Below are positions 1 through 53,433 of a DNA stretch of 53,433 bases, one piece after another (the first letter of the stretch is position 1; every line of letters starts with the position of its first letter). The notes beneath the pieces were generated by a model. The model saw nothing but the letters and a program-made list of their open reading frames with translations. It did not search any database and was not told the origin of the DNA. The stretch lies in assembly GCF_011603255.1 (NCBI RefSeq), contig NZ_JAANCM010000021.1, positions 1 through 53,433 of the forward strand. The letters are read 5' to 3'. The position numbers were made by a program, and so were the translations under genes. This DNA is from Ferranicluibacter rubi (GTDB taxonomy: Bacteria > Pseudomonadota > Alphaproteobacteria > Rhizobiales > Rhizobiaceae).

Positions 1-85
1 AAACCGCGCCTATCATGGTGACTTTTCGCAGCGGGATTGCTAAGGCGACGGGCATCCGTTCGCTTTACCGAAAAGTCTGAGTGCC

Positions 86-2518
86 ATGCCCGATCTTCTG
101 CTTGAACTCCGCTCCGAGGAAATCCCTGCCGGCATGCAGCGCAAGGCTGCCGGCGACCTCAAGAAGCTGTTGACGGACGCCATGGTCGAGGCGGGCCTGA
201 CCTATGAGGGCGCCCGCGAGTACTGGACGCCGCGCCGCCTGACGCTCGACATTCGCGGCGTCACCGCCCGCTCCGCCGATGTGCGCGAGGAAAAGAAGGG
301 GCCGCGCACCGATGCGAACGAAAAGGCCATCGAAGGCTTTTTGCGCGCCGCAGGCCTCGCCTCCATCAGCGATGCGCATGTCCATTCCGACCCGAAGAAG
401 GGCGATTTCTACGTCGCGCATCTGGTGAAGCCCGGCCGCGCCGCCGAGGAGATCGTCGCCGACGTGATGCCCGGCATCATCCGCAATTTCCCCTGGCCCC
501 GCTCCATGCGCTCGGGCGTCGCCTCCACCCGCCCCGGCGCGCTGCGCTGGGTGCGCCCGCTGCAATCGATCGTCTGCACCTTCGGCCCTGAAAACGAGGA
601 GACCCAGGTCATCGCCTTCGAGGTCGACGGTCTGGTCGCCGGCAACGTCACCTATGGCCACCGCTTCCACGCGCCGGACGCGATCACGGTCCGCCGCTTT
701 GCCGACTATATCGAGAAACTCGAACGGGCCAAGGTCGTGCTGGATGCCGAGCGGCGCAAAGAGATCATCGCCGCCGACGCCGGCAATCTCGCCTTTGCCA
801 GCGGGCTGGAACTGGTCGAGGACCCCGCGCTGCTCGAGGAGGTCGCGGGCCTCGTCGAATGGCCGGTCGTGCTCATGGGCACCTTCGATGAAGGCGACCT
901 CTCGATTCCCTCCGAAATCATCCGCCTGACCATCAAGACCAACCAGAAGTGCTTCGTCACCCGCCGCCCGGGCGAGGATACCCTTTCCAACCACTTCATC
1001 CTCGTCTCCAACATCGAGGCGAAGGACGGCGGCAAGGAAATCGTGCACGGTAACGGCAAGGTCGTCCGCGCCCGCCTCTCCGACGCCCGCCATTTCTGGA
1101 CGCGCGACCAGCGCGACTTGCCCGACTTGGAGACGCTCCGCGCCTCCGCCGAAAAATTCGATCTCGACCTCGCAAAGCCGCTCGACCAGCGCATGGCGAA
1201 GCTCGACGCGCTGAACGTGACGTTCCATGCCAAGCTCGGCACCGAGGGCGAACGCGTGCAGCGCATCCGCGCCCTCGCCGCCGACCTCTGCGCCGTCACC
1301 GGCGCGGACCCGAAGCTGGTCGATCGCGCCGTGGTGCTCGCCAAAGCCGACCTGCGCACCGAAGCCGTCGGCGAGTTCCCCGAGCTTCAGGGCATCATGG
1401 GCCGCAAATATGCTCTGTTGCAGGGCGAAGACGACGCGGTGGCGACGGCGATCGCCGAACACCGCAAGCCCCAGGGGCCGACCGATACTGTACCGGCTGA
1501 TGCAATTGCATCGACTCTAGCCCTAGCCGACAAACTCGACACTCTTATTGGCTTCTGGGCTATTGAGGAGAAGCCAACGGGATCCAAAGACCCCTATCAG
1601 CTGCGCCGCCACGCTTTGGGTGTGCTGAGAATCATGTTCGAGCGGAAGATCCGTGTGAGCCTTTTGCAGGTCTTTGCTTCTCATGGGGCCCGCGTTCTGC
1701 AAGATTCGCTTGCGACCATTCAGGATCAAAGCAAAGGCGGCATAGGGGTTCGTGGTCCTCTGAGGAAATTGAGGCCATATTGGGAAGCTCAGGTGATCGA
1801 AAAAGCGAAGGAGGGCGTTCACTTGACGCTTCATTCCTTCAAATTTGACTCTGAAGAGTCATCCGACCTCCTCACCTTCTTCCACGACCGCCTCAAGGTC
1901 TATCTCCGCGATCTCGGCGCCCGTCACGACCTGATCGATGCCGTGCTTGCGGCCGGCCCCTCATCCGCCCTCCGGGCACCTTCCCCCCGCAGGCGGGGAG
2001 AAGGAGAGGAGAGCGCTGAGGGTGCCGCGTCCTTCTCCCCGCAGGCGGGGAGAAGGTGGCCCGAAGGGTCGGATGAGGGGCACGCCGCCGCCACCAACGA
2101 CGACCTCCTGATGGTCGCTCGCCGCGTCGAGGCGCTGACGGCGTTCGTGACGTCGCAGGAGGGATTGAACCTGCTGGCCGGCACCAAGCGTGCGACGCAG
2201 CTTCTGGCGGCCGAGGAAAAGAAGGGTGCTGTTATCACCGACGCTGTCGATCCGGCTTTGTTTGCCCTTCCGGCCGAAGGCGAGCTTTACGCGGCCGTCA
2301 GCACCGCGACATCGGACGCTGCCGAAGCCGTCGCGCGCGAGGATTTCCGCTCCGCCATGGAAGCGCTCTCGACGCTGCGCGCCCCCATCGACCGGTTCTT
2401 CGCCGATGTCCTCGTCAATGACGAGAACCCGGCGATCCGGGCAAACCGCCTGGCACTTCTCGGCCGCATCCGCGCCGCCACCGGCACCGTCGCCGATTTC
2501 TCGCGCATCGCCGGCTGA
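86..2518 (+). CDS. glyS: Glycyl-tRNA synthetase beta subunit
   Basis: GlyS is the tRNA-binding beta subunit of the bacterial alpha2beta2 glycyl-tRNA synthetase and acts in the cytoplasm with GlyQ. The N-terminus ([15 protein letters not shown]) and the blocks [25 protein letters not shown] and [10 protein letters not shown] are typical of the family. The C-terminal part carries the helical anticodon-binding region. At 810 residues it is about 120 longer than the usual length near 690. About 41 extra residues come from a palindromic repeat element at codons 624-665. Roughly 45 more lie in a stretch (about 1485-1862) with visibly lower GC and unlike codon use. The frame is open throughout, so the protein is presumably still functional, as expected for an essential gene. 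glyQ is not in the window and presumably lies upstream. Confidence 0.96.
1957..2080. repeat. Palindromic repeat element inserted in frame in glyS
   Basis: This element of about 124 bp has imperfect terminal inverted repeats. The left end is CCCCTCATCCGCCCTCCGGG and the right end reads GAAGGTGGCCCGAAGGGTCG followed by GATGAGGGG. Inside are two copies of a short palindrome, CCCCGCAGGCGGGG. It resembles the short mobile palindromes scattered between genes in rhizobia, but here it sits inside a coding region and is translated as an Arg/Glu/Gly/Ser-rich insert. The glyS frame is kept across it. Confidence 0.85.
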
Positions 2519-2525
2519 GCGGGCG

Positions 2526-3023
2526 GTGGCTGCGCGGGGTAAAATTCTCGTCAGCGCCTGCCTCATGGGCCATGCCGTCCGCTACGACGGCAAGGCCAAG
2601 CCGCTGCGCCATGCCAGCCTCGACCGCTGGCAGGCGGAAGGCCGGTTGGTGACGATCTGTCCGGAAATGTCGGCTGGCATGCCGGTGCCGCGTCCCCCCG
2701 CCGAAATCGCTGGCGGCCGGAGCGGCGGCGACGTCCTCTCGGGCGAGGCCCGCGTCGTCGAGGCGACCGGCGGCGATATCACCGAAGGTTTCCGGCAGGC
2801 GGCGGAAAATGCATTGAAGCTGGCGCTCGAAACCGGCTGCACCCACGCCCTGCTCATCGACGGCAGCCCGTCCTGCGGCTCGCGTATGATCTATGATGGC
2901 GGGTTTTCCGGGCGCAAACACGAAGGGGAGGGCGTTGCCGCCGCACTCCTGCGCCGCAACGGCATCCGCGTCTTCGCCGATCACGAAATCGAGGCGCTGG
3001 CCGCAGAGATCGACGGCTCCTGA
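2526..3023 (+). CDS. DUF523 family protein
   Basis: This 165-residue protein matches the DUF523 family. It has an N-terminal SACLMG followed by VRYDG, then ICPEMSAGM with PRPP, and DGSPSCGSRMIYDGG near residue 120. The conserved cysteines are spaced as in the family, whose biochemical function is not established to my knowledge. The start is taken as the GTG eight bases after the glyS stop, because the conserved region (KILVSACLMG) begins six codons later; reading further upstream would only add glyS antiframe sequence. The tight spacing suggests co-transcription with glyS, and a strong hairpin follows the stop. Confidence 0.85.
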   Translation: MAARGKILVSACLMGHAVRYDGKAKPLRHASLDRWQAEGRLVTICPEMSAGMPVPRPPAEIAGGRSGGDVLSGEARVVEATGGDITEGFRQAAENALKLALETGCTHALLIDGSPSCGSRMIYDGGFSGRKHEGEGVAAALLRRNGIRVFADHEIEALAAEIDGS

Positions 3024-3046
3024 TTTTAGGGGAGGGTAGCCCTCAA

Positions 3047-3084
3047 AAAAATTGCGCCCCTGCTTCTCTCAGGGACGCAATTTT
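3047..3084. terminator. Bidirectional intrinsic terminator
   Basis: A hairpin with arms AAAATTGCGCCCCTG and CAGGGACGCAATTTT (one mismatch) and a seven-base loop lies between two convergent genes. It has A and T runs on both sides, so it can serve both the glyS-DUF523 unit and the leftward gene ending at 3153. Confidence 0.85.
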
Positions 3085-3152
3085 CCGCCTTGATGTAAGG
3101 CGCTTGCCCGTCAGGCCTGGAGGCCGGAGAGGGCAGGGACTGGAAGTCAGGA

Positions 3153-3740
3153 TCAGTTTAGCCGAAGCTGAAGGCTTTGCCCATCAAAATCGTGTGAAGA
3201 TGATTCGGCTTCGGCGGGAGCCTGATCGGCCAACGGCGAAGAGGCCACCGAGGCCGAGGCGATCGAGACCGCGGTCGCGGGGCTCAGCGAGGCCGTCGTC
3301 ATCGCCGCATCCACCGCCACGTTCATGCTGGTCGCCGCGGCTGCGCCGCCTCCGGCATCGCCTGCCGCCGTTGCGAGAATGGTGAGGGGCGGCATGGCCG
3401 GTTCCCCGCGCGCGATCCGGATCTGCTCGTCGGACGCCTTGCTGACGAACGTCACCGGCGAGCCACCCAGCCAGGCTTCCGCCCGGACGAGCTTCATTTC
3501 GCCGTTGATATCCTTGACTTCGGTGCGGTCCGTGCCGGGCGCAAGATCGGGCACGACATAGGTCACTGCGCGCGCATCGGGCTTGAGGGCCGGGCAATCC
3601 GTGCAGTGCAGCACCGTCACGCTCGGCGCCGATGCCGGCGGTGTGCCGAGATACTCGATCGAAGAGGCGAGCACCGACGACGGCGTCAGGGCCGGGATGG
3701 CCGAGGCAAAAGCGAGGCCCGCCAGCAGAAATCCGCGCAT
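3153..3740 (-). CDS. Small secreted protein, HPE1-like
   Basis: The 195-residue product starts with a clear signal peptide (MRGFLLAGLAFASAIPALT, cleavage near VLASS). After it comes a CTDCPAL motif and a conserved block with VPDLAPGT and LGGSPVTFV. I associate these with the small rhizobial proteins annotated as plant virulence effector HPE1-like; that label is from memory and says little about function. The C-terminal half is a low-complexity Ala/Ser/Val/Thr-rich tail. The start at 3740 is preferred over an earlier one because GGGAGAAG precedes it at good spacing and the signal peptide begins there. Export to the periplasm is inferred. Confidence 0.7.
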   Translation of the reverse strand: MRGFLLAGLAFASAIPALTPSSVLASSIEYLGTPPASAPSVTVLHCTDCPALKPDARAVTYVVPDLAPGTDRTEVKDINGEMKLVRAEAWLGGSPVTFVSKASDEQIRIARGEPAMPPLTILATAAGDAGGGAAAATSMNVAVDAAMTTASLSPATAVSIASASVASSPLADQAPAEAESSSHDFDGQSLQLRLN

Positions 3741-3838
3741 AGTCTTCTCCCACAGGTTCGGGAGCACACTACCGGCCGGCCGTTACGGACCCGTCAGGAG
3801 AATTGGTAAAGTTTGAATGAACCGCGCGAAAGCGCGTG

Positions 3839-5107
3839 TCAGACGTTGCGGCCGATCGCGCGCCAGCCGATGTCGCGCCGGCAGAAGCCGTTCTCCCACG
3901 AAACCTTGTCCACGGCCGCGTAAGCCGCATCGCGCGCAGCCTCCACGGTGTCGCCAATGGCCGTCACGTTGAGCACGCGCCCGCCGGTCGCAACCAGCGC
4001 GCCGTTCTTCAGCGCGGTGCCCGCGTGAAACACCTTCATCGCAGCCTCTTCCGCCGGCAGCGCGGCGATGGGCGTGCCCTTGTCGTAGGCCGCTGGATAT
4101 CCCTTGGAGGCCATCACCACGGTCAGCGCCGTGTCATCGCGCCACTCGGCCTCGAGCCCGGCCAGCTCGCCGGTGGCCGACGCCAGCAGCAGCGGCAGCA
4201 GGTCGCTCTTCAGCCGCATCATCAGCACCTGGCATTCCGGATCGCCGAACCGCACATTGTATTCGATCAGTTCCGGGCCCTTTTCGGTGATCATCAGCCC
4301 CGCAAAGAGAACGCCTTCGAAGGGGTGCCCGCTCTCGGCCATGCCGGCGAGCGTCGGCTCGATGATCTCGCGCATCGTGCGCTCGACCATTTCGGCGCTC
4401 ATCACGGGCGCGGGGGAGTAGGCGCCCATGCCGCCGGTATTCGGCCCGGTATCGCCGTCGCCGACGCGCTTGTGGTCCTGCGCCGAGCCGAGCGGCAGAG
4501 CGTTGGTCCCGTCGCAAAGGCAGAAGAAGCTCGCTTCCTCGCCATCGAGAAAGGCCTCGACCACGACTTCGGCACCGGCCGCCCCGAACGCGCCGGAGAA
4601 GCAGTCCTCCACGGCGGCAACGGCCTCCTCGACGGTCATGGCGACGGTGACACCCTTGCCGGCCGCAAGCCCGTCCGCCTTGATGACGATCGGCGCGCCC
4701 TGCGCGTGGATATAGGCGATCGCCGCGGCGGCGTCCGTGAACCGGCGATAGGCGCCGGTCGGAATGCCGTAGCGGGCGCAGATATCCTTGGTGAAACCCT
4801 TGGAGCCCTCGAGCTGGGCCGCCGCCTGGGAAGGGCCGAAGACGAGGATGTTTTCCGCGCGCAGCATGTCGGCAAGGCCCGCGACCAGCGGCGCCTCGGG
4901 GCCGACGACGACGAACTCAATGCCGGCGCTGAGGCAGAAGGACAGGACCGCCTCGTGGTTCTCGACGTCGATCTCGATCAGCGTTGCCACGTCCGCGATA
5001 CCGGGATTGCCGGGCGCGGCAAAAAGCTGGGTGAGGCGAGGCGACTGGGCCAGTTTCCAAGCCAGGGCATGTTCGCGCCCGCCCGAACCGATCAGCAATA
5101 CCTTCAT
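3839..5107 (-). CDS. purD: Phosphoribosylamine-glycine ligase
   Basis: PurD joins glycine to 5-phosphoribosylamine with ATP in the second step of purine synthesis. The 422-residue protein has the N-terminal [19 protein letters not shown], the ATP-grasp segments [15 protein letters not shown] and [12 protein letters not shown], and GVLFAGLMI and NVRFGDPE near the metal site. Length is normal for the family. The start at 5107 is set by the conserved N-terminus and an AAGGACGAG upstream. It is a single leftward gene, separated by about 150 bases from the GGDEF-EAL gene upstream of it. Confidence 0.97.
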
Positions 5108-5260
5108 CGTGTCTCGTCCTTGAAACAATGGGGGAAGCAACCGGGGAAGCAACCGTGCTGTTGCGGTTAAGGCGGCGCTCCCCCCGGGTCAAGGAAAAAC
5201 GCCCGCTATCCCGTGCCGCCACGGCTGCCGGGGCATGTCACGCGGGAATGTCTGCCGTCT

Positions 5261-7657
5261 TTACAGGAGCCGCAGCGTGCCCTGCTTGCGCGGGCCGATC
5301 ATCGCCCCATGCTCGTCATGCGGTCCCAGTGCCGTCCCGCCCAGCCGGTGCAGCGCCCAGATGCCGAGTTCGTCCAGCGCCAGCGGCTTGGAGATGAGGT
5401 AGCCCTGGAAGAAGTCGCAGCCGGCACGGGTGAGGAACGCGACTTTCCGCTCATTGTCGACGCCCTCGCCGATGACCGCCATGCCGCGTGCGTGGCAGAG
5501 CGCGATCAGCGCCGTCAGGGCGGGCGAGAGATCCGGCGTCGCCATGGTCTCGACGATCGCCCGGTCGAGCTTGATCGTGTCGGCTGTATATTCGATGATC
5601 TGCTGCACGGAGGTATAGCCCGCTCCGAAATCGTCGATGGAAATGCGGAAGCCGCGGCTGCGCAGCGCCTCGATGTTGCGATGCAGCTGGTCGCCGAGCT
5701 TTACGGCATAGGTCTCGGTCAGCTCGATCTCGATCCGGTCCGGCGCGATGCCGTAACGGGCAGCTTCCCGCGAGAAATGGTCGCCGATGCTGCGGGAGTG
5801 CAGCTCGGCCGAGGAAATGTTGATGGCCAGCACCGCCTGCGGCCCGAACATGTCGCAGATCTTGCCGTAGTCGGCCATGGCACGGGAAACCACCCACCAG
5901 TCGATCTTGGTGAACTGGCCGGAGCTTTCCGCAATCGGCACGAACTCGTCCGGCGTCACCCGGCCGAGCGTCGGCGAGGTCCAGCGCAGAAGCGCCTCGC
6001 AGCCGGTGACGGCGCCTGCCTGATCCACGATCGGCATGTAGACGAGGTGGAACTGCTCGTCCGGATCGAGCACGCGCAGTTCTTCCTGGATCTGGCGAAC
6101 CCGGTCGCGCTTGTCCTGCAGATTGCGCGAAAAGCGCGAGGACTGGTTCTTGCCGCTGGTCTTGGCCTGGTACATCGCCGCATCGGCATTGGAAATCAGC
6201 GCGGCGACGCTTTCCGCATCGCGCGGGCAGAGGGCGACGCCGATGCTGGCGGTCACGGGATAGATCTTGCCCTGAACCTCGAAACCGTTCGTGAACAGCG
6301 CGAGGATCGCGTCGCACGCCTCGCGGATCGCGCCGGTGCCCGGTTCCGCCTGGATGAGCACGGCGAACTCGTCGCCCGACAGGCGCGCGAGCATGGGTTC
6401 CGGCAAAGCGCGCTGCTGCATGATGGGTGCCACGGCATCGTGCACCCGCGTTGCAAAGACGCACAGCAGTTCGTCGCCGACCTCGTGCCCATGCTTGTCG
6501 TTGACGAACTTGAAGTGGTCGATGTCGATGAAGAGAAGGGCGGCGCTGCCACGGCCGGCGACGGCATCCTGCACGATCCGCCCGGCCAGCACGTTGAACC
6601 GGCTGCGGTTCTGCATGCCGGTCAGCGCGTCGGTCCAGGAGGCTTCCTGCACGCGGCGGAGCGCGCTCGACGATTGGTCGTGCAGTTTCTTGATGTTGCC
6701 GGTCAGCCGCCCGATCTCGCCATCGCCGCCAGCCGCGACGATCTGTTCGCTCCGCTCGTCCATGACGGCGGTCACCTGCTGGTCGAGTGCGGCGATGGGA
6801 TCGGTGATGAAGCGGCGGATGAGGGTGATCATCAGACCGATGGAAATGAGGCTCATGCCGATGGTGCCGACGCCCAGCACCAGTGTCAGCTGCCAGAGCG
6901 CCTCCGACGCATACGCCTGGGGAACGCGCAGCGTCAGATGCAGCGCCGGGATCAGTTCGACGGAGGCCGAGAGTTCGCCCGGTGCCGCCGTCTTCGGTGC
7001 TTCGGGCATGAACAGAGGCTCGGTGCCATATTCGGTCTTCAGCGATCTCAGCATTGCCAGGAACTGGTCTGGCTGGATGGCGACTTGAACCAGGAGCGCC
7101 CGGTTCTTGTTGCTCGGCAGCGCGCGGCTGAAGGTCGTGGGGTCGATGAATTCGGAATAGACGACGAGCGGCCGGCTCGTGCCGTCGTTGAGAAAGGTCC
7201 AGTTGCGCAGGGCCTCGCTTGCCGACAGCGTCTTTGCAAGCGCCGTTTGCGCCGGGCTGATGTCGGCAAAGGGGTCGTCGCTATTCTCGAAATAATAGCC
7301 GATCGAGAGGTCCGGCTGGATGATCGAGAACGAGATATAGGCCCGCATGTCGTCCGACAGCGAGCGGATGGATTCCTGGATGCGCAGCGACAGAGCAGTG
7401 TTGCGGTAGCTGGCATCCGGCTCGGATGCGAACAGGCGGACGGCGTTGCCCTCCAGCAGGGAGTAGAGGAAGCTGCGGCTCTGGTTCGCGTCCGTGCGAA
7501 ACAGCGCCTCGGCATGGTCGAGCTGCTGGAAGATCCGCGCCCGTTCGAGCGACAGCAGGGCCTTGCTTTCCACGACATAGACGAGGCAGGCCGCCAGAAG
7601 ATATCCGGCAAGCACGATGGGAAAGATCAGGAAGACTGCGCGCTTGCCAAGGGTCAC
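5261..7657 (-). CDS. Membrane GGDEF-EAL cyclic-di-GMP protein (MbaA-like)
   Basis: This 798-residue protein has an N-terminal membrane helix (about 7-29), a periplasmic region (about 30-190), a second helix (about 200-220) with a HAMP-like linker, then GGDEF and EAL domains. The GGDEF motif reads SGDEF, so cyclase activity is uncertain. The EAL domain looks complete: CEALLRW, NISSAEL, ELTETY, DDFGAGYTS, KLDRAIV, EGVDNE and FQGYLISKPL. Synthesis or breakdown of cyclic-di-GMP is the family role; phosphodiesterase activity is the better guess here. Its ATG overlaps the stop of the PotD-like gene by four bases, so the two are translationally coupled. The arrangement recalls the NspS-MbaA polyamine sensor of Vibrio cholerae. 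Confidence 0.9.
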   Translation of the reverse strand: MTLGKRAVFLIFPIVLAGYLLAACLVYVVESKALLSLERARIFQQLDHAEALFRTDANQSRSFLYSLLEGNAVRLFASEPDASYRNTALSLRIQESIRSLSDDMRAYISFSIIQPDLSIGYYFENSDDPFADISPAQTALAKTLSASEALRNWTFLNDGTSRPLVVYSEFIDPTTFSRALPSNKNRALLVQVAIQPDQFLAMLRSLKTEYGTEPLFMPEAPKTAAPGELSASVELIPALHLTLRVPQAYASEALWQLTLVLGVGTIGMSLISIGLMITLIRRFITDPIAALDQQVTAVMDERSEQIVAAGGDGEIGRLTGNIKKLHDQSSSALRRVQEASWTDALTGMQNRSRFNVLAGRIVQDAVAGRGSAALLFIDIDHFKFVNDKHGHEVGDELLCVFATRVHDAVAPIMQQRALPEPMLARLSGDEFAVLIQAEPGTGAIREACDAILALFTNGFEVQGKIYPVTASIGVALCPRDAESVAALISNADAAMYQAKTSGKNQSSRFSRNLQDKRDRVRQIQEELRVLDPDEQFHLVYMPIVDQAGAVTGCEALLRWTSPTLGRVTPDEFVPIAESSGQFTKIDWWVVSRAMADYGKICDMFGPQAVLAINISSAELHSRSIGDHFSREAARYGIAPDRIEIELTETYAVKLGDQLHRNIEALRSRGFRISIDDFGAGYTSVQQIIEYTADTIKLDRAIVETMATPDLSPALTALIALCHARGMAVIGEGVDNERKVAFLTRAGCDFFQGYLISKPLALDELGIWALHRLGGTALGPHDEHGAMIGPRKQGTLRLL

Positions 7658-8697
7658 TGGAAATTCGCCATCGCGCTGATGATCCGTCGTCGCGTCTGGA
7701 TCGAGGAAACCGAAAGCTCCGTCTGGTACTGGCTCCTCTCCATGATGTCGGCGGGCGTATAGATGGCGGGATCGTTCTTCATCGCCTCGGGAAGGAGCGC
7801 GAGCGCCGCGGTGCTGGCCGTGGGCATGCCGAGCGTCTGCGCATTCAGGGCAGCGCTCTTGGCGGAGAGGATATGGTCGACCAGCTTCATCGCCTGCGCC
7901 TTGCGCGGCGAGGCCGCCGTGACGGCCAGGCAGTCGAGCCAGGACAGCGTGCCCTCCTGCGGGACGGCATAGCGCCAGACGCCGGGTGTGCCCGCCTTCT
8001 CGTTCAGCACCTTCTGGTCGCCGCTATAGGCCAGCGCCATGTAGATGTCGCGCCCGTAGTCCGGATTGTCGATGGCGGTGATGACGTAGGTGTAGGTCAG
8101 CACGGACGGCGCCTGTCCCTTCATCAGCTCGAAGGCCTGCTTCAGCGTGTCGCTGTCATTGGCATTGATCGATTTGCCGAGCAGGATCAGCGGCGCGATG
8201 AAGGCCTCGTTGTGGTCGTCATACATGGCGATGTGCTTTTTCAGCGCAGGTGCCGGTTGCATGAGATCCTTCCAGGAGGTCGGCGTGGTTGTTACCTTGT
8301 CGGAACGGTAAACGATCCCCATGGTTCCCCAGAGGTATGGCGCACCATACCCGCCGCAGCGCGACGTCCACTGCGTCGCATAGTCCGTCAGCGACGGCAC
8401 GTCCTCCGTCGTGAGAGGCGCAAGGACGCCGCGCTTGCCGAAAAGGGCGCTGCCGTTCTCGCCGACGACGGTCAGGTCGATATTGCTGTTGGGGTCGGCG
8501 AGGATCTCGTCGCGGGCGTCGCCGCTATCGAAATAGATCTGTCGCACCTCAATGCCGGTCGAGGCCGTCCAGGCATCGAGAATGGCCTGGTCGATATAGG
8601 CCTCCCAGATCAGAAGGTTCAGTGTTTCCGCCCGCGCCAGTGTCGTGCAGCTGAAAAGCCCCAGCAAAAGCGCTGTCGCCGCAAGTCCCTGTCGCAT
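7654..8697 (-). CDS. PotD/PotF-like periplasmic polyamine-binding protein
   Basis: The 347-residue product begins with a signal peptide (MRQGLAATALLLGLFSCTTL, cleavage near ARAE) followed by LNLLIWEAYID, the usual opening of spermidine/putrescine-binding proteins. YLWGTMGIVYRSDKV and the SWKDLM block are also typical. No permease or ATPase gene is adjacent. The next gene, overlapping by four bases, encodes a membrane GGDEF-EAL protein. A role as a periplasmic ligand sensor rather than a transporter subunit is therefore inferred. Polyamine is the family-level guess for the ligand; amino-acid derivatives are possible. Confidence 0.88.
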   Translation of the reverse strand: MRQGLAATALLLGLFSCTTLARAETLNLLIWEAYIDQAILDAWTASTGIEVRQIYFDSGDARDEILADPNSNIDLTVVGENGSALFGKRGVLAPLTTEDVPSLTDYATQWTSRCGGYGAPYLWGTMGIVYRSDKVTTTPTSWKDLMQPAPALKKHIAMYDDHNEAFIAPLILLGKSINANDSDTLKQAFELMKGQAPSVLTYTYVITAIDNPDYGRDIYMALAYSGDQKVLNEKAGTPGVWRYAVPQEGTLSWLDCLAVTAASPRKAQAMKLVDHILSAKSAALNAQTLGMPTASTAALALLPEAMKNDPAIYTPADIMERSQYQTELSVSSIQTRRRIISAMANFQ

Positions 8698-8961
8698 CCG
8701 GCTTCCCTTCGATCGTCGTGGGGCAGAATAGACTGTAAAACTTGCTGAAACTTTACGGCGCTTTACCGGGAGAACGGGCGCGGTAAAGCCTTGAGAAAGG
8801 TCTCGCCGCCCTTACGAAAAGACCTTGCGGAAGACGTCCATCACAGGGCACGGTAGGGGCGATATCGGGTGTTCGCGGCAACGGCCGACGCGCCGTATCG
8901 AGACATTGCACAGGGCCATCCGACCGATCCGGGTCGAGGATGGCGCATAGGAGACGTCGCC

Positions 8962-9390
8962 TTGAGTTATCTTCTGATCAAATCTCTCCACGTCGCCACC
9001 ATGGTTGCCTGGATGGGCGGCATGGTTCTCCTGTCGGCGATCCATCTCTGGCTGGCGCGGACGCAGTGTCCGCGCACCGACCGCGAGACCGCGGTCATCA
9101 CAGCCGTCCGGCGCTGGGACGGGCGCGTGACCTCGCCGGCCATGGGTCTGACCTGGCTGTTCGGCCTCATCGCGGCCTGGCAGGGCGCCTGGTTCACGGC
9201 GCCGTGGCTGCACGCAAAGCTGCTGCTGGTCGTCCTTCTCTCGGCGCTGCACGGCATGCTCTCCGGCGCGCTGCGCCGCACCGCCGCCGACCCAAGCCGC
9301 CTGCCGCCGGCCTTTGCCCGCCATGCCGGCACCATCGTGCTCGTGACCATGCTGATCATCGTGCTTCTCGTCGTTATCAAGCCCTTCTGA
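8962..9390 (+). CDS. CopD/HemJ-like integral membrane protein
   Basis: This 142-residue protein has about four membrane segments. The N-terminal KSLHVATMVAWMGGMVLL and the later WLHAKLLLVVLLSALHG resemble the CopD/HemJ (UPF0093) group, where the histidines in SLH and WLH are conserved and may bind haem or metal. It is diverged from the canonical protoporphyrinogen oxidase HemJ, so I do not assign that function. The TTG start is chosen because GGAGA lies seven bases upstream and the first helix begins there. An upstream in-frame ATG at 8869 would add a polar, non-conserved leader. ubiA follows on the same strand. Confidence 0.75.
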   Translation: MSYLLIKSLHVATMVAWMGGMVLLSAIHLWLARTQCPRTDRETAVITAVRRWDGRVTSPAMGLTWLFGLIAAWQGAWFTAPWLHAKLLLVVLLSALHGMLSGALRRTAADPSRLPPAFARHAGTIVLVTMLIIVLLVVIKPF

Positions 9391-9398
9391 TCTCCCGA

Positions 9399-9460
9399 TT
9401 AAGCCGGCTTGATCGGCGCGTTCAAGCCAGTTTGATCGGTCCGATCAAGCGGCTTGACCG
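9399..9460. repeat. Iterated palindromic motif upstream of ubiA
   Basis: A 16-base motif, approximately AAGCCRGYTTGATCGG, occurs twice in direct orientation and once inverted. The inverted copy creates a near-perfect hairpin centred at 9440 (TTGATCGG, T, CCGATCAA, extended by AAGCC/GGCTT). No T run follows, so a simple terminator is not supported. Confidence 0.6.
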
Positions 9461-9498
9461 GCCGGGGACGAGACGGCAAACAGGAGGGCATGAACACC

Positions 9499-10449
9499 AT
9501 GCCTTCCGATAGCGGGCGCGTCTTCGATGCGCCTTCGACCAACTGGGTCTACCGCATCCTGCCGCGGCCGCTCTGGCCCTATGCGCAGCTTGCTAGGTGG
9601 GATAGGCCGATCGGCTGGCAGCTCCTGATGTGGCCGTGCTTCTGGTCGGCAGCACTGGCGGCCAATACGGCCGCGTTGGATGGCACGGCCTCGGTCGGGC
9701 GCCTCGTCCTGCATCTCGCTTTGTTTCTCATCGGGTCGATCGCGATGCGCGGTGCCGGCTGCACCTATAATGACATCGTCGACGAGACGATCGACATGGC
9801 CGTCGCCCGCACGCGCTCGCGCCCCCTGCCGTCCGGCCGGGTGTCGCGCCGCAACGCCAAGCTGTTCATGGGTTTGCAGGCACTGGTGGGCCTCGTGGTG
9901 CTGCTGCAGTTCAACGGCTTCTCGATCGTGCTCGGCATCCTCTCGCTCGGCTTCGTCGCCATCTACCCGTTTGCCAAGCGCTTCACCGACTGGCCACAGT
10001 TCTTTCTCGGCATGGCCTTTTCATGGGGCGCGGTCATGGGCTGGGCAGCGGAGTTCGGCAGCCTCGCGGCCGCACCCGTGGTGCTCTACCTCGCCGCCAT
10101 CGCCTGGACGGTCGGTTACGACACGATCTATGCCTATCAGGACCGCGAGGACGACGAACTCGTCGGCGTACGGTCCACCGCGCGGCGCTTCGGAGAGCGC
10201 CCCAAACCCTGGCTGGTCGCACTCTACGGCCTCACCATCGTCCTGCTGTGCCTCGCCTTCGCGCTGGCCGGTGCGGGTCCACTCGCCTACCTCGCGCTCG
10301 CCGCCGCCGCCATCATGCTCTTCTACCAGATCCTCGTCCTCGACATCCACGATGCCGGACAATGCCTGACACTCTTCCGCTTCAACGGCATGGTCGGGTT
10401 GATCGTGTTTGCAGGACTGGCAGCGGCGTTTCTGGTTCGGCTGGTTTAG
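9499..10449 (+). CDS. ubiA: 4-hydroxybenzoate polyprenyltransferase
   Basis: UbiA attaches the polyprenyl chain to 4-hydroxybenzoate in ubiquinone synthesis, in the inner membrane. The protein is about 316 residues with seven to nine membrane segments. The first Asp-rich motif is NDIVDETID with ARTRSRPLPSG after it, and the second is DTIYAYQDREDD, both typical of the family. WDRPIGWQLLMWPCFWSA near the N-terminus is also characteristic. The ATG at 9499 is preferred because GGAGGG sits ten bases upstream; an ATG at 9490 is almost on top of that site. An unusual set of palindromes precedes the gene and a large inverted repeat follows it. Confidence 0.95.
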   Translation: MPSDSGRVFDAPSTNWVYRILPRPLWPYAQLARWDRPIGWQLLMWPCFWSAALAANTAALDGTASVGRLVLHLALFLIGSIAMRGAGCTYNDIVDETIDMAVARTRSRPLPSGRVSRRNAKLFMGLQALVGLVVLLQFNGFSIVLGILSLGFVAIYPFAKRFTDWPQFFLGMAFSWGAVMGWAAEFGSLAAAPVVLYLAAIAWTVGYDTIYAYQDREDDELVGVRSTARRFGERPKPWLVALYGLTIVLLCLAFALAGAGPLAYLALAAAAIMLFYQILVLDIHDAGQCLTLFRFNGMVGLIVFAGLAAAFLVRLV

Positions 10450-10472
10450 GGGGCTTTTTTCGCAGAAGTGGT

Positions 10473-10674
10473 GTGGGTTTGCTTGGTCTAAAAAGGAAGA
10501 CCCTCTCTGGCCTGCCGGCCATCTCCCCCACAAGGGGGGAGAAGACTCGGAGCGGGCCGCTCGCTTCATAAGAAACGTTCAAGATGAGAGCTCAGGGCGT
10601 CCCCCGAATCCTCTCCCCCCTTGTGGGGGAGATGGCCGGCAGGCCAGAGAGGGTCTTTTTTCCTAGCCCAAACC
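10473..10674. repeat. Long inverted repeat (rhizobial-type palindromic element)
   Basis: Two arms of about 50-60 bases face each other across a spacer of about 60 bases. Each arm contains CTCTCTGGCCTGCCGGCCAT or its complement, followed by CTCCCCCACAAGGGGGGAGA or its near complement. Weaker symmetry continues to the outer edges. The element lies between ubiA and a small leftward gene. No protein is supported inside; the apparent frames differ between strands only because the arms are complementary. Confidence 0.85.
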
Positions 10675-10716
10675 ACCGCCGGACCCGCACCCACACACGC
10701 AAAAAAACATACCCGT

Positions 10717-10878
10717 TCAGGCAGCCGGCCAGTCGTTGGCGGGATCGGGCACGACCTCGTCCTCACCATCGTCGCTATCGACCTTGTTCTGGTCCGCGTC
10801 TTTCAGCAACCGTTCGCGCTCGGCCTCCGTCTTCGGGGTTGTCGAGGCGGCATCGTCCGTTGTCTTGTCCGCTGTCAT
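10717..10878 (-). CDS. Small acidic protein, 53 residues
   Basis: A short frame begins with MTADKTTDDAAS and ends with PDPANDWPAA. It is preceded by AAGGAGGATGCC, an excellent ribosome binding site with proper spacing, and uses GC-rich codons like its neighbours. The product is very acidic and lacks hydrophobic segments, so it is probably soluble and disordered. I do not recognise a characterised family. The strong start signal is the main reason for calling it. Confidence 0.6.
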   Translation of the reverse strand: MTADKTTDDAASTTPKTEAERERLLKDADQNKVDSDDGEDEVVPDPANDWPAA

Positions 10879-10969
10879 GGCATCCTCCTTGGTGGTTTCA
10901 CCAAATCAACAGGAACGGCGCCATGATTGTTCCTCTGCAAACCCCACGAAACAAGCTCCCTCCACAAAC

Positions 10970-11001
10970 AAAAAGCCGGCCGCAGGGACGGCCGACTTTT
11001 T
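10970..11001 (-). terminator. Intrinsic terminator after the DUF6101-like gene
   Basis: Arms AAAAAGCCGGCCG and CGGCCGACTTTTT pair with one mismatch. Read leftward, the hairpin follows the stop of the gene ending at 11026 by about 25 bases and ends in a run of T. Confidence 0.8.
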
Positions 11002-11025
11002 GCACTGGAGGAGAGATAGGAGATA

Positions 11026-11592
11026 TCAGCGACGCGCGATGATCTCGGAGCCGTCGATCTTCATCGCCACGCCGAGGCTGCCGGTGGCGCGGCGCATCAG
11101 GAAGCGCGGGCGGCGCTGGGCGTGAAGCGAATGGCGGCGGCGGGGGACGATCGCATGGGTCTTCACGTCGCCGAGATGGTTGTCGAGCGGCCGGGCGACC
11201 CCGTCGGCTTCCACCATCAGCATCGGAATGCGGTAGGCTTCCGACCAGGCGCGCCAGTCGGCGGCGATGTCGGAGAGGTCGTGGGCGACGAGAAGTGGCA
11301 CGCACAGGTCCGGATCGTCGTGGTGCAGTTCCAGCGTCACCGTCACCTCGCCGTCGCCATGGTCGATGGCACGGGCGGCAACGCCCTTGAAGGCCCGCGC
11401 CGGCAGCGCGATGGACAGCGGCAGGCCGCTCGACGGCAGAACCTTGCGCATCACGGCGCCACGTTCGTCGAGGCTGATCGTCACATTGCTCCGGTTGCCC
11501 GGCAGCGCAAAGCTGGCATGTTGCGGGAAACGCTTCGGATCGAGCCGCAGTTCGGTATCGACCCATGCAGGTTGAGAAACGGTTTTCAGCAT
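11026..11592 (-). CDS. DUF6101-like conserved rhizobial protein
   Basis: This 188-residue soluble protein has no signal peptide or membrane helix. Blocks such as SGLPLSIALPARAFKGVAAR, VTLELHHDDPDLCVPLLVA and PMLMVEADGVARPLD are, as I remember them, characteristic of a Hyphomicrobiales family annotated DUF6101. The C-terminus is basic (RRRHSLHAQRRPRF), which might suggest nucleic acid or membrane-surface contact, but that is speculation. It is a single leftward gene with its own terminator. Confidence 0.75.
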   Translation of the reverse strand: MLKTVSQPAWVDTELRLDPKRFPQHASFALPGNRSNVTISLDERGAVMRKVLPSSGLPLSIALPARAFKGVAARAIDHGDGEVTVTLELHHDDPDLCVPLLVAHDLSDIAADWRAWSEAYRIPMLMVEADGVARPLDNHLGDVKTHAIVPRRRHSLHAQRRPRFLMRRATGSLGVAMKIDGSEIIARR

Positions 11593-11915
11593 GTCATTTC
11601 GCCCTTGTTTTACCTTTGAGAGCCGGTTTCCGGTCTTTTCTCATCGAGACGTTTTCGTCTTCTATGGAGGTCAACATAGGCGGCGCCTGTTTGAGACCGC
11701 TTAAAATTCGCGGTTAAAAAACTTTGCATTCCCCGATGGTTAGCAAAGCTCGACGCTTTACGGTTTAGAAGACGTCAACGCGCGACCGCGCATTCTCCGC
11801 AAAAAGCCTCGCGCAAGCAGCAGCCGTCATGGTGAAGCGACATGACTGCGGCTTGCCGGCGCGTGCCCTTCGGCGCGTGTCCAGCGCGCGGCGGCGGCAA
11901 GCGGCAGGGCGGCAA
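11593..11915. other. Divergent intergenic region without a supported gene
   Basis: These 323 bases separate two divergent genes and must hold both promoters. The part near 11690-11770 is AT-richer than the flanks. I could not fix a convincing -35/-10 pair, and the short open frame upstream of 11916 lacks family similarity. Confidence 0.5.
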
Positions 11916-14375
11916 ATGGCATCGACCTATCTCGACTATAATCTCGTCGTTCGAGACATGAAGGAGAGCATCAATCGCATCTCCCAGCAGAAGATGGTCG
12001 AGCGCGATACCCAGTATTACAAGGAGAACATCGGCAAGGTCACGACCGTCGATGCCTTCCTCGACGACTACCGGCTCTATTCCTACGCCATGAAGGCCCA
12101 CGGCCTCGAGGACATGACCTACGCCAAGGCGTTCATGCGCAAGGTGCTGGAAAGCGACCTCAACGACGATGCCAGCTATGCCAACAAGCTGAGCGACGAT
12201 CGCTATCGCAATTTCGCGATGGCCTTCAGCTTCGACAAGTCGACCACCGTGGCACAGACCGGCGCGCAGGAAGATGCGCTGATCGGTCTCTACAATGCCA
12301 ATATCGCCAATGCCGACAGCGCGATGAACACGGAAGTGAACTATTTCAACGCAATGACCGTCGGCGGCAATATCAAGACCGTCGATCAGTTCCTGCAGAA
12401 CGAGCGTCTGCGCGAATACGCCTTCCCGCTTTTCGGGCTGAAGCCCGACAGTTTCGATTTTACGCAGGTGCGCCAGGCCCTGACGAGCGACATCAACGAC
12501 CCCGCAAGCTACATCAACACGCTGCAACAGACCGCTGCCGACGCGCTGTCGGGTCGCGGAGCGGAGATCCGGGCGACGGTCGTCAAATACGACGAGCGCT
12601 CCAGCGCGTCCGCGCAGATCGCGTCGCTGACCGCAAGCCTGTCGCAGCCTGGTGCCGACCAACCGGCCATCCAGGCGAAGATCAATGAACAGCAGGCGAT
12701 CTACGATGCCCGCAACGCCGAGCTGCCGCCCTTTTCCCAGACGGCGGCCAACGTCGCGGCGCTCTCGTCGGAATATGCGCAGCTGGACTATGCGGGCACC
12801 CTCGCCATCAATTTGAAGGCCATGGCGACGGCCTTCAAATTCAATGGCGACGGCACCGCGCCGTCCGCGACCCCGCTCGTGGGCGATGCCGACAAGGCCT
12901 CGATGCGCGAGCTGTACTTCGCCTCCGCACCGCGCCTCACGGGCACCGGCGCGCTGATCAACAAGGATTACTTCGAGGCGCACGTCAACGATTTCACGAC
13001 CGCGACGGACCTGCTGGCCGACAGCCGCATGCGCTCCTTCATCATCACGGCCTACGGCATTCCGCGCGGAACGGGATCGAGCGTGCTCAACGCCATCATC
13101 ACCAGCGACCTCAACGATCCCGCCAGCTATGCCAATACGACGGGCGCGGAAAACAACGCCGCCTACAAGGTGCTGGCCGCCGGCTTCAACTTCAAGCCGG
13201 ACGGAACCCTGGCGGCCGGCGACGTACCCCAGACGGCGGCGCAGAAAAGTGCGGCCTCGGCAAACTACATGAACCGCTACAACGATGCGGCGGATGCGAC
13301 GGATGAGTCCCTGATCTCCGCCTACAAAAAGCTGATCGGCACGGTCACCACCGTCGATGCCCTGCTGAACAACCCGAAGGGCGTGCAGGTCGCGCTCTCG
13401 GCTTTCGGCCTGGAGAACGAAGGCAAGAGCGCGCGCGAGCTGCGCAGGATTCTGACCAGCGACGTCAACGACCCGAAGAGCTACGTCAACACGCTGAAGG
13501 ACGACCGCTACGTCCAGCTGACCAACGCCTTCAACTTCAAGGCCGACGGCAAGGTCGGTGCGCCGAAGCTTGCGCAGTCGGAGTCCGAAATCCTGCAGAT
13601 CTCCAAGGCCTATGTGGTGGCCAAAGGCCAGTTCGGCACGGAGAAGGACAAGACCGACGCGACGAACGAGGCCAAATACTACGCCGCGCAGATGGAGAAG
13701 GTCAAAACGCTCGACGATCTCCTGAAAGATCCGCGCATGACGAACTTCATCCTGGTCGCAACCGGCATCGATCCGAAGACGGTGAAGAAGGACGAGCTGA
13801 AGAAGGTCTTCACATCGGACGTTTCCGACCCCAAGAGCTTCATCAACACGGAGGCCGACCCGCGCTACCACGCGCTCGTCGCCTCCTTCAACTTCGATGC
13901 GACCGGCAAGACGGTTCGTCCGCAGGAAAACCAGATCCAGACCCGCCGTGGTCTTCTGGAAACGCAGGACCTCTATTACAATCAGACGCTCGAAGAGCAG
14001 AAGGGCGAGGACAATGCCGGCGTCCGTCTCGCGCTCTACTTCCGCCGCATGGCGCCCGGTATCGGCTCCACCTTCGACATTCTCGCCGACACTGCCCTGA
14101 TGCAGGTGGTGCGGACGGCCTACAGCATTCCCGAAGAGATGAGCAGTGCCAACGTCGATGTACAGTCGGAATACATCAAGCGGGTTCTGGACGTTAAGGA
14201 TCTGCGCGATCCGGAAAAGCTCGAAAAACTGATGAAGCGGTTTACCGCACTTTATGACGTCCAGAACAACACGGACACGTCTCCGGCGCTTGCGATCTTC
14301 AACTCGACGGCCGGAAGCGGCGGCATCAGCAGCGAATCGCTGCTCGCCATCTCGCAATTGCGCATGGGTGGCTGA
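11916..14375 (+). CDS. Multi-repeat DUF1217 protein
   Basis: The 819-residue protein is built from about six copies of a domain of roughly 110-140 residues. Each copy has a DRLYSYAMKAHGLE-like segment and then TSDLNDPASYANT or a variant, ending with AFNFKADGK-like sequence. Repeat cores fall near residues 50, 180, 370, 490, 610 and 730. DUF1217 proteins are often found in rhizobial flagellar clusters, so a link to motility is possible, but no flagellar gene is nearby. There is no signal peptide. The start at 11916 is chosen because the family-like N-terminus (TYLDYNLVVRDMKESI) begins there; the upstream in-frame extension is Arg-rich and unconserved. Confidence 0.85.
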   Translation: MASTYLDYNLVVRDMKESINRISQQKMVERDTQYYKENIGKVTTVDAFLDDYRLYSYAMKAHGLEDMTYAKAFMRKVLESDLNDDASYANKLSDDRYRNFAMAFSFDKSTTVAQTGAQEDALIGLYNANIANADSAMNTEVNYFNAMTVGGNIKTVDQFLQNERLREYAFPLFGLKPDSFDFTQVRQALTSDINDPASYINTLQQTAADALSGRGAEIRATVVKYDERSSASAQIASLTASLSQPGADQPAIQAKINEQQAIYDARNAELPPFSQTAANVAALSSEYAQLDYAGTLAINLKAMATAFKFNGDGTAPSATPLVGDADKASMRELYFASAPRLTGTGALINKDYFEAHVNDFTTATDLLADSRMRSFIITAYGIPRGTGSSVLNAIITSDLNDPASYANTTGAENNAAYKVLAAGFNFKPDGTLAAGDVPQTAAQKSAASANYMNRYNDAADATDESLISAYKKLIGTVTTVDALLNNPKGVQVALSAFGLENEGKSARELRRILTSDVNDPKSYVNTLKDDRYVQLTNAFNFKADGKVGAPKLAQSESEILQISKAYVVAKGQFGTEKDKTDATNEAKYYAAQMEKVKTLDDLLKDPRMTNFILVATGIDPKTVKKDELKKVFTSDVSDPKSFINTEADPRYHALVASFNFDATGKTVRPQENQIQTRRGLLETQDLYYNQTLEEQKGEDNAGVRLALYFRRMAPGIGSTFDILADTALMQVVRTAYSIPEEMSSANVDVQSEYIKRVLDVKDLRDPEKLEKLMKRFTALYDVQNNTDTSPALAIFNSTAGSGGISSESLLAISQLRMGG

Positions 14376-14395
14376 GGACGACGGCCGCCGCGGCT

Positions 14396-15829
14396 TTATG
14401 GCTTGATCTGCAACACCTTGTCCGGGTTCATGATCCCGGCCGGGTCGAAGGCATGCTTGATCCGCTGCATCAGGTCGATCTCTATGCCATGGCGCACCTC
14501 CGCCAGCTCGTCGCGCTTCAGCTGGCCGATGCCATGCTCGGCGGAAATCGAGCCGCCATGGGCCAGCACGAGGCCGTGCACGATCGCGTTCATCTCCCGC
14601 CAGCGCTCCAGAAACGCCTGCTTGTCGGCACCGACCGGCTGGGAAATGTTGTAGTGGATGTTGCCGTCGCCCATATGGCCGAAGGAGCAGATCCGCGCGC
14701 CGGGGATCGCCGCCATCACGGCCGCATCGGCCTGCGCCATGAAGGCGGGGATGCTGGCGATCGGCACCGACACATCATGCTTGATCGATCCGCCTTCCGG
14801 CCGCTGCGCCAGCGACAGGCTTTCGCGCATGTGCCACAGCGCCTTTCGCTGCGCCTCGCTGGAGGCGACGATCGCATCGTCCGCGAGCCCGTTCTCGATG
14901 GCGCCGGAGAGCAGCGCCTCCATCGTGCGCCCGGCACTTTCCGCACTGTCCGAACTGGAGATGTCGATCAGCACGTACCAGGGATGCACCGTCGCCATCG
15001 GGTCCGTGACGCCGGGAATGTTGCGCACCGAAAAGTCGATGCCGATGCGCGGCATCAGCTCGAACCCTGTCAAGGTCTGCCCGCAAAGCGTGGACGCCCG
15101 CTCGAATAGCGCCAGCGCATCCTCGACGGTGCGCAGGCCGGCAAGGGCGACCTCATGGCCGAGCGGCTTTGGAAACAGCCGCAGCACCGCACCGGTGATA
15201 ACGCCGAGCGTTCCTTCCGCGCCGATGAAGAGGTCGCGCAGATCGTATCCCGTATTGTCCTTCTTCAGGCGGCGCAGCCCGTCCCAGATCTCGCCGGTCG
15301 GCAGCACCACTTCGAGGCCCAGGCACAGCTGGCGCATATTGCCATAGGCGAGCACCGCCGTTCCCCCGGCATTGGTCGAGAGGTTGCCGCCGATCCGGCA
15401 GGAGCCCTCCGAGCCGAGCGACAGCGGAAACAGCCGGTCCACCCGGTCGGCCGCCGTCTGGATGTCGGCGAGAATGCAGCCGGCATCCGCCACGATGACA
15501 TTGCCGACCGGATCGACGTCGCGAATGCGGTTCATCCGCTCCAGCGACAGGAGAATGTCGGCCGCCCCCGTGCGGGGGATCTGCCCGGCCACATGGCCGG
15601 TATTGCCCGCCTGCGGCACGATGGCGACGCCGGTTTCGCTGGCAAGCTTCAGGATCGCCGAGACCTCCGCGACGTTGGCAGGCTTCAGCACCGCCGGCGT
15701 CGTGCCGCGATAGAGCCCGCGGGTTTCCACGAGATAGCGATCCTCGACATCGGCCCCCACCTCCGCATGGCCGCCGACGAGATCGACGAAACGCTGGACG
15801 AGATCGGGAGAGGGGACGGTGTTGGTCAT
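14396..15829 (-). CDS. FAD-linked D-2-hydroxyacid dehydrogenase (GlcD-like)
   Basis: This 477-residue flavoprotein has an N-terminal PCMH-type FAD-binding domain (about 40-220; PQAGNTGHVAGQ, GSEGSCRIGGNLSTNAGG, GAEGTLGVITGA). The C-terminal FAD-oxidase domain carries SFGHMGDGNIHYN and EHGIGQLKRDEL, ending with NPDKVLQ. These fit the D-lactate, D-2-hydroxyglutarate and glycolate dehydrogenase group. The substrate cannot be fixed from sequence; D-2-hydroxyglutarate is plausible because such enzymes are common in rhizobia. It follows the Sua5-like gene by 24 bases on the same strand, so the two are probably co-transcribed. Confidence 0.88.
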   Translation of the reverse strand: MTNTVPSPDLVQRFVDLVGGHAEVGADVEDRYLVETRGLYRGTTPAVLKPANVAEVSAILKLASETGVAIVPQAGNTGHVAGQIPRTGAADILLSLERMNRIRDVDPVGNVIVADAGCILADIQTAADRVDRLFPLSLGSEGSCRIGGNLSTNAGGTAVLAYGNMRQLCLGLEVVLPTGEIWDGLRRLKKDNTGYDLRDLFIGAEGTLGVITGAVLRLFPKPLGHEVALAGLRTVEDALALFERASTLCGQTLTGFELMPRIGIDFSVRNIPGVTDPMATVHPWYVLIDISSSDSAESAGRTMEALLSGAIENGLADDAIVASSEAQRKALWHMRESLSLAQRPEGGSIKHDVSVPIASIPAFMAQADAAVMAAIPGARICSFGHMGDGNIHYNISQPVGADKQAFLERWREMNAIVHGLVLAHGGSISAEHGIGQLKRDELAEVRHGIEIDLMQRIKHAFDPAGIMNPDKVLQIKP

Positions 15830-15853
15830 GACGGTGCTCTCAAGATGGCAGGA

Positions 15854-16825
15854 TCAGCGCGGGGCCGCCGCGCGCTCCAGCCGGTCGCGAATGGCCTCGC
15901 CGAGGCCTTGGCTCGGAATGGCGGAAAAGGCGATCGTCCGGGCGCCCGTGGCGTCCGCCTGCTTCATATAGGAAAAGAGATTGGCGGCGGCTTCCCGCAG
16001 ATTGCCGGATGGGCTCAGATCGAGCACGATCACCGCCGCCGCCTCGCCGGGAAGGGCCATGCCCCCGAAGCGGATCAGGGCCTCGCCCGGCCGCACATCC
16101 GTCGCATCCAGACGCACGGCGGCACCCGGCGCATAATGCGAGGCGAGCATGCCCGGCGCCTCCAAAGTGGCACCCGCTGAATCCTGCCGCAAAAGCCGCT
16201 GCCCGGCCACAGTCTCGATGTCGGCCGCCTCCAGTCCGCCGGGACGCAGCAGGCGAAGCTGGCCGTTCTCCACCTTGACGATGGTCGATTCGAGCCCGAT
16301 GCCCGCCGGTCCGGCGTCCAGAATGAGGTCGATGGCCGATCCGAGATCGTCGGCCACATGCGCTGCCGTCGTCGGGCTAATCCGCCCCGACGTGTTGGCG
16401 CTGGGCGCTGCCAGCGGCTTGCCGAAGGCGGAAATGACCTCGCGCGCAAAACCGGCCGGCATCCGAAGCCCGAGCGTATCGAGCCCGGCCGTCGCCAGCG
16501 CATGCACGGCGCTGCCGGGCGCCCGCGCGACCACCAGCGTCAGCGGCCCCGGCCAGAAGGCCTCCGCCAGCCGACGCGAAACGGGATCGAACACGCCATG
16601 GCTTTCGGCCATTTCCATGTCGGACACATGCGAAATCAGCGGGTTGAAACGCGGCCGGCCCTTCACCTCATAGATCGAGGCAATCGCATCGGCTCGCGTC
16701 GCGTCGGCCGCAAGCCCGTAAACGGTCTCCGTCGGCAGCGCGATCGGCCGGCCTTGGCCGAGCACATCCACGGCGCGCTCCAGCGCCCGCACCCGGTCGA
16801 GGCTCGTTTCGATGATCTCTGCCAT
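15854..16825 (-). CDS. L-threonylcarbamoyladenylate synthase, Sua5 type
   Basis: This enzyme makes threonylcarbamoyl-AMP from threonine, bicarbonate and ATP for the t6A37 modification of tRNA. The YrdC-like domain fills residues 15-205 with PIALPTETVYGLAADAT, KGRPRFNPLI, WPGPLTLV, PSANTSGRISPTTAAHV and GIGLESTIV. A Sua5 C-terminal domain follows (about 225-323), introduced by the APGMLASHYAPGA linker, so it is the long Sua5 form and not TsaC. It heads a probable two-gene leftward unit with the flavoprotein gene. Confidence 0.93.
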   Translation of the reverse strand: MAEIIETSLDRVRALERAVDVLGQGRPIALPTETVYGLAADATRADAIASIYEVKGRPRFNPLISHVSDMEMAESHGVFDPVSRRLAEAFWPGPLTLVVARAPGSAVHALATAGLDTLGLRMPAGFAREVISAFGKPLAAPSANTSGRISPTTAAHVADDLGSAIDLILDAGPAGIGLESTIVKVENGQLRLLRPGGLEAADIETVAGQRLLRQDSAGATLEAPGMLASHYAPGAAVRLDATDVRPGEALIRFGGMALPGEAAAVIVLDLSPSGNLREAAANLFSYMKQADATGARTIAFSAIPSQGLGEAIRDRLERAAAPR

Positions 16826-16892
16826 GCCGTCTCGCGCTTCCGCCCATTGAGGTGGCAGTCTTAGTGCAAAACGATAACGGCTGCAAAGCGTC

Positions 16893-17501
16893 TCAGAGCG
16901 CGCGGATGATCGTGCGCAGGGCGTCGTTGCGGGCGCCCAGCATCAGCACGTTCTTCAGGGCCGTCTTCGGGTCCTGCGTGCGGAAAAGGAGGCCGCCGTC
17001 GCGGACGGTCCGGTTGATCACGAGCTTGCCCTGCTCGCGGTCGAGGTCCATCGCGACGGCGAAATACATGCGCGAATATCCGCGGCGGACATCGTCGAAG
17101 AAGTGTTCGTCCTTGCCGATCTCGCAGAAGAAGTTGGCCATGTAGAACGACCAGCGGACATCGTCGTAGTCCGCGAATTTGGTGCGCGCTGCCGTCACAT
17201 GACAGTAGCCGAGATGCGGGCTGCCATCGAGCGTGCGGTGGAAGATCATCTTGGGAAAGCGGATCGACGCGTGGAAGCCGTTGATGCGGTCGTAGGCGAG
17301 CGTGCCGGCGGCCTCCAGCTTGCGGCCCGTGCGCTCGGCCACTTCCTTGTGCGTCAGGTAGCGCTTTGCGGCGCGCGCCTCGGACGTCTGGCGGTTGATC
17401 CGGCCGGTGCGGAGGTAATCCGTGTACACGCCCCCGCGTGGTTCCTTGGGAGCCTTGGCATCATCGAAGTAGCGCAGGTTGGCCATGGTCTGGTCCAGCA
17501 T
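16893..17501 (-). CDS. Conserved protein of unknown function
   Basis: The 202-residue protein begins MLDQTMANLRYFDDAKAPK, with AAAAGGAAG upstream supporting this start; an internal ATG at codon 6 is possible. It has no signal peptide or membrane helix. Conserved-looking parts are HLGYCHVTAARTKFADYDD and WSFYMANFFCEIGKDEHFF. I do not recognise a characterised family; it may be one of the rhizobia-specific DUFs. Codon use matches neighbouring core genes, so it is probably real and native. Confidence 0.75.
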   Translation of the reverse strand: MLDQTMANLRYFDDAKAPKEPRGGVYTDYLRTGRINRQTSEARAAKRYLTHKEVAERTGRKLEAAGTLAYDRINGFHASIRFPKMIFHRTLDGSPHLGYCHVTAARTKFADYDDVRWSFYMANFFCEIGKDEHFFDDVRRGYSRMYFAVAMDLDREQGKLVINRTVRDGGLLFRTQDPKTALKNVLMLGARNDALRTIIRAL

Positions 17502-17804
17502 GGATGATCTTCCTTTTGCATGGTCTTACGGGCCCGCCATGGCGCGAGGCTTGCGTCATCCGGCCATTCGCCGCCGGGGATGGCGGCAGGGGCGCGCTCC
17601 TCGATGTCGCAAATGCGCACCCGGCAGCGACGCATCGGCCTGACCGGAAAAGCGACATCTGCCGAAATTTCGTACATCTCGTTGTTTATCTTGAAGGATC
17701 GACGCACGAAGCCGCAAAAATGGTCCGCAAATGCGCGTGTCGTCTTTCTCAAATCGCGTGTCGCTTCTTGGCCTCTGAAATCGGCCGGCGCGGCGTTAGA
17801 GTGA
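17502..17804. other. Intergenic region ahead of the riboswitch
   Basis: About 300 bases lie between the leftward gene start at 17501 and the riboswitch. The part from 17640 to 17790 is AT-richer and probably contains the promoter for the rightward riboswitch transcript. Leftward open frames here have no family similarity and run into the next gene in the wrong frame, so I do not call a gene. Confidence 0.45.
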
Positions 17805-17975
17805 GAGGCTCAAGGCACCGGTTTCAAAGGGATCCGGAGACATTGGGAAGCCGGTCGAAACCCGGCGCTGCGCCCGCAACGGTGGTGGAGCATGAAGCCG
17901 GCAGATCCTTGTCAGGGGTTAAGCATCCCCAGGGTCGGCATGGCGAGATGCCCCTGAGCCCGGACACCTGTCTTG
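17805..17975 (+). promoter_or_regulatory. Cobalamin riboswitch
   Basis: The conserved core is clear: TTGGGAAGCCGGTCG, AAACCCGGCGCTGCGCCCGC and AACGG correspond to the family's GGGAA, paired GCCGG/CCGGC and GCTG-CCCCGCAAC elements. The downstream AGCCCGGACACCTGTC takes the place of the B12 box. Such riboswitches bind adenosyl- or methylcobalamin and usually switch expression off when the cofactor is plentiful. The next gene on the strand is a Rieske demethylase about 180 bases away, with IS-end-like repeats between. Boundaries are approximate. Confidence 0.85.
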
Positions 17976-17980
17976 GGGCG

Positions 17981-18025
17981 ATGTGACGGACTTTGATGTG
18001 CCAATGTTACGGACTTTGATGTGAA
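17981..18025. repeat. Direct repeats resembling an IS terminus
   Basis: ACGGACTTTGATGTG occurs at 17986-18000 and again at 18009-18023, a period of 23 bases, each followed by a similar base context. Closely spaced terminal repeats like these are known at the ends of IS21-family elements. No transposase is present, so this would be a remnant end. The assignment is an inference. Confidence 0.45.
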
Positions 18026-18158
18026 TGTCTGGGTGCGGCGGGTTGCCGGGTGTGAGCTTCGAAGGGCTTTCCCGGCCATACCAGCCCTGAAGTTGGCCTG
18101 TAGCGGGCCTTGGGATTGCGACCTCTTGGCGAGGTCCGTGGGATAAAGGAACGGGAAC

Positions 18159-19403
18159 ATGGATTTTCGCAGCGAAGTGCTCCGCACGCTCCGGAACCGG
18201 CGCGAGACCCACAGCCTCGAGCAGGCATTCTACACGGATCCCGATCTCTACAAGCTCGACCTGCAGGAGATCTGGTACAAGGACTGGCTCTTCATCGGCC
18301 ATGACTGCGAGATCCCCAAGGCCGGCAACTATTTCACGGTCCAGATCGGCGATTATCCCGTCGTCATCACCCGCGACCGCCAGGGTGCCATCCATGCCCT
18401 GCACAATGCCTGTCGCCACCGCGGTTCGCGCGTCTGCACGCAGGCCAAAGGCGCCTCGGCGCGGCTCGTCTGTCCCTATCACAACTGGACCTACGAGCTG
18501 GACGGCAAGCTGATGTTCGCCCGCCAGATGGGCGAGGACTTCGACAAATCCGCCCACGGCCTCAAGCCCGTCGCCTGCGAGACCATTGCCGGCTACATCT
18601 TCATCAGCCTGGCCGCCGAGCCGCTGGATTTTGCGCCCGTGCGCGACATGGTCACGTCCTACCTCGCGCCGCACAATCTCAAGGACACGAAGGTCGCGTT
18701 CGAAAGCACCATTGTCGAGAAGGGCAACTGGAAGCTTGTCTGGGAAAACAACCGCGAGTGCTACCACTGCGCCAGCAACCACCCGGAGCTCTGCCGCACC
18801 TATCCCGAGGCGCCGTCGGCAACCGGCGTGCAGGGTGCCAAGGACGATCCCGTCATCTCCGAGCATTGGAGCCGCTGCGAAGCCTCCGGTCTGCCAAGCG
18901 AATTCCGCATCGATGCGACGGGCCAGTTCCGCGTCGCCCGCATGCCGCTTATTCAGGATGCCGAAAGCTACACCATGTCCGGCGCCCGCGCCGTCAAGCG
19001 CCGCCTGTCCGACGCCGTGCCCCAGAGCCATATCGGCACGCTGCTGATGTTCCATTACCCAAGCACCTGGAACCATGTGCTGGCCGACCACGCCATCACC
19101 TTCCGCGTGCTGCCGCTCGGGCCCGAACTGACGCAGGTCACCACCAAGTGGCTGGTCCACAAGGATGCCGTCGAGGGTGTCGATTACAATCTCGAGGAAC
19201 TGACCCACGTCTGGACCGAGACCAACGATCAGGACCGCCAGATCGTCGAGGAAAACGCCTTCGGCATCCGCTCGCCGGCCTATGAGCCCGGCCCTTACTC
19301 GCCCGAGCACGAAGGCGGCGTCATGCAGTTCGTCGAGTGGTACACGAACTTCATGCAGGAGCGCCTGACGGGCGTCCGCGCGCCGCTCGTGCGCGTGGCC
19401 TGA
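18159..19403 (+). CDS. Rieske-type demethylating oxygenase (GbcA-like)
   Basis: This is the terminal oxygenase of a two-component Rieske system, 414 residues. The Rieske centre is CRH and CPYH in NACRHRGSRVC and LVCPYHNWTYELDG (about residues 85-115). The mononuclear iron site is in ENNRECYHCASNHPE (about 200-215). These features fit glycine betaine monooxygenase GbcA and stachydrine demethylase Stc2, which release formaldehyde from quaternary amines. I cannot separate these substrates by eye. AAAGGA lies eight bases before the ATG. The reductase gene follows after one base, so the two form an operon, possibly under the upstream cobalamin riboswitch. Confidence 0.9.
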   Translation: MDFRSEVLRTLRNRRETHSLEQAFYTDPDLYKLDLQEIWYKDWLFIGHDCEIPKAGNYFTVQIGDYPVVITRDRQGAIHALHNACRHRGSRVCTQAKGASARLVCPYHNWTYELDGKLMFARQMGEDFDKSAHGLKPVACETIAGYIFISLAAEPLDFAPVRDMVTSYLAPHNLKDTKVAFESTIVEKGNWKLVWENNRECYHCASNHPELCRTYPEAPSATGVQGAKDDPVISEHWSRCEASGLPSEFRIDATGQFRVARMPLIQDAESYTMSGARAVKRRLSDAVPQSHIGTLLMFHYPSTWNHVLADHAITFRVLPLGPELTQVTTKWLVHKDAVEGVDYNLEELTHVWTETNDQDRQIVEENAFGIRSPAYEPGPYSPEHEGGVMQFVEWYTNFMQERLTGVRAPLVRVA

Positions 19404-19404
19404 C

Positions 19405-20580
19405 ATGAGCCAGACAAGCATGGGCCAAGGTATGGGCGTGGGCCAAGGCATGGTTCAGGGAACCGGTATCGTGTCGCCGTTCCGTCACTTCGACGAACTC
19501 CAGCCCTGGAACGATCGCCAGCACCTGCTCGAATGCATCGCGGTGACGCTCGAGGCGCCCGACGTCATGACCTTCGTGTTCAAGTCGGATCGCGACGGCT
19601 GGTTCCGCTACCTGCCGGGCCAGTTCGTCACGCTCGAAATTCCGGTGACGGCCGACAATCCGGTGATGCGGACCTACACGCTGTCCTCGACACCCTCGCG
19701 CCCGTTCTCCATCGCCGTCACGGTGAAGGCGCAGGCGACGTCGATCGGCACCCGCTGGATGTTCGACAACCTGCGTCCCGGTATGACGCTGAAGGCCTTC
19801 GGCCCGCTCGGCGACTTCTCATTCGTGCGCTATCCCGGCGAGAAATACCTGTTCGTCTCTGCCGGCTCCGGCATCACGCCGATGATGTCGATGACGCGCT
19901 GGTTTTCCGATTGCGCGCCGCAGACCGATGTCGCCTTCGTCTCCTGCGCCCGCCGACCCGACGATCTGCTGTTCCGGGCCGAGCTGGAAACACTTAGCCC
20001 CGGCATGCCGAACCTGTCGCTCGGCTTCGTCGTGGAAGGCCACGAGCCCCGCCACGGCTGGCACGGCCTGCGCGGCCGCATCGATGCCGCCAAGGTGGCG
20101 CTGCTGACGCCCGATTTCATGTCCCGAACGGTGTTCTGCTGCGGTCCCGAACCGTTCATGCGCGGCGTGCGCGAACTGCTGCAGGCATCCGGCTTCGACA
20201 TGGCCCGCTACCACGAGGAAAGCTTCCAGCCGGCGGCAGCCCCTAACGTCGATGAACTCGCCGTCCGCGCCGGTCCTGGCGATGCTGCCGGCGAGGCCGA
20301 TACCGACCAGCCGATCGTCGCCCCCACCATCACCTTCACCATGGCCGGCAAGGACGCGAAATGCATCCCCGGCCAGACCGTCCTCCAGACCGCCCGCGCC
20401 GCCGGCGTGCGCATCGGCGCCGCCTGTGAAAGCGGCCTCTGCGGCACCTGTCGCGTCATGAAGATCTCGGGCGAGGTCGAGATGAAACACAATGGCGGCA
20501 TCCTCGACGAGGACATCGAAGAAGGCTACATCCTCGCCTGCTGCTCCCGCCCGCTGACGGACGTGCAGATCGAGGCTTGA
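19405..20580 (+). CDS. Ferredoxin-type reductase of the Rieske system (GbcB-like)
   Basis: The 391-residue protein passes electrons from NAD(P)H to the oxygenase. An FAD domain carries RTYTLSSTPS (about 95) and an NAD domain FVSAGSGITPMMSM (about 150) and FCCGPEPFM (about 250). A C-terminal plant-type 2Fe-2S domain has CESGLCGTC with a last cysteine in ILACCSRP. The linker before it is Ala/Gly/Pro-rich. An unusual N-terminus repeats MGQGM/VGQGM, which may be a mis-set start; a later GTG (V in GIVSPF) is possible. It begins one base after the oxygenase stop. Confidence 0.9.
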   Translation: MSQTSMGQGMGVGQGMVQGTGIVSPFRHFDELQPWNDRQHLLECIAVTLEAPDVMTFVFKSDRDGWFRYLPGQFVTLEIPVTADNPVMRTYTLSSTPSRPFSIAVTVKAQATSIGTRWMFDNLRPGMTLKAFGPLGDFSFVRYPGEKYLFVSAGSGITPMMSMTRWFSDCAPQTDVAFVSCARRPDDLLFRAELETLSPGMPNLSLGFVVEGHEPRHGWHGLRGRIDAAKVALLTPDFMSRTVFCCGPEPFMRGVRELLQASGFDMARYHEESFQPAAAPNVDELAVRAGPGDAAGEADTDQPIVAPTITFTMAGKDAKCIPGQTVLQTARAAGVRIGAACESGLCGTCRVMKISGEVEMKHNGGILDEDIEEGYILACCSRPLTDVQIEA

Positions 20581-20658
20581 GCGGCGAGACGGCCTGATAC
20601 GATGACCGAGGGTGGGGAAACTGCGCCTTCAGACAACGTGCCGCAGCTTGTCGGTATT

Positions 20659-21708
20659 CTAGCGCAAGGCGATCCGCGCGCCCCGACCGCCGATGGAGGA
20701 GGTCGTCATCGCGTCCACGCCGGTCGCTTGCGTGCCGATGCAGGCAGGGCGGGTGCCGTTGGCCGAGACGAGCATGATGACCGGCGGGCCGAGGGTTGGT
20801 GCGGGCTCCGGAGGCAGCGGTTTTTCCGGCAGCAGCTCGCCCTTCGCCCATTCCACCTTCAGCCGCGCGGCATCCATCGGCGCCACGTTGACGTCGATAT
20901 CGGGCAGGGTTCCACTGACGCGGTAGGGACAGCGGCGCTTGTTGCAGTTGGCGCCGGAGGAAAACTGCCAGAGGGCGTAGCTGTCCCAGTTGCCCATCGG
21001 GAAGACGTTGCGGATGCCCGGCTTGTAGCGGGCGTACCAGAGCGGCAGACGCGAGAGGATCGGATAGAGCGCGCGGTTGTCGGCGATGTGGCGGGCGGTC
21101 GAGTGGTTGGTGTAGAGCATCGGATACCGGCCCGTGCGCGTCTTGATATGCTGCGCGAAGATTTCGCCATCCTCGAGCGACATGAAATTGTCAGGGTCGA
21201 TACCCTCGATGTCGAGCACCATCAGCTCGTCGGCCGCGGGTTCGGCATAGTCGAGGAAGTGGTTCGCCTGTTCGATCGGGTTGCCGGGCCGCGCCAGGTG
21301 ATAGGCACCCCAGAGCAATCCGCTTGCCCGCGCCACCATGCGCCGCGTCTGGTAAAGCTCGCGGCTGACCGCATATTTCCGCCACATCGTCTTGCAGTGC
21401 GCGAACGTATCGCCCTCGTGGTCGCCGGTGCAGGAAAAGCTCTCCGGCAGACCGTCGGAGGCTTTCGAGACGAAACCCGCGATCCGTTTGTCCTTCAGCA
21501 TCTCCTGCCAGTCGACGATGTTGAGTTCGTAGGCATCGATGACCAGCGCCGGCTCCGGCGTCTTCCAGGGCTCCAGATCGACGGCAAGGCCAGGCTGCGG
21601 CGAGAACACGGCGCCCAGCGCCACGAGGAGGCTCAGCGCCACGACTGGCCATCGCCCGAGAGGGGAGGGAGTGAACGCGCCGGCAATGGTTCGGGCGATG
21701 TTTCGCAT
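20659..21708 (-). CDS. GH25-like muramidase, exported
   Basis: After an N-terminal signal or anchor segment (VVALSLLVALGAVF, about 25-40) comes a glycosyl hydrolase family 25-like domain. VIDAYELNIVDWQEM, AGFVSKASDG, LLWGAYHLARPGNP, LMVLDIEGID and GRYPMLYTNH follow the order seen in Lys-type lysozymes. The acidic residues in DIEG are the expected catalytic pair. The C-terminus is Pro-rich. It would cut peptidoglycan in the periplasm or outside the cell. The ATG at 21708 is used; a GTG two codons earlier is the alternative. Confidence 0.8.
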   Translation of the reverse strand: MRNIARTIAGAFTPSPLGRWPVVALSLLVALGAVFSPQPGLAVDLEPWKTPEPALVIDAYELNIVDWQEMLKDKRIAGFVSKASDGLPESFSCTGDHEGDTFAHCKTMWRKYAVSRELYQTRRMVARASGLLWGAYHLARPGNPIEQANHFLDYAEPAADELMVLDIEGIDPDNFMSLEDGEIFAQHIKTRTGRYPMLYTNHSTARHIADNRALYPILSRLPLWYARYKPGIRNVFPMGNWDSYALWQFSSGANCNKRRCPYRVSGTLPDIDVNVAPMDAARLKVEWAKGELLPEKPLPPEPAPTLGPPVIMLVSANGTRPACIGTQATGVDAMTTSSIGGRGARIALR

Positions 21709-21870
21709 GCGCACAATGCTGCGCCCACATGGTTAACGCGCCGTTAATTTTGGCCGCCTAGGGCCGTCATGCGTCCGTCACAGAGGGAACTAACGACGAT
21801 TCCGGCCGTTGTCAGACCAGTGAATGTCGTGCGCCTCGCCGTCGTTCGATAAAAATCCACGGAGGAAACA

Positions 21871-22326
21871 ATGGGTCTCTTCAACGCAAAGCTCCTTTCG
21901 GCCGCAGGCCTCTCGGCCGCGCTTTTCGTCACATCATTCGTCCCCGTCCAGGCCATGGTTCCGATTCCGGTCCAGAAGCCTGTTCAGACGGCAAACGCCG
22001 TCGAGCCCGTGCAGTACAGAGATCGCTACCGAGATGACTGGCGCCGTCGCGGCATGCATCGCCGTGGCGATGCCTACTACTACAATGGTCATCGCGGCTA
22101 TCGCGAACGCCGCCGCGGCTACCGTGAACACAATGGGGTCTGGTTCCCGCTCGCAGCTTTCGCGACCGGCGCGATCATTGGCGGCGCCATCAACAACGAC
22201 CGCCCGGCCCGCGTCGGTGGCAGCCATGTCGCCTGGTGCCAGGATCGTTATCGCTCCTACCGCGCCTACGACAACACCTACCAGCCCAACAACGGTCCCC
22301 GTCGCCAGTGCAACTCGCCGTATTGA
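21871..22326 (+). CDS. BA14K family protein
   Basis: This 151-residue secreted protein has a signal peptide (LLSAAGLSAALFVTSFVPVQA), an Arg/Tyr/Gly-rich central region and a short hydrophobic glycine-rich segment (AAFATGAIIGGAI). The C-terminal block HVAWCQDRYRSYRAYDNTYQ is the BA14K signature, shared with the Brucella 14 kDa immunoreactive protein. GGAGGAAAC precedes the ATG. A terminator follows the stop. Confidence 0.92.
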   Translation: MGLFNAKLLSAAGLSAALFVTSFVPVQAMVPIPVQKPVQTANAVEPVQYRDRYRDDWRRRGMHRRGDAYYYNGHRGYRERRRGYREHNGVWFPLAAFATGAIIGGAINNDRPARVGGSHVAWCQDRYRSYRAYDNTYQPNNGPRRQCNSPY

Positions 22327-22354
22327 TCGGCTGAACCTGCAGGCTTGAATACGG

Positions 22355-22382
22355 AAAAGGCATCGGTTCCCCGGTGCCTTTT
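22355..22382. terminator. Intrinsic terminator between convergent genes
   Basis: Arms AAAAGGCATCGG and CCGGTGCCTTTT pair almost fully around a short loop, with A and T runs on both sides. It can end transcription of the BA14K gene rightward and of the CorA-like gene leftward. Confidence 0.85.
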
Positions 22383-22401
22383 GCGCGTTATGACCTCTGT
22401 G

Positions 22402-23394
22402 TCAAAGAATCCCGATCCGTTTCAGGATGGTCCAGGCAAAGGCCATGGACATGACGATAAAAACGCCGGCGATGAGGGTGCCGTGGATACCGCCGGCCAG
22501 CGGGAGGTCGCTGGTGTTCATGCCGAAGAAGCCAGTGACCAACGTCGGCGGCAGCAGGAAGGCCGTCATCAGCGAGAGGATGTAGAGGTGGCGGTTGGTC
22601 TCGGAGGAGAGCTTGCTGTCGATTTCCTCGTGCAGCAGCCGCGCCCGTTCCTGCAGCGCGAAGACGTCGCGGTCGACCGTCTCCAGCCGGTCGGTCAGGC
22701 GTTCGGCGACGTCGATGAAGCCCGTGGGAACCTCGTCTTCGTCCGATGCCGCGGCGCGTCTGAGAAGAGCGAGCAGCGTCCGCAGATGCCGGTGCAGGCG
22801 GACGGCGGTGCGGCGGAGCGGCGCCAGCCGCGGCTGGTCGTTGTGCCCCGCCTCGCCATAGACCTCGTCCTCGATGACGTTGAGCTCCTCCGTCAGTTCC
22901 AGCACGAGACCGATCAGGGTGCGCTGGAACTCGATCACCATCATCTCGAAAAGGTCGATCGGCCGCAGGCAGCGCGGGTTCTTCTCGATCGCCGCCTTCA
23001 CCCGGTCGATGCTGCGCAGCGGATGCAGCCGCGTCGTCACGATGACCTTGTCCGTCACGACGAAATGCAGCCAGCCGATGGTCTTCGTCATCTGGTCGAA
23101 GGTGCGCTCGAAATCGACCAGCGTGCCGTGCACCATGGCTTCGTCGGTCGTGATCGCGGCTTGCGTATCATGGCTCGACAGGGTGGCCAGCGCGTCCGGC
23201 GGCAGGTCGCAGATCTTCTGGATCAGCGCCGGCGTGCGCGCGTCGCTCAGCGCCAGATGCAGCCAGAGCCAGCCTTCGCCCTCCGTCAACGTCTCCAATG
23301 GCGCATCCGCGGAAATGCGCTCGCCGCGGCCCTGTCCCGGGCGGAAGCGATAGGCCCAGACGAGGCCGGGAATTTCGGGAGAAACGAGGTTCAT
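22402..23394 (-). CDS. CorA/ZntB-type metal ion transporter
   Basis: The 330-residue protein has a long cytoplasmic alpha/beta and helical domain followed by two C-terminal membrane helices (about 268-288 and 302-322). The pore loop motif GMN appears in GFFGMNTSDLPLAGG. The opening PGLVWAYRF and WLWLHLALSDARTP suggest the ZntB branch (zinc) over the magnesium CorA proper. The start at 23394 is set by the conserved N-terminus; only a weak GGAAA precedes it. It stands alone and is convergent with the BA14K gene. Confidence 0.9.
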   Translation of the reverse strand: MNLVSPEIPGLVWAYRFRPGQGRGERISADAPLETLTEGEGWLWLHLALSDARTPALIQKICDLPPDALATLSSHDTQAAITTDEAMVHGTLVDFERTFDQMTKTIGWLHFVVTDKVIVTTRLHPLRSIDRVKAAIEKNPRCLRPIDLFEMMVIEFQRTLIGLVLELTEELNVIEDEVYGEAGHNDQPRLAPLRRTAVRLHRHLRTLLALLRRAAASDEDEVPTGFIDVAERLTDRLETVDRDVFALQERARLLHEEIDSKLSSETNRHLYILSLMTAFLLPPTLVTGFFGMNTSDLPLAGGIHGTLIAGVFIVMSMAFAWTILKRIGIL

Positions 23395-23605
23395 GACAGA
23401 ATTTCCGGCAGTCGGAGTCGTGCTGTATCGACGTTCTATGACAGTTTCGTTGCAAGGCAAAATGAAGCCTCGCGAACCGGGCCGGGAGATCGGGAACATT
23501 AGCGATCAATCGCGCATCTCCCAGTTGACGTTTACGTAAAAATCAATAATTTGACCCGCGGCGCAGGAGAAGACGGGTGGGCGCCGGCAAAGGCAGGAGA
23601 ACCTT

Positions 23606-25369
23606 ATGTACACATCCCCTGTGGACGACATTCTGTTCACGCTCAATCATATCGCAGGTCTCGATGGCGACGCGTCCGTCGATGCGGATATCGTGGAGGC
23701 CGTGATCTGGGAGGCGGGCCGCTTCTGTGACGCGACGATCGCGCCGGCCGCCGCGCGCGGGGACAAGGAGGGCTCAAAGCTTGCCAATGGCGAGGTCCGC
23801 TCGCCGACCGGTTGGCCGGAGATCTATCGTGCCTGGGCTGCCGCCGGCTGGAATGGCCTCGCCGCGCCGATGGAGGCGGGCGGGCAGGGCCTGCCGCACC
23901 GCCTGCAGATCGCCGCGATGGAAATCTGGAACGGCGGCTCGATGGCGTTCGCGCTGGCGCCGATGCTGACCGCCGGTGCTGCAGAAGCGCTCGCCGCGCA
24001 CGGTTCCGATGCGCTCAAGGCCCGCTTCCTGCCGAAGATGGTCTCCGGCGAGTGGACAGGCACGATGAACCTGACCGAACCCCATGCCGGTTCGGATCTG
24101 GGTACGCTGCGCACCCGTGCGGAACGCCGCGACGACGGCACCTACCGGATTTTCGGCCAGAAGATCTACATTACCTGGGGCGAACACGACTTTACGGACA
24201 ATATCGTCCATCTTGTTCTCGCCCGCCTGGCCGATGCGCCCGAGGGGACGCGCGGCATCTCTTTGTTCCTCGTGCCGAAGTTCATCGTCAATGAAGATGA
24301 GACGCTTGGCGCGCGCAATGATCTCTTTTGTCACTCGATCGAGGAGAAGCTGGGCATTCATGCCTCGCCCACCTGCACCATGATCTACGGCGACGGCCGC
24401 TTCGGCGAGGAGCCGGGCGCCGTCGGTTATCTGATCGGCGAGGAAAATCGCGGGCTTGCCTGTATGTTCACCATGATGAACAATGCCCGCCTCGCGGTCG
24501 GCGCCCAGGGCGTCGCCATGGCGGAAGCCGCCACGCAGGGTGCGCTCGCCTATGCGCGGGAGCGCCGTCAGGGCAAGGCCCCCGGCGCTGCCACGGCCAG
24601 CCCGATCATCGATCATCCCGATATCGCCCGCACGCTTCTGACCATGAAGGCGCTGACGCAGGGGTCGCGCGCCATCACCTATCTCTGTGCGGAGGCGGTC
24701 GATCGCGCCCACGAGGCTGAAGGCGACGAGAAGCGTCATTGGCAGGATCGTGCAGCGCTCCTGACCCCGATCGCAAAATCCTTCCCGACGGATGTCGGCG
24801 TCGAGGTTGCCTCGCTCGGCATCCAGGTTCATGGCGGCATGGGCTTCGTGGAGGAAACGGGCGCCGCCCGCCTGCTGCGGGATGCGCGCATCGCGCCGAT
24901 CTATGAAGGCACGAACGGCATCCAGGCCATCGATCTCGTCACCCGCAAGCTGCCCCTCGGCGATGGCGCCCATGTGCGCGGCCTGATTGCCGAACTCTCA
25001 GCGATCGCGAAAGCCGTGACCTCAGTCGAGGGAGACAAGGGCGCATGGGGCGAAACCGCCGCGCGTCTCGACAAGGCGATCGGCGAACTGATCACGGCGA
25101 CCGACTGGCTCCAGTCCGAACTCGCCGCCGGACGCCTGGCGGCAGCCCTTGCCGGTGCCACGGCCTACCAACGCCTCTTCGGCCTCGTCCTCTCCGGCGT
25201 GCTTCTCGCCAAGGGTGCGGCGGTCGTGGTGGAGGATGGCCGTCAGCCGCAGCGCATCGCTCTTGCGCGCTTCTTCGCCGAGAACCTGCTCGGCGAAACG
25301 GCAGCCCTTGCCGACGCCATCCTCCACGGCGCCAACAGCCTCGAGGCTGCGCGCATCGCGCTGAACTGA
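23606..25369 (+). CDS. Long-form acyl-CoA dehydrogenase
   Basis: The 587-residue flavoprotein has a normal acyl-CoA dehydrogenase core: MNLTEPHAGSDLG binds FAD, and YEGTNGIQAIDL near residue 432 holds the presumed catalytic Glu. A C-terminal extension of about 130 residues follows. This is the long architecture shared with DmdC-like 3-methylthiopropionyl-CoA dehydrogenases and related fatty acyl enzymes. AGGAGAACC precedes the ATG. An enoyl-CoA hydratase gene follows after nine bases, which fits successive beta-oxidation steps. The substrate is not determined. Confidence 0.92.
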   Translation: MYTSPVDDILFTLNHIAGLDGDASVDADIVEAVIWEAGRFCDATIAPAAARGDKEGSKLANGEVRSPTGWPEIYRAWAAAGWNGLAAPMEAGGQGLPHRLQIAAMEIWNGGSMAFALAPMLTAGAAEALAAHGSDALKARFLPKMVSGEWTGTMNLTEPHAGSDLGTLRTRAERRDDGTYRIFGQKIYITWGEHDFTDNIVHLVLARLADAPEGTRGISLFLVPKFIVNEDETLGARNDLFCHSIEEKLGIHASPTCTMIYGDGRFGEEPGAVGYLIGEENRGLACMFTMMNNARLAVGAQGVAMAEAATQGALAYARERRQGKAPGAATASPIIDHPDIARTLLTMKALTQGSRAITYLCAEAVDRAHEAEGDEKRHWQDRAALLTPIAKSFPTDVGVEVASLGIQVHGGMGFVEETGAARLLRDARIAPIYEGTNGIQAIDLVTRKLPLGDGAHVRGLIAELSAIAKAVTSVEGDKGAWGETAARLDKAIGELITATDWLQSELAAGRLAAALAGATAYQRLFGLVLSGVLLAKGAAVVVEDGRQPQRIALARFFAENLLGETAALADAILHGANSLEAARIALN

Positions 25370-25378
25370 GACCCTGAT

Positions 25379-26131
25379 ATGACCGACGAGACGATCCTCA
25401 TCGAAAAGCCGGACGCCGCGATCCGCGTCATCCGGCTGAACCGCCCGGAAAAGAAGAACGCCATTACCCGCGCCATGTATGTGGCGATGACGGAAGCGCT
25501 CGCTGCGGCCGAGGCAGAAGACGACGTTCGCGTCATCGTCTTCCTCGGCACGCCCGGCTGCTTTTCCGCCGGCAACGACATGGCCGACTTCGCCCAGATG
25601 GCGATGAGCGAAACGCTGGGAACGGAGGTCCTCGGCTTTCTGCATGTGCTCGCGACGGCCACCAAGCCGCTCGTCTCCGGGGTCGATGGCTTGGCGATCG
25701 GTATCGGCACGACGCTGAACCTGCATTGCGATCTCACCGTCATCTCCACCCGCACCCAGCTGCGAACCCCGTTCGTGGATCTCGCGCTGGTGCCGGAGGC
25801 CGCCTCCAGCCTCATCGTCCCCCGCGTCATCGGCCATCAGCGCGCCTTCGCGCTGCTCGCCGCCGGTCTGCCGATCGCTGCCGAAGACGCCGTCGCCGTC
25901 GGGCTCGTCTGGAAAGCGGTCGCACCCGAGGCGCTGGAAGAGGAAACGCTCGCCGCCGCCACCATGCTCGCCGCCAAGCCGCCACAGGCGCTGCGCATCG
26001 CCCGGCAGCTCCTGCGCGGCGACACCACGGAAACCCTGGCCCGCATCGACCTCGAAGCGGACCATTTCGCCGCCCGCCTCAAAAGCACAGAGGCCCAAGC
26101 CGCCTTCATGGCCTTCCTCTCCAAGCGCTGA
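25379..26131 (+). CDS. Enoyl-CoA hydratase/isomerase family protein
   Basis: This 250-residue crotonase-fold protein has NRPEKKNAITRAMY near the start, GCFSAGNDMADF forming the first part of the oxyanion hole, and the second part in VSGVDGLAIGIGTTL. TPFVDLALVPEAASS covers the position of the second catalytic Glu (PEA). It starts nine bases after the acyl-CoA dehydrogenase, so the two are probably co-transcribed and act in succession on a CoA thioester. The C-terminus ends AAFMAFLSKR. Confidence 0.92.
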   Translation: MTDETILIEKPDAAIRVIRLNRPEKKNAITRAMYVAMTEALAAAEAEDDVRVIVFLGTPGCFSAGNDMADFAQMAMSETLGTEVLGFLHVLATATKPLVSGVDGLAIGIGTTLNLHCDLTVISTRTQLRTPFVDLALVPEAASSLIVPRVIGHQRAFALLAAGLPIAAEDAVAVGLVWKAVAPEALEEETLAAATMLAAKPPQALRIARQLLRGDTTETLARIDLEADHFAARLKSTEAQAAFMAFLSKR

Positions 26132-26157
26132 CGGAGCCCGGAAGGGCCTGCGGTGTC

Positions 26158-26186
26158 TTGCAGCAGGAAGCATCAGGATGTATATT
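26158..26186 (+). promoter_or_regulatory. Putative sigma-70 promoter of small RNA 1
   Basis: TTGCAG and TATATT are separated by 17 bases. This suits the rhizobial housekeeping pattern (CTTGAC and CTATAT). A start near 26192 is predicted. Confidence 0.6.
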
Positions 26187-26189
26187 AGC

Positions 26190-26281
26190 GGAGTGGCAGC
26201 CGGAGCTCGAACTCCGGCTGCCTTTCGCTCAGACTTGGAATAGAACCCGCACGCGCATTCGCCAGCCCGTGCGGGTTTTCC
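26190..26281 (+). ncRNA. Putative small RNA 1 of a tandem pair
   Basis: A transcript of about 90 bases is inferred from the promoter above to a terminator at 26244-26279. The first hairpin (26196-26221) has ten perfect pairs, GCAGCCGGAG with CTCCGGCTGC. The terminator stem is AACCCGCACG with CGTGCGGGTT followed by TTCC. The second copy preserves both positions, and one terminator pair changes from G-C to C-G. I do not recognise the family. The enoyl-CoA hydratase gene ends just upstream. Confidence 0.6.
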
Positions 26282-26504
26282 ATATCTCAAGCGTGATGCT
26301 TACGGGTAGATACCCCATTTGCCTCACTCCTGTTCGACAGCAAAGCCTATGCCGAGGTCGGGGAGGCTCATCGTCCCCGACGCGCTGGCTGGCACAGCGC
26401 TTTCTACTTCGGCTGCGAACGGCCAAGCGTAGCAGAACGAAATTCTTTATATAAGATATTTCTTCTATATCGTCGGAGCAGCCGACGAGGTGGCTCGACG
26501 TGTC

Positions 26505-26532
26505 TTGCACCCGGCAGACAAGGCTGTATATT
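26505..26532 (+). promoter_or_regulatory. Putative sigma-70 promoter of small RNA 2
   Basis: TTGCAC and TATATT are separated by 16 bases, matching the layout at copy 1. A start near 26538 is predicted. Confidence 0.55.
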
Positions 26533-26535
26533 AGC

Positions 26536-26627
26536 GGAGTGGCAGCCGAAGCGCGAACTCCGACTGCCTTTCGCTCAGACTAGGAATATGACTCGCACCT
26601 GGACTTGCCAGCCGGTGCGGGTTTTCC
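26536..26627 (+). ncRNA. Putative small RNA 2 of a tandem pair
   Basis: This is the paralogue of the first small RNA. The 5' hairpin (26542-26567) has two mismatches compared with copy 1. The terminator (26592-26625) keeps its stem, CTCGCACC with GGTGCGGG, through one compensatory pair and one G-T wobble, and ends in TTTTCC. The rlmD-like gene downstream is leftward, so it is not part of this transcript. Confidence 0.6.
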
Positions 26628-26819
26628 TTATCTCAAGCGTGATACCAACGGGTAGATACCCCATTTGCTTCACTCCTGTTCGACAGCAAAGCCTATGCCA
26701 AGGTCGGGGAGGCTTATCGTCCCCGACGCGCTGGCTGGCGCAGCGCTTTCTGCTTCAGCTGCGAACGACCGAAGCGTAGCACGGGCTTTTTCAGAATATT
26801 AGAAAAAAATGATGGAACA

Positions 26820-28070
26820 TCAGCGCGTCAGCGTCGCCACCGCTTCGACGTGGGATGACCAGAGGAATTGATCGACCGGGGTGACCTTGGTGACGCGGTA
26901 GCCGCCCTCGATGAGGATCGAGAGATCACGTGCCAGCGTCTGCGGGTTGCAGGATATGGCGACGATGGTCTTCACCGTCGAGCACGCCAGTTCGCGACAC
27001 TGCGCCTCGGCGCCGGCACGGGGCGGATCGAAGACGACGGCGTCGTAGACCTTCAGCTCGGAGGTCATCATCGGCCGGCGGAACAGGTCGCGCTTTTCGA
27101 TGCTGACGGGCTTCAGGCCTTGCGTGTTGCGGGCGGCGAGATCGAGCGCTTTCAGCGCCTTTTCCTCGCTTTCCACGGCATGCACGCGGCCCTTGCGGGC
27201 CATGCGCAGGGCGAAGGTGCCAGTGCCGGCGAAGAGGTCGGCGATCCGCTTGGCCTTGCCGAGATGCGTCATGACGAGCTCCGCCATCGCGGTTTCCGCA
27301 ACGGCGCTTGCCTGCGCAAAGCCGCCGGGCGGCGGCGAGACCGCGATGCCGTCGAAGGTGATGAGAGGCTTCAGCGGCTCGACGATCGTCTCGCCATTGA
27401 CGGCCAGCCGCGCGATACCGCGCAGTTTCAGCACGGCCTCGATCGCCTGCTGGCGGTGCCGGTCCGACAGGGCCTTGATGCCCTCGGCAGCCAGATCGAG
27501 CCCGGTCGTCGTCTCCAGCACGGTGATGCGGAACGGCTCGGCACTGGCGGCGAGCGCCGCTGCGATGATGCGGATGGCTGCGAGCCGCGACACGATGCCG
27601 GGGCTCGCGATGGGACACTCCGTTATGGAGACGATGTGATGGCTTTCCGCCTGGTTATACCCAAGCAGCAGCTCCTTCTCGGTGCGCCGCGCGGTAAAGA
27701 CCGTGCGCCGGCGCTCGCCCGGGCGGGCAATGATAAGCGGCGCCACCTCCGTCTCGATGCCGCGCGACCGCAGGGCGTCGATGACGATCTGCCGCTTGAA
27801 CGCGTGATAGAGATCGTCGCCGGCATGCTGCAGCGTGCAGCCGCCGCATGTGCCGTTCTCGCCTTCCGGCCCGAAATGCCGGCAGGCGGGCGCGACACGG
27901 TCGGGCGAGGGCGCAAGCAGGGACATCACGGTGCCCTGCTGCTTGTTGACGGCCATCGTCACCCGTTCGCCGGGAAGCGTGAATGGCACGAAGACGGGGC
28001 CGGACGGGGAGGAGACGATGCCGTCTCCCTGCAGGCCGAGCCGTTCGATCGTCGCGGTTTCCGCGCTCAT
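26820..28070 (-). CDS. 23S rRNA uracil-5-methyltransferase (RlmD/RumA-like)
   Basis: This 416-residue enzyme of the TrmA/RlmD group methylates a uridine at C5 using S-adenosylmethionine. An N-terminal TRAM-like domain is followed by the iron-sulphur cluster cysteines in ACRHFGP and GTCGGCTLQH. The methyltransferase part has ADLFAGTGTFALRMA, VVFDPPRAGAE and the catalytic Cys in AISCNPQTLARD. The exact uridine cannot be told from sequence. Its ATG overlaps the tlyA stop by four bases, indicating translational coupling in a dxs-tlyA-rlmD unit. Confidence 0.92.
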   Translation of the reverse strand: MSAETATIERLGLQGDGIVSSPSGPVFVPFTLPGERVTMAVNKQQGTVMSLLAPSPDRVAPACRHFGPEGENGTCGGCTLQHAGDDLYHAFKRQIVIDALRSRGIETEVAPLIIARPGERRRTVFTARRTEKELLLGYNQAESHHIVSITECPIASPGIVSRLAAIRIIAAALAASAEPFRITVLETTTGLDLAAEGIKALSDRHRQQAIEAVLKLRGIARLAVNGETIVEPLKPLITFDGIAVSPPPGGFAQASAVAETAMAELVMTHLGKAKRIADLFAGTGTFALRMARKGRVHAVESEEKALKALDLAARNTQGLKPVSIEKRDLFRRPMMTSELKVYDAVVFDPPRAGAEAQCRELACSTVKTIVAISCNPQTLARDLSILIEGGYRVTKVTPVDQFLWSSHVEAVATLTR

Positions 28071-28888
28071 GCCGCGTCCTCGTCGGTCTCTGTGTCGAGA
28101 TCGGCATCATCACCGTCGTTAAGGGGTTTGCGGCCGGCGAGAAGAAACTCCTCGTTGCCGTCACCGCCCGTAATGGGGGAGGGGATGAGGCCGAGGCTTT
28201 CCCAGCCCATCTCTTCCACGAGCCAGCGCTCCAGCTCCGCCGCCACCTCTGGCGCCGTCGAGGGGTCTTTCAGCAGTCCCGCCTTGCTGACGAAATCGCG
28301 GCCGGCCTCGAATTGCGGCTTCACGAGAAGAATGCAAAGCGCGCCGGGCACGGCGAGGTCGAGCGCCGGCGGCAGAGCGAGCTTCAGCGAGATGAAGGAA
28401 ACGTCGGAGACCACCATGCCGATCTCGCGGTCTTCCAGATGCTCTTCGTCGAGCACACGCGCGTTCAGGCCCTCGATATTGGTGACGCGCGGATCGGCTT
28501 CGAGGCGCGGATGGAACTGCCCGTGGCCGACATCGATGGAAATGACGTGGGCGGCACCCGCATGCAGCAGCACCTCGGTGAAGCCGCCAGTGGAGGCGCC
28601 GATATCGAGGCAGTCGAGCCCTTCCGGCGACAGCGCGAAATGATCGAGCCCGGCTTTCAGCTTCAGCGCCGCGCGCGAGACATAGGCCTGGACCGGATCG
28701 TCGATCTCGATCGTCACATCGTCGGGAAAGGTGGAGCTCGGCTTGGTGACGACGCGACCGTTCACCCGCACGGTTCCGCGCTGCACGGCATCGCGTGCGC
28801 GAGACCGGCTGGCGACGAGCCCGAGGTTGAGAACGAGCTGGTCGAGGCGGACGGTGGTTTTCGGTTCGTTTGACATGGGGCCTGTCAT
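28067..28888 (-). CDS. tlyA: TlyA family rRNA 2'-O-methyltransferase
   Basis: The protein has an N-terminal S4 RNA-binding domain (RLDQLVLNLGLVASRSRARDA, about residues 14-75) and an FtsJ-like methyltransferase domain with CLDIGASTGGFTEVLL and VKPQFEAGRD. TlyA enzymes methylate ribose 2'-OH in 16S and, in some species, 23S rRNA; haemolysin labels for them are historical. The C-terminus is acidic. ATG at 28888 is given; ATG at 28876 is equally plausible because neither has a strong ribosome site. The gene lies 85 bases downstream of dxs. Confidence 0.92.
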   Translation of the reverse strand: MTGPMSNEPKTTVRLDQLVLNLGLVASRSRARDAVQRGTVRVNGRVVTKPSSTFPDDVTIEIDDPVQAYVSRAALKLKAGLDHFALSPEGLDCLDIGASTGGFTEVLLHAGAAHVISIDVGHGQFHPRLEADPRVTNIEGLNARVLDEEHLEDREIGMVVSDVSFISLKLALPPALDLAVPGALCILLVKPQFEAGRDFVSKAGLLKDPSTAPEVAAELERWLVEEMGWESLGLIPSPITGGDGNEEFLLAGRKPLNDGDDADLDTETDEDAA

Positions 28889-28973
28889 GGCGTGTCAGGG
28901 CCCGGGTGACAAGCCTTTTGCGTCATATCGCACGGATCTCGGCGGCGTAGCGCGCCATCACAAGCGTCCGAGG

Positions 28974-30902
28974 TTAGCCCGCGGCGTCGCGGCCGACGCG
29001 CTTTTGCCCGAGCGCGCGGAAGACGGTGGAGACGATGCCGGCGCGGTCGAGGCCGGCCTGGGCATACATGGCGTCCTGCTTGCTCTGTTCCATCCAGATG
29101 TCCGGCAGCACCATCGGGCGCACCTTCAGGCCCGAATCCATCAGGCCTTCCAGCGCCAGAAACTGCAGCACATGGCTGCCGAAACCGCCGACCGAGCCTT
29201 CCTCGATGGTGATCAGCACCTCGTGCTCGCGGGCAAGGCGGCGGATGAGGTCGTGATCGAGCGGCTTTGCAAAGCGCGCATCGGCAACCGTCGTGGAAAG
29301 CCCCGAAGCATCGAGGTCTTCCGCCGCCAGCAGACAATCGGCGAGCCGCGTGCCGAAGGAGAGGAGGGCGACTTTGGTGCCTTCCTTGACGATGCGGCCG
29401 CGGCCGATCTCGAGGATCTCACCACGAACCGGCATGTCGATGCCGACGCCTTCGCCGCGCGGGTAGCGGAAGGAGATCGGACCCTCGTCATAGGCAGCGG
29501 CCGTGCGCACCATGTGCTTCAGCTCGGCCTCGTCGGCCGCGGCCATCACCACGAAGCCGGGCAGGGCGGCAAGATAGGTCGTGTCGAACGAGCCGGCATG
29601 CGTCGGGCCATCCGCACCAACGAAACCGGCGCGGTCGATGGGAAAGCGCACCGGCAGCCCCTGGATCGCAACGTCATGGACGACCTGATCGTAGCCGCGC
29701 TGCAGGAAGGTGGAGTAGAGCGCCGCGAAAGGCTTCAGCCCCTCCGTCGCAAGCCCCGCCGCAAAGGTCACGGCATGCTGCTCGGCGATGCCGACGTCGA
29801 AGATGCGGGTCGGATGCGCCAGCGCGAACTTGTCGAGCCCGGTGCCGTTCGGCATGGCGGCGGTCACGGCGACGATCCGCTCGTCCTCGTTGGCCTCCTG
29901 CACCAGCGTCTCGGCGAAGACGGCGGTATAGGACGGCGCATTCGGCTTGGCCTTGGCCTGGGCCCCGGTGATGACGTCGAAGGTGTTGACGCCATGATAT
30001 TTGTCGGCGGCGGCCTCGGCCGGCGCGTAGCCCTTGCCCTTCTGCGTCACGACATGGATCAGCACGGGGCCATGCGCATTGTCGCGCACATTGCGCAGCA
30101 CCGGCAGCAGGTGCTCGAAGGAGTGCCCGTCGATCGGCCCTATATGGTAGAAACCCAGCTCCTCGAACAGCGTGCCGCCGGTCACATAGCCGCGGGCATG
30201 CTCCACCGCGCGGGTAATCGCGCGGTCGATCGACTTGCCGAGATAGGCCGTCAGCTTCTTGCCGAGCTCGCGGAAGCCCATATAGGTCCGCCCGGAGGCA
30301 AGCCGCGCCAGATAGGCGCTCATGGCGCCGGTCGGCGGCGCGATCGACATATCGTTGTCGTTGAGGATCACGATCAGCCGGGCATCGAGCGCGCCGGCAT
30401 TGTTCAGCGCCTCATAGGCCATGCCGGCCGACATCGCCCCGTCGCCGATGACGGAGATGACGTTGCGCTTCACGCCCTGCAGCTCGGACGCCACAGCCAT
30501 GCCGAGGCCGGCCGAGATCGACGTGGAGGAGTGCGCGGCACCGAAGGGATCGTATTCGCTTTCGGCCCGGCGGGTGAAACCGGAGAGGCCGTTTTCCTGG
30601 CGCAGGGTGCGGATGCGGTCGCGGCGGCCGGTCAGGATCTTGTGCGGATAGCACTGGTGGCCGACATCGAAGATCAGCCGGTCGTGCGGCGTGTCGAACA
30701 CCTTGTGGATGGCGATGGTCAGCTCGACCACGCCGAGGCCGGCGCCCAGATGGCCGCCGGTCCGCGATACGGCGTCGATCATCTCGGCGCGCAGTTCTCC
30801 GGCAAGCTGCGTCAGGTCCTTGTCGTCGATCGCTTTCAGATCCCGGGGCAGGTTGACCTTGTCCAGAAGCGGCGTCGACGGCGGGGAGTTCGGTTGGGTC
30901 AC
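28974..30902 (-). CDS. dxs: 1-deoxy-D-xylulose-5-phosphate synthase
   Basis: DXS condenses pyruvate with glyceraldehyde 3-phosphate using thiamine diphosphate, the first step of the MEP isoprenoid pathway; the precursors would also feed the UbiA substrate. The 642-residue protein has [33 protein letters not shown], the thiamine-binding [20 protein letters not shown], and the transketolase-type middle domain with [15 protein letters not shown]. The C-terminal domain ends with the [10 protein letters not shown] tail. Start is a GTG at 30902. It heads the dxs-tlyA-rlmD transcript. Confidence 0.97.
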
Positions 30903-31167
30903 GCTGTCCTCATACCCGCGGTCGTTGGTAGGCCGCGATAGAAATCATTCGCAAAAAGGCGTCTTAATCGCAATTCGCCGGAATTGCAAAAGCCCGTCGC
31001 CGCAACATCCGCACGATGGTGCAGTGTCCGAAAAAGGCCATGCGGCGGATTGGTCGGTAAGGACGATCCGCTCCCGAATCTGCGTCAAGGGGCGCCGGTC
31101 AGGATACCGGAACCCCCGTCTCGATCCTACAACAAAGTTCAGCCTTGAATGTTCGGGGCCTGGCGCA

Positions 31168-32526
31168 TCAGGCCCGCGCGGCATTCGTCCGGCGCATAAT
31201 GGTGACGGTGGCAAGCCAGAGCACCACGCCGATGCCGAGAAGCGCGCCGGCGATGAGGTACTGGACGGGATCGCGCCCGGTCCACGGGCCGGCGAGGAAG
31301 GTGCAGGTCAGCGCGCCCAGCACCGGGAAGACCGTGGGAATGCGGAAGTGCTTGTGCTCCACCGTGTCCTTGCGCAGCACCAGCACGGCGATGTTGACGA
31401 TGGCGAAGACGCAGAGCAGCAGCAGCGCCGTCGTTCCTCCAAGTTGGGGAACGCCGCCGGCAAAGATCAGCAGGCCGATGGCCAGCAGCGTGGTAAAGCC
31501 GATGGCGATGTAGGGCGTCTGGCGTCCATGATGCACGCGGCCGAGAATGGCGGGAATGACGTCTTCGCGCGCCATGCCATAGAGCAGCCGGCTTGCCATC
31601 ATCATATTGATCAGCGCGGAGTTGGCGACCGCGAGCATGGTGATGACGCCGAAGATGCTGATGGGAAAGCCGGGCGCGCCGGCCTGCACGACCTTCAAGA
31701 GCGGCGTCTCGCCCTCGCTGAGTTCGCCGGCCGGCACGAGCGTGATGGCGGCGATGGAAACGAGCACATAGATGACGCCGGTGATGAGCAGGCCGGTCAG
31801 CAGAACCTTCGGAAAGATCCGGCTCGGATCCTTGCACTCCTCGGCCATATTGACGGAATCCTCGAAGCCCACCATGGCGAAAAAAGCGAGCGTGGTGGCG
31901 GCGATGACCGACCAGAACACGCCGCTATCCCCAGCGGGCGTAAAGGTCGTCACGCGCGACACGTCGCCCTGGCCGTGAAAGATCGCCCAGAAGCCGATGC
32001 CGATGATGATCAGCAGGCCCGTCAGCTCGATCATCGTCAGCCCGACATTCAGCTTCACGCTCTCCCCGACGCCGCGAAAGTTGATGGCGGCGACGAGTAC
32101 GAGAAACAGGACCGCGATCAGCACCACCATGCCATCGCCCACATCGAGCCCAAGCGCCGCCGTGAAGTTGGCGGAAAACGCCCGCGCCGCCGTGGAGGCC
32201 GAGGTGATGCCCGACGACATCACCGCGAAGGCGACAATGAAGGTGAGGAAATGCACGCCGAAGGCCTTGTGCGTGTAGAGCGCGGCGCCCGCAGCTTTCG
32301 GATATTTCGTCACGAGTTCGAGATAGCTGAAGGCGGTGAGCAGCGCGACGGCGAAGGCGATGAGGAAGGGCAGCCAGACGATGCCGCCGACCTTGGCCGC
32401 GACCTGTCCGGTCAGCGCATAGATGCCGGTGCCGAGAATATCGCCGATGATGAAGAGCAGCAGGAGCCCCGGCCCCATCACGCGCTTCAATTCGGGTTGC
32501 GTCGTCTGTTTCTCCTGCCCCGTCAT
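31168..32526 (-). CDS. APC superfamily amino acid permease
   Basis: The 452-residue protein has about twelve membrane helices. The first contains GPGLLLLFIIGDILGTGIYALTG, with the GTGIYAL unwound region typical of APC transporters. FAMVGFEDSVNMAEECKDP after helix six is the characteristic conserved block. It resembles cationic or general amino acid permeases; no substrate can be named. No operon partner is close by. Its position between dxs and the xseB/HDAC genes suggests insertion into a conserved neighbourhood. Confidence 0.9.
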   Translation of the reverse strand: MTGQEKQTTQPELKRVMGPGLLLLFIIGDILGTGIYALTGQVAAKVGGIVWLPFLIAFAVALLTAFSYLELVTKYPKAAGAALYTHKAFGVHFLTFIVAFAVMSSGITSASTAARAFSANFTAALGLDVGDGMVVLIAVLFLVLVAAINFRGVGESVKLNVGLTMIELTGLLIIIGIGFWAIFHGQGDVSRVTTFTPAGDSGVFWSVIAATTLAFFAMVGFEDSVNMAEECKDPSRIFPKVLLTGLLITGVIYVLVSIAAITLVPAGELSEGETPLLKVVQAGAPGFPISIFGVITMLAVANSALINMMMASRLLYGMAREDVIPAILGRVHHGRQTPYIAIGFTTLLAIGLLIFAGGVPQLGGTTALLLLCVFAIVNIAVLVLRKDTVEHKHFRIPTVFPVLGALTCTFLAGPWTGRDPVQYLIAGALLGIGVVLWLATVTIMRRTNAARA

Positions 32527-32763
32527 CGGAAACCCCTTCTCCCATGGATGTTGTTCGCAATGACATAGCTCTGCCGGCCGCGAAGGAAAGATGCATCCGG
32601 TAAGACCATGAGGAAATTCGAAATCGCCTCAGGGTTGCATATTTCCGGGTGGCACGCGGGGCGTATGATGTTGAAAGGACACGCACGGAGCATGTCCTAT
32701 TCAACGCTTTGGTAATTCGAAGCGTCTATATCCAGGTCATGACGCGGCGATAGGCGCGAACGG

Positions 32764-33960
32764 GTGGTCGGACCTCCGGCATTCGAACATGGGATGAACG
32801 GGATGCTCGCGACACTGACAGGCCTGTGCCAGCAAACGATGCGCACCGCCATTGCCGCCGATGACGATCTGGTGGCCAAAGGCCTGAACGCCAACAAGGC
32901 GCTCGCGCTTATCAAGCAGTTCTGGATGCAGACCGGGATCGAACTCGACGTCAACGTGTTCTACCTCAACCGCACGCCCCGCGCGATCGTCGAGGCGATT
33001 GGGCAGGGTTGCGTGCAGCCGACCGACAAGATTTTGCTTTTGCGCGAGGGCGACGGCACGCGCCCGCTCTTCCTCTTTGCCGGGGGCGTGAACTGCTTTC
33101 TGGAGACGCAGGACCTTGTCGATGCCTTGACCTTCGAGGGCGCGATCTACGGCATCACGCTGACGGATTTCGGCCGGCCGGCCGGCTCTCCGCCTGAGGT
33201 CGCCGACGAGGTCGAATGCGCCTATCGCGCCATGAAGACAATCCAGCCGGAGGGGCCTTATCGTCTCGCGGGTTACTCCTTCGGCGGCGTGCTGGCACTG
33301 GAGCTTGCCCGCCGGGCGCGGGTGGATGGCGACGTGATCGAGGCGCTGATGCTACTCGATCCGCCGCAGAACGATCATAGCTGGCCGCTCCTGCTCTGGG
33401 CCGGGCTGATGCGCCGGACGATCACGCGGCAGGTGAAGTCGGTGCTCGGGAAACTGGCAGGCCGCGCCCTGCGCCGCGGCAAGCCGTCGGCGGAGCGTCA
33501 AGGCGATGCCGGTGCCGAAGCCCCGCGTCCGGGTCTCGACGCCTCCGCCGCGCATCACAGCCCGCCCCGCCGGGGCCACCAGCTTTTTTTCCGCTTTCGC
33601 AATCCGCGTCACCCGGATTACCCGCTCTACGCGCCGCAATGGGCAGGCGGCTATACCCCCGCTTACGATGCCTGCGCCCGTCAATTGCTGCAGATGAAGG
33701 GCCTCTACAGGCCGAGCGTCTATGATGGACCGCTCGTCTTCTTTGCCTCGACATCCGGCTCGCCGATCGATTGCAACGCCAGGCGCATCTGGAAGGCTTA
33801 CCTGCCGGAGGCGAGATGGGTCTCGGCGTCGGGGAACCATCTCAGCATGATCGTCGCCAGAAAGGCCCGAAAGCTTGCCGCCGTGATGGACATGCATCTG
33901 CGGCTCATACCCATATCGACATCGGAAACATCCGCGCCCGCGAAAAGCGCGGCCGCCTGA
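32764..33960 (+). CDS. Carrier-like domain fused to a thioesterase
   Basis: Residues of about 1-75 resemble an acyl/peptidyl carrier domain (DDDLVAKGLNANKALALIKQ, then TPRAIVEAI). The attachment Ser expected in the GGDS-like motif is replaced: the site reads GLNA. Residues from about 85 form an alpha/beta thioesterase like those ending peptide and polyketide synthases, with the nucleophile in GYSFGG, LLDPP for the Asp and GNHLSM for the His. A disordered Arg/Pro-rich insert sits near 245-275. No synthetase genes are near, so the substrate is unknown. The GTG at 32764 is given; ATGs at 32794 and 32803 are alternatives. Confidence 0.75.
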   Translation: MVGPPAFEHGMNGMLATLTGLCQQTMRTAIAADDDLVAKGLNANKALALIKQFWMQTGIELDVNVFYLNRTPRAIVEAIGQGCVQPTDKILLLREGDGTRPLFLFAGGVNCFLETQDLVDALTFEGAIYGITLTDFGRPAGSPPEVADEVECAYRAMKTIQPEGPYRLAGYSFGGVLALELARRARVDGDVIEALMLLDPPQNDHSWPLLLWAGLMRRTITRQVKSVLGKLAGRALRRGKPSAERQGDAGAEAPRPGLDASAAHHSPPRRGHQLFFRFRNPRHPDYPLYAPQWAGGYTPAYDACARQLLQMKGLYRPSVYDGPLVFFASTSGSPIDCNARRIWKAYLPEARWVSASGNHLSMIVARKARKLAAVMDMHLRLIPISTSETSAPAKSAAA

Positions 33961-34254
33961 TCAGTTGCCGTCCAGCGGCTCCACACCCTGCGGCTTGCCG
34001 GCGCGGTCGAGGCGAATCTTCTCGATGCGGTTTTCGGCCGCGTTGAGCAGCGCTTCGCAATGCTTCTTCAGCGCTTCCCCGCGCTCGTAGAACTCGATCG
34101 AGCGGTCGAGGGCGACATCGCCGCGCTCCAGCGCCGAAACGATCGATTCCAGTTCCTCGACGGCCCGCTCGAAGGACAGCGAGGCGACATCGGCCGGGCT
34201 GGAAGGCTCCGCTGGGCCAGCGGCTGGCGATTGTGTGCGTGTTTCGTTTGCCAT
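33961..34254 (-). CDS. xseB: Exodeoxyribonuclease VII small subunit
   Basis: XseB forms exonuclease VII with the large subunit XseA, degrading single-stranded DNA. The core reads [33 protein letters not shown], a near-perfect family match. At about 97 residues it is longer than the usual 80 because of an Ala/Pro/Ser-rich N-terminal leader. ATG at 34254 has GAGGGG nine bases upstream; the ATG at 34263 overlaps the stop of the preceding HDAC-family gene by four bases and is the alternative. Its stop abuts the stop of the convergent thioesterase gene. Confidence 0.93.
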
Positions 34255-34259
34255 GGCGG

Positions 34260-35189
34260 TCATCCCCTCATCAGGCGCTGGATATGAAGACCCGCCGATT
34301 CGGCGAGCCCCACGAGGTCATAGCCGCCTTCGAGCAGGCTGACGATCCGGTTGCTGGCATGCTTGCCCGCAACATCGAGCAACCGGCCGGTCGCCCAGTC
34401 GAAATCGTCGCCGACGAGGTTGATCTGCGCCAGCGGATCGCGGTGATGGGCATCGAACCCGGCCGAGATGATGATGAGATCCGGCTGGAAACGCTCGAGC
34501 GCCGGCAGCACGCGCGACTTGAACGCCTCGCGAAAATGCTCGCTGCCGGTATCGGGGGAAAGCGGCGCGTTGACGATGGTGTTGTGCGTGCCGGTCTCGT
34601 CCTTCGCGCCGGTGCCGGGATAAAGCGGCATCTGGTGCGTCGAACAGAAGAGGACGGAGGCATCGTCATAGAAGATGTCCTGCGTGCCGTTACCGTGGTG
34701 CACGTCCCAATCGACGATCGCCACGCGCTCGGCCCCGTGCACGCGCTGAGCATGCCGCGCGGCGATGGCGGCATTGTTGAAGAAGCAGAAGCCCATGGCC
34801 TTCATCTTCTCGGCATGGTGCCCGGGCGGGCGGGAGGCGACGAAGACGTTGTCGGCCTTGCCGGTGAAAACCGCGTCCACCGCAGCCACCGCGCCGCCGA
34901 TGCCGGTCAGCGCCGCCTGCAGGCTCGCGGGGCTCGCATGCGTATCGGCCTCGAAACTGTTGATGCCCTCTTCGGGGATCACCGACATCACGGCCCGCAG
35001 GTGCTCTTCCGGATGGGCGAGCAGCACGAGATCCTCGTTGCCCTGCGGTGCTTGTTTGCGGACGAGATCGGAAAACCGCTCGTGCTCCAGCGCCAGATTG
35101 AGCGCCCGCAGCCGATCCGGCCGTTCCGGGTGGCCCTCGGGCACCTGATGCTCGAGGAAGATGGGGTTTTCGTAGAGGATGGTTGTCAT
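34260..35189 (-). CDS. Histone deacetylase-family (acetylpolyamine amidohydrolase-like) protein
   Basis: This 309-residue zinc amidohydrolase has RPPGHHAE with the catalytic His pair, [15 protein letters not shown] with zinc ligands, [11 protein letters not shown] and LEGGYDL. Bacterial members remove acetyl groups from polyamines or proteins; the actual substrate here is not known. The opening [20 protein letters not shown] fits the family. ATG at 35189 is preferred over an earlier TTG. It is co-directional with and overlaps xseB, an arrangement common in rhizobia. Confidence 0.92.
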
Positions 35190-35275
35190 GGGCGCCAAGC
35201 TAGAGCGCTAAAGGGGCAGGGTCCAGCACCTTGCCGGCTTTTCCCCGCCCGTTCGCTCTTCAAGCTAGGTTCCCG

Positions 35276-35839
35276 TCAGCTCCGCTGCGGTAGCAGCGGA
35301 TAGCCGACGAGGACGGCGCGGGCGGCAAGTGCTGCGATGCCGGCCTTGAGGATGTCGCCCGGCAGGAAGACGGCATTTGCCGAGAGAGCGGCCACGAAGC
35401 CCATGCCGGTGTTGATGGCCAGCCAGATCGTGCCCATGAGGTAGACGACGCCGATGCCGCCGATGATGGAGGCGAGGAAGAAGCCGGCGATCTGGCGTGC
35501 GCCGCCCTGAGTTTCGCGAACGATCCGTTCGGCGACGAGGCCGGTGACGAAGGTGCCGACGACCCAGCCCGCGATGTAACCGCCGGTCGGGCCGGCAAGG
35601 ACGGCGAGCCCGCCGCGGCCGCCCGAAAGGACCGGCAGGCCGACGGCCACCATGAGGATGAGGAGGAGATAGGCGAGCGCACCGCGCTTGGCACCGATGA
35701 TGCAGCCGGCCAGCATGACGCCCATCGACTGCGCGGTGATCGGCACCGGCACGAAGGCCAGCGTGATCGGCGGGATGATGCCGAGGACGATGATGATGGC
35801 AGTAAACAGGGCGGTCAGAACCAGGTCGCGCGTCGACAT
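35276..35839 (-). CDS. bioY: Biotin transporter substrate-binding subunit
   Basis: BioY is the membrane S component of an ECF-type biotin importer. The 187-residue protein has about six helices; VPVPITAQSMGVMLAG and GGRGGLAVLAGPTGGYIAGW are the family signatures, and FLPGDILKAGIAAL lies near the C-terminus. bioN and bioM lie directly upstream on the same strand, so a full BioMNY transporter is encoded. Confidence 0.95.
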   Translation of the reverse strand: MSTRDLVLTALFTAIIIVLGIIPPITLAFVPVPITAQSMGVMLAGCIIGAKRGALAYLLLILMVAVGLPVLSGGRGGLAVLAGPTGGYIAGWVVGTFVTGLVAERIVRETQGGARQIAGFFLASIIGGIGVVYLMGTIWLAINTGMGFVAALSANAVFLPGDILKAGIAALAARAVLVGYPLLPQRS

Positions 35840-35875
35840 TCGCCTCTCCTTTCACGAGTTGCTGATGGAGCCCGA

Positions 35876-36481
35876 TTAGTGACGCCGCAGGCCCCGTGCG
35901 TCAATGGCCATCGCAATCATGTCGGCATCTTTCAGCGTGAGGATGATCAACGGCGCCAGCATTTTCAGCGGGCGCACGGGCAGGCCCCGCGCCGCATGCG
36001 CTTCCCGCAGGCTCTCGTAACGCGTCGAGATCTCCGGAACGAAGCGCAGCACCAGCCCCAGCGCCAGCCCGATATCGGCGGCATTGACAAGCCCCAGCCG
36101 CTCGAACGGCATCATCAGCCGGGTGATCTCCTCCATGAAGTCGCCCACCTCCGTCGAGGCCGTGACGGTGGCGGCAAGGAGAATAAGCGTGGCGAACCGG
36201 AAGAGGACGACGAGACCGTGAACCGGCGTCTCGAAGAAAGCCGTCGCCCCCGCCACAAGCCCGATGGAGACGAGCGGCCAGGCAAGCCGCGACAGGCCTT
36301 CAGAAAACGACACGCCCACAGTGGCGAAGACGAGCGCCGAGAGCAGAACCGCCCCGCCGAGAACGAACGGATCGACCGTGAGAAAGACCGCAAGGCTGGC
36401 GACGAACAGGACCGCGAGCTTGGTGCGCACGGACAGCCGGTGCAGCAGCGTCGCGCCCTCGACATGCAGGCTCTTCAGCAC
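35876..36481 (-). CDS. bioN: ECF transporter transmembrane subunit BioN
   Basis: This T component couples the ATPase BioM to BioY. The 201-residue protein has about five membrane segments and two Ala-Arg-Gly motifs, in EAHAARGLP and AIDARGLRR, which form the coupling helices that contact the ATPase. Its start overlaps the bioM stop by seven bases, and bioY follows after 36 bases. Confidence 0.93.
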   Translation of the reverse strand: MLKSLHVEGATLLHRLSVRTKLAVLFVASLAVFLTVDPFVLGGAVLLSALVFATVGVSFSEGLSRLAWPLVSIGLVAGATAFFETPVHGLVVLFRFATLILLAATVTASTEVGDFMEEITRLMMPFERLGLVNAADIGLALGLVLRFVPEISTRYESLREAHAARGLPVRPLKMLAPLIILTLKDADMIAMAIDARGLRRH

Positions 36482-37194
36482 AGCGCCACCGCCTCATAAG
36501 CCTTTACGACATCCCCCGGTATGCCGTCGGCGATCAGGCGGCCTTCGTGGAACAGAAGCACGCGCTCGAAGCTCTCGATCAGCGACAGGTCGTGACTGAC
36601 GACGATGGCCGCCTCGTCGAGGCTCGCCAGCGTGTCGATCACCCGCTTCCGGTTCTTGAGGTCCAGCTGGTTGGTCGGCTCGTCGAGAATGAGGATGTCG
36701 GGTTCGGTCACCAGCACGCTTGCCATGGCCACCAGCTGCGTCTCCCCGCCCGACAGCGCATGCACCCGCCGCCGCGCCAGATGCTCGATGCCGAACCGCA
36801 TGAGAATGCCCTCGACCCGCGCCGCGACCTCCGCTTTCCCAACGCCCCGGCTCTTCAGCCCAAGCGCGATATCGTCGGCGACGATCGGCAGGATCAGCTG
36901 GTTTTGCGGATTCTGGAAGATGAAGCCGACCGTGCCGAGAACGGCCGGGCCATCCGCGACCGTATCGAGCCCGTTCACCGTCACGTGGCCCTGGCTTGGC
37001 TTGACGAGGCCGTTGATGGCCCGCGCAAAGGTCGTCTTGCCAGACCCGTTAAGCCCGATCACCCCGATCCGCCGCTCGGTGAGCGCGAGGTCGAGCGGAT
37101 GCAGCGCGACGGTCTCGCCATAACGAATGCTGCAATCGGCAAAGCGGATCTCCAATCCCGTCTCCTCGGATGTCGCAGTGGATCGCCGGTTCAT
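36475..37194 (-). CDS. bioM: ECF transporter ATPase BioM
   Basis: The 239-residue ATPase powers biotin uptake. The Walker A motif is GLNGSGKTT, the Q-loop is FIFQNPQNQ, the signature is LSGGETQ, and Walker B is ILILDEPTNQLD followed by an H-loop in VVSHDLSLI. ATG at 37194 gives the normal family length; upstream frame sequence is not family-like. It is the first gene of the bioM-bioN-bioY operon. Confidence 0.94.
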   Translation of the reverse strand: MNRRSTATSEETGLEIRFADCSIRYGETVALHPLDLALTERRIGVIGLNGSGKTTFARAINGLVKPSQGHVTVNGLDTVADGPAVLGTVGFIFQNPQNQLILPIVADDIALGLKSRGVGKAEVAARVEGILMRFGIEHLARRRVHALSGGETQLVAMASVLVTEPDILILDEPTNQLDLKNRKRVIDTLASLDEAAIVVSHDLSLIESFERVLLFHEGRLIADGIPGDVVKAYEAVALC

Positions 37195-37703
37195 AGGCGA
37201 ACGCGGGCAAAAGGCAAAGCGGGTCTGTTGGGCACGACGATGCAAAGACGTCCTCAAACTGACAGGGCAACGGCTTGAACGGTGTCGGGATTTCGGCGAG
37301 GAGAGGTTCGCAGAGCGATGCGTTCGCGTCGATCACCGCAATCTGAATCGGTTCAGCAGGTGGATTGCCGCCCAGCAAACGGGATTGGACGGGCTTTTGG
37401 CAGAGGCTCGAAAGGGCGATGGTGCGGCCGGAGGAGCGAGAAGGCGAAACTCGTCAGGGCGGGCAGGAACAGAGGTAAGCCGAACAGTCAGAGTTCACAC
37501 ACGAGCAGCGCGACAGGCTGCTCGGAAGGACACGTGCTTCAAAACACGTAGGAAGACATGAGAGAGGCGAGCATGAAAGGTGATATATTCTAAAATAAAG
37601 TAAAATATTAATATAATATAGCCCATTTTTTTGCGGAATCTACTGCTGTTTTCAACGACTCATACCCATTTTATCTTTCGTATACAGGTGTATCTAAAAA
37701 CAA
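37195..37703. other. Transition from core to AT-rich accessory DNA
   Basis: These 509 bases hold no gene I can support. The bioM promoter must lie in the first part. GC content falls sharply after about 37580, where A/T-rich DNA with ATATT runs begins. Open frames on both strands before that point lack recognisable family motifs and strong start signals. The junction near 37565 may be an edge of the accessory segment. Confidence 0.5.
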
Positions 37704-37874
37704 CTATATAGAATTTTCTCTGATATTTGCTACTTTAGATTCATTTTGCTTCTTTCTTTGGGAATCTACGATTTGTACTTAGTACATATTATTTTCCAAA
37801 TGACGGAAGCATATAAATACGTAGATATGATTGCCATATTTAGATTTTTCCCATACTTCAATCTTTTCGTACAT
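37704..37874 (-). pseudogene. Possible decayed immunity gene of an RHS toxin
   Basis: An ATG two bases after the toxin-remnant stop opens a frame beginning MYEKIEVWEKSKYGN and continuing IYVFICFRHLENN, but it stops after 31 codons (TAA at 37779-37781). The same frame is then open to 37704 (QIVDSQRKKQ). The position directly after a toxin tail suggests an immunity protein broken by a stop. No family assignment is secure. Confidence 0.35.
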
Positions 37875-37876
37875 TT

Positions 37877-38670
37877 TTACTCCAATGGCTCCCATCGGCC
37901 AGATCGAATTCGCTGTATCGTATTTTGTCTTGTATTTCTAAATTGCGTTACATATTGGCCCTGATTATTCGTAACAACCACCCTATCACCCTTAACGGTT
38001 ACAGTATTTCCTGTTTCTGTGTCTCTGAATGAGCGCCCTTCGCGAATAACTCTACCTTTTCAACCACGGATCTATGCGGATCGTTTTTTGCTTCTTCAGC
38101 CCGTTGCCTTCCATGAACGGTGTATGCGTCAGCGTTTTTCTTTTTACCATTCGGATCATTATCGTCATCATCTGGGTCAGGAGTTGGGCCTTCAGCCGAG
38201 GCATCATCTTTTTTCGAAAAGCCCGAATTATCTTGACCATCCCCATTTCTTGCCATGTTGGAATTACATCCACCAGGACACATATCGTTCGGGGTCCCTG
38301 CAGGTGATGCCCCAAAAGACTACGGCACCGACGGCGACAGCACCGGTACCCATCGTGGCCGCGTGGCTCCGCCACCTAATCCAAGCGCTGCACCTAATCT
38401 AGATAGTGCACCGCCTATAGCTTCAGCCAGTCCACCCCAAAATCCACCAGTGGCTGTACCCGCTATATGCCCATTCAGATCGCTCTTGTTGACCGGATCA
38501 TTGCCTGCATAGGCATAGCGGTTGGTGCCGACACCCTGCAGTGTTGGGTCCATCGTATCCGGTGACATGAACCGAGCGTTGGCCGCCGACCCGAACGACA
38601 CTGACAGCATGCTGCAGATGAGCAGCAGGCTCAGAATGCGGGCCAGAAACCCGCTGGAAAAGCATTTCAA
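37877..38670 (-). pseudogene. RHS repeat core and toxin tip remnant, frameshifted
   Basis: The first frame starts at a TTG with a signal-peptide-like stretch ([18 protein letters not shown]) directly joined to the RHS-associated core signature ([29 protein letters not shown]). The many repeats that normally precede the core are missing. It then needs frame changes near 38350 and 38290 to reach a linker rich in Asp/Asn and a toxin-like segment (YTVHGRQRAEEAKNDPHR), and another near 38050 to reach GNTVTVKGDRVVVTNNQG and FRNTRQNTIQ. The tail resembles HxxQR-containing toxin domains such as DUF4258, from memory. GC is far below the chromosome average. Confidence 0.7.
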
Positions 38671-38692
38671 AGCCCCCGCTTGGTTGAGATCG

Positions 38693-39640
38693 TTATTGCG
38701 CCTGGCCGTCCTGTGGCCGCCACCCCATGGCTTCCGCCTTGGCGAAAGCCTGCATATTTTCCTCGTACCACCGGTCGGCTTTTACCTTCAGGTCAGCCGG
38801 GATGTCTTCCATTCGCAAGTATTTTCCCGCCAACTCCCGCCGCAGCAGGCCGCTATAGGCGCTGCCCTTCTTCACCAGCCCATAGGCGAAGGTAGGATAA
38901 TGCTGCAGAAGGACGTCGGAGATGGCAATCGCGTGTTCGAAGGCGCCGGCGTCGATCTGATGCTCGATCAGAAAGGAGGCGATCAGCGCTGCCGATTGCT
39001 CATGGGAAAGAGGCCGGAGATAGACTCCGTTCGTGACCGCTTTGTCCGACATCGGCAGCTTCTGCCGGTACCAGGCATCGCGGGTGAAACCGCCGCCGCT
39101 AGTGGCCTCCAGATTCCAGATTACGCCGTCGTCGTCGGTGTATTTGACGAAGACATGCAACGGCGCTTCGGCCAGCGTCAGTTTTAGCCCCAGCCGTTGG
39201 CCAACGAAGAGCATTAGCATGGGCATGGTAATGCAGTTGCCGCGCCGGGTCGTCAGGTACCGTTGCAGCAGGCGGTTTGCCGGTTTTTCGCCGAGCGGAT
39301 CATCGAGATCGTATTGAAAAGGCCTGTCGTCGTTCCAAGCGCCGCTCTCGTAAAGATACCGCTTCAGAGCCGTGAGCGTTTCGGCGCTCTTTGCATTCTG
39401 TCCGGCCATGGCTTTCACATTATCGGCCATGTTGTCGATCAGGGATGTCGCAGCATGCGCATTGGTGGCGGGATCGACCATCTGGTCGACGGACAGCTTC
39501 ACGTCGAGCAGATCGCGGGTTGGCGCGAACAAGGCCTCTGTTTTGCTTTGAAGCTCACCAAAATCGTTCTCTGGCGGAGCTGCGAAGGCTGCTGCTATCG
39601 GAAGGCTGAGGGCCAGAATGACGACACGATAAATTCTCAT
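38693..39640 (-). CDS. Exported SirB1-like transglutaminase-fold protein
   Basis: A signal peptide ([20 protein letters not shown]) precedes a SirB1 or transglutaminase-like domain. [23 protein letters not shown] has the candidate Cys, [10 protein letters not shown] the His, and WNLEATSGG the acidic or polar partner. A TPR-like helical stretch follows ([21 protein letters not shown]). The protein is probably periplasmic. It lies 22 bases upstream of the RHS remnant on the same strand, so it may have worked with that protein. GC is a little below that of core genes. ATG at 39640 is set by the signal peptide; no clear ribosome site is visible. Confidence 0.75.
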
Positions 39641-39686
39641 GAGACATACAATCAATAATTGAATTAGAAATACATGATCAAATTAT

Positions 39687-39764
39687 TTATATCAACGAAC
39701 GGCCCAGACCTTTCAGCGGCTTCGTCGTGGACTGAATCAGCTGTGCGGACCAAGAGGTAACCAT
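39687..39764 (-). CDS. Possible 25-residue peptide gene
   Basis: A 25-codon frame, MVTSWSAQLIQSTT and then KPLKGLGRSLI, is preceded by AGAAAGGAGGAAAT, one of the best ribosome binding sites in the window. It ends about 45 bases before the transglutaminase-like gene on the same strand. It could be a leader peptide or the stump of a deleted gene. No homologue is recognised. Confidence 0.4.
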   Translation of the reverse strand: MVTSWSAQLIQSTTKPLKGLGRSLI

Positions 39765-39794
39765 ATTTCCTCCTTTCTAGCCAATCATGAAGCC

Positions 39795-39818
39795 GTCCCC
39801 GTCCCCGTCCCCGTCCCT
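39795..39818. repeat. Hexanucleotide tandem repeat
   Basis: GTCCCC occurs three times in succession, followed by one variant, GTCCCT. It lies about 75 bases upstream of the YcaQ-family start. Changes in copy number would not shift a reading frame because the unit is six bases. Confidence 0.8.
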
Positions 39819-39891
39819 GTCTTGTTGCGGAAGGATTGAATTTTGCGAAGCGGCAGTTGATTCTATTCTAGAACAAAGCATGATCAAAAAC

Positions 39892-41082
39892 ATGACGATT
39901 CTCGTATCCAACCGCGATGCCCGCCGCATCTTCCTCAACCGCCAAGGGCTGGCATCGCCGCCCAACCGGGCGCTGACGAAGGCCGGCCTGCTCGACCTCG
40001 TCACGAAGATCGGCTTCGTGCAGGTGGACAGCATCTCCACGGTGGAGCGCGCCCACCATATGATTCTCCACGCCCGCAGCCAGACCTATAAGCCGGAGCA
40101 TCTGACAGCCCTTCTGGAGAAGGACGGCGCGCTGTTCGAGCACTGGACGCATGACGCCTCGATCATCCCCAGCGCCTTCTTCGTCTACTGGAAGCACCGA
40201 TTCGCGAGCGAAAGCGAGACGCTGGTGGAGCGCTGGCGGAAATGGCGGGAGGCGGGGTTTGAGGATGTGTTCGACGACACGCTGAAGCAGATCACCGAGA
40301 CCGGCCGCGTGCTCGCGCGCGATTTCAAATACGAGGACCGCACCTCCGGCGGCTGGTGGAACTGGCACCCTTCCAAGACCGCGCTCGAATATCTCTGGCG
40401 CACCGGCAGACTGGCGATTGCCGGCCGCGACAGCTTCCAGAAGATCTACGATCTGACCGAACGCGTGATCCCCGAGACCTATCGATTAGGCGAGGTGGAC
40501 CGCGAGGCCTTCATCGACTGGTGCTGCAGGGCGGCGCTCGAGCGTCTCGGCTTTGCCACCCACGGCGAACTCGCCGCCTTCTTCGCGCTGATCTCGCCGG
40601 AAGACGCGCGGCAATGGGTGCTGTCGCATGCGCACGAGCTGCAATCCGTGGTCATCGAGCCCGCCGACGGCAGCCGTCCGCGCGCCGCCCATGCGCTCGC
40701 CGGCTTCCCCGATACCCTCGGCGACCTCGAAGACCCGCCGGCCCGCCTTCGCGTCCTCAGCCCGTTCGATCCGCTCCTGCGGGATCGCGCCCGCACCGAG
40801 CGCCTGTTCGGTTTTACCTATCGCATCGAGATCTTCGTGCCCGAGCCGAAGCGCCAATATGGCTACTACGTCTTCCCGCTCCTCGAAGGCGACCGTCTCA
40901 TCGGCCGCATCGACATGAAGGCCAACCGCAAGGCGGGCCTCCTGGAGGTCAAGCGCCTCTGGTGGGAGGCCGGCCTCCGCCCATCGGCAGGACGCGCCGC
41001 GCGGCTCGACGCCGAACTTGCCCGCATCGCCCGCTTTGCCGGTGTCGAGCAAGTGGTATGGCTGGAGGGGGCGAGGGGGTAG
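39892..41082 (+). CDS. YcaQ/AlkZ-family winged-helix DNA glycosylase-like protein
   Basis: This family (formerly DUF1006) includes AlkZ and YcaQ, glycosylases that unhook alkylated bases or interstrand crosslinks. After NRQGL at the N-terminus, IGFVQVDSISTVERAHHMIL has the QxD catalytic motif. FEHWTHDASIIP, WNWHPSKTALEYLWRTGRL and LSPFDPLLRDRARTERLFGF are all typical, and the length (396 residues) is normal. The protein probably acts on damaged DNA, but the substrate is not known. ATG at 39892 matches the family N-terminus; the in-frame extension to 39787 would encode a Pro-Ser repeat and lacks support. Confidence 0.88.
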   Translation: MTILVSNRDARRIFLNRQGLASPPNRALTKAGLLDLVTKIGFVQVDSISTVERAHHMILHARSQTYKPEHLTALLEKDGALFEHWTHDASIIPSAFFVYWKHRFASESETLVERWRKWREAGFEDVFDDTLKQITETGRVLARDFKYEDRTSGGWWNWHPSKTALEYLWRTGRLAIAGRDSFQKIYDLTERVIPETYRLGEVDREAFIDWCCRAALERLGFATHGELAAFFALISPEDARQWVLSHAHELQSVVIEPADGSRPRAAHALAGFPDTLGDLEDPPARLRVLSPFDPLLRDRARTERLFGFTYRIEIFVPEPKRQYGYYVFPLLEGDRLIGRIDMKANRKAGLLEVKRLWWEAGLRPSAGRAARLDAELARIARFAGVEQVVWLEGARG

Positions 41083-41158
41083 GGCTGTTTTATTTCAGCG
41101 GCATCTGTTGTACGATGCCGAGGCGAGCGCATGATAAGAGCCACCCAGAGGATCGAAG

Positions 41159-41449
41159 ATGAAGCCGTCCGCCGCCGTTGAGAAACACCGCGAAGCCGTC
41201 CACGCGCTGGTCCGCCGCTTTCACCTGTCCAACCCCCGGATCGTCGGTGCTGCAGGAGAGAACGGCGAGGCGGAAGGCGACGAACTCGAATTCCTCGTCG
41301 ACGATCGCCCCGGCACCACGCTCCTCGATCTCGGCGGACTTCAGGTCGAGTTGGAAGAGCTTTTCGGCACGCAGGTCTATGTGCTGACGCCGGGCGATGT
41401 TCCCGAATATCTGAGAACGAAAGTCCTGAACGAAGCCCGTCCGGTATGA
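41159..41449 (+). CDS. MNT-type minimal nucleotidyltransferase, degenerate
   Basis: This 96-residue protein is the partner of the HEPN gene that it overlaps by four bases. It has the MNT fold layout: NPRIVGAAGENGEAEGDELEFLVDD, then LLDLGGLQVELEELFGTQVYVLTPG. In active MntA proteins the pattern is GSxxRG and DxD (often SDLDLLVD). Here GS reads GA and the DxD reads ELE, so AMP transfer is doubtful. Antitoxin function by binding alone is possible. GC-rich codons match the host. Confidence 0.8.
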   Translation: MKPSAAVEKHREAVHALVRRFHLSNPRIVGAAGENGEAEGDELEFLVDDRPGTTLLDLGGLQVELEELFGTQVYVLTPGDVPEYLRTKVLNEARPV

Positions 41450-41817
41450 GGGCATTCAGTGTCCTCAATCATCTCCTGACGTTGCAGGAGGCGGGTCAAC
41501 AGGCTCTGGAATACTGTGTCGGCATCGACCATGCCGAATTCCTTGCCGACAAGAAAACGCATCAGGCCGTGCTGTTCAACCTGATGATCGTCGGCGAATC
41601 CTCAGCGCGTATTCTCAAGAGCGATCCATCGTTCACCAGCCGCTTTCCCGAGATCCCCTGGCGAAACATGAAGGGCATGCGCAACCGCATTGCTCACGCG
41701 CATGCCACGCTCAATCTGGCCATCATCTGGGCCACGCTCGACCAAAGCATGCCGACGCTGATCGAAGCCCTGCCAGCTCTTCTTAAGGCCGCCAAGAGTG
41801 AAGAAGGCACCGTCTGA
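41446..41817 (+). CDS. HepT-like HEPN (DUF86) protein
   Basis: The 123-residue all-helical protein has the HEPN toxin region as MKGMRNRIAHAHATLN. The ribonuclease motif of the family is RX4HXY; here it is R-NRIA-H-A-H, with the final Tyr replaced by His. That Tyr is the residue modified by MntA in characterised pairs. The Arg and first His remain, so nuclease activity is possible. It overlaps its MNT partner by four bases in the usual antitoxin-first order for this system. Confidence 0.82.
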   Translation: MRAFSVLNHLLTLQEAGQQALEYCVGIDHAEFLADKKTHQAVLFNLMIVGESSARILKSDPSFTSRFPEIPWRNMKGMRNRIAHAHATLNLAIIWATLDQSMPTLIEALPALLKAAKSEEGTV

Positions 41818-41837
41818 CGATCAGCCGAAGCCAAACC

Positions 41838-41945
41838 TCACAAAATCACCGTCTCCGAAATCCCGAATCCTTACAGCCCGACATAATGCCGCTCGTAGGT
41901 AGAGAGGAGCTTGATCGAGGAGATGCCGAGGTCTTTCAGGTCTGG
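41838..41945 (-). pseudogene. Decayed copy of the ribB 3' end
   Basis: Leftward, this reads LKDLGISSIKLLSTYERHYVGL, then a stop, then GFGI and SETVIL with a short deletion. It matches the last 35 or so codons of ribB at 42600-42715, offset by 762 bases, at high nucleotide identity. The duplicate lies on the other side of the HigB/HigA-like cassette. Confidence 0.85.
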
Positions 41946-41957
41946 GCCGCACGCCTG

Positions 41958-42242
41958 TCAGGCCGCGTGCGGCTCGTCGAGCGCGATGCGCAGCTTGAAG
42001 CCGGCAGCCGTCGCGATATTGACGAGGGCGTCGAGTGAGAACTTATCGACCTTGCCGCGCATCAGGTCGTTCAGACGCGGCCGTGTCAGGCCGAGCCGCA
42101 CGGCGGCCTGTTCCTGCGGAATGTCCCAGCTTGTCACCTTCTGCCGGATGCCGATCATCAGGTCGGCGCGGGCCGTCAGATTGGCAGCTTCCGCTGCATT
42201 GTCCGAAAGCGCGTCGAAGACATTGTCGAACGTTTCATCCAT
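41958..42242 (-). CDS. HigA-type XRE antitoxin
   Basis: The 94-residue protein carries a helix-turn-helix: QEQAAVRLGLTRPRLNDLMRGKVDKFSLDALVNIATAAG. It matches the HigA2 type that follows its toxin gene. It would bind the toxin and repress the operon. The start overlaps the toxin stop by eight bases. A hairpin (GCCGCACG, CGTGCGGC) spans the stop codon. Confidence 0.9.
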   Translation of the reverse strand: MDETFDNVFDALSDNAAEAANLTARADLMIGIRQKVTSWDIPQEQAAVRLGLTRPRLNDLMRGKVDKFSLDALVNIATAAGFKLRIALDEPHAA

Positions 42243-42561
42243 GAGATGCCTGCCAGTTTCTGAGACGTGTCGCTGCCAAATCGAGATCGCGCTGCGACGT
42301 TGCCTGTGTCTTCTTCTGGAACGCGTGCAGCACGAGAACACGATCCGCAAGCGTCGCGAGGTAGATGATCCGAAAGGCCCCCGTTTCGTCTCGGATTCGG
42401 ATTTCCCGTACACCGGAACCGATCGCCTTCATCGGTTTCCAGTCCGCAGGGTCGAGGCCGTGTTGCAGCGTTCGAAGCGCAACGCCGGCACGGTAGCGAA
42501 CCGATTCCGGGAAATGCCGCAGCACATCCCGGCTATCTCCAAGAAATGAAACGGGCTTCAC
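42235..42561 (-). CDS. HigB/RelE-type toxin (Gp49-like)
   Basis: This 108-residue protein has the order expected for the HigB/Gp49 toxin family: DVLRHFPESVRYRAGVALRTLQHG, then PMKAIGSGVREIRIRDE, and FRIIYLATLADRVLVLHAFQKKTQ. Such toxins usually cut mRNA on the ribosome. Start is a GTG. Toxin first and antitoxin second is the normal HigBA order. A 20-base palindrome lies just upstream. Confidence 0.9.
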   Translation of the reverse strand: MKPVSFLGDSRDVLRHFPESVRYRAGVALRTLQHGLDPADWKPMKAIGSGVREIRIRDETGAFRIIYLATLADRVLVLHAFQKKTQATSQRDLDLAATRLRNWQASHG

Positions 42562-42568
42562 GCCCTAA

Positions 42569-42588
42569 CTGTATCAAATTCGATACAG
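42569..42588. promoter_or_regulatory. Probable HigA operator
   Basis: CTGTATCAAATTCGATACAG has inverted half-sites CTGTATC and GATACAG spaced by six bases. It lies eight bases before the toxin start. HigA-type antitoxins commonly autoregulate through such sites. Confidence 0.65.
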
Positions 42589-42599
42589 TCCGCAAGACC

Positions 42600-43700
42600 T
42601 CACAAAATCACCGTCTCCGAAATCTCGATCCCGAACCCTTCCAGCCCGACGTAATGCCGCTCCCGGGTCGAGAGAAGCTTGATCGAGGAGATGCCGAGGT
42701 CTTTCAGGATCTGGGCGCCGAGGCCGATTTCGAGCCATTCGCTGTCGCGGGCCTGGGCTTCGCTGTGGCCTTCGCGGTCCTGCATGCCCTTGCGCGCGGT
42801 CTGCGAGGCGCCGACTCCGACGGAGCCTTCGCGGAGATAGACGACGACGCCGCGGCCGTAGTCGGAGATGCGCTGGAGGATGTGGTCGAGCTGGCCCTGC
42901 TTGCCGAAGACATCGGCGCCGACGTTTTCCAGATGCAGCCGCACCGGAATATCGACGCCGTCGCGGATGTCGCCGAAGACGACGGCCAGGTGCTGCATCG
43001 GGTCCCAGGGCAGGGAGAAGGCGTGGCCCTTGGCCATGCCGAACGGCGTCTCGATATCGAAGACGTCGCCGCGGTCGATCAGCGTTTCCTTGCGCTGGCG
43101 ATAGGCGATGAGGTCGGCGACGGAGAGTTGCTTCAGGCCATGCGCTTCCGCAAAGGCCGCGACCTCAGGCCCGCGCATGACCGTGCCGTTGTCGTTGACG
43201 AGTTCGGAAATCACGCCGATCAGCGGCAGGCTGGCAAGCTTACAGAGATCGACGGCCGCTTCCGTATGGCCGGAGCGCATCAGCACGCCGCCTTCGCGCG
43301 ACACCAGCGGAAAGATGTGGCCCGGCCGGACGAAATCGGCGGCACCGGCATTGGGATTGGCAAGATTGCGCACGGTCAGCGTCCGGTCGTCGGCCGAGAT
43401 GCCGGTCGTCGTGCCGTGCTTGAAGTCGACGCTGACGGTGAAGGCGGTGGTGTGGGCGCTGTCGTTGTCGGCCACCATGGCGTTGAGGTTCAGCCGCTTT
43501 GCCTCTTCCTTGGGCATGGGCGCGCAGACGATGCCGGAGGTGTGGCGCACGATGAAGGCCATCTTCTCGGCCGTGCAGTGGACGGCGGCGACGATCAGGT
43601 CGCCCTCGTTCTCCCGGCCGTCATCATCGGTAACGACGACGATTTCGCCGGCCTCGAAGGCCCGGATGGCATCGACGACGCGCTTCTGGTCGAAGGACAT
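42600..43700 (-). CDS. ribB: 3,4-dihydroxy-2-butanone-4-phosphate synthase with degenerate cyclohydrolase tail
   Basis: RibB makes the four-carbon riboflavin precursor from ribulose 5-phosphate. The N-terminal domain (1-205) has VVTDDDGRENEGDL, HTSGIVCAPM, RPGHIFPL and RSGHTEAAVDL. The C-terminal part (about 210-366) aligns with GTP cyclohydrolase II, but the zinc cysteines are absent (the region reads RLHLENVGADVFG). That domain is probably inactive, as known for RibBA-type proteins of rhizobia. ATG at 43700 gives the conserved N-terminus. Its last 110 bases are duplicated at 41838. Confidence 0.93.
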   Translation of the reverse strand: MSFDQKRVVDAIRAFEAGEIVVVTDDDGRENEGDLIVAAVHCTAEKMAFIVRHTSGIVCAPMPKEEAKRLNLNAMVADNDSAHTTAFTVSVDFKHGTTTGISADDRTLTVRNLANPNAGAADFVRPGHIFPLVSREGGVLMRSGHTEAAVDLCKLASLPLIGVISELVNDNGTVMRGPEVAAFAEAHGLKQLSVADLIAYRQRKETLIDRGDVFDIETPFGMAKGHAFSLPWDPMQHLAVVFGDIRDGVDIPVRLHLENVGADVFGKQGQLDHILQRISDYGRGVVVYLREGSVGVGASQTARKGMQDREGHSEAQARDSEWLEIGLGAQILKDLGISSIKLLSTRERHYVGLEGFGIEISETVIL

Positions 43701-43769
43701 GGATGGAATCCTCTCGTTTCGCATGGCCGCTCGGGCCGCAGGGTCTTGTCGGCTGGCCCGACCGTTTGA

Positions 43770-44867
43770 CTAATCGAGACGGCCGGTCTGGCCGCGGTCG
43801 CGCAGGTAGTGGTCGGCGATCGCGCAGGCGACCATGGCTTCGCCGATCGGCACGGCGCGGATGCCGACGCAGGGGTCGTGGCGGCCCTTGGTGCGCACGT
43901 CCACCTCCTGGCCGTCCGCGTCGATGGAGCGGCGCTCGGAAAGGATCGAGGAGGTCGGCTTGATGGCGAAACGCGCGACGACGGGCTCTCCGGTGGCAAT
44001 GCCGCCGAGAATGCCGCCAGCGTGATTGGAGAGAAACACCGGCTTGCCATCCGGGCCGATCCGCATTTCGTCGGCGTTTTCCTCGCCGGTAATGCCGGCA
44101 GCCTCGAAACCGTTGCCGATCTCCACGCCCTTGACCGCATTGATCGACATCAGGTTCGAGGCGATATCCTGGTCGAGCTTGGCGTAGATCGGCGCGCCGA
44201 TGCCGGCCGGCACGCCCTCCGCCACAACCTCGATGATGGCGCCGACGGAGGAGCCGGCCTTGCGGATGCCGTCGAGGTAGTCTTCCCAGACGGGGACGAT
44301 GGCAGGGTCCGGCGCGAAGAACGGATTGTTGCCCACCTCCGACCAGTCCCAGTTCGCCCGGTCGATTTTGTGCTGGCCGATCTGCACCAGCGCGGCCCGC
44401 ACGGTGAGGCCCGGCACCACGCGCCGCGCCAGCCCGCCGGCGGCAACCCTTGCTGCCGTCTCGCGGGCGGAGGAGCGCCCGCCGCCACGATAGTCGCGAA
44501 TGCCGTATTTCAGGTCGTAGGTGTAGTCGGCATGGCCCGGGCGGTAGCGCCGGGCGATCTCGCCATAGTCCTTGGAGCGCTGGTCGGTGTTCTCGATCAG
44601 CATGGAGATCGGCGTGCCCGTGGTGATCAGCGTCTCGCCGTCCGCATCCGGCATCACGCCAGAGAGCACGCGCACCAGATCGTCCTCGCGCCGCTGGGTG
44701 ACGAAGCGCGACTGGCCCGGCTTGCGCTTGTCCATCCAGGCCTGCAGCTCGGCCAAAGTGAAGCGAATGCCCGGAGGGCAGCCATCCACGACACAACCGA
44801 GCGCCGTACCGTGGCTTTCGCCCCATGTGGTGACGCGGAAGAGATGACCGAACGTATTATGCGACAT
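43770..44867 (-). CDS. aroC: Chorismate synthase
   Basis: AroC makes chorismate from EPSP, the last shikimate-pathway step, with reduced FMN. The 365-residue protein has [38 protein letters not shown] and [16 protein letters not shown], covering the conserved signatures. Length is normal. It runs 70 bases upstream of ribB on the same strand. Confidence 0.97.
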
Positions 44868-45000
44868 GCTGCGGCAACCATTGTCTGCTGCGGGCGGCCT
44901 CCACTGGCAGCGCCCGTTCTCTGGCGGACACTCTTACTGCATAAGTCGCAAGGCGGAAACGCTTTGCGCAGAAAAACAGGGGATGCCGGCGAGAGATCCG

Positions 45001-47703
45001 TTACGAGGCGAGCTGCCACTTCGCCGCCGCGAGATCCGCGAGCCGGTCGGCCGGCAGCGGCTTGGAGAAGGCATAGCCCTGCAGAATGTCGCAGCCGAGG
45101 ACGGCGAGCATTTCGGCATGCGCAAGCGTCTCCACGCCTTCGGCCACCGTCCCGATGCCCAGCGACCGGCCGATCTCGATGATCGCCCGCACCAGCGCCT
45201 GCTCGCGGGGCGCATGGGTGATGGGGGAGACCAGCTGCCGGTCGATCTTCAGCCGCTTCGGCTTGATCTTCAAGAGGCTGACGATCGAGGTGTGGCCGGT
45301 GCCAAAGTCGTCGAGCTCGATATCGATGCCGAGCGCGACGATGCCGGCGATGTTGGCGGTGATGATCTCGTCGTCGCCATCCAGAAAAATCGCTTCCACG
45401 AGTTCGAAACAGAGCTGTCCCGGCGCGAATGCGAGGTTGGAGAGCGTGTCGAGCAGCGCCTCGTCCCGCAGCCGCCGCGCCGAGACGTTGACGGAGATTC
45501 TGGGGATGGAGATGCCGGCGGCCGTCCAGTGCATGAGGTCGATCAGCGCGCGCTCCATCACGATCTGGTCGAGTGTGGCCACGACGTTCAGGTCCTCGGC
45601 GATCGACAGGAATCGGTCGGGCGTCAGCACGCCGTCGCGCGGGTGGTTCCAGCGGATCAGCGCCTCGACCCCGCAAAGCTCCAGCGTTTCCGCGTCGAAC
45701 TGCGGCTGATACCAGGCCGTGAATTCGCCGCGCTCGATGCCCTCAAGGATTTCGTCGCCGATGCGCTTGCTGTTGAAGATCTCGGACTGGAGCGCCTCGC
45801 TGAAGAATTCGTAGCGATTGCGGCCCTTCTCCTTCGCGCGGTAGAGCGCGATATCGGCGTTGACCAGCAGTCGGCCGAGATCGGCGTCCGCACCGCGGCC
45901 GACGGCAATGCCGACACTGACGCCGAAACGACAGGAAAAGCCCTCGTAATCGACGGGCTGGCGCATCCGGGTGATGATCCTGTCGGAGAGCGCTTCCAGC
46001 TGTCCCAAAACTGGGTTCGGCACGAGAACGACGAATTCATCGCCGCCGATCCGCGCAACCAGATCGCCCGGCCCGGCCTCCGTCTTCAGCACCTGCGAGG
46101 CGTGCACCAGCATGGCGTCGCCTGCGGCATGGCCGAGCGTGTCGTTGATCTGCTTGAAGCGGTCGAGGTCGAGATGCAGCAGGGCCACGTCGGTGGCGCG
46201 CTCGGCATCCCGCTCCAGAAGGGCGGCGAGCGCGGCGTCGAGCATGCGCCGGTTGCCGAGCCCGGTCAGCGGGTCGTGAAGCGCATTGTGCTCGATCCGG
46301 TCCTTGGCCGCGGCCAGTTCCGCCGACTGCGCCTCGGCAAAGGCCTTGGCTTCCATCATCGCGTTCGTCAGGCGCACGTCCTCGGTAATGTCCCAGCTGA
46401 GGCCGGTCACCGTCTTGCGGCGGTCGGCCCCCATGTTGACCGAGCCGATGTGGCGGATATGGCGCGTGCCCGTCGGCAGGACGACGCGATAGTCCGTCTG
46501 GTACCGCTCGAAGAACATCACCGTATTGTTCAGCACCTCTTCCGCGTGCGGCAGGTCGTCGGGATGAATGTTCGCTTTCCAGCAGATCGGTCCGGGTGCG
46601 CCGTTGCGCGAGGGAAGGCCGTGGAGGCTGTACATCCGGTCGTCCCAGGTGCGCAGCCGCGTCTCCAGGTCGATCTCCCACACCCCGAAGCTGGAACATT
46701 CGAGCGCCAGATTGAGCCGCTGCGACATGGCCAGGAATTCCCGGTTGCGACGGTCGAGCGCGGTGATGGCGCGCCGGCGTTCGCCCATCAGCCCGAATGT
46801 CAGCACGATCGGCACGATCACGATCATGGCGAATGCCATGATCGTCAGCGCGATCTGTTGCTGGTTGTCGGGCCGCTGGTCGAAGCCGCCGACGGGCGCA
46901 CCGGCGAGCTGCCACGTGCCCCCGGGCAGAACGACATTCTGCAGCACCGCCTCGGCATGAAACGTCGCATTCGTACCGAAGAAGGCATCGCCAATGTTGG
47001 CGGAATCGGAAATGTCGCGAATGCCGAGCATCACCGGCGTGCTCCTGCCGGCGGCCACCGCGCCGCGTCCGGCCCCGGTCGTCAGATTGGCGCCGAGATA
47101 GACGGCGCTTTCGTCGATCACCGCCTCGACGAAGCCCCAGAAAGCGGGCACGCCGTCGGGGCTGTGGAAGACCGGCGTGTAGACGTCGAAACCGGTGGAG
47201 CCGTCGGGAAGCACGAGCAGGCTGCCGATGGCGGCGCGCCCATGGGCTTGCGCACGCTGCGCTGCGGTGCGTTGGGAGTAGAACCTGTCGAGCCGCATGC
47301 CCGCCATCCGGGCTTGCTCCATGGATGGCATGACTCGGGAAATGACACCGTCGGGCGCAAGGCTGATCCGGCGGATGCCGGGATTGCGCTCCATGATTTT
47401 CGTGGCGAGCGCGGCGAACCGGGCGGAGGATATGTCGCCATCGAGGGCGATATCGTTCGCAAGGCCGGAAAGGGCGACGGTATTGCTGTCGATATTCGCC
47501 TGGATCTGCGCCTCGGCAAGGCGCAGCGTGCTCTGGACGTCGCTTCTCAGCGCTTCGCGGAAGTTCGTGCTGTTCTGTGCCTGGTAGAAATGCCCGACGG
47601 CAAACAGGATCAGCGTCGCTAGGAGCGACGGGATGATGGAGGAACGGGTGAAACGCACGAAGATCGACGCTCTGGCGCGAACAGCGTCCCCAATTCCCGC
47701 CAT
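45001..47703 (-). CDS. CHASE-PAS-GGDEF-EAL cyclic-di-GMP protein
   Basis: The 900-residue protein has a membrane helix (about 24-42), a CHASE-like periplasmic sensor (about 70-265; NPGIRRISLAPDGVI), a second helix (about 285-308), a PAS-type domain (about 335-440; ALECSSFGVWEIDLETR), then GGDEF and EAL. The cyclase motif is intact (RIGGDEF). The phosphodiesterase site also looks intact: GVEALIRW, NVSARRL, ELVEAIF, DDFGTGHTS, EGVET, LQGYAFSKPL. Either or both activities are possible. There is no operon partner. It differs from the 5.3-7.7 kb protein in having CHASE and PAS sensors. Confidence 0.93.
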   Translation of the reverse strand: MAGIGDAVRARASIFVRFTRSSIIPSLLATLILFAVGHFYQAQNSTNFREALRSDVQSTLRLAEAQIQANIDSNTVALSGLANDIALDGDISSARFAALATKIMERNPGIRRISLAPDGVISRVMPSMEQARMAGMRLDRFYSQRTAAQRAQAHGRAAIGSLLVLPDGSTGFDVYTPVFHSPDGVPAFWGFVEAVIDESAVYLGANLTTGAGRGAVAAGRSTPVMLGIRDISDSANIGDAFFGTNATFHAEAVLQNVVLPGGTWQLAGAPVGGFDQRPDNQQQIALTIMAFAMIVIVPIVLTFGLMGERRRAITALDRRNREFLAMSQRLNLALECSSFGVWEIDLETRLRTWDDRMYSLHGLPSRNGAPGPICWKANIHPDDLPHAEEVLNNTVMFFERYQTDYRVVLPTGTRHIRHIGSVNMGADRRKTVTGLSWDITEDVRLTNAMMEAKAFAEAQSAELAAAKDRIEHNALHDPLTGLGNRRMLDAALAALLERDAERATDVALLHLDLDRFKQINDTLGHAAGDAMLVHASQVLKTEAGPGDLVARIGGDEFVVLVPNPVLGQLEALSDRIITRMRQPVDYEGFSCRFGVSVGIAVGRGADADLGRLLVNADIALYRAKEKGRNRYEFFSEALQSEIFNSKRIGDEILEGIERGEFTAWYQPQFDAETLELCGVEALIRWNHPRDGVLTPDRFLSIAEDLNVVATLDQIVMERALIDLMHWTAAGISIPRISVNVSARRLRDEALLDTLSNLAFAPGQLCFELVEAIFLDGDDEIITANIAGIVALGIDIELDDFGTGHTSIVSLLKIKPKRLKIDRQLVSPITHAPREQALVRAIIEIGRSLGIGTVAEGVETLAHAEMLAVLGCDILQGYAFSKPLPADRLADLAAAKWQLAS

Positions 47704-47974
47704 GTGACCGGTTCCCTGTGCACTCGTCCACCGTGTGAACTCGCCCGAAGGTAGTGCCCGAAGATTAAGATCCTCTTATGCTCGGGGGTGACCGGCGTGT
47801 TGCAAAGCATCCTGCAGCGACGTCAAGACTTTGCTAACCATGTTCGCGCTAACCTGGTTCGCCGTCACATGCTCATCGGATTGTCACAAGCTTGGTGAAT
47901 TTTTGCCACAATCGGCGCCCAAAAACTGCATCATATTCGAACAGTGAATCAAACGGTCAAGAGGGAGACTTGGG

Positions 47975-48235
47975 ATGCGTTTCGTCGTTGCGACATTGAT
48001 GGCGACCGCCAGTTTCTTCTCGCCGCTCGCGGCCTTTGCCGATAGCGCCGATATCGAAGCCACGATCACGGGCATCGACACCGAGCGGCTCAGCCTCTCG
48101 CTGGATGACGGCAAGAGCTATCAGGCGCCGGAAGAGTTCAATTTCGAAGGCCTGAAGGCCGGCGTCAAGGTCGTCGTGTTCTACACCGAAGTCGACGGCA
48201 AGCGCGTCATCAACGATCTCGAAGTCGTTCAGTAG
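47975..48235 (+). CDS. DUF1344 family periplasmic protein
   Basis: The 86-residue product has a signal peptide (MRFVVATLMATASFFSPLAA) and a small beta-rich domain, SADIEATITGIDTERLSL and GLKAGVKVVVFYTE. This is the DUF1344 pattern of rhizobia. GAGGGAGA precedes the ATG. Its function is unknown. Confidence 0.88.
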   Translation: MRFVVATLMATASFFSPLAAFADSADIEATITGIDTERLSLSLDDGKSYQAPEEFNFEGLKAGVKVVVFYTEVDGKRVINDLEVVQ

Positions 48236-48244
48236 GAGGGTCTT

Positions 48245-48829
48245 TCAGACCCAGCCGACTGTCCCGTTCTCGATCTTCAATATCCGGTCCTGCGGAATGG
48301 CGCCCATCGAGGCCTCCTCGGCCGCCATGGCGCCCAGAAGCTTGAAGACGCTGCGAATGACGCCGCCATGGCTGACGCAGACGGTGGGAACCGTGACGTC
48401 CTTCATCCAGGATGCGATGCGCCAGGAGAGGATCTCGTAGCTTTCCGCGTCGTCGCCGGGGGGAATGAAGTCCCACTTGGAGGCCTCGCGCTCGGCGACC
48501 CGCTCCGGCACGCTCGCCTCCAGCTCTTCCAGCGTGAACCCTTCCCAGTCGCCGAAGGAAACCTCCTTCAGACGGTCGTCGGTCCGGTAGGCCTCGGGCG
48601 CGAGCCCCATGGCGCCGCGCAGCAGCTCCATCGTCTCGCGCGTCCGCCCGAGCGGGCTTGCCACATAGTCGAACGCGGTGGCTTGCGTGCCGAGGATGTC
48701 GGCCAGCGCCCGGCCATTGCCGCGCGCTTGGTTACGCCCCGTATCGTTGAGCGGAATGTCCTTCTGGCCCTGGAGGCGAATTTCCGCGTTCCAATCGGTC
48801 TGGCCGTGACGGATCATATAGATCAACAT
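48245..48829 (-). CDS. Histidine phosphatase (phosphoglycerate mutase-like)
   Basis: The 194-residue protein has the phosphohistidine motif RHGQTDWN, SPLGRTRETMELL and VSHGGVIRS. These show the catalytic histidine and the acid/base residues of the branch-one family. The substrate may be a sugar phosphate or another small phosphate, not necessarily phosphoglycerate. ATG at 48829 is used; an upstream in-frame start adds an unconserved leader. Convergent with the DUF1344 gene. Confidence 0.9.
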   Translation of the reverse strand: MLIYMIRHGQTDWNAEIRLQGQKDIPLNDTGRNQARGNGRALADILGTQATAFDYVASPLGRTRETMELLRGAMGLAPEAYRTDDRLKEVSFGDWEGFTLEELEASVPERVAEREASKWDFIPPGDDAESYEILSWRIASWMKDVTVPTVCVSHGGVIRSVFKLLGAMAAEEASMGAIPQDRILKIENGTVGWV

Positions 48830-48928
48830 GGAGAATTGCCTGACTGTGGGGGAGGGCGCGACGCGCATCCCACGGAAAGGCCGGATCACAGGCCGGCCGC
48901 GTGGCGATGCGCGATCGAAGAGCGGACG

Positions 48929-49747
48929 TCAGTCCTTGACGACGGCGATATCCGGCGCGTCGACCGCCTTCATGCCGACGACATGGTAGCCGCTATCGGC
49001 ATGGTGCACTTCGCCGGTCACCGACCGCGAGAGATCCGACAGCATGTAGAGACCGACATCGCCAACCTCGTCGATCGTTACAGTGCGGCGCAGCGGTGCA
49101 TTGTACTCGTTCCACTTCAGGATATAGCGGAAGTCGCCGATGCCGGAGGCGGCCAGCGTCTTGATCGGGCCGGCGGAAATGGCGTTGACGCGGATGTTCT
49201 TGGGGCCGAGATCGACCGCGAGATACTTCACGCTGGCTTCCAGCGCCGCCTTCGCAACGCCCATGACGTTGTAGTTCGGCATCACCTTTTCGGCGCCGTA
49301 ATAGGTCATGGTCAGCAGCGATCCGCCATCCGTCATCAGCTTTTCCGCGCGGCGCGCGACCGAGGTGAAGGAGTAGACCGAGATCTGCATGGTCTTGGCG
49401 AAGTTGTCGGGCGAGGTATCGACATAGCGGCCGGTCAGTTCGTCCTTGTCGGAAAAGCCGATGGCGTGGACGACGAAGTCGATCTTGCCCCAGGTCTTCT
49501 CGATATGGTCGAAGACGGCGTCGATGCTGGCTTCGTCGGACACGTCGCAATGGCCGGCGAGAATGCCGCCGAGTTCGGCCGCGAGCGGCTCGACGCGCTT
49601 CTTCAGGGCATCGCCCTGGTAGGTGAAGGCGATCTCGGCACCCTGCGCATGGATCGCCTTGGCGATGCCCCAGGCGATCGACCTGTTATTGGCGACGCCC
49701 ATGATCACGCCGCGCTTTCCACTCATCAAACCGGATGTCTGCGCCAT
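48929..49747 (-). CDS. fabI: Enoyl-ACP reductase (NADH)
   Basis: FabI reduces trans-2-enoyl-ACP in fatty acid elongation and is the triclosan target family. The 272-residue protein has GVANNRSIAWGIAKA for cofactor binding, LLTMTYYGAEKVMPNYNVMGVAKAAL with the YX6K catalytic pair, and RVNAISAGPIKTLAASGI. The phosphatase gene starts about 100 bases downstream. Confidence 0.96.
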   Translation of the reverse strand: MAQTSGLMSGKRGVIMGVANNRSIAWGIAKAIHAQGAEIAFTYQGDALKKRVEPLAAELGGILAGHCDVSDEASIDAVFDHIEKTWGKIDFVVHAIGFSDKDELTGRYVDTSPDNFAKTMQISVYSFTSVARRAEKLMTDGGSLLTMTYYGAEKVMPNYNVMGVAKAALEASVKYLAVDLGPKNIRVNAISAGPIKTLAASGIGDFRYILKWNEYNAPLRRTVTIDEVGDVGLYMLSDLSRSVTGEVHHADSGYHVVGMKAVDAPDIAVVKD

Positions 49748-50035
49748 CGTGTCTGTCCCCGAATGCCTTTTGGATCGGACCGGCCAGGCGCCAGCCGAAA
49801 TCGTCTCTGAAAATTGACTGCCCGGAACGCGTCCGCACCCGCTCGTCAGCGAGGGGCGGTCCGGTTCGCGAGGCCTCGCTATGGCATAGGCTCACAAGGC
49901 GTTCAAGCTTGGGGAGGATCAGGAACTGTTAGGACCGGTAACAAACGGTCAGTGTCCACCGTGAATGTCGCATGTTCGTCACGAAGGGGGGCGATTTTCA
50001 CGCGCAAGCTGTGTGAAGGGCGCGGTAAAGAGGCG

Positions 50036-51169
50036 TCAGAGCACCAGTCCGTCGCGCTGGCTGCGCATGAGGTCCATCAGCTTCTGGTCGGGACGCGCGC
50101 TCAGGGTCAGGCTGAGTTCGACGATCAGGGCGCCACGTCGGCCGTCGGCCGTCGGCAGGCCCTGGTCCGGGATGCGCAGCGGCCTGTCCGGGCCCGACCA
50201 CGGGGGCACGACGAGCGATGCCTGTCCGGTGACGGTCGCGACCGTCGTGGTGCAGCCGAGCACGGCGTCGTGCAGCGATAGGGACAGGGTGGTGTGCACG
50301 TCCGTGCCGTCGACGCGGAACTGCTCATGCCGCGCGACACGGATGCTGACGAGCGCATCGCCGCGCGCGGTGCCCTGCCGGTAACCCTGTTCCCGCAGGC
50401 GAATGAGGCTCCCGTCGGTCGTGCCGGCCGGCAGCGCCACCTTCAGCACCTGTCCATCGGGCAGCGTCGCCGTCACGCGCCGCCTGCGGAACAGGTCCTC
50501 CACCGTCGCCACGGCCTCGCAGACGAGATCCGGAACGCGGTCGGCAGCAGGCTTTTCGCCGGTCTTTTCATGCGCCTTTTCGCCGCCCTCGAGCGAGGAT
50601 GCCGGCAAGATCCGGCGGAAGAGGCTGGAGACGATCTCGGCCGCCGGTGCCGCAGCGCGGGCAAGGATGCCCGGGCCGAAGGGCACATGGCTCGCCGGAG
50701 CGTCAGTGGCGGTCTCGGCCGCAGCCTCCTCCGCAACCTTCGCCTCGGCCGGTGCCTCGTTTCTCGGAGGCGGGGCAGGGCGTGCCGCCGCAGGCTTCGG
50801 GGCAGCGGCTTTCGCCGCCTCGGGCTTGCCGCTGTCCGTCCCGAAGATGCGCGATACCGCCTCCTCGGCCGTTTCCGGGCCGACGGCCTGTTCGGGTGCC
50901 GAGGGGTTGGCGCGGCGCTTCATTTCCTCCATGCGGCGCAGGTCCGCATTGCGGCGGGCCTGGTCGTAGCGGTTGCGCATCTGCGGGTCCTTCAGGACCT
51001 CATAGGCGCGGCCGGCCTCGGCAAAGCGGGCGGTGGCATTCGGATCTTCACGGTTCTGGTCGGGATGCACGGCCTTCGCCACGGCGCGCCATGCGGCCTT
51101 GATCTCGTCGGGGTCGGCATTGCGGCGCACACCGAGGACGGCATAGGGGTCCTGCATCGACATCTTCAT
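50036..51169 (-). CDS. DnaJ-type cochaperone with substrate-binding C-terminus
   Basis: The 377-residue protein has an N-terminal J domain with the HPD motif (KAVHPDQN), a long Ala/Pro/Glu-rich linker (about 95-190), then a DnaJ C-terminal substrate-binding region ([32 protein letters not shown]). It lacks the zinc-finger cysteines, so it is CbpA/class II-like. GAGGA lies before the ATG. It would stimulate DnaK on particular clients. Confidence 0.9.
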
Positions 51170-51307
51170 CGTTCATCCTCGTCCAGCATTGGCCGGGTCG
51201 CCATTGCCGGCGGGGATGATGAAAAGAAGCGCCTTAAGGACAGGTTTATTGCGGCAGAACCCGGGCGCATATGTGCGCAGAGGGTTAAGAAAGCGTTTGC
51301 GAAAGGG

Positions 51308-51754
51308 TCAGCTGCGCCGCGCAAAGCTGGTCAGCGTCCAGTCGCCGTCGCCCGTCCGGCAGGTATTGCCGTCGAACTTGGCGATGCCCTGATAGGAATG
51401 GCGCGTCGTCGTGAAACGGCGGCACACCACGCCTCCGACGGTCTGCTCCTCAATGCTGGAGATGACGCCGGCGCTGCCGGATTGCGCATTGGCCCAGGGA
51501 ATGGGGTTGCCGGCGACCTCGCGCACATCGGCGGTGGAAACCGCGGTCTGCACGGCGGCCGCATCGATCATCGCGGGGCTCGGCGGAGCCGGGATGGAGC
51601 CGGTGCGGACGCTGTCGACGCCGGCGGCGTCGCCGAGGCCGATCCCGTTGCCCATGCAGCCGGAGAGCCCGGCCACGCAGAGCCAAAGCGTCATCGCTCC
51701 CGCAAGGCGCGAGAAGAGCTTGGTGTCGCAGACGCGTTTTGCTATGTCTTTCAC
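51308..51754 (-). CDS. Lipoprotein of the RT0821/Lpp0805 family
   Basis: The 148-residue product has a signal sequence with the lipobox LSGC ([15 protein letters not shown]), then a Ser/Ala/Pro-rich linker and a small domain, [27 protein letters not shown] with CRTGDGDW. This pattern fits the RT0821/Lpp0805 surface lipoprotein family. The start is uncertain: GTG at 51754, with AGGG upstream, is used; GTG at 51760 is close by. Confidence 0.78.
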
Positions 51755-51856
51755 GGTCACCCTGTCGGACTGGAAATGGCTACGGTGTCGCTCGAAACGG
51801 CATGTCCGCGGCCTACATGTGAGGTCAGCATCGGCAGCCTGCATTGGAAACGGAAT

Positions 51857-52477
51857 ATGACGGAAACCCGGTTAACAACTGGTGACTTCACCGAGGAAAA
51901 CGAACCCTTTACGCTGTTCGGCACCTGGCTGAAGGAGGCGCAGGAAACCGAGATCAACGACCCCAACGCCGTGGCGCTCGCTACGGTCGATCCGGATGGC
52001 CTGCCCAATGTCCGCATGGTGCTGCTGAAGGACTTCGACGCCGACGGTTTCGTGTTCTACACCAATTTCGAAAGCCAGAAGGGCCGCGAGATTCTGGCGA
52101 CGCGCAAGGCGGCGATGTGCTTCCACTGGAAGAGCCTGCGCCGGCAGGTGCGACTGCGCGGAACGGTCGAGATCGTCAGCGACGCGGAGGCCGACGCCTA
52201 TTACCAGTCGCGCGCCCGCGGTAGCCGCATCGGCGCCTGGGCCTCGAAACAGTCCCGTCCGCTCGAAAGCCGCTTCGCACTGGAAAAAGCGGTCGCCGAG
52301 TTCACCGCCCGCCACCCGATCGGCGAGATCAAGCGCCCGCCTTACTGGTCCGGCTTCCGCATCCGTCCGGTGTCGATCGAGTTCTGGAAGGACGGCGCCT
52401 TCCGCCTCCACGACCGTATCGAGTTCCGCCGACCCGAGACCGCCGGCGACTGGTCCAAGGTGCGCATGTACCCTTGA
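51857..52477 (+). CDS. pdxH: Pyridoxamine/pyridoxine 5'-phosphate oxidase
   Basis: PdxH oxidises pyridoxine or pyridoxamine phosphate to pyridoxal phosphate with FMN. The 206-residue protein has [38 protein letters not shown], the SRPLESR segment and a C-terminal [18 protein letters not shown]. Length is normal. It is divergent from the lipoprotein gene. Confidence 0.96.
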
Positions 52478-52481
52478 AGCT

Positions 52482-53433
52482 TTAGCGACCCTTCATCAGG
52501 CGGAAGGGAATGCCCGAAGCCAGTGCCGAGACATGGCCCGGCGTCTGGAAATGCCCGTTGAGCGAGATCCGGGGCAGGGCGGTCAGGTCGGCATCGCTTG
52601 CAAGCGTGCCCGGCCGCGTCGTCACGGCGACAAGACCGTGGCTGCCGGCAAGCCGCATGTCGCGCGAGGAGACCGCTCGCCCATCGCCATAGGGGTAGGC
52701 AAACGTCGTCGGACGAACGCCCGTGATGGCGGCCACGGCATCGACGGACCGTACGATCTCGTCTTCGGCGTCCGCATCCGACAGCCGCGCCAGCGCCCTG
52801 TGGGTCAAAGTATGCGCCCCGATCGCCGCCCCCGGCAGGCGGGACAGCACGCCAAGCCCCGCCGCATCCAGTGTCAGCCGATCGGTGAGCGACAGCGGAT
52901 CGAGCCCTTCCGCGCGGGCCAGCCGGTCGATATCGGCAATCGCCGTCGCCTCGTCCCCGGCATGCACGAAATCGGCAAAGCGCGCGAACGCCGCCTGCAT
53001 CTGCTGCGGTGTCTGGAGGTGCAGGCGCTCCGGCCCGGCTCCGAAGTCGAAGGTCAGCCGGGGCTTCGCCTGCAGCAGCTCCGCCAGCGTCTCCCACCAG
53101 AGGCTCCGTGCGCGCTTAACGAAGCCTTCCGTCGCAAATACGGTGAACGGTACGCCATGATGGGCAAAGACCGGAGCGGCATGGTCGAGATTGTCGCGAT
53201 AGGCATCGTCGAGCGTGAAGACGGCAACCGGGCGCCGGTCGTCGCCGGCGAGATGCGCGGGCAGGTCGGCAAGCGCGATGAACCGGTAACCATCCCGCTT
53301 CAGCCGGACGATGGCCGCATCGAGAGACTGCGGCGTGATCTCCAGATGCGCATTCGGCGAAAACATCGCGGCTACAAACGGCCGCACATGATGCAGCGTA
53401 AAGATCGCCCCGCGCCCCCGCGCGCCCCGCAGC
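52482..53433 (-). CDS. Polysaccharide deacetylase family protein, 5' end beyond the window
   Basis: The frame enters from the right edge (RGAIFTLHHVRPFV). The NodB-like signature VAVFTLDDAYRDN has the first Asp pair, and GAHTLTHRALARLSDADA the metal-binding histidines; TTFAYPYGDG follows. The family removes acetyl groups from polysaccharides or lipid-linked sugars; the target is unknown. The N-terminus cannot be placed. It converges with pdxH with four bases between stops. Confidence 0.88.
   Translation of the reverse strand, partial: LRGARGRGAIFTLHHVRPFVAAMFSPNAHLEITPQSLDAAIVRLKRDGYRFIALADLPAHLAGDDRRPVAVFTLDDAYRDNLDHAAPVFAHHGVPFTVFATEGFVKRARSLWWETLAELLQAKPRLTFDFGAGPERLHLQTPQQMQAAFARFADFVHAGDEATAIADIDRLARAEGLDPLSLTDRLTLDAAGLGVLSRLPGAAIGAHTLTHRALARLSDADAEDEIVRSVDAVAAITGVRPTTFAYPYGDGRAVSSRDMRLAGSHGLVAVTTRPGTLASDADLTALPRISLNGHFQTPGHVSALASGIPFRLMKGR

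Follow-up and report, generated by a model that had tools for sequence, protein, structure and literature searches.

Known targets of cobalamin riboswitches are mostly genes for cobalamin synthesis and transport. The stretch of Ferranicluibacter rubi DNA analyzed here (53,433 nucleotides, hereafter the window) carries a cobalamin riboswitch ahead of an operon for a Rieske-type oxygenase and its reductase, and we asked what such an operon might have to do with B12.

The riboswitch and the operon that follows it

The initial annotation had proposed a cobalamin riboswitch at this position, followed on the same strand by a GbcA/Stc2-like oxygenase and a reductase, and both parts of the proposal were borne out. 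The Rfam model RF00174 matched positions 17796–17989 of the + strand from end to end (61.7 bits against a gathering score of 31.5, E 6.4e-13) and gave the only gathering-level Rfam match in the window, and the models for GbcA and GbcB matched the two proteins over nearly their whole length. The features of the locus are as follows.

17738..17763, + strand: direct repeat TGTCG-N16-TGTCG, a candidate activator or operator site, found as an exact pattern upstream of orthologues
17796..17989, + strand: cobalamin riboswitch aptamer (RF00174), derived form, by the Rfam covariance model
17981..18000 and 18005..18024, + strand: two copies of a 20-base unit, a local tandem duplication, by six-genome alignment
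18026..18053, + strand: P13-like hairpin, whose GGCGG loop is the putative kissing partner of L5 (CCCGC), by stem covariation in other clades
18145..18155, + strand: ribosome binding site AAAGGAACGGG of the oxygenase gene, read from the sequence and conserved in the six-genome alignment
18159..19403, + strand: ardX, Rieske-type oxygenase of the group V quaternary-ammonium type (GbcA/Stc2-like), 414 aa, PF00355 and PF00848
19405..20580, + strand: frdX, FAD/NAD/2Fe-2S reductase (GbcB-like) of the same operon, 391 aa, PF00970, PF00175, and PF00111

The riboswitch ends 169 bases before the oxygenase gene (17989 to 18159), and frdX starts one base past the ardX stop codon on the same strand. The names come reportedly from a 2003 comparative-genomics paper, and we take ardX-frdX to be the older name of the SMc00982 operon of S. 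meliloti; an S. meliloti record contains a protein 74.6% identical to the oxygenase of the window. The S. meliloti locus, as far as the accessible parts of the sources present it, has the same layout (SMc00983 <, > SMc00982), and a cobalamin riboswitch upstream of SMc00982 was listed as a prediction in 2007 and 2008 (PMC2245857, PMC2573895). The available portions of these two papers give no function or partner for SMc00982; in the available part of another paper it is called a likely dioxygenase (PMC2848018). The association of riboswitch and operon is therefore not entirely new, and what is new here is that the full riboswitch tracks MttB/MtgB, the methyltransferase that acts on quaternary amines and depends on B12.

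The oxygenase scored 522.8 bits against the GbcA model NF058607 and the reductase 384.8 bits against the GbcB model NF058606, below the curated equivalog cut-offs of 670 and 500, respectively. Because the score falls under the NCBI cut-off, the oxygenase is not assignable to the GbcA substrate. The two proteins share with the GbcAB glycine betaine monooxygenase the domain make-up and the pairing of oxygenase with reductase, and they differ from it in these scores and in the riboswitch ahead of the ardX operon. Ten paralogues (34–55% identity) were scanned as candidates for the true GbcA, and none reached the cut-off. Among solved chains the oxygenase is nearest to 3n0q, followed by 3vca and 4qup, both of the stachydrine demethylase Stc2 of S. 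meliloti, with which it shares the ECxxC motif. A protein encoded on pSymA of S. meliloti 1021, presumably Stc2 itself, is 56.5% identical to the oxygenase over residues 5–403; Stc2 is a separate paralogue. The Rieske ligands are C85/H87 and C105/H108, and the ECYHC motif is E200-C201-Y-H-C204. The C-H/C-H ligands, the catalytic domain, and the Cys-X-X-Cys pair together mark the protein as a probable group V Rieske oxygenase, and such a pair beside the iron site is described for some group V enzymes in the accessible part of PMC10952381.

An oxygenase behind a cobalamin riboswitch might act in cobalamin synthesis or remodelling, for example in lower-ligand or corrin chemistry. This would agree with the usual targets of the riboswitch, and two further cobalamin riboswitches in the same genome appear, from their open reading frames, to precede a CbtA-like cobalt transporter gene and a cobP/cobW-like operon. 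We nevertheless consider such a role very improbable: the protein most resembles stachydrine and glycine betaine demethylases and carries the ECxxC pair of group V, a cobalamin riboswitch occurs somewhere in the genome in 57/61 relatives but on the ardX operon in only 11/61, and the riboswitch on this operon tracks a methyltransferase.

Co-occurrence of the riboswitch with MttB

Among 80 orthologous loci compared for synteny, as the initial annotation had suggested, 70 have the riboswitch in this position (67 recognized by pattern; L083, L086, and L095 by Rfam), and the layout DUF6656 < riboswitch > oxygenase is common to most of the 80. The 20-base units, whose copies lie 24 bases apart in the window, are present twice in the window's genome (G000) and in G004 and once in G001, G002, and G005, and G003 differs (six-genome alignment of the genus). 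Because copy number varies between two and one within the genus, we read these repeats as a local duplication within the leader, not as the "IS-end-like" repeats described initially. The shared layout and the nature of the repeats leave unsupported the suggestion that the original target gene was lost and the riboswitch is an orphan, and we rejected it.

Genomes that carry the full riboswitch on this operon also encode MttB (PF06253). When genomes of distinct orthologues from all sets were counted, MttB was present in 112/112 with a full riboswitch and in 6/42 with a riboswitch-less orthologue (G006, L088, L094, L104, G181, and G252). By set, the counts with a full riboswitch were 5/5 (close relatives), 40/40, 50/50, and 25/25, the last with riboswitch state called before the MttB search, and those without it were 1/6, 3/10, and 2/30. 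Fifty of the 80 loci were searched for MttB, namely the 13 missed by the pattern and 37 of the 67 found by it, with none from the window's genus and with one metagenome assembly of 3.4 Mb (L068) among them. Riboswitch state in 105 family genomes was called by sequence patterns; all 30 negatives were rechecked with Rfam and remained negative for cobalamin riboswitches at E values up to 1, and G137 and G141, which the pattern had missed in part, and G122 gave Rfam matches of 112.5, 68.8, and 105.6 bits, respectively. The MttB E-value limit was 1e-3 for the close relatives and the 50-locus set and a strict 1e-190 or 1e-225 for the family sets, so that distant MttB-like proteins would not show in the 28 genomes without a match.

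The other components follow. In 17 close relatives with an orthologue, MtgC and Bmt are found in exactly the six genomes that have MttB and are absent from the other eleven; the Bmt proteins are 74–80% identical to that of G034, as against 25–29% for other PF02574 proteins in seven of the eleven. In G034, MttB lies within one stretch of 20 kb together with a B12-binding protein, a homocysteine methyltransferase, and RACo. MetE was also considered as the partner in these 17 genomes and rejected: PF01717 gave only 23–118 bits in frames of 343–473 aa in G014, G034, and G036 and no match in 14 of the 17, as compared with 505–508 bits for the typical MetE of G012 and G041.

Both traits could be ancestral, and unrelated losses in the same few lineages would then make their co-occurrence a phylogenetic accident. 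Each trait changes 10–11 times on the protein tree, from which seven identical proteins had been dropped (two more were dropped from the final distinct count). Seven independent supported pairs gave on average 4.9–5.5 in the same direction and 0.0 in the opposite direction (median p 0.03–0.06), a test that is only borderline because independent events are few. Against an accident stand the complete lack of full-riboswitch genomes without MttB among 112 distinct cases, the joint switching of both traits within groups g72 and g131 (G282 versus G127 and G219; G186 and G365 versus G314), and the way in which MtgC and Bmt follow MttB in the 17 close relatives, and we judge this explanation unlikely.

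A proposed B12-free stand-in for the Mtg route

We think it fairly probable that the ardX-frdX operon stands in for the Mtg route, using O2 and no B12, and is turned off when B12 is ample. The product of the operon would be a quaternary-amine N-demethylase that needs O2 but no B12, its substrate probably being glycine betaine or a related compound, for instance proline betaine. In Rhizobiaceae it would replace the route formed by the MttB/MtgB methyltransferase, the MtgC corrinoid protein, and Bmt/MtgE. Transcription of the leader would start at a promoter ahead of the aptamer, and cobalamin binding would cause the aptamer to fold against the P13 hairpin downstream of it, thereby lowering expression, in the direction and through the expression platform that we propose; the oxygenase would consequently be made when B12 is short. 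The initial annotation had likewise suggested a B12-independent route. That reading fits best for the orthologous operons, in which the full riboswitch accompanies MttB and the Mtg route; in the window's clade the B12-dependent partner is missing and the riboswitch is derived and shortened.

Methionine synthase and ribonucleotide reductase are known B12-dependent/B12-independent pairs, and the proposal would add another. The gene metE, for the B12-independent isozyme of MetH, is under the control of a cobalamin riboswitch, and the genome encodes MetH as well. The ardX operon is like metE in placing a B12-free enzyme behind a cobalamin riboswitch for a step also carried out by a B12-dependent enzyme, but its step would be the oxygenase demethylation of a quaternary amine, not methionine synthesis, and the one-carbon products would differ. 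The accessible part of PMC5948670 includes such a riboswitch ahead of metE in Mesorhizobium. MtgBCDE, the proposed partner, would achieve the same net demethylation and is cobalamin-dependent by homology; the available part of PMC12478193 shows that Ruegeria requires MtgC and MtgD to demethylate glycine betaine and places S. meliloti MtgBCDE with the cobalamin operon. Our literature search, which covered few subscription papers, found nothing linking a cobalamin riboswitch to betaine demethylation, nor did the accessible part of a review (PMC8123684). The proposal would assign a role to a riboswitch-controlled operon listed without a function since 2007. Rhizobia would have a B12-free way of demethylating betaine as well, and osmolyte breakdown would be linked to vitamin supply.

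The altered riboswitch and leader of the window's clade

MttB was found in none of the window's genome and five genus mates (G000–G005, 0/6) despite their riboswitch matches, so the pairing of riboswitch and MttB fails at the window's own locus; MtgC and Bmt were likewise not found in these six genomes, which leaves G000 and G001–G005 with no B12-dependent counterpart detected. The sixth genus mate examined, G006, has MttB and no riboswitch. The riboswitches of G000–G005 score 36–62 bits (36.1–61.3 in G001–G005), versus 86–116 bits in five full-riboswitch relatives, and 24–28 of 88 conserved columns are changed (24 in the window), the columns being defined on 141 other ardX riboswitch rows in which some genomes count twice because both locus sets were used. 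Positions conserved among orthologues are altered in all six, and the arm with the GCCACTG...GGGAAGG element, which four other clades conserve (in 22/22, 22/26, 19/25, and 20/26), is missing. The parts of the aptamer differ in how far they are invariant among G000–G005.

17843..17895, + strand: aptamer core TTGGGAAGCCGGTC...GGTGGTGGAGC, 51/53 columns invariant
17896..17948, + strand: peripheral arm without the GCCACTG...GGGAAGG element of the orthologues, 21/53 columns invariant
17949..17978, + strand: B12 box and 3' strand of the closing stem, with AGCCCGGACACCTGTC in place of AGCCCGGAAACCAGCC, 25/30 columns invariant

Relative to other clades, the B12 box and closing-stem stretch has changes at 17965, 17969, and 17971.

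The riboswitch of this clade may be vestigial, decaying without the Mtg route while a promoter and a regulator at the TGTCG repeat alone drive the operon. The absence of MttB, MtgC, and Bmt, the altered columns and low scores, and the finding that MttB is lacking from the genomes of 36/42 distinct riboswitch-less orthologues all fit such decay, and we give it an appreciable chance, short of even. The conservation of the core argues against it: 51/53 core columns are invariant in G000–G005, compared with 123/231 in the 5' intergenic sequence (Fisher p 1.8e-10) and 260/414 third codon positions (Fisher p 9.4e-8), and in our reading of the alignment the changes at 17816 and 17971 leave the closing stem paired. 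These comparisons of sequence indicate that the core is still under selection, and it is for this reason that we keep plain neutral decay as a rival and not as the main reading. A core under selection suggests that the riboswitch of the window and its five closest relatives probably still responds to a corrinoid, at a changed affinity or with a changed output. We suggest more tentatively, as a doubtful possibility, that the riboswitch was remade after Mtg loss: the arm was shed, the B12 box and L5 changed, and selection then preserved a compact aptamer that differs in corrinoid preference, affinity, or output. If so, it would be a natural case of re-tuning after a metabolic partner disappears; the series of full, altered, and absent riboswitches offers in any case a natural view of a regulatory RNA changing once its metabolic reason goes.

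A search of 17500–18170 found neither an intrinsic terminator nor a sigma-70-type promoter. The exact TGTCG-N16-TGTCG repeat lies within 600 bases upstream of the orthologue at 72/80 loci, including 9 of 10 riboswitch-less ones, and within 500 bases at 45/105 family-sample loci, versus 0.08/105 in base shuffles of a length equal to the stretch searched. The repeat gave no usable regulon, a tighter pattern having 10 exact matches in the genome versus 9 for the pattern read backward, and the available part of a paper on an AraC-type regulator (PMC8151288) offered nothing useful on the motif. We assume, from known cobalamin riboswitches, that L5 forms its kissing interaction with the loop of the P13-like hairpin. 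In other clades the stem takes 28 distinct forms, in which five of six pairs are always paired and three are changed on both sides, a count that favors pairing in that the best-pairing match was taken for each row, with the row for G141 having no such loop. In G000–G005 the P13-like stem is altered.

The cobalamin riboswitch and its operon

The sole RNA family match in the window was to RF00174 (Rfam), and its score of 61.7 bits, with the gathering threshold at 31.5, bears out the cobalamin riboswitch proposed in the initial annotation. The oxygenase and reductase that had been placed downstream on the same strand were confirmed by their reading frames and Pfam domains, and the observation itself is right.

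17796-17989, + strand: cobalamin riboswitch (RF00174)
18159-19403, + strand: Rieske-type oxygenase (ardX), 414 residues; Pfam Rieske and Ring_hydroxyl_A
19405-20580, + strand: reductase, 391 residues, beginning one base past the oxygenase stop codon; Pfam FAD_binding_6, NAD_binding_1 and Fer2
20659-21714, - strand: protein of glycosyl hydrolase family 25 (PF01183), its gene convergent with the operon

The 5.47-Mb assembly contains two further cobalamin riboswitches, one, by our reading, ahead of a gene for cobalt transport and the other ahead of a cobP/cobW operon. The nearest named records of the oxygenase were from Rhizobium sp. PP-CC-3A-592 (100% identical), Rhizobiales isolate AFS017967 (99%), Rhizobium sp. 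NFR03 (98%) and Leaf371 (96%). Its nearest PDB chains by sequence were 3n0q, 3vca and 4qup, of which the last two are Stc2. Both the Rieske ligands and the ECxxC pair known from group V oxygenases are present in the protein, and it fell below the NCBI GbcA cut-off, as did ten paralogues. The protein is likely to be a demethylase of some quaternary amine.

We compared the best 80 orthologous loci of the longer genome_contigs list. An aptamer-core pattern was present upstream of the orthologue in 67, starting 250-336 bases before the start codon, and Rfam added riboswitches at three loci (L083, L086 and L095), for a total of 70 of 80; the other 10 gave no Rfam riboswitch match, six of them having also been searched at a permissive threshold. 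The neighbors were kept as well (at the clustering used, a DUF6656 gene in 72/80 and the reductase in 76/80), and this conserved synteny speaks against the suggestion that the riboswitch is an orphan. The IS-end-like repeats cited for that suggestion turn out to be a stretch of 20 bases found at 17981-18000 and again at 18005-18024; in a six-genome alignment of the window's genome (G000) and its closest genus mates (G001-G005), the unit is double in G000 and G004, single in G001, G002 and G005, and different in G003. It is a local duplication within the leader. The association is not new, because the same layout (SMc00983 <, > SMc00982) has been printed with a cobalamin riboswitch for S. meliloti (PMC2573895, PMC2245857).

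Within 17500-18170, we found neither a sigma-70-type promoter nor an intrinsic terminator. P13 lies ~100 bases ahead of the ribosome binding site and is therefore unlikely to mask it directly; Rho-dependent termination or a long-range fold could provide the output step. A direct repeat, TGTCG-N16-TGTCG, is located upstream of the operon at 17738-17763 and recurs with exact spacing upstream of 72/80 and 45/105 orthologues. It is kept in 9 of the 10 riboswitch-less loci, which suggests that a further level of regulation may act on the operon.

Co-occurrence with the Mtg module

According to a 2025 paper (PMC12478193), Ruegeria pomeroyi depends on MtgC and MtgD both to demethylate glycine betaine and to synthesize methionine, MtgBCDE is colocalized with the cobalamin operon in S. 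meliloti, and methylated compounds other than glycine betaine may be the substrates of multiple MttB-like proteins. The paper also cites earlier work on an S. meliloti bmt mutant, which could still use betaine if supplied with methionine, and ascribes this second route to Mtg. Beside Mtg, the ardX operon would form another route, one that needs no B12.

Of the window's genome and 60 relatives (61 in total), 17 had an orthologue of at least 66% identity, with a full riboswitch in five (86-116 bits), a weak one in six (36-62 bits) and none in six. The weak ones were all from the window's genus (G000-G005), and its seventh member, G006, was among those with none. MttB/MtgB (PF06253) was present in 5/5, 0/6 and 1/6 of these classes, respectively, the last being G006, and the small corrinoid protein and Bmt, separated from MetH on the basis of score and frame length, followed the same pattern. 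The Bmt proteins of the six genomes were, G034's own apart, 74-80% identical to that of G034, where one 20-kb stretch carries MttB, a B12-binding protein, a homocysteine S-methyltransferase and the RACo reactivase. Another PF02574 protein (193-202 bits; 25-29% identical to Bmt) occurred in 7 of the 11 Bmt-less genomes; G009 and G017 have this type in addition to Bmt.

In 50 of the 80 genome_contigs genomes, MttB was found in 40/40 with the riboswitch versus 3/10 without it (Fisher p 1.2e-6, a plain p-value that overstates the case because relatives have a common history). A family-wide draw of 297 genomes yielded 120 with an orthologue, and the 105 not previously included were taken (75 with a riboswitch and 30 with none); MttB was present in 50/50 versus 2/30, and in the remaining 25/25 riboswitch-bearing genomes. 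On the protein tree, seven independent supported pairs were available, a mean of 4.9-5.5 pointing in the same direction and 0.0 in the opposite one (median p 0.03-0.06). In group g72, riboswitch and MttB are both missing from G282 and both present in G127 and G219; in g131, both are missing from G186 and G365 and present in G314.

Counting distinct proteins over all sets, MttB accompanied 112/112 full riboswitches, 6/42 orthologues with none and 0/6 of the altered form. A B12-free backup, one of the readings offered in the initial annotation, is the best supported for the orthologues, and the window is an informative exception to it.

The opposite exceptions are six genomes that combine MttB and the oxygenase with no riboswitch: G006 (G006:C1:2776312-2777553), G181, G252, L088, L094 and L104. 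On contig C1 of G067 (L049), MttB homologues are split into two pieces at each of two places and resemble broken genes; there is an intact copy as well.

The altered riboswitch of the window's clade

As a yardstick we used the 88 columns whose conservation reached 95% or more across the 141 other ardX riboswitch rows. No more than one difference was present in 127 of the 141, and the most deviant, from G141, had 16; G000-G005 had 24-28. Their riboswitches are without the peripheral GCCACTG...GGGAAGG arm and carry C>G at 17872 in L5, three B12-box changes, at 17965, 17969 and 17971, and an altered P13 stem. In other clades, covariation supports the predicted P13 (28 distinct forms, with 3/6 pairs changed on both sides), though the best-pairing match per row was taken.

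Among G000-G005, 51 of 53 core columns were invariant, versus 260/414 third codon positions (p 9.4e-8) and 123/231 upstream positions (p 1.8e-10); in four other clades, core and arm were both conserved. Taken with the 24-28 differences, this invariance means that the element changed fast on the line leading to the clade and that its core was conserved from then on. The Mtg module was probably lost along with the riboswitch change, since the two are found together in this clade; in G006, which stands closest to it on the tree, the module is present and the riboswitch is missing. From these alignments, the riboswitch of the window's clade may be either re-tuned or on its way out.

The methionine synthase of G000-G005 is a split MetH, its homocysteine and B12-binding parts lying in separate frames (374-379 aa versus 917-2137 aa; e.g., G000:C37:1929-4130); in G006 the two parts share one 1269-aa frame. 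The G141 riboswitch (L225; 68.8 bits), whose genome has MttB, carries CCTAGC for CCCCCGC in L5 and has no recognizable GGCGG loop, possibly a co-changed kissing pair.
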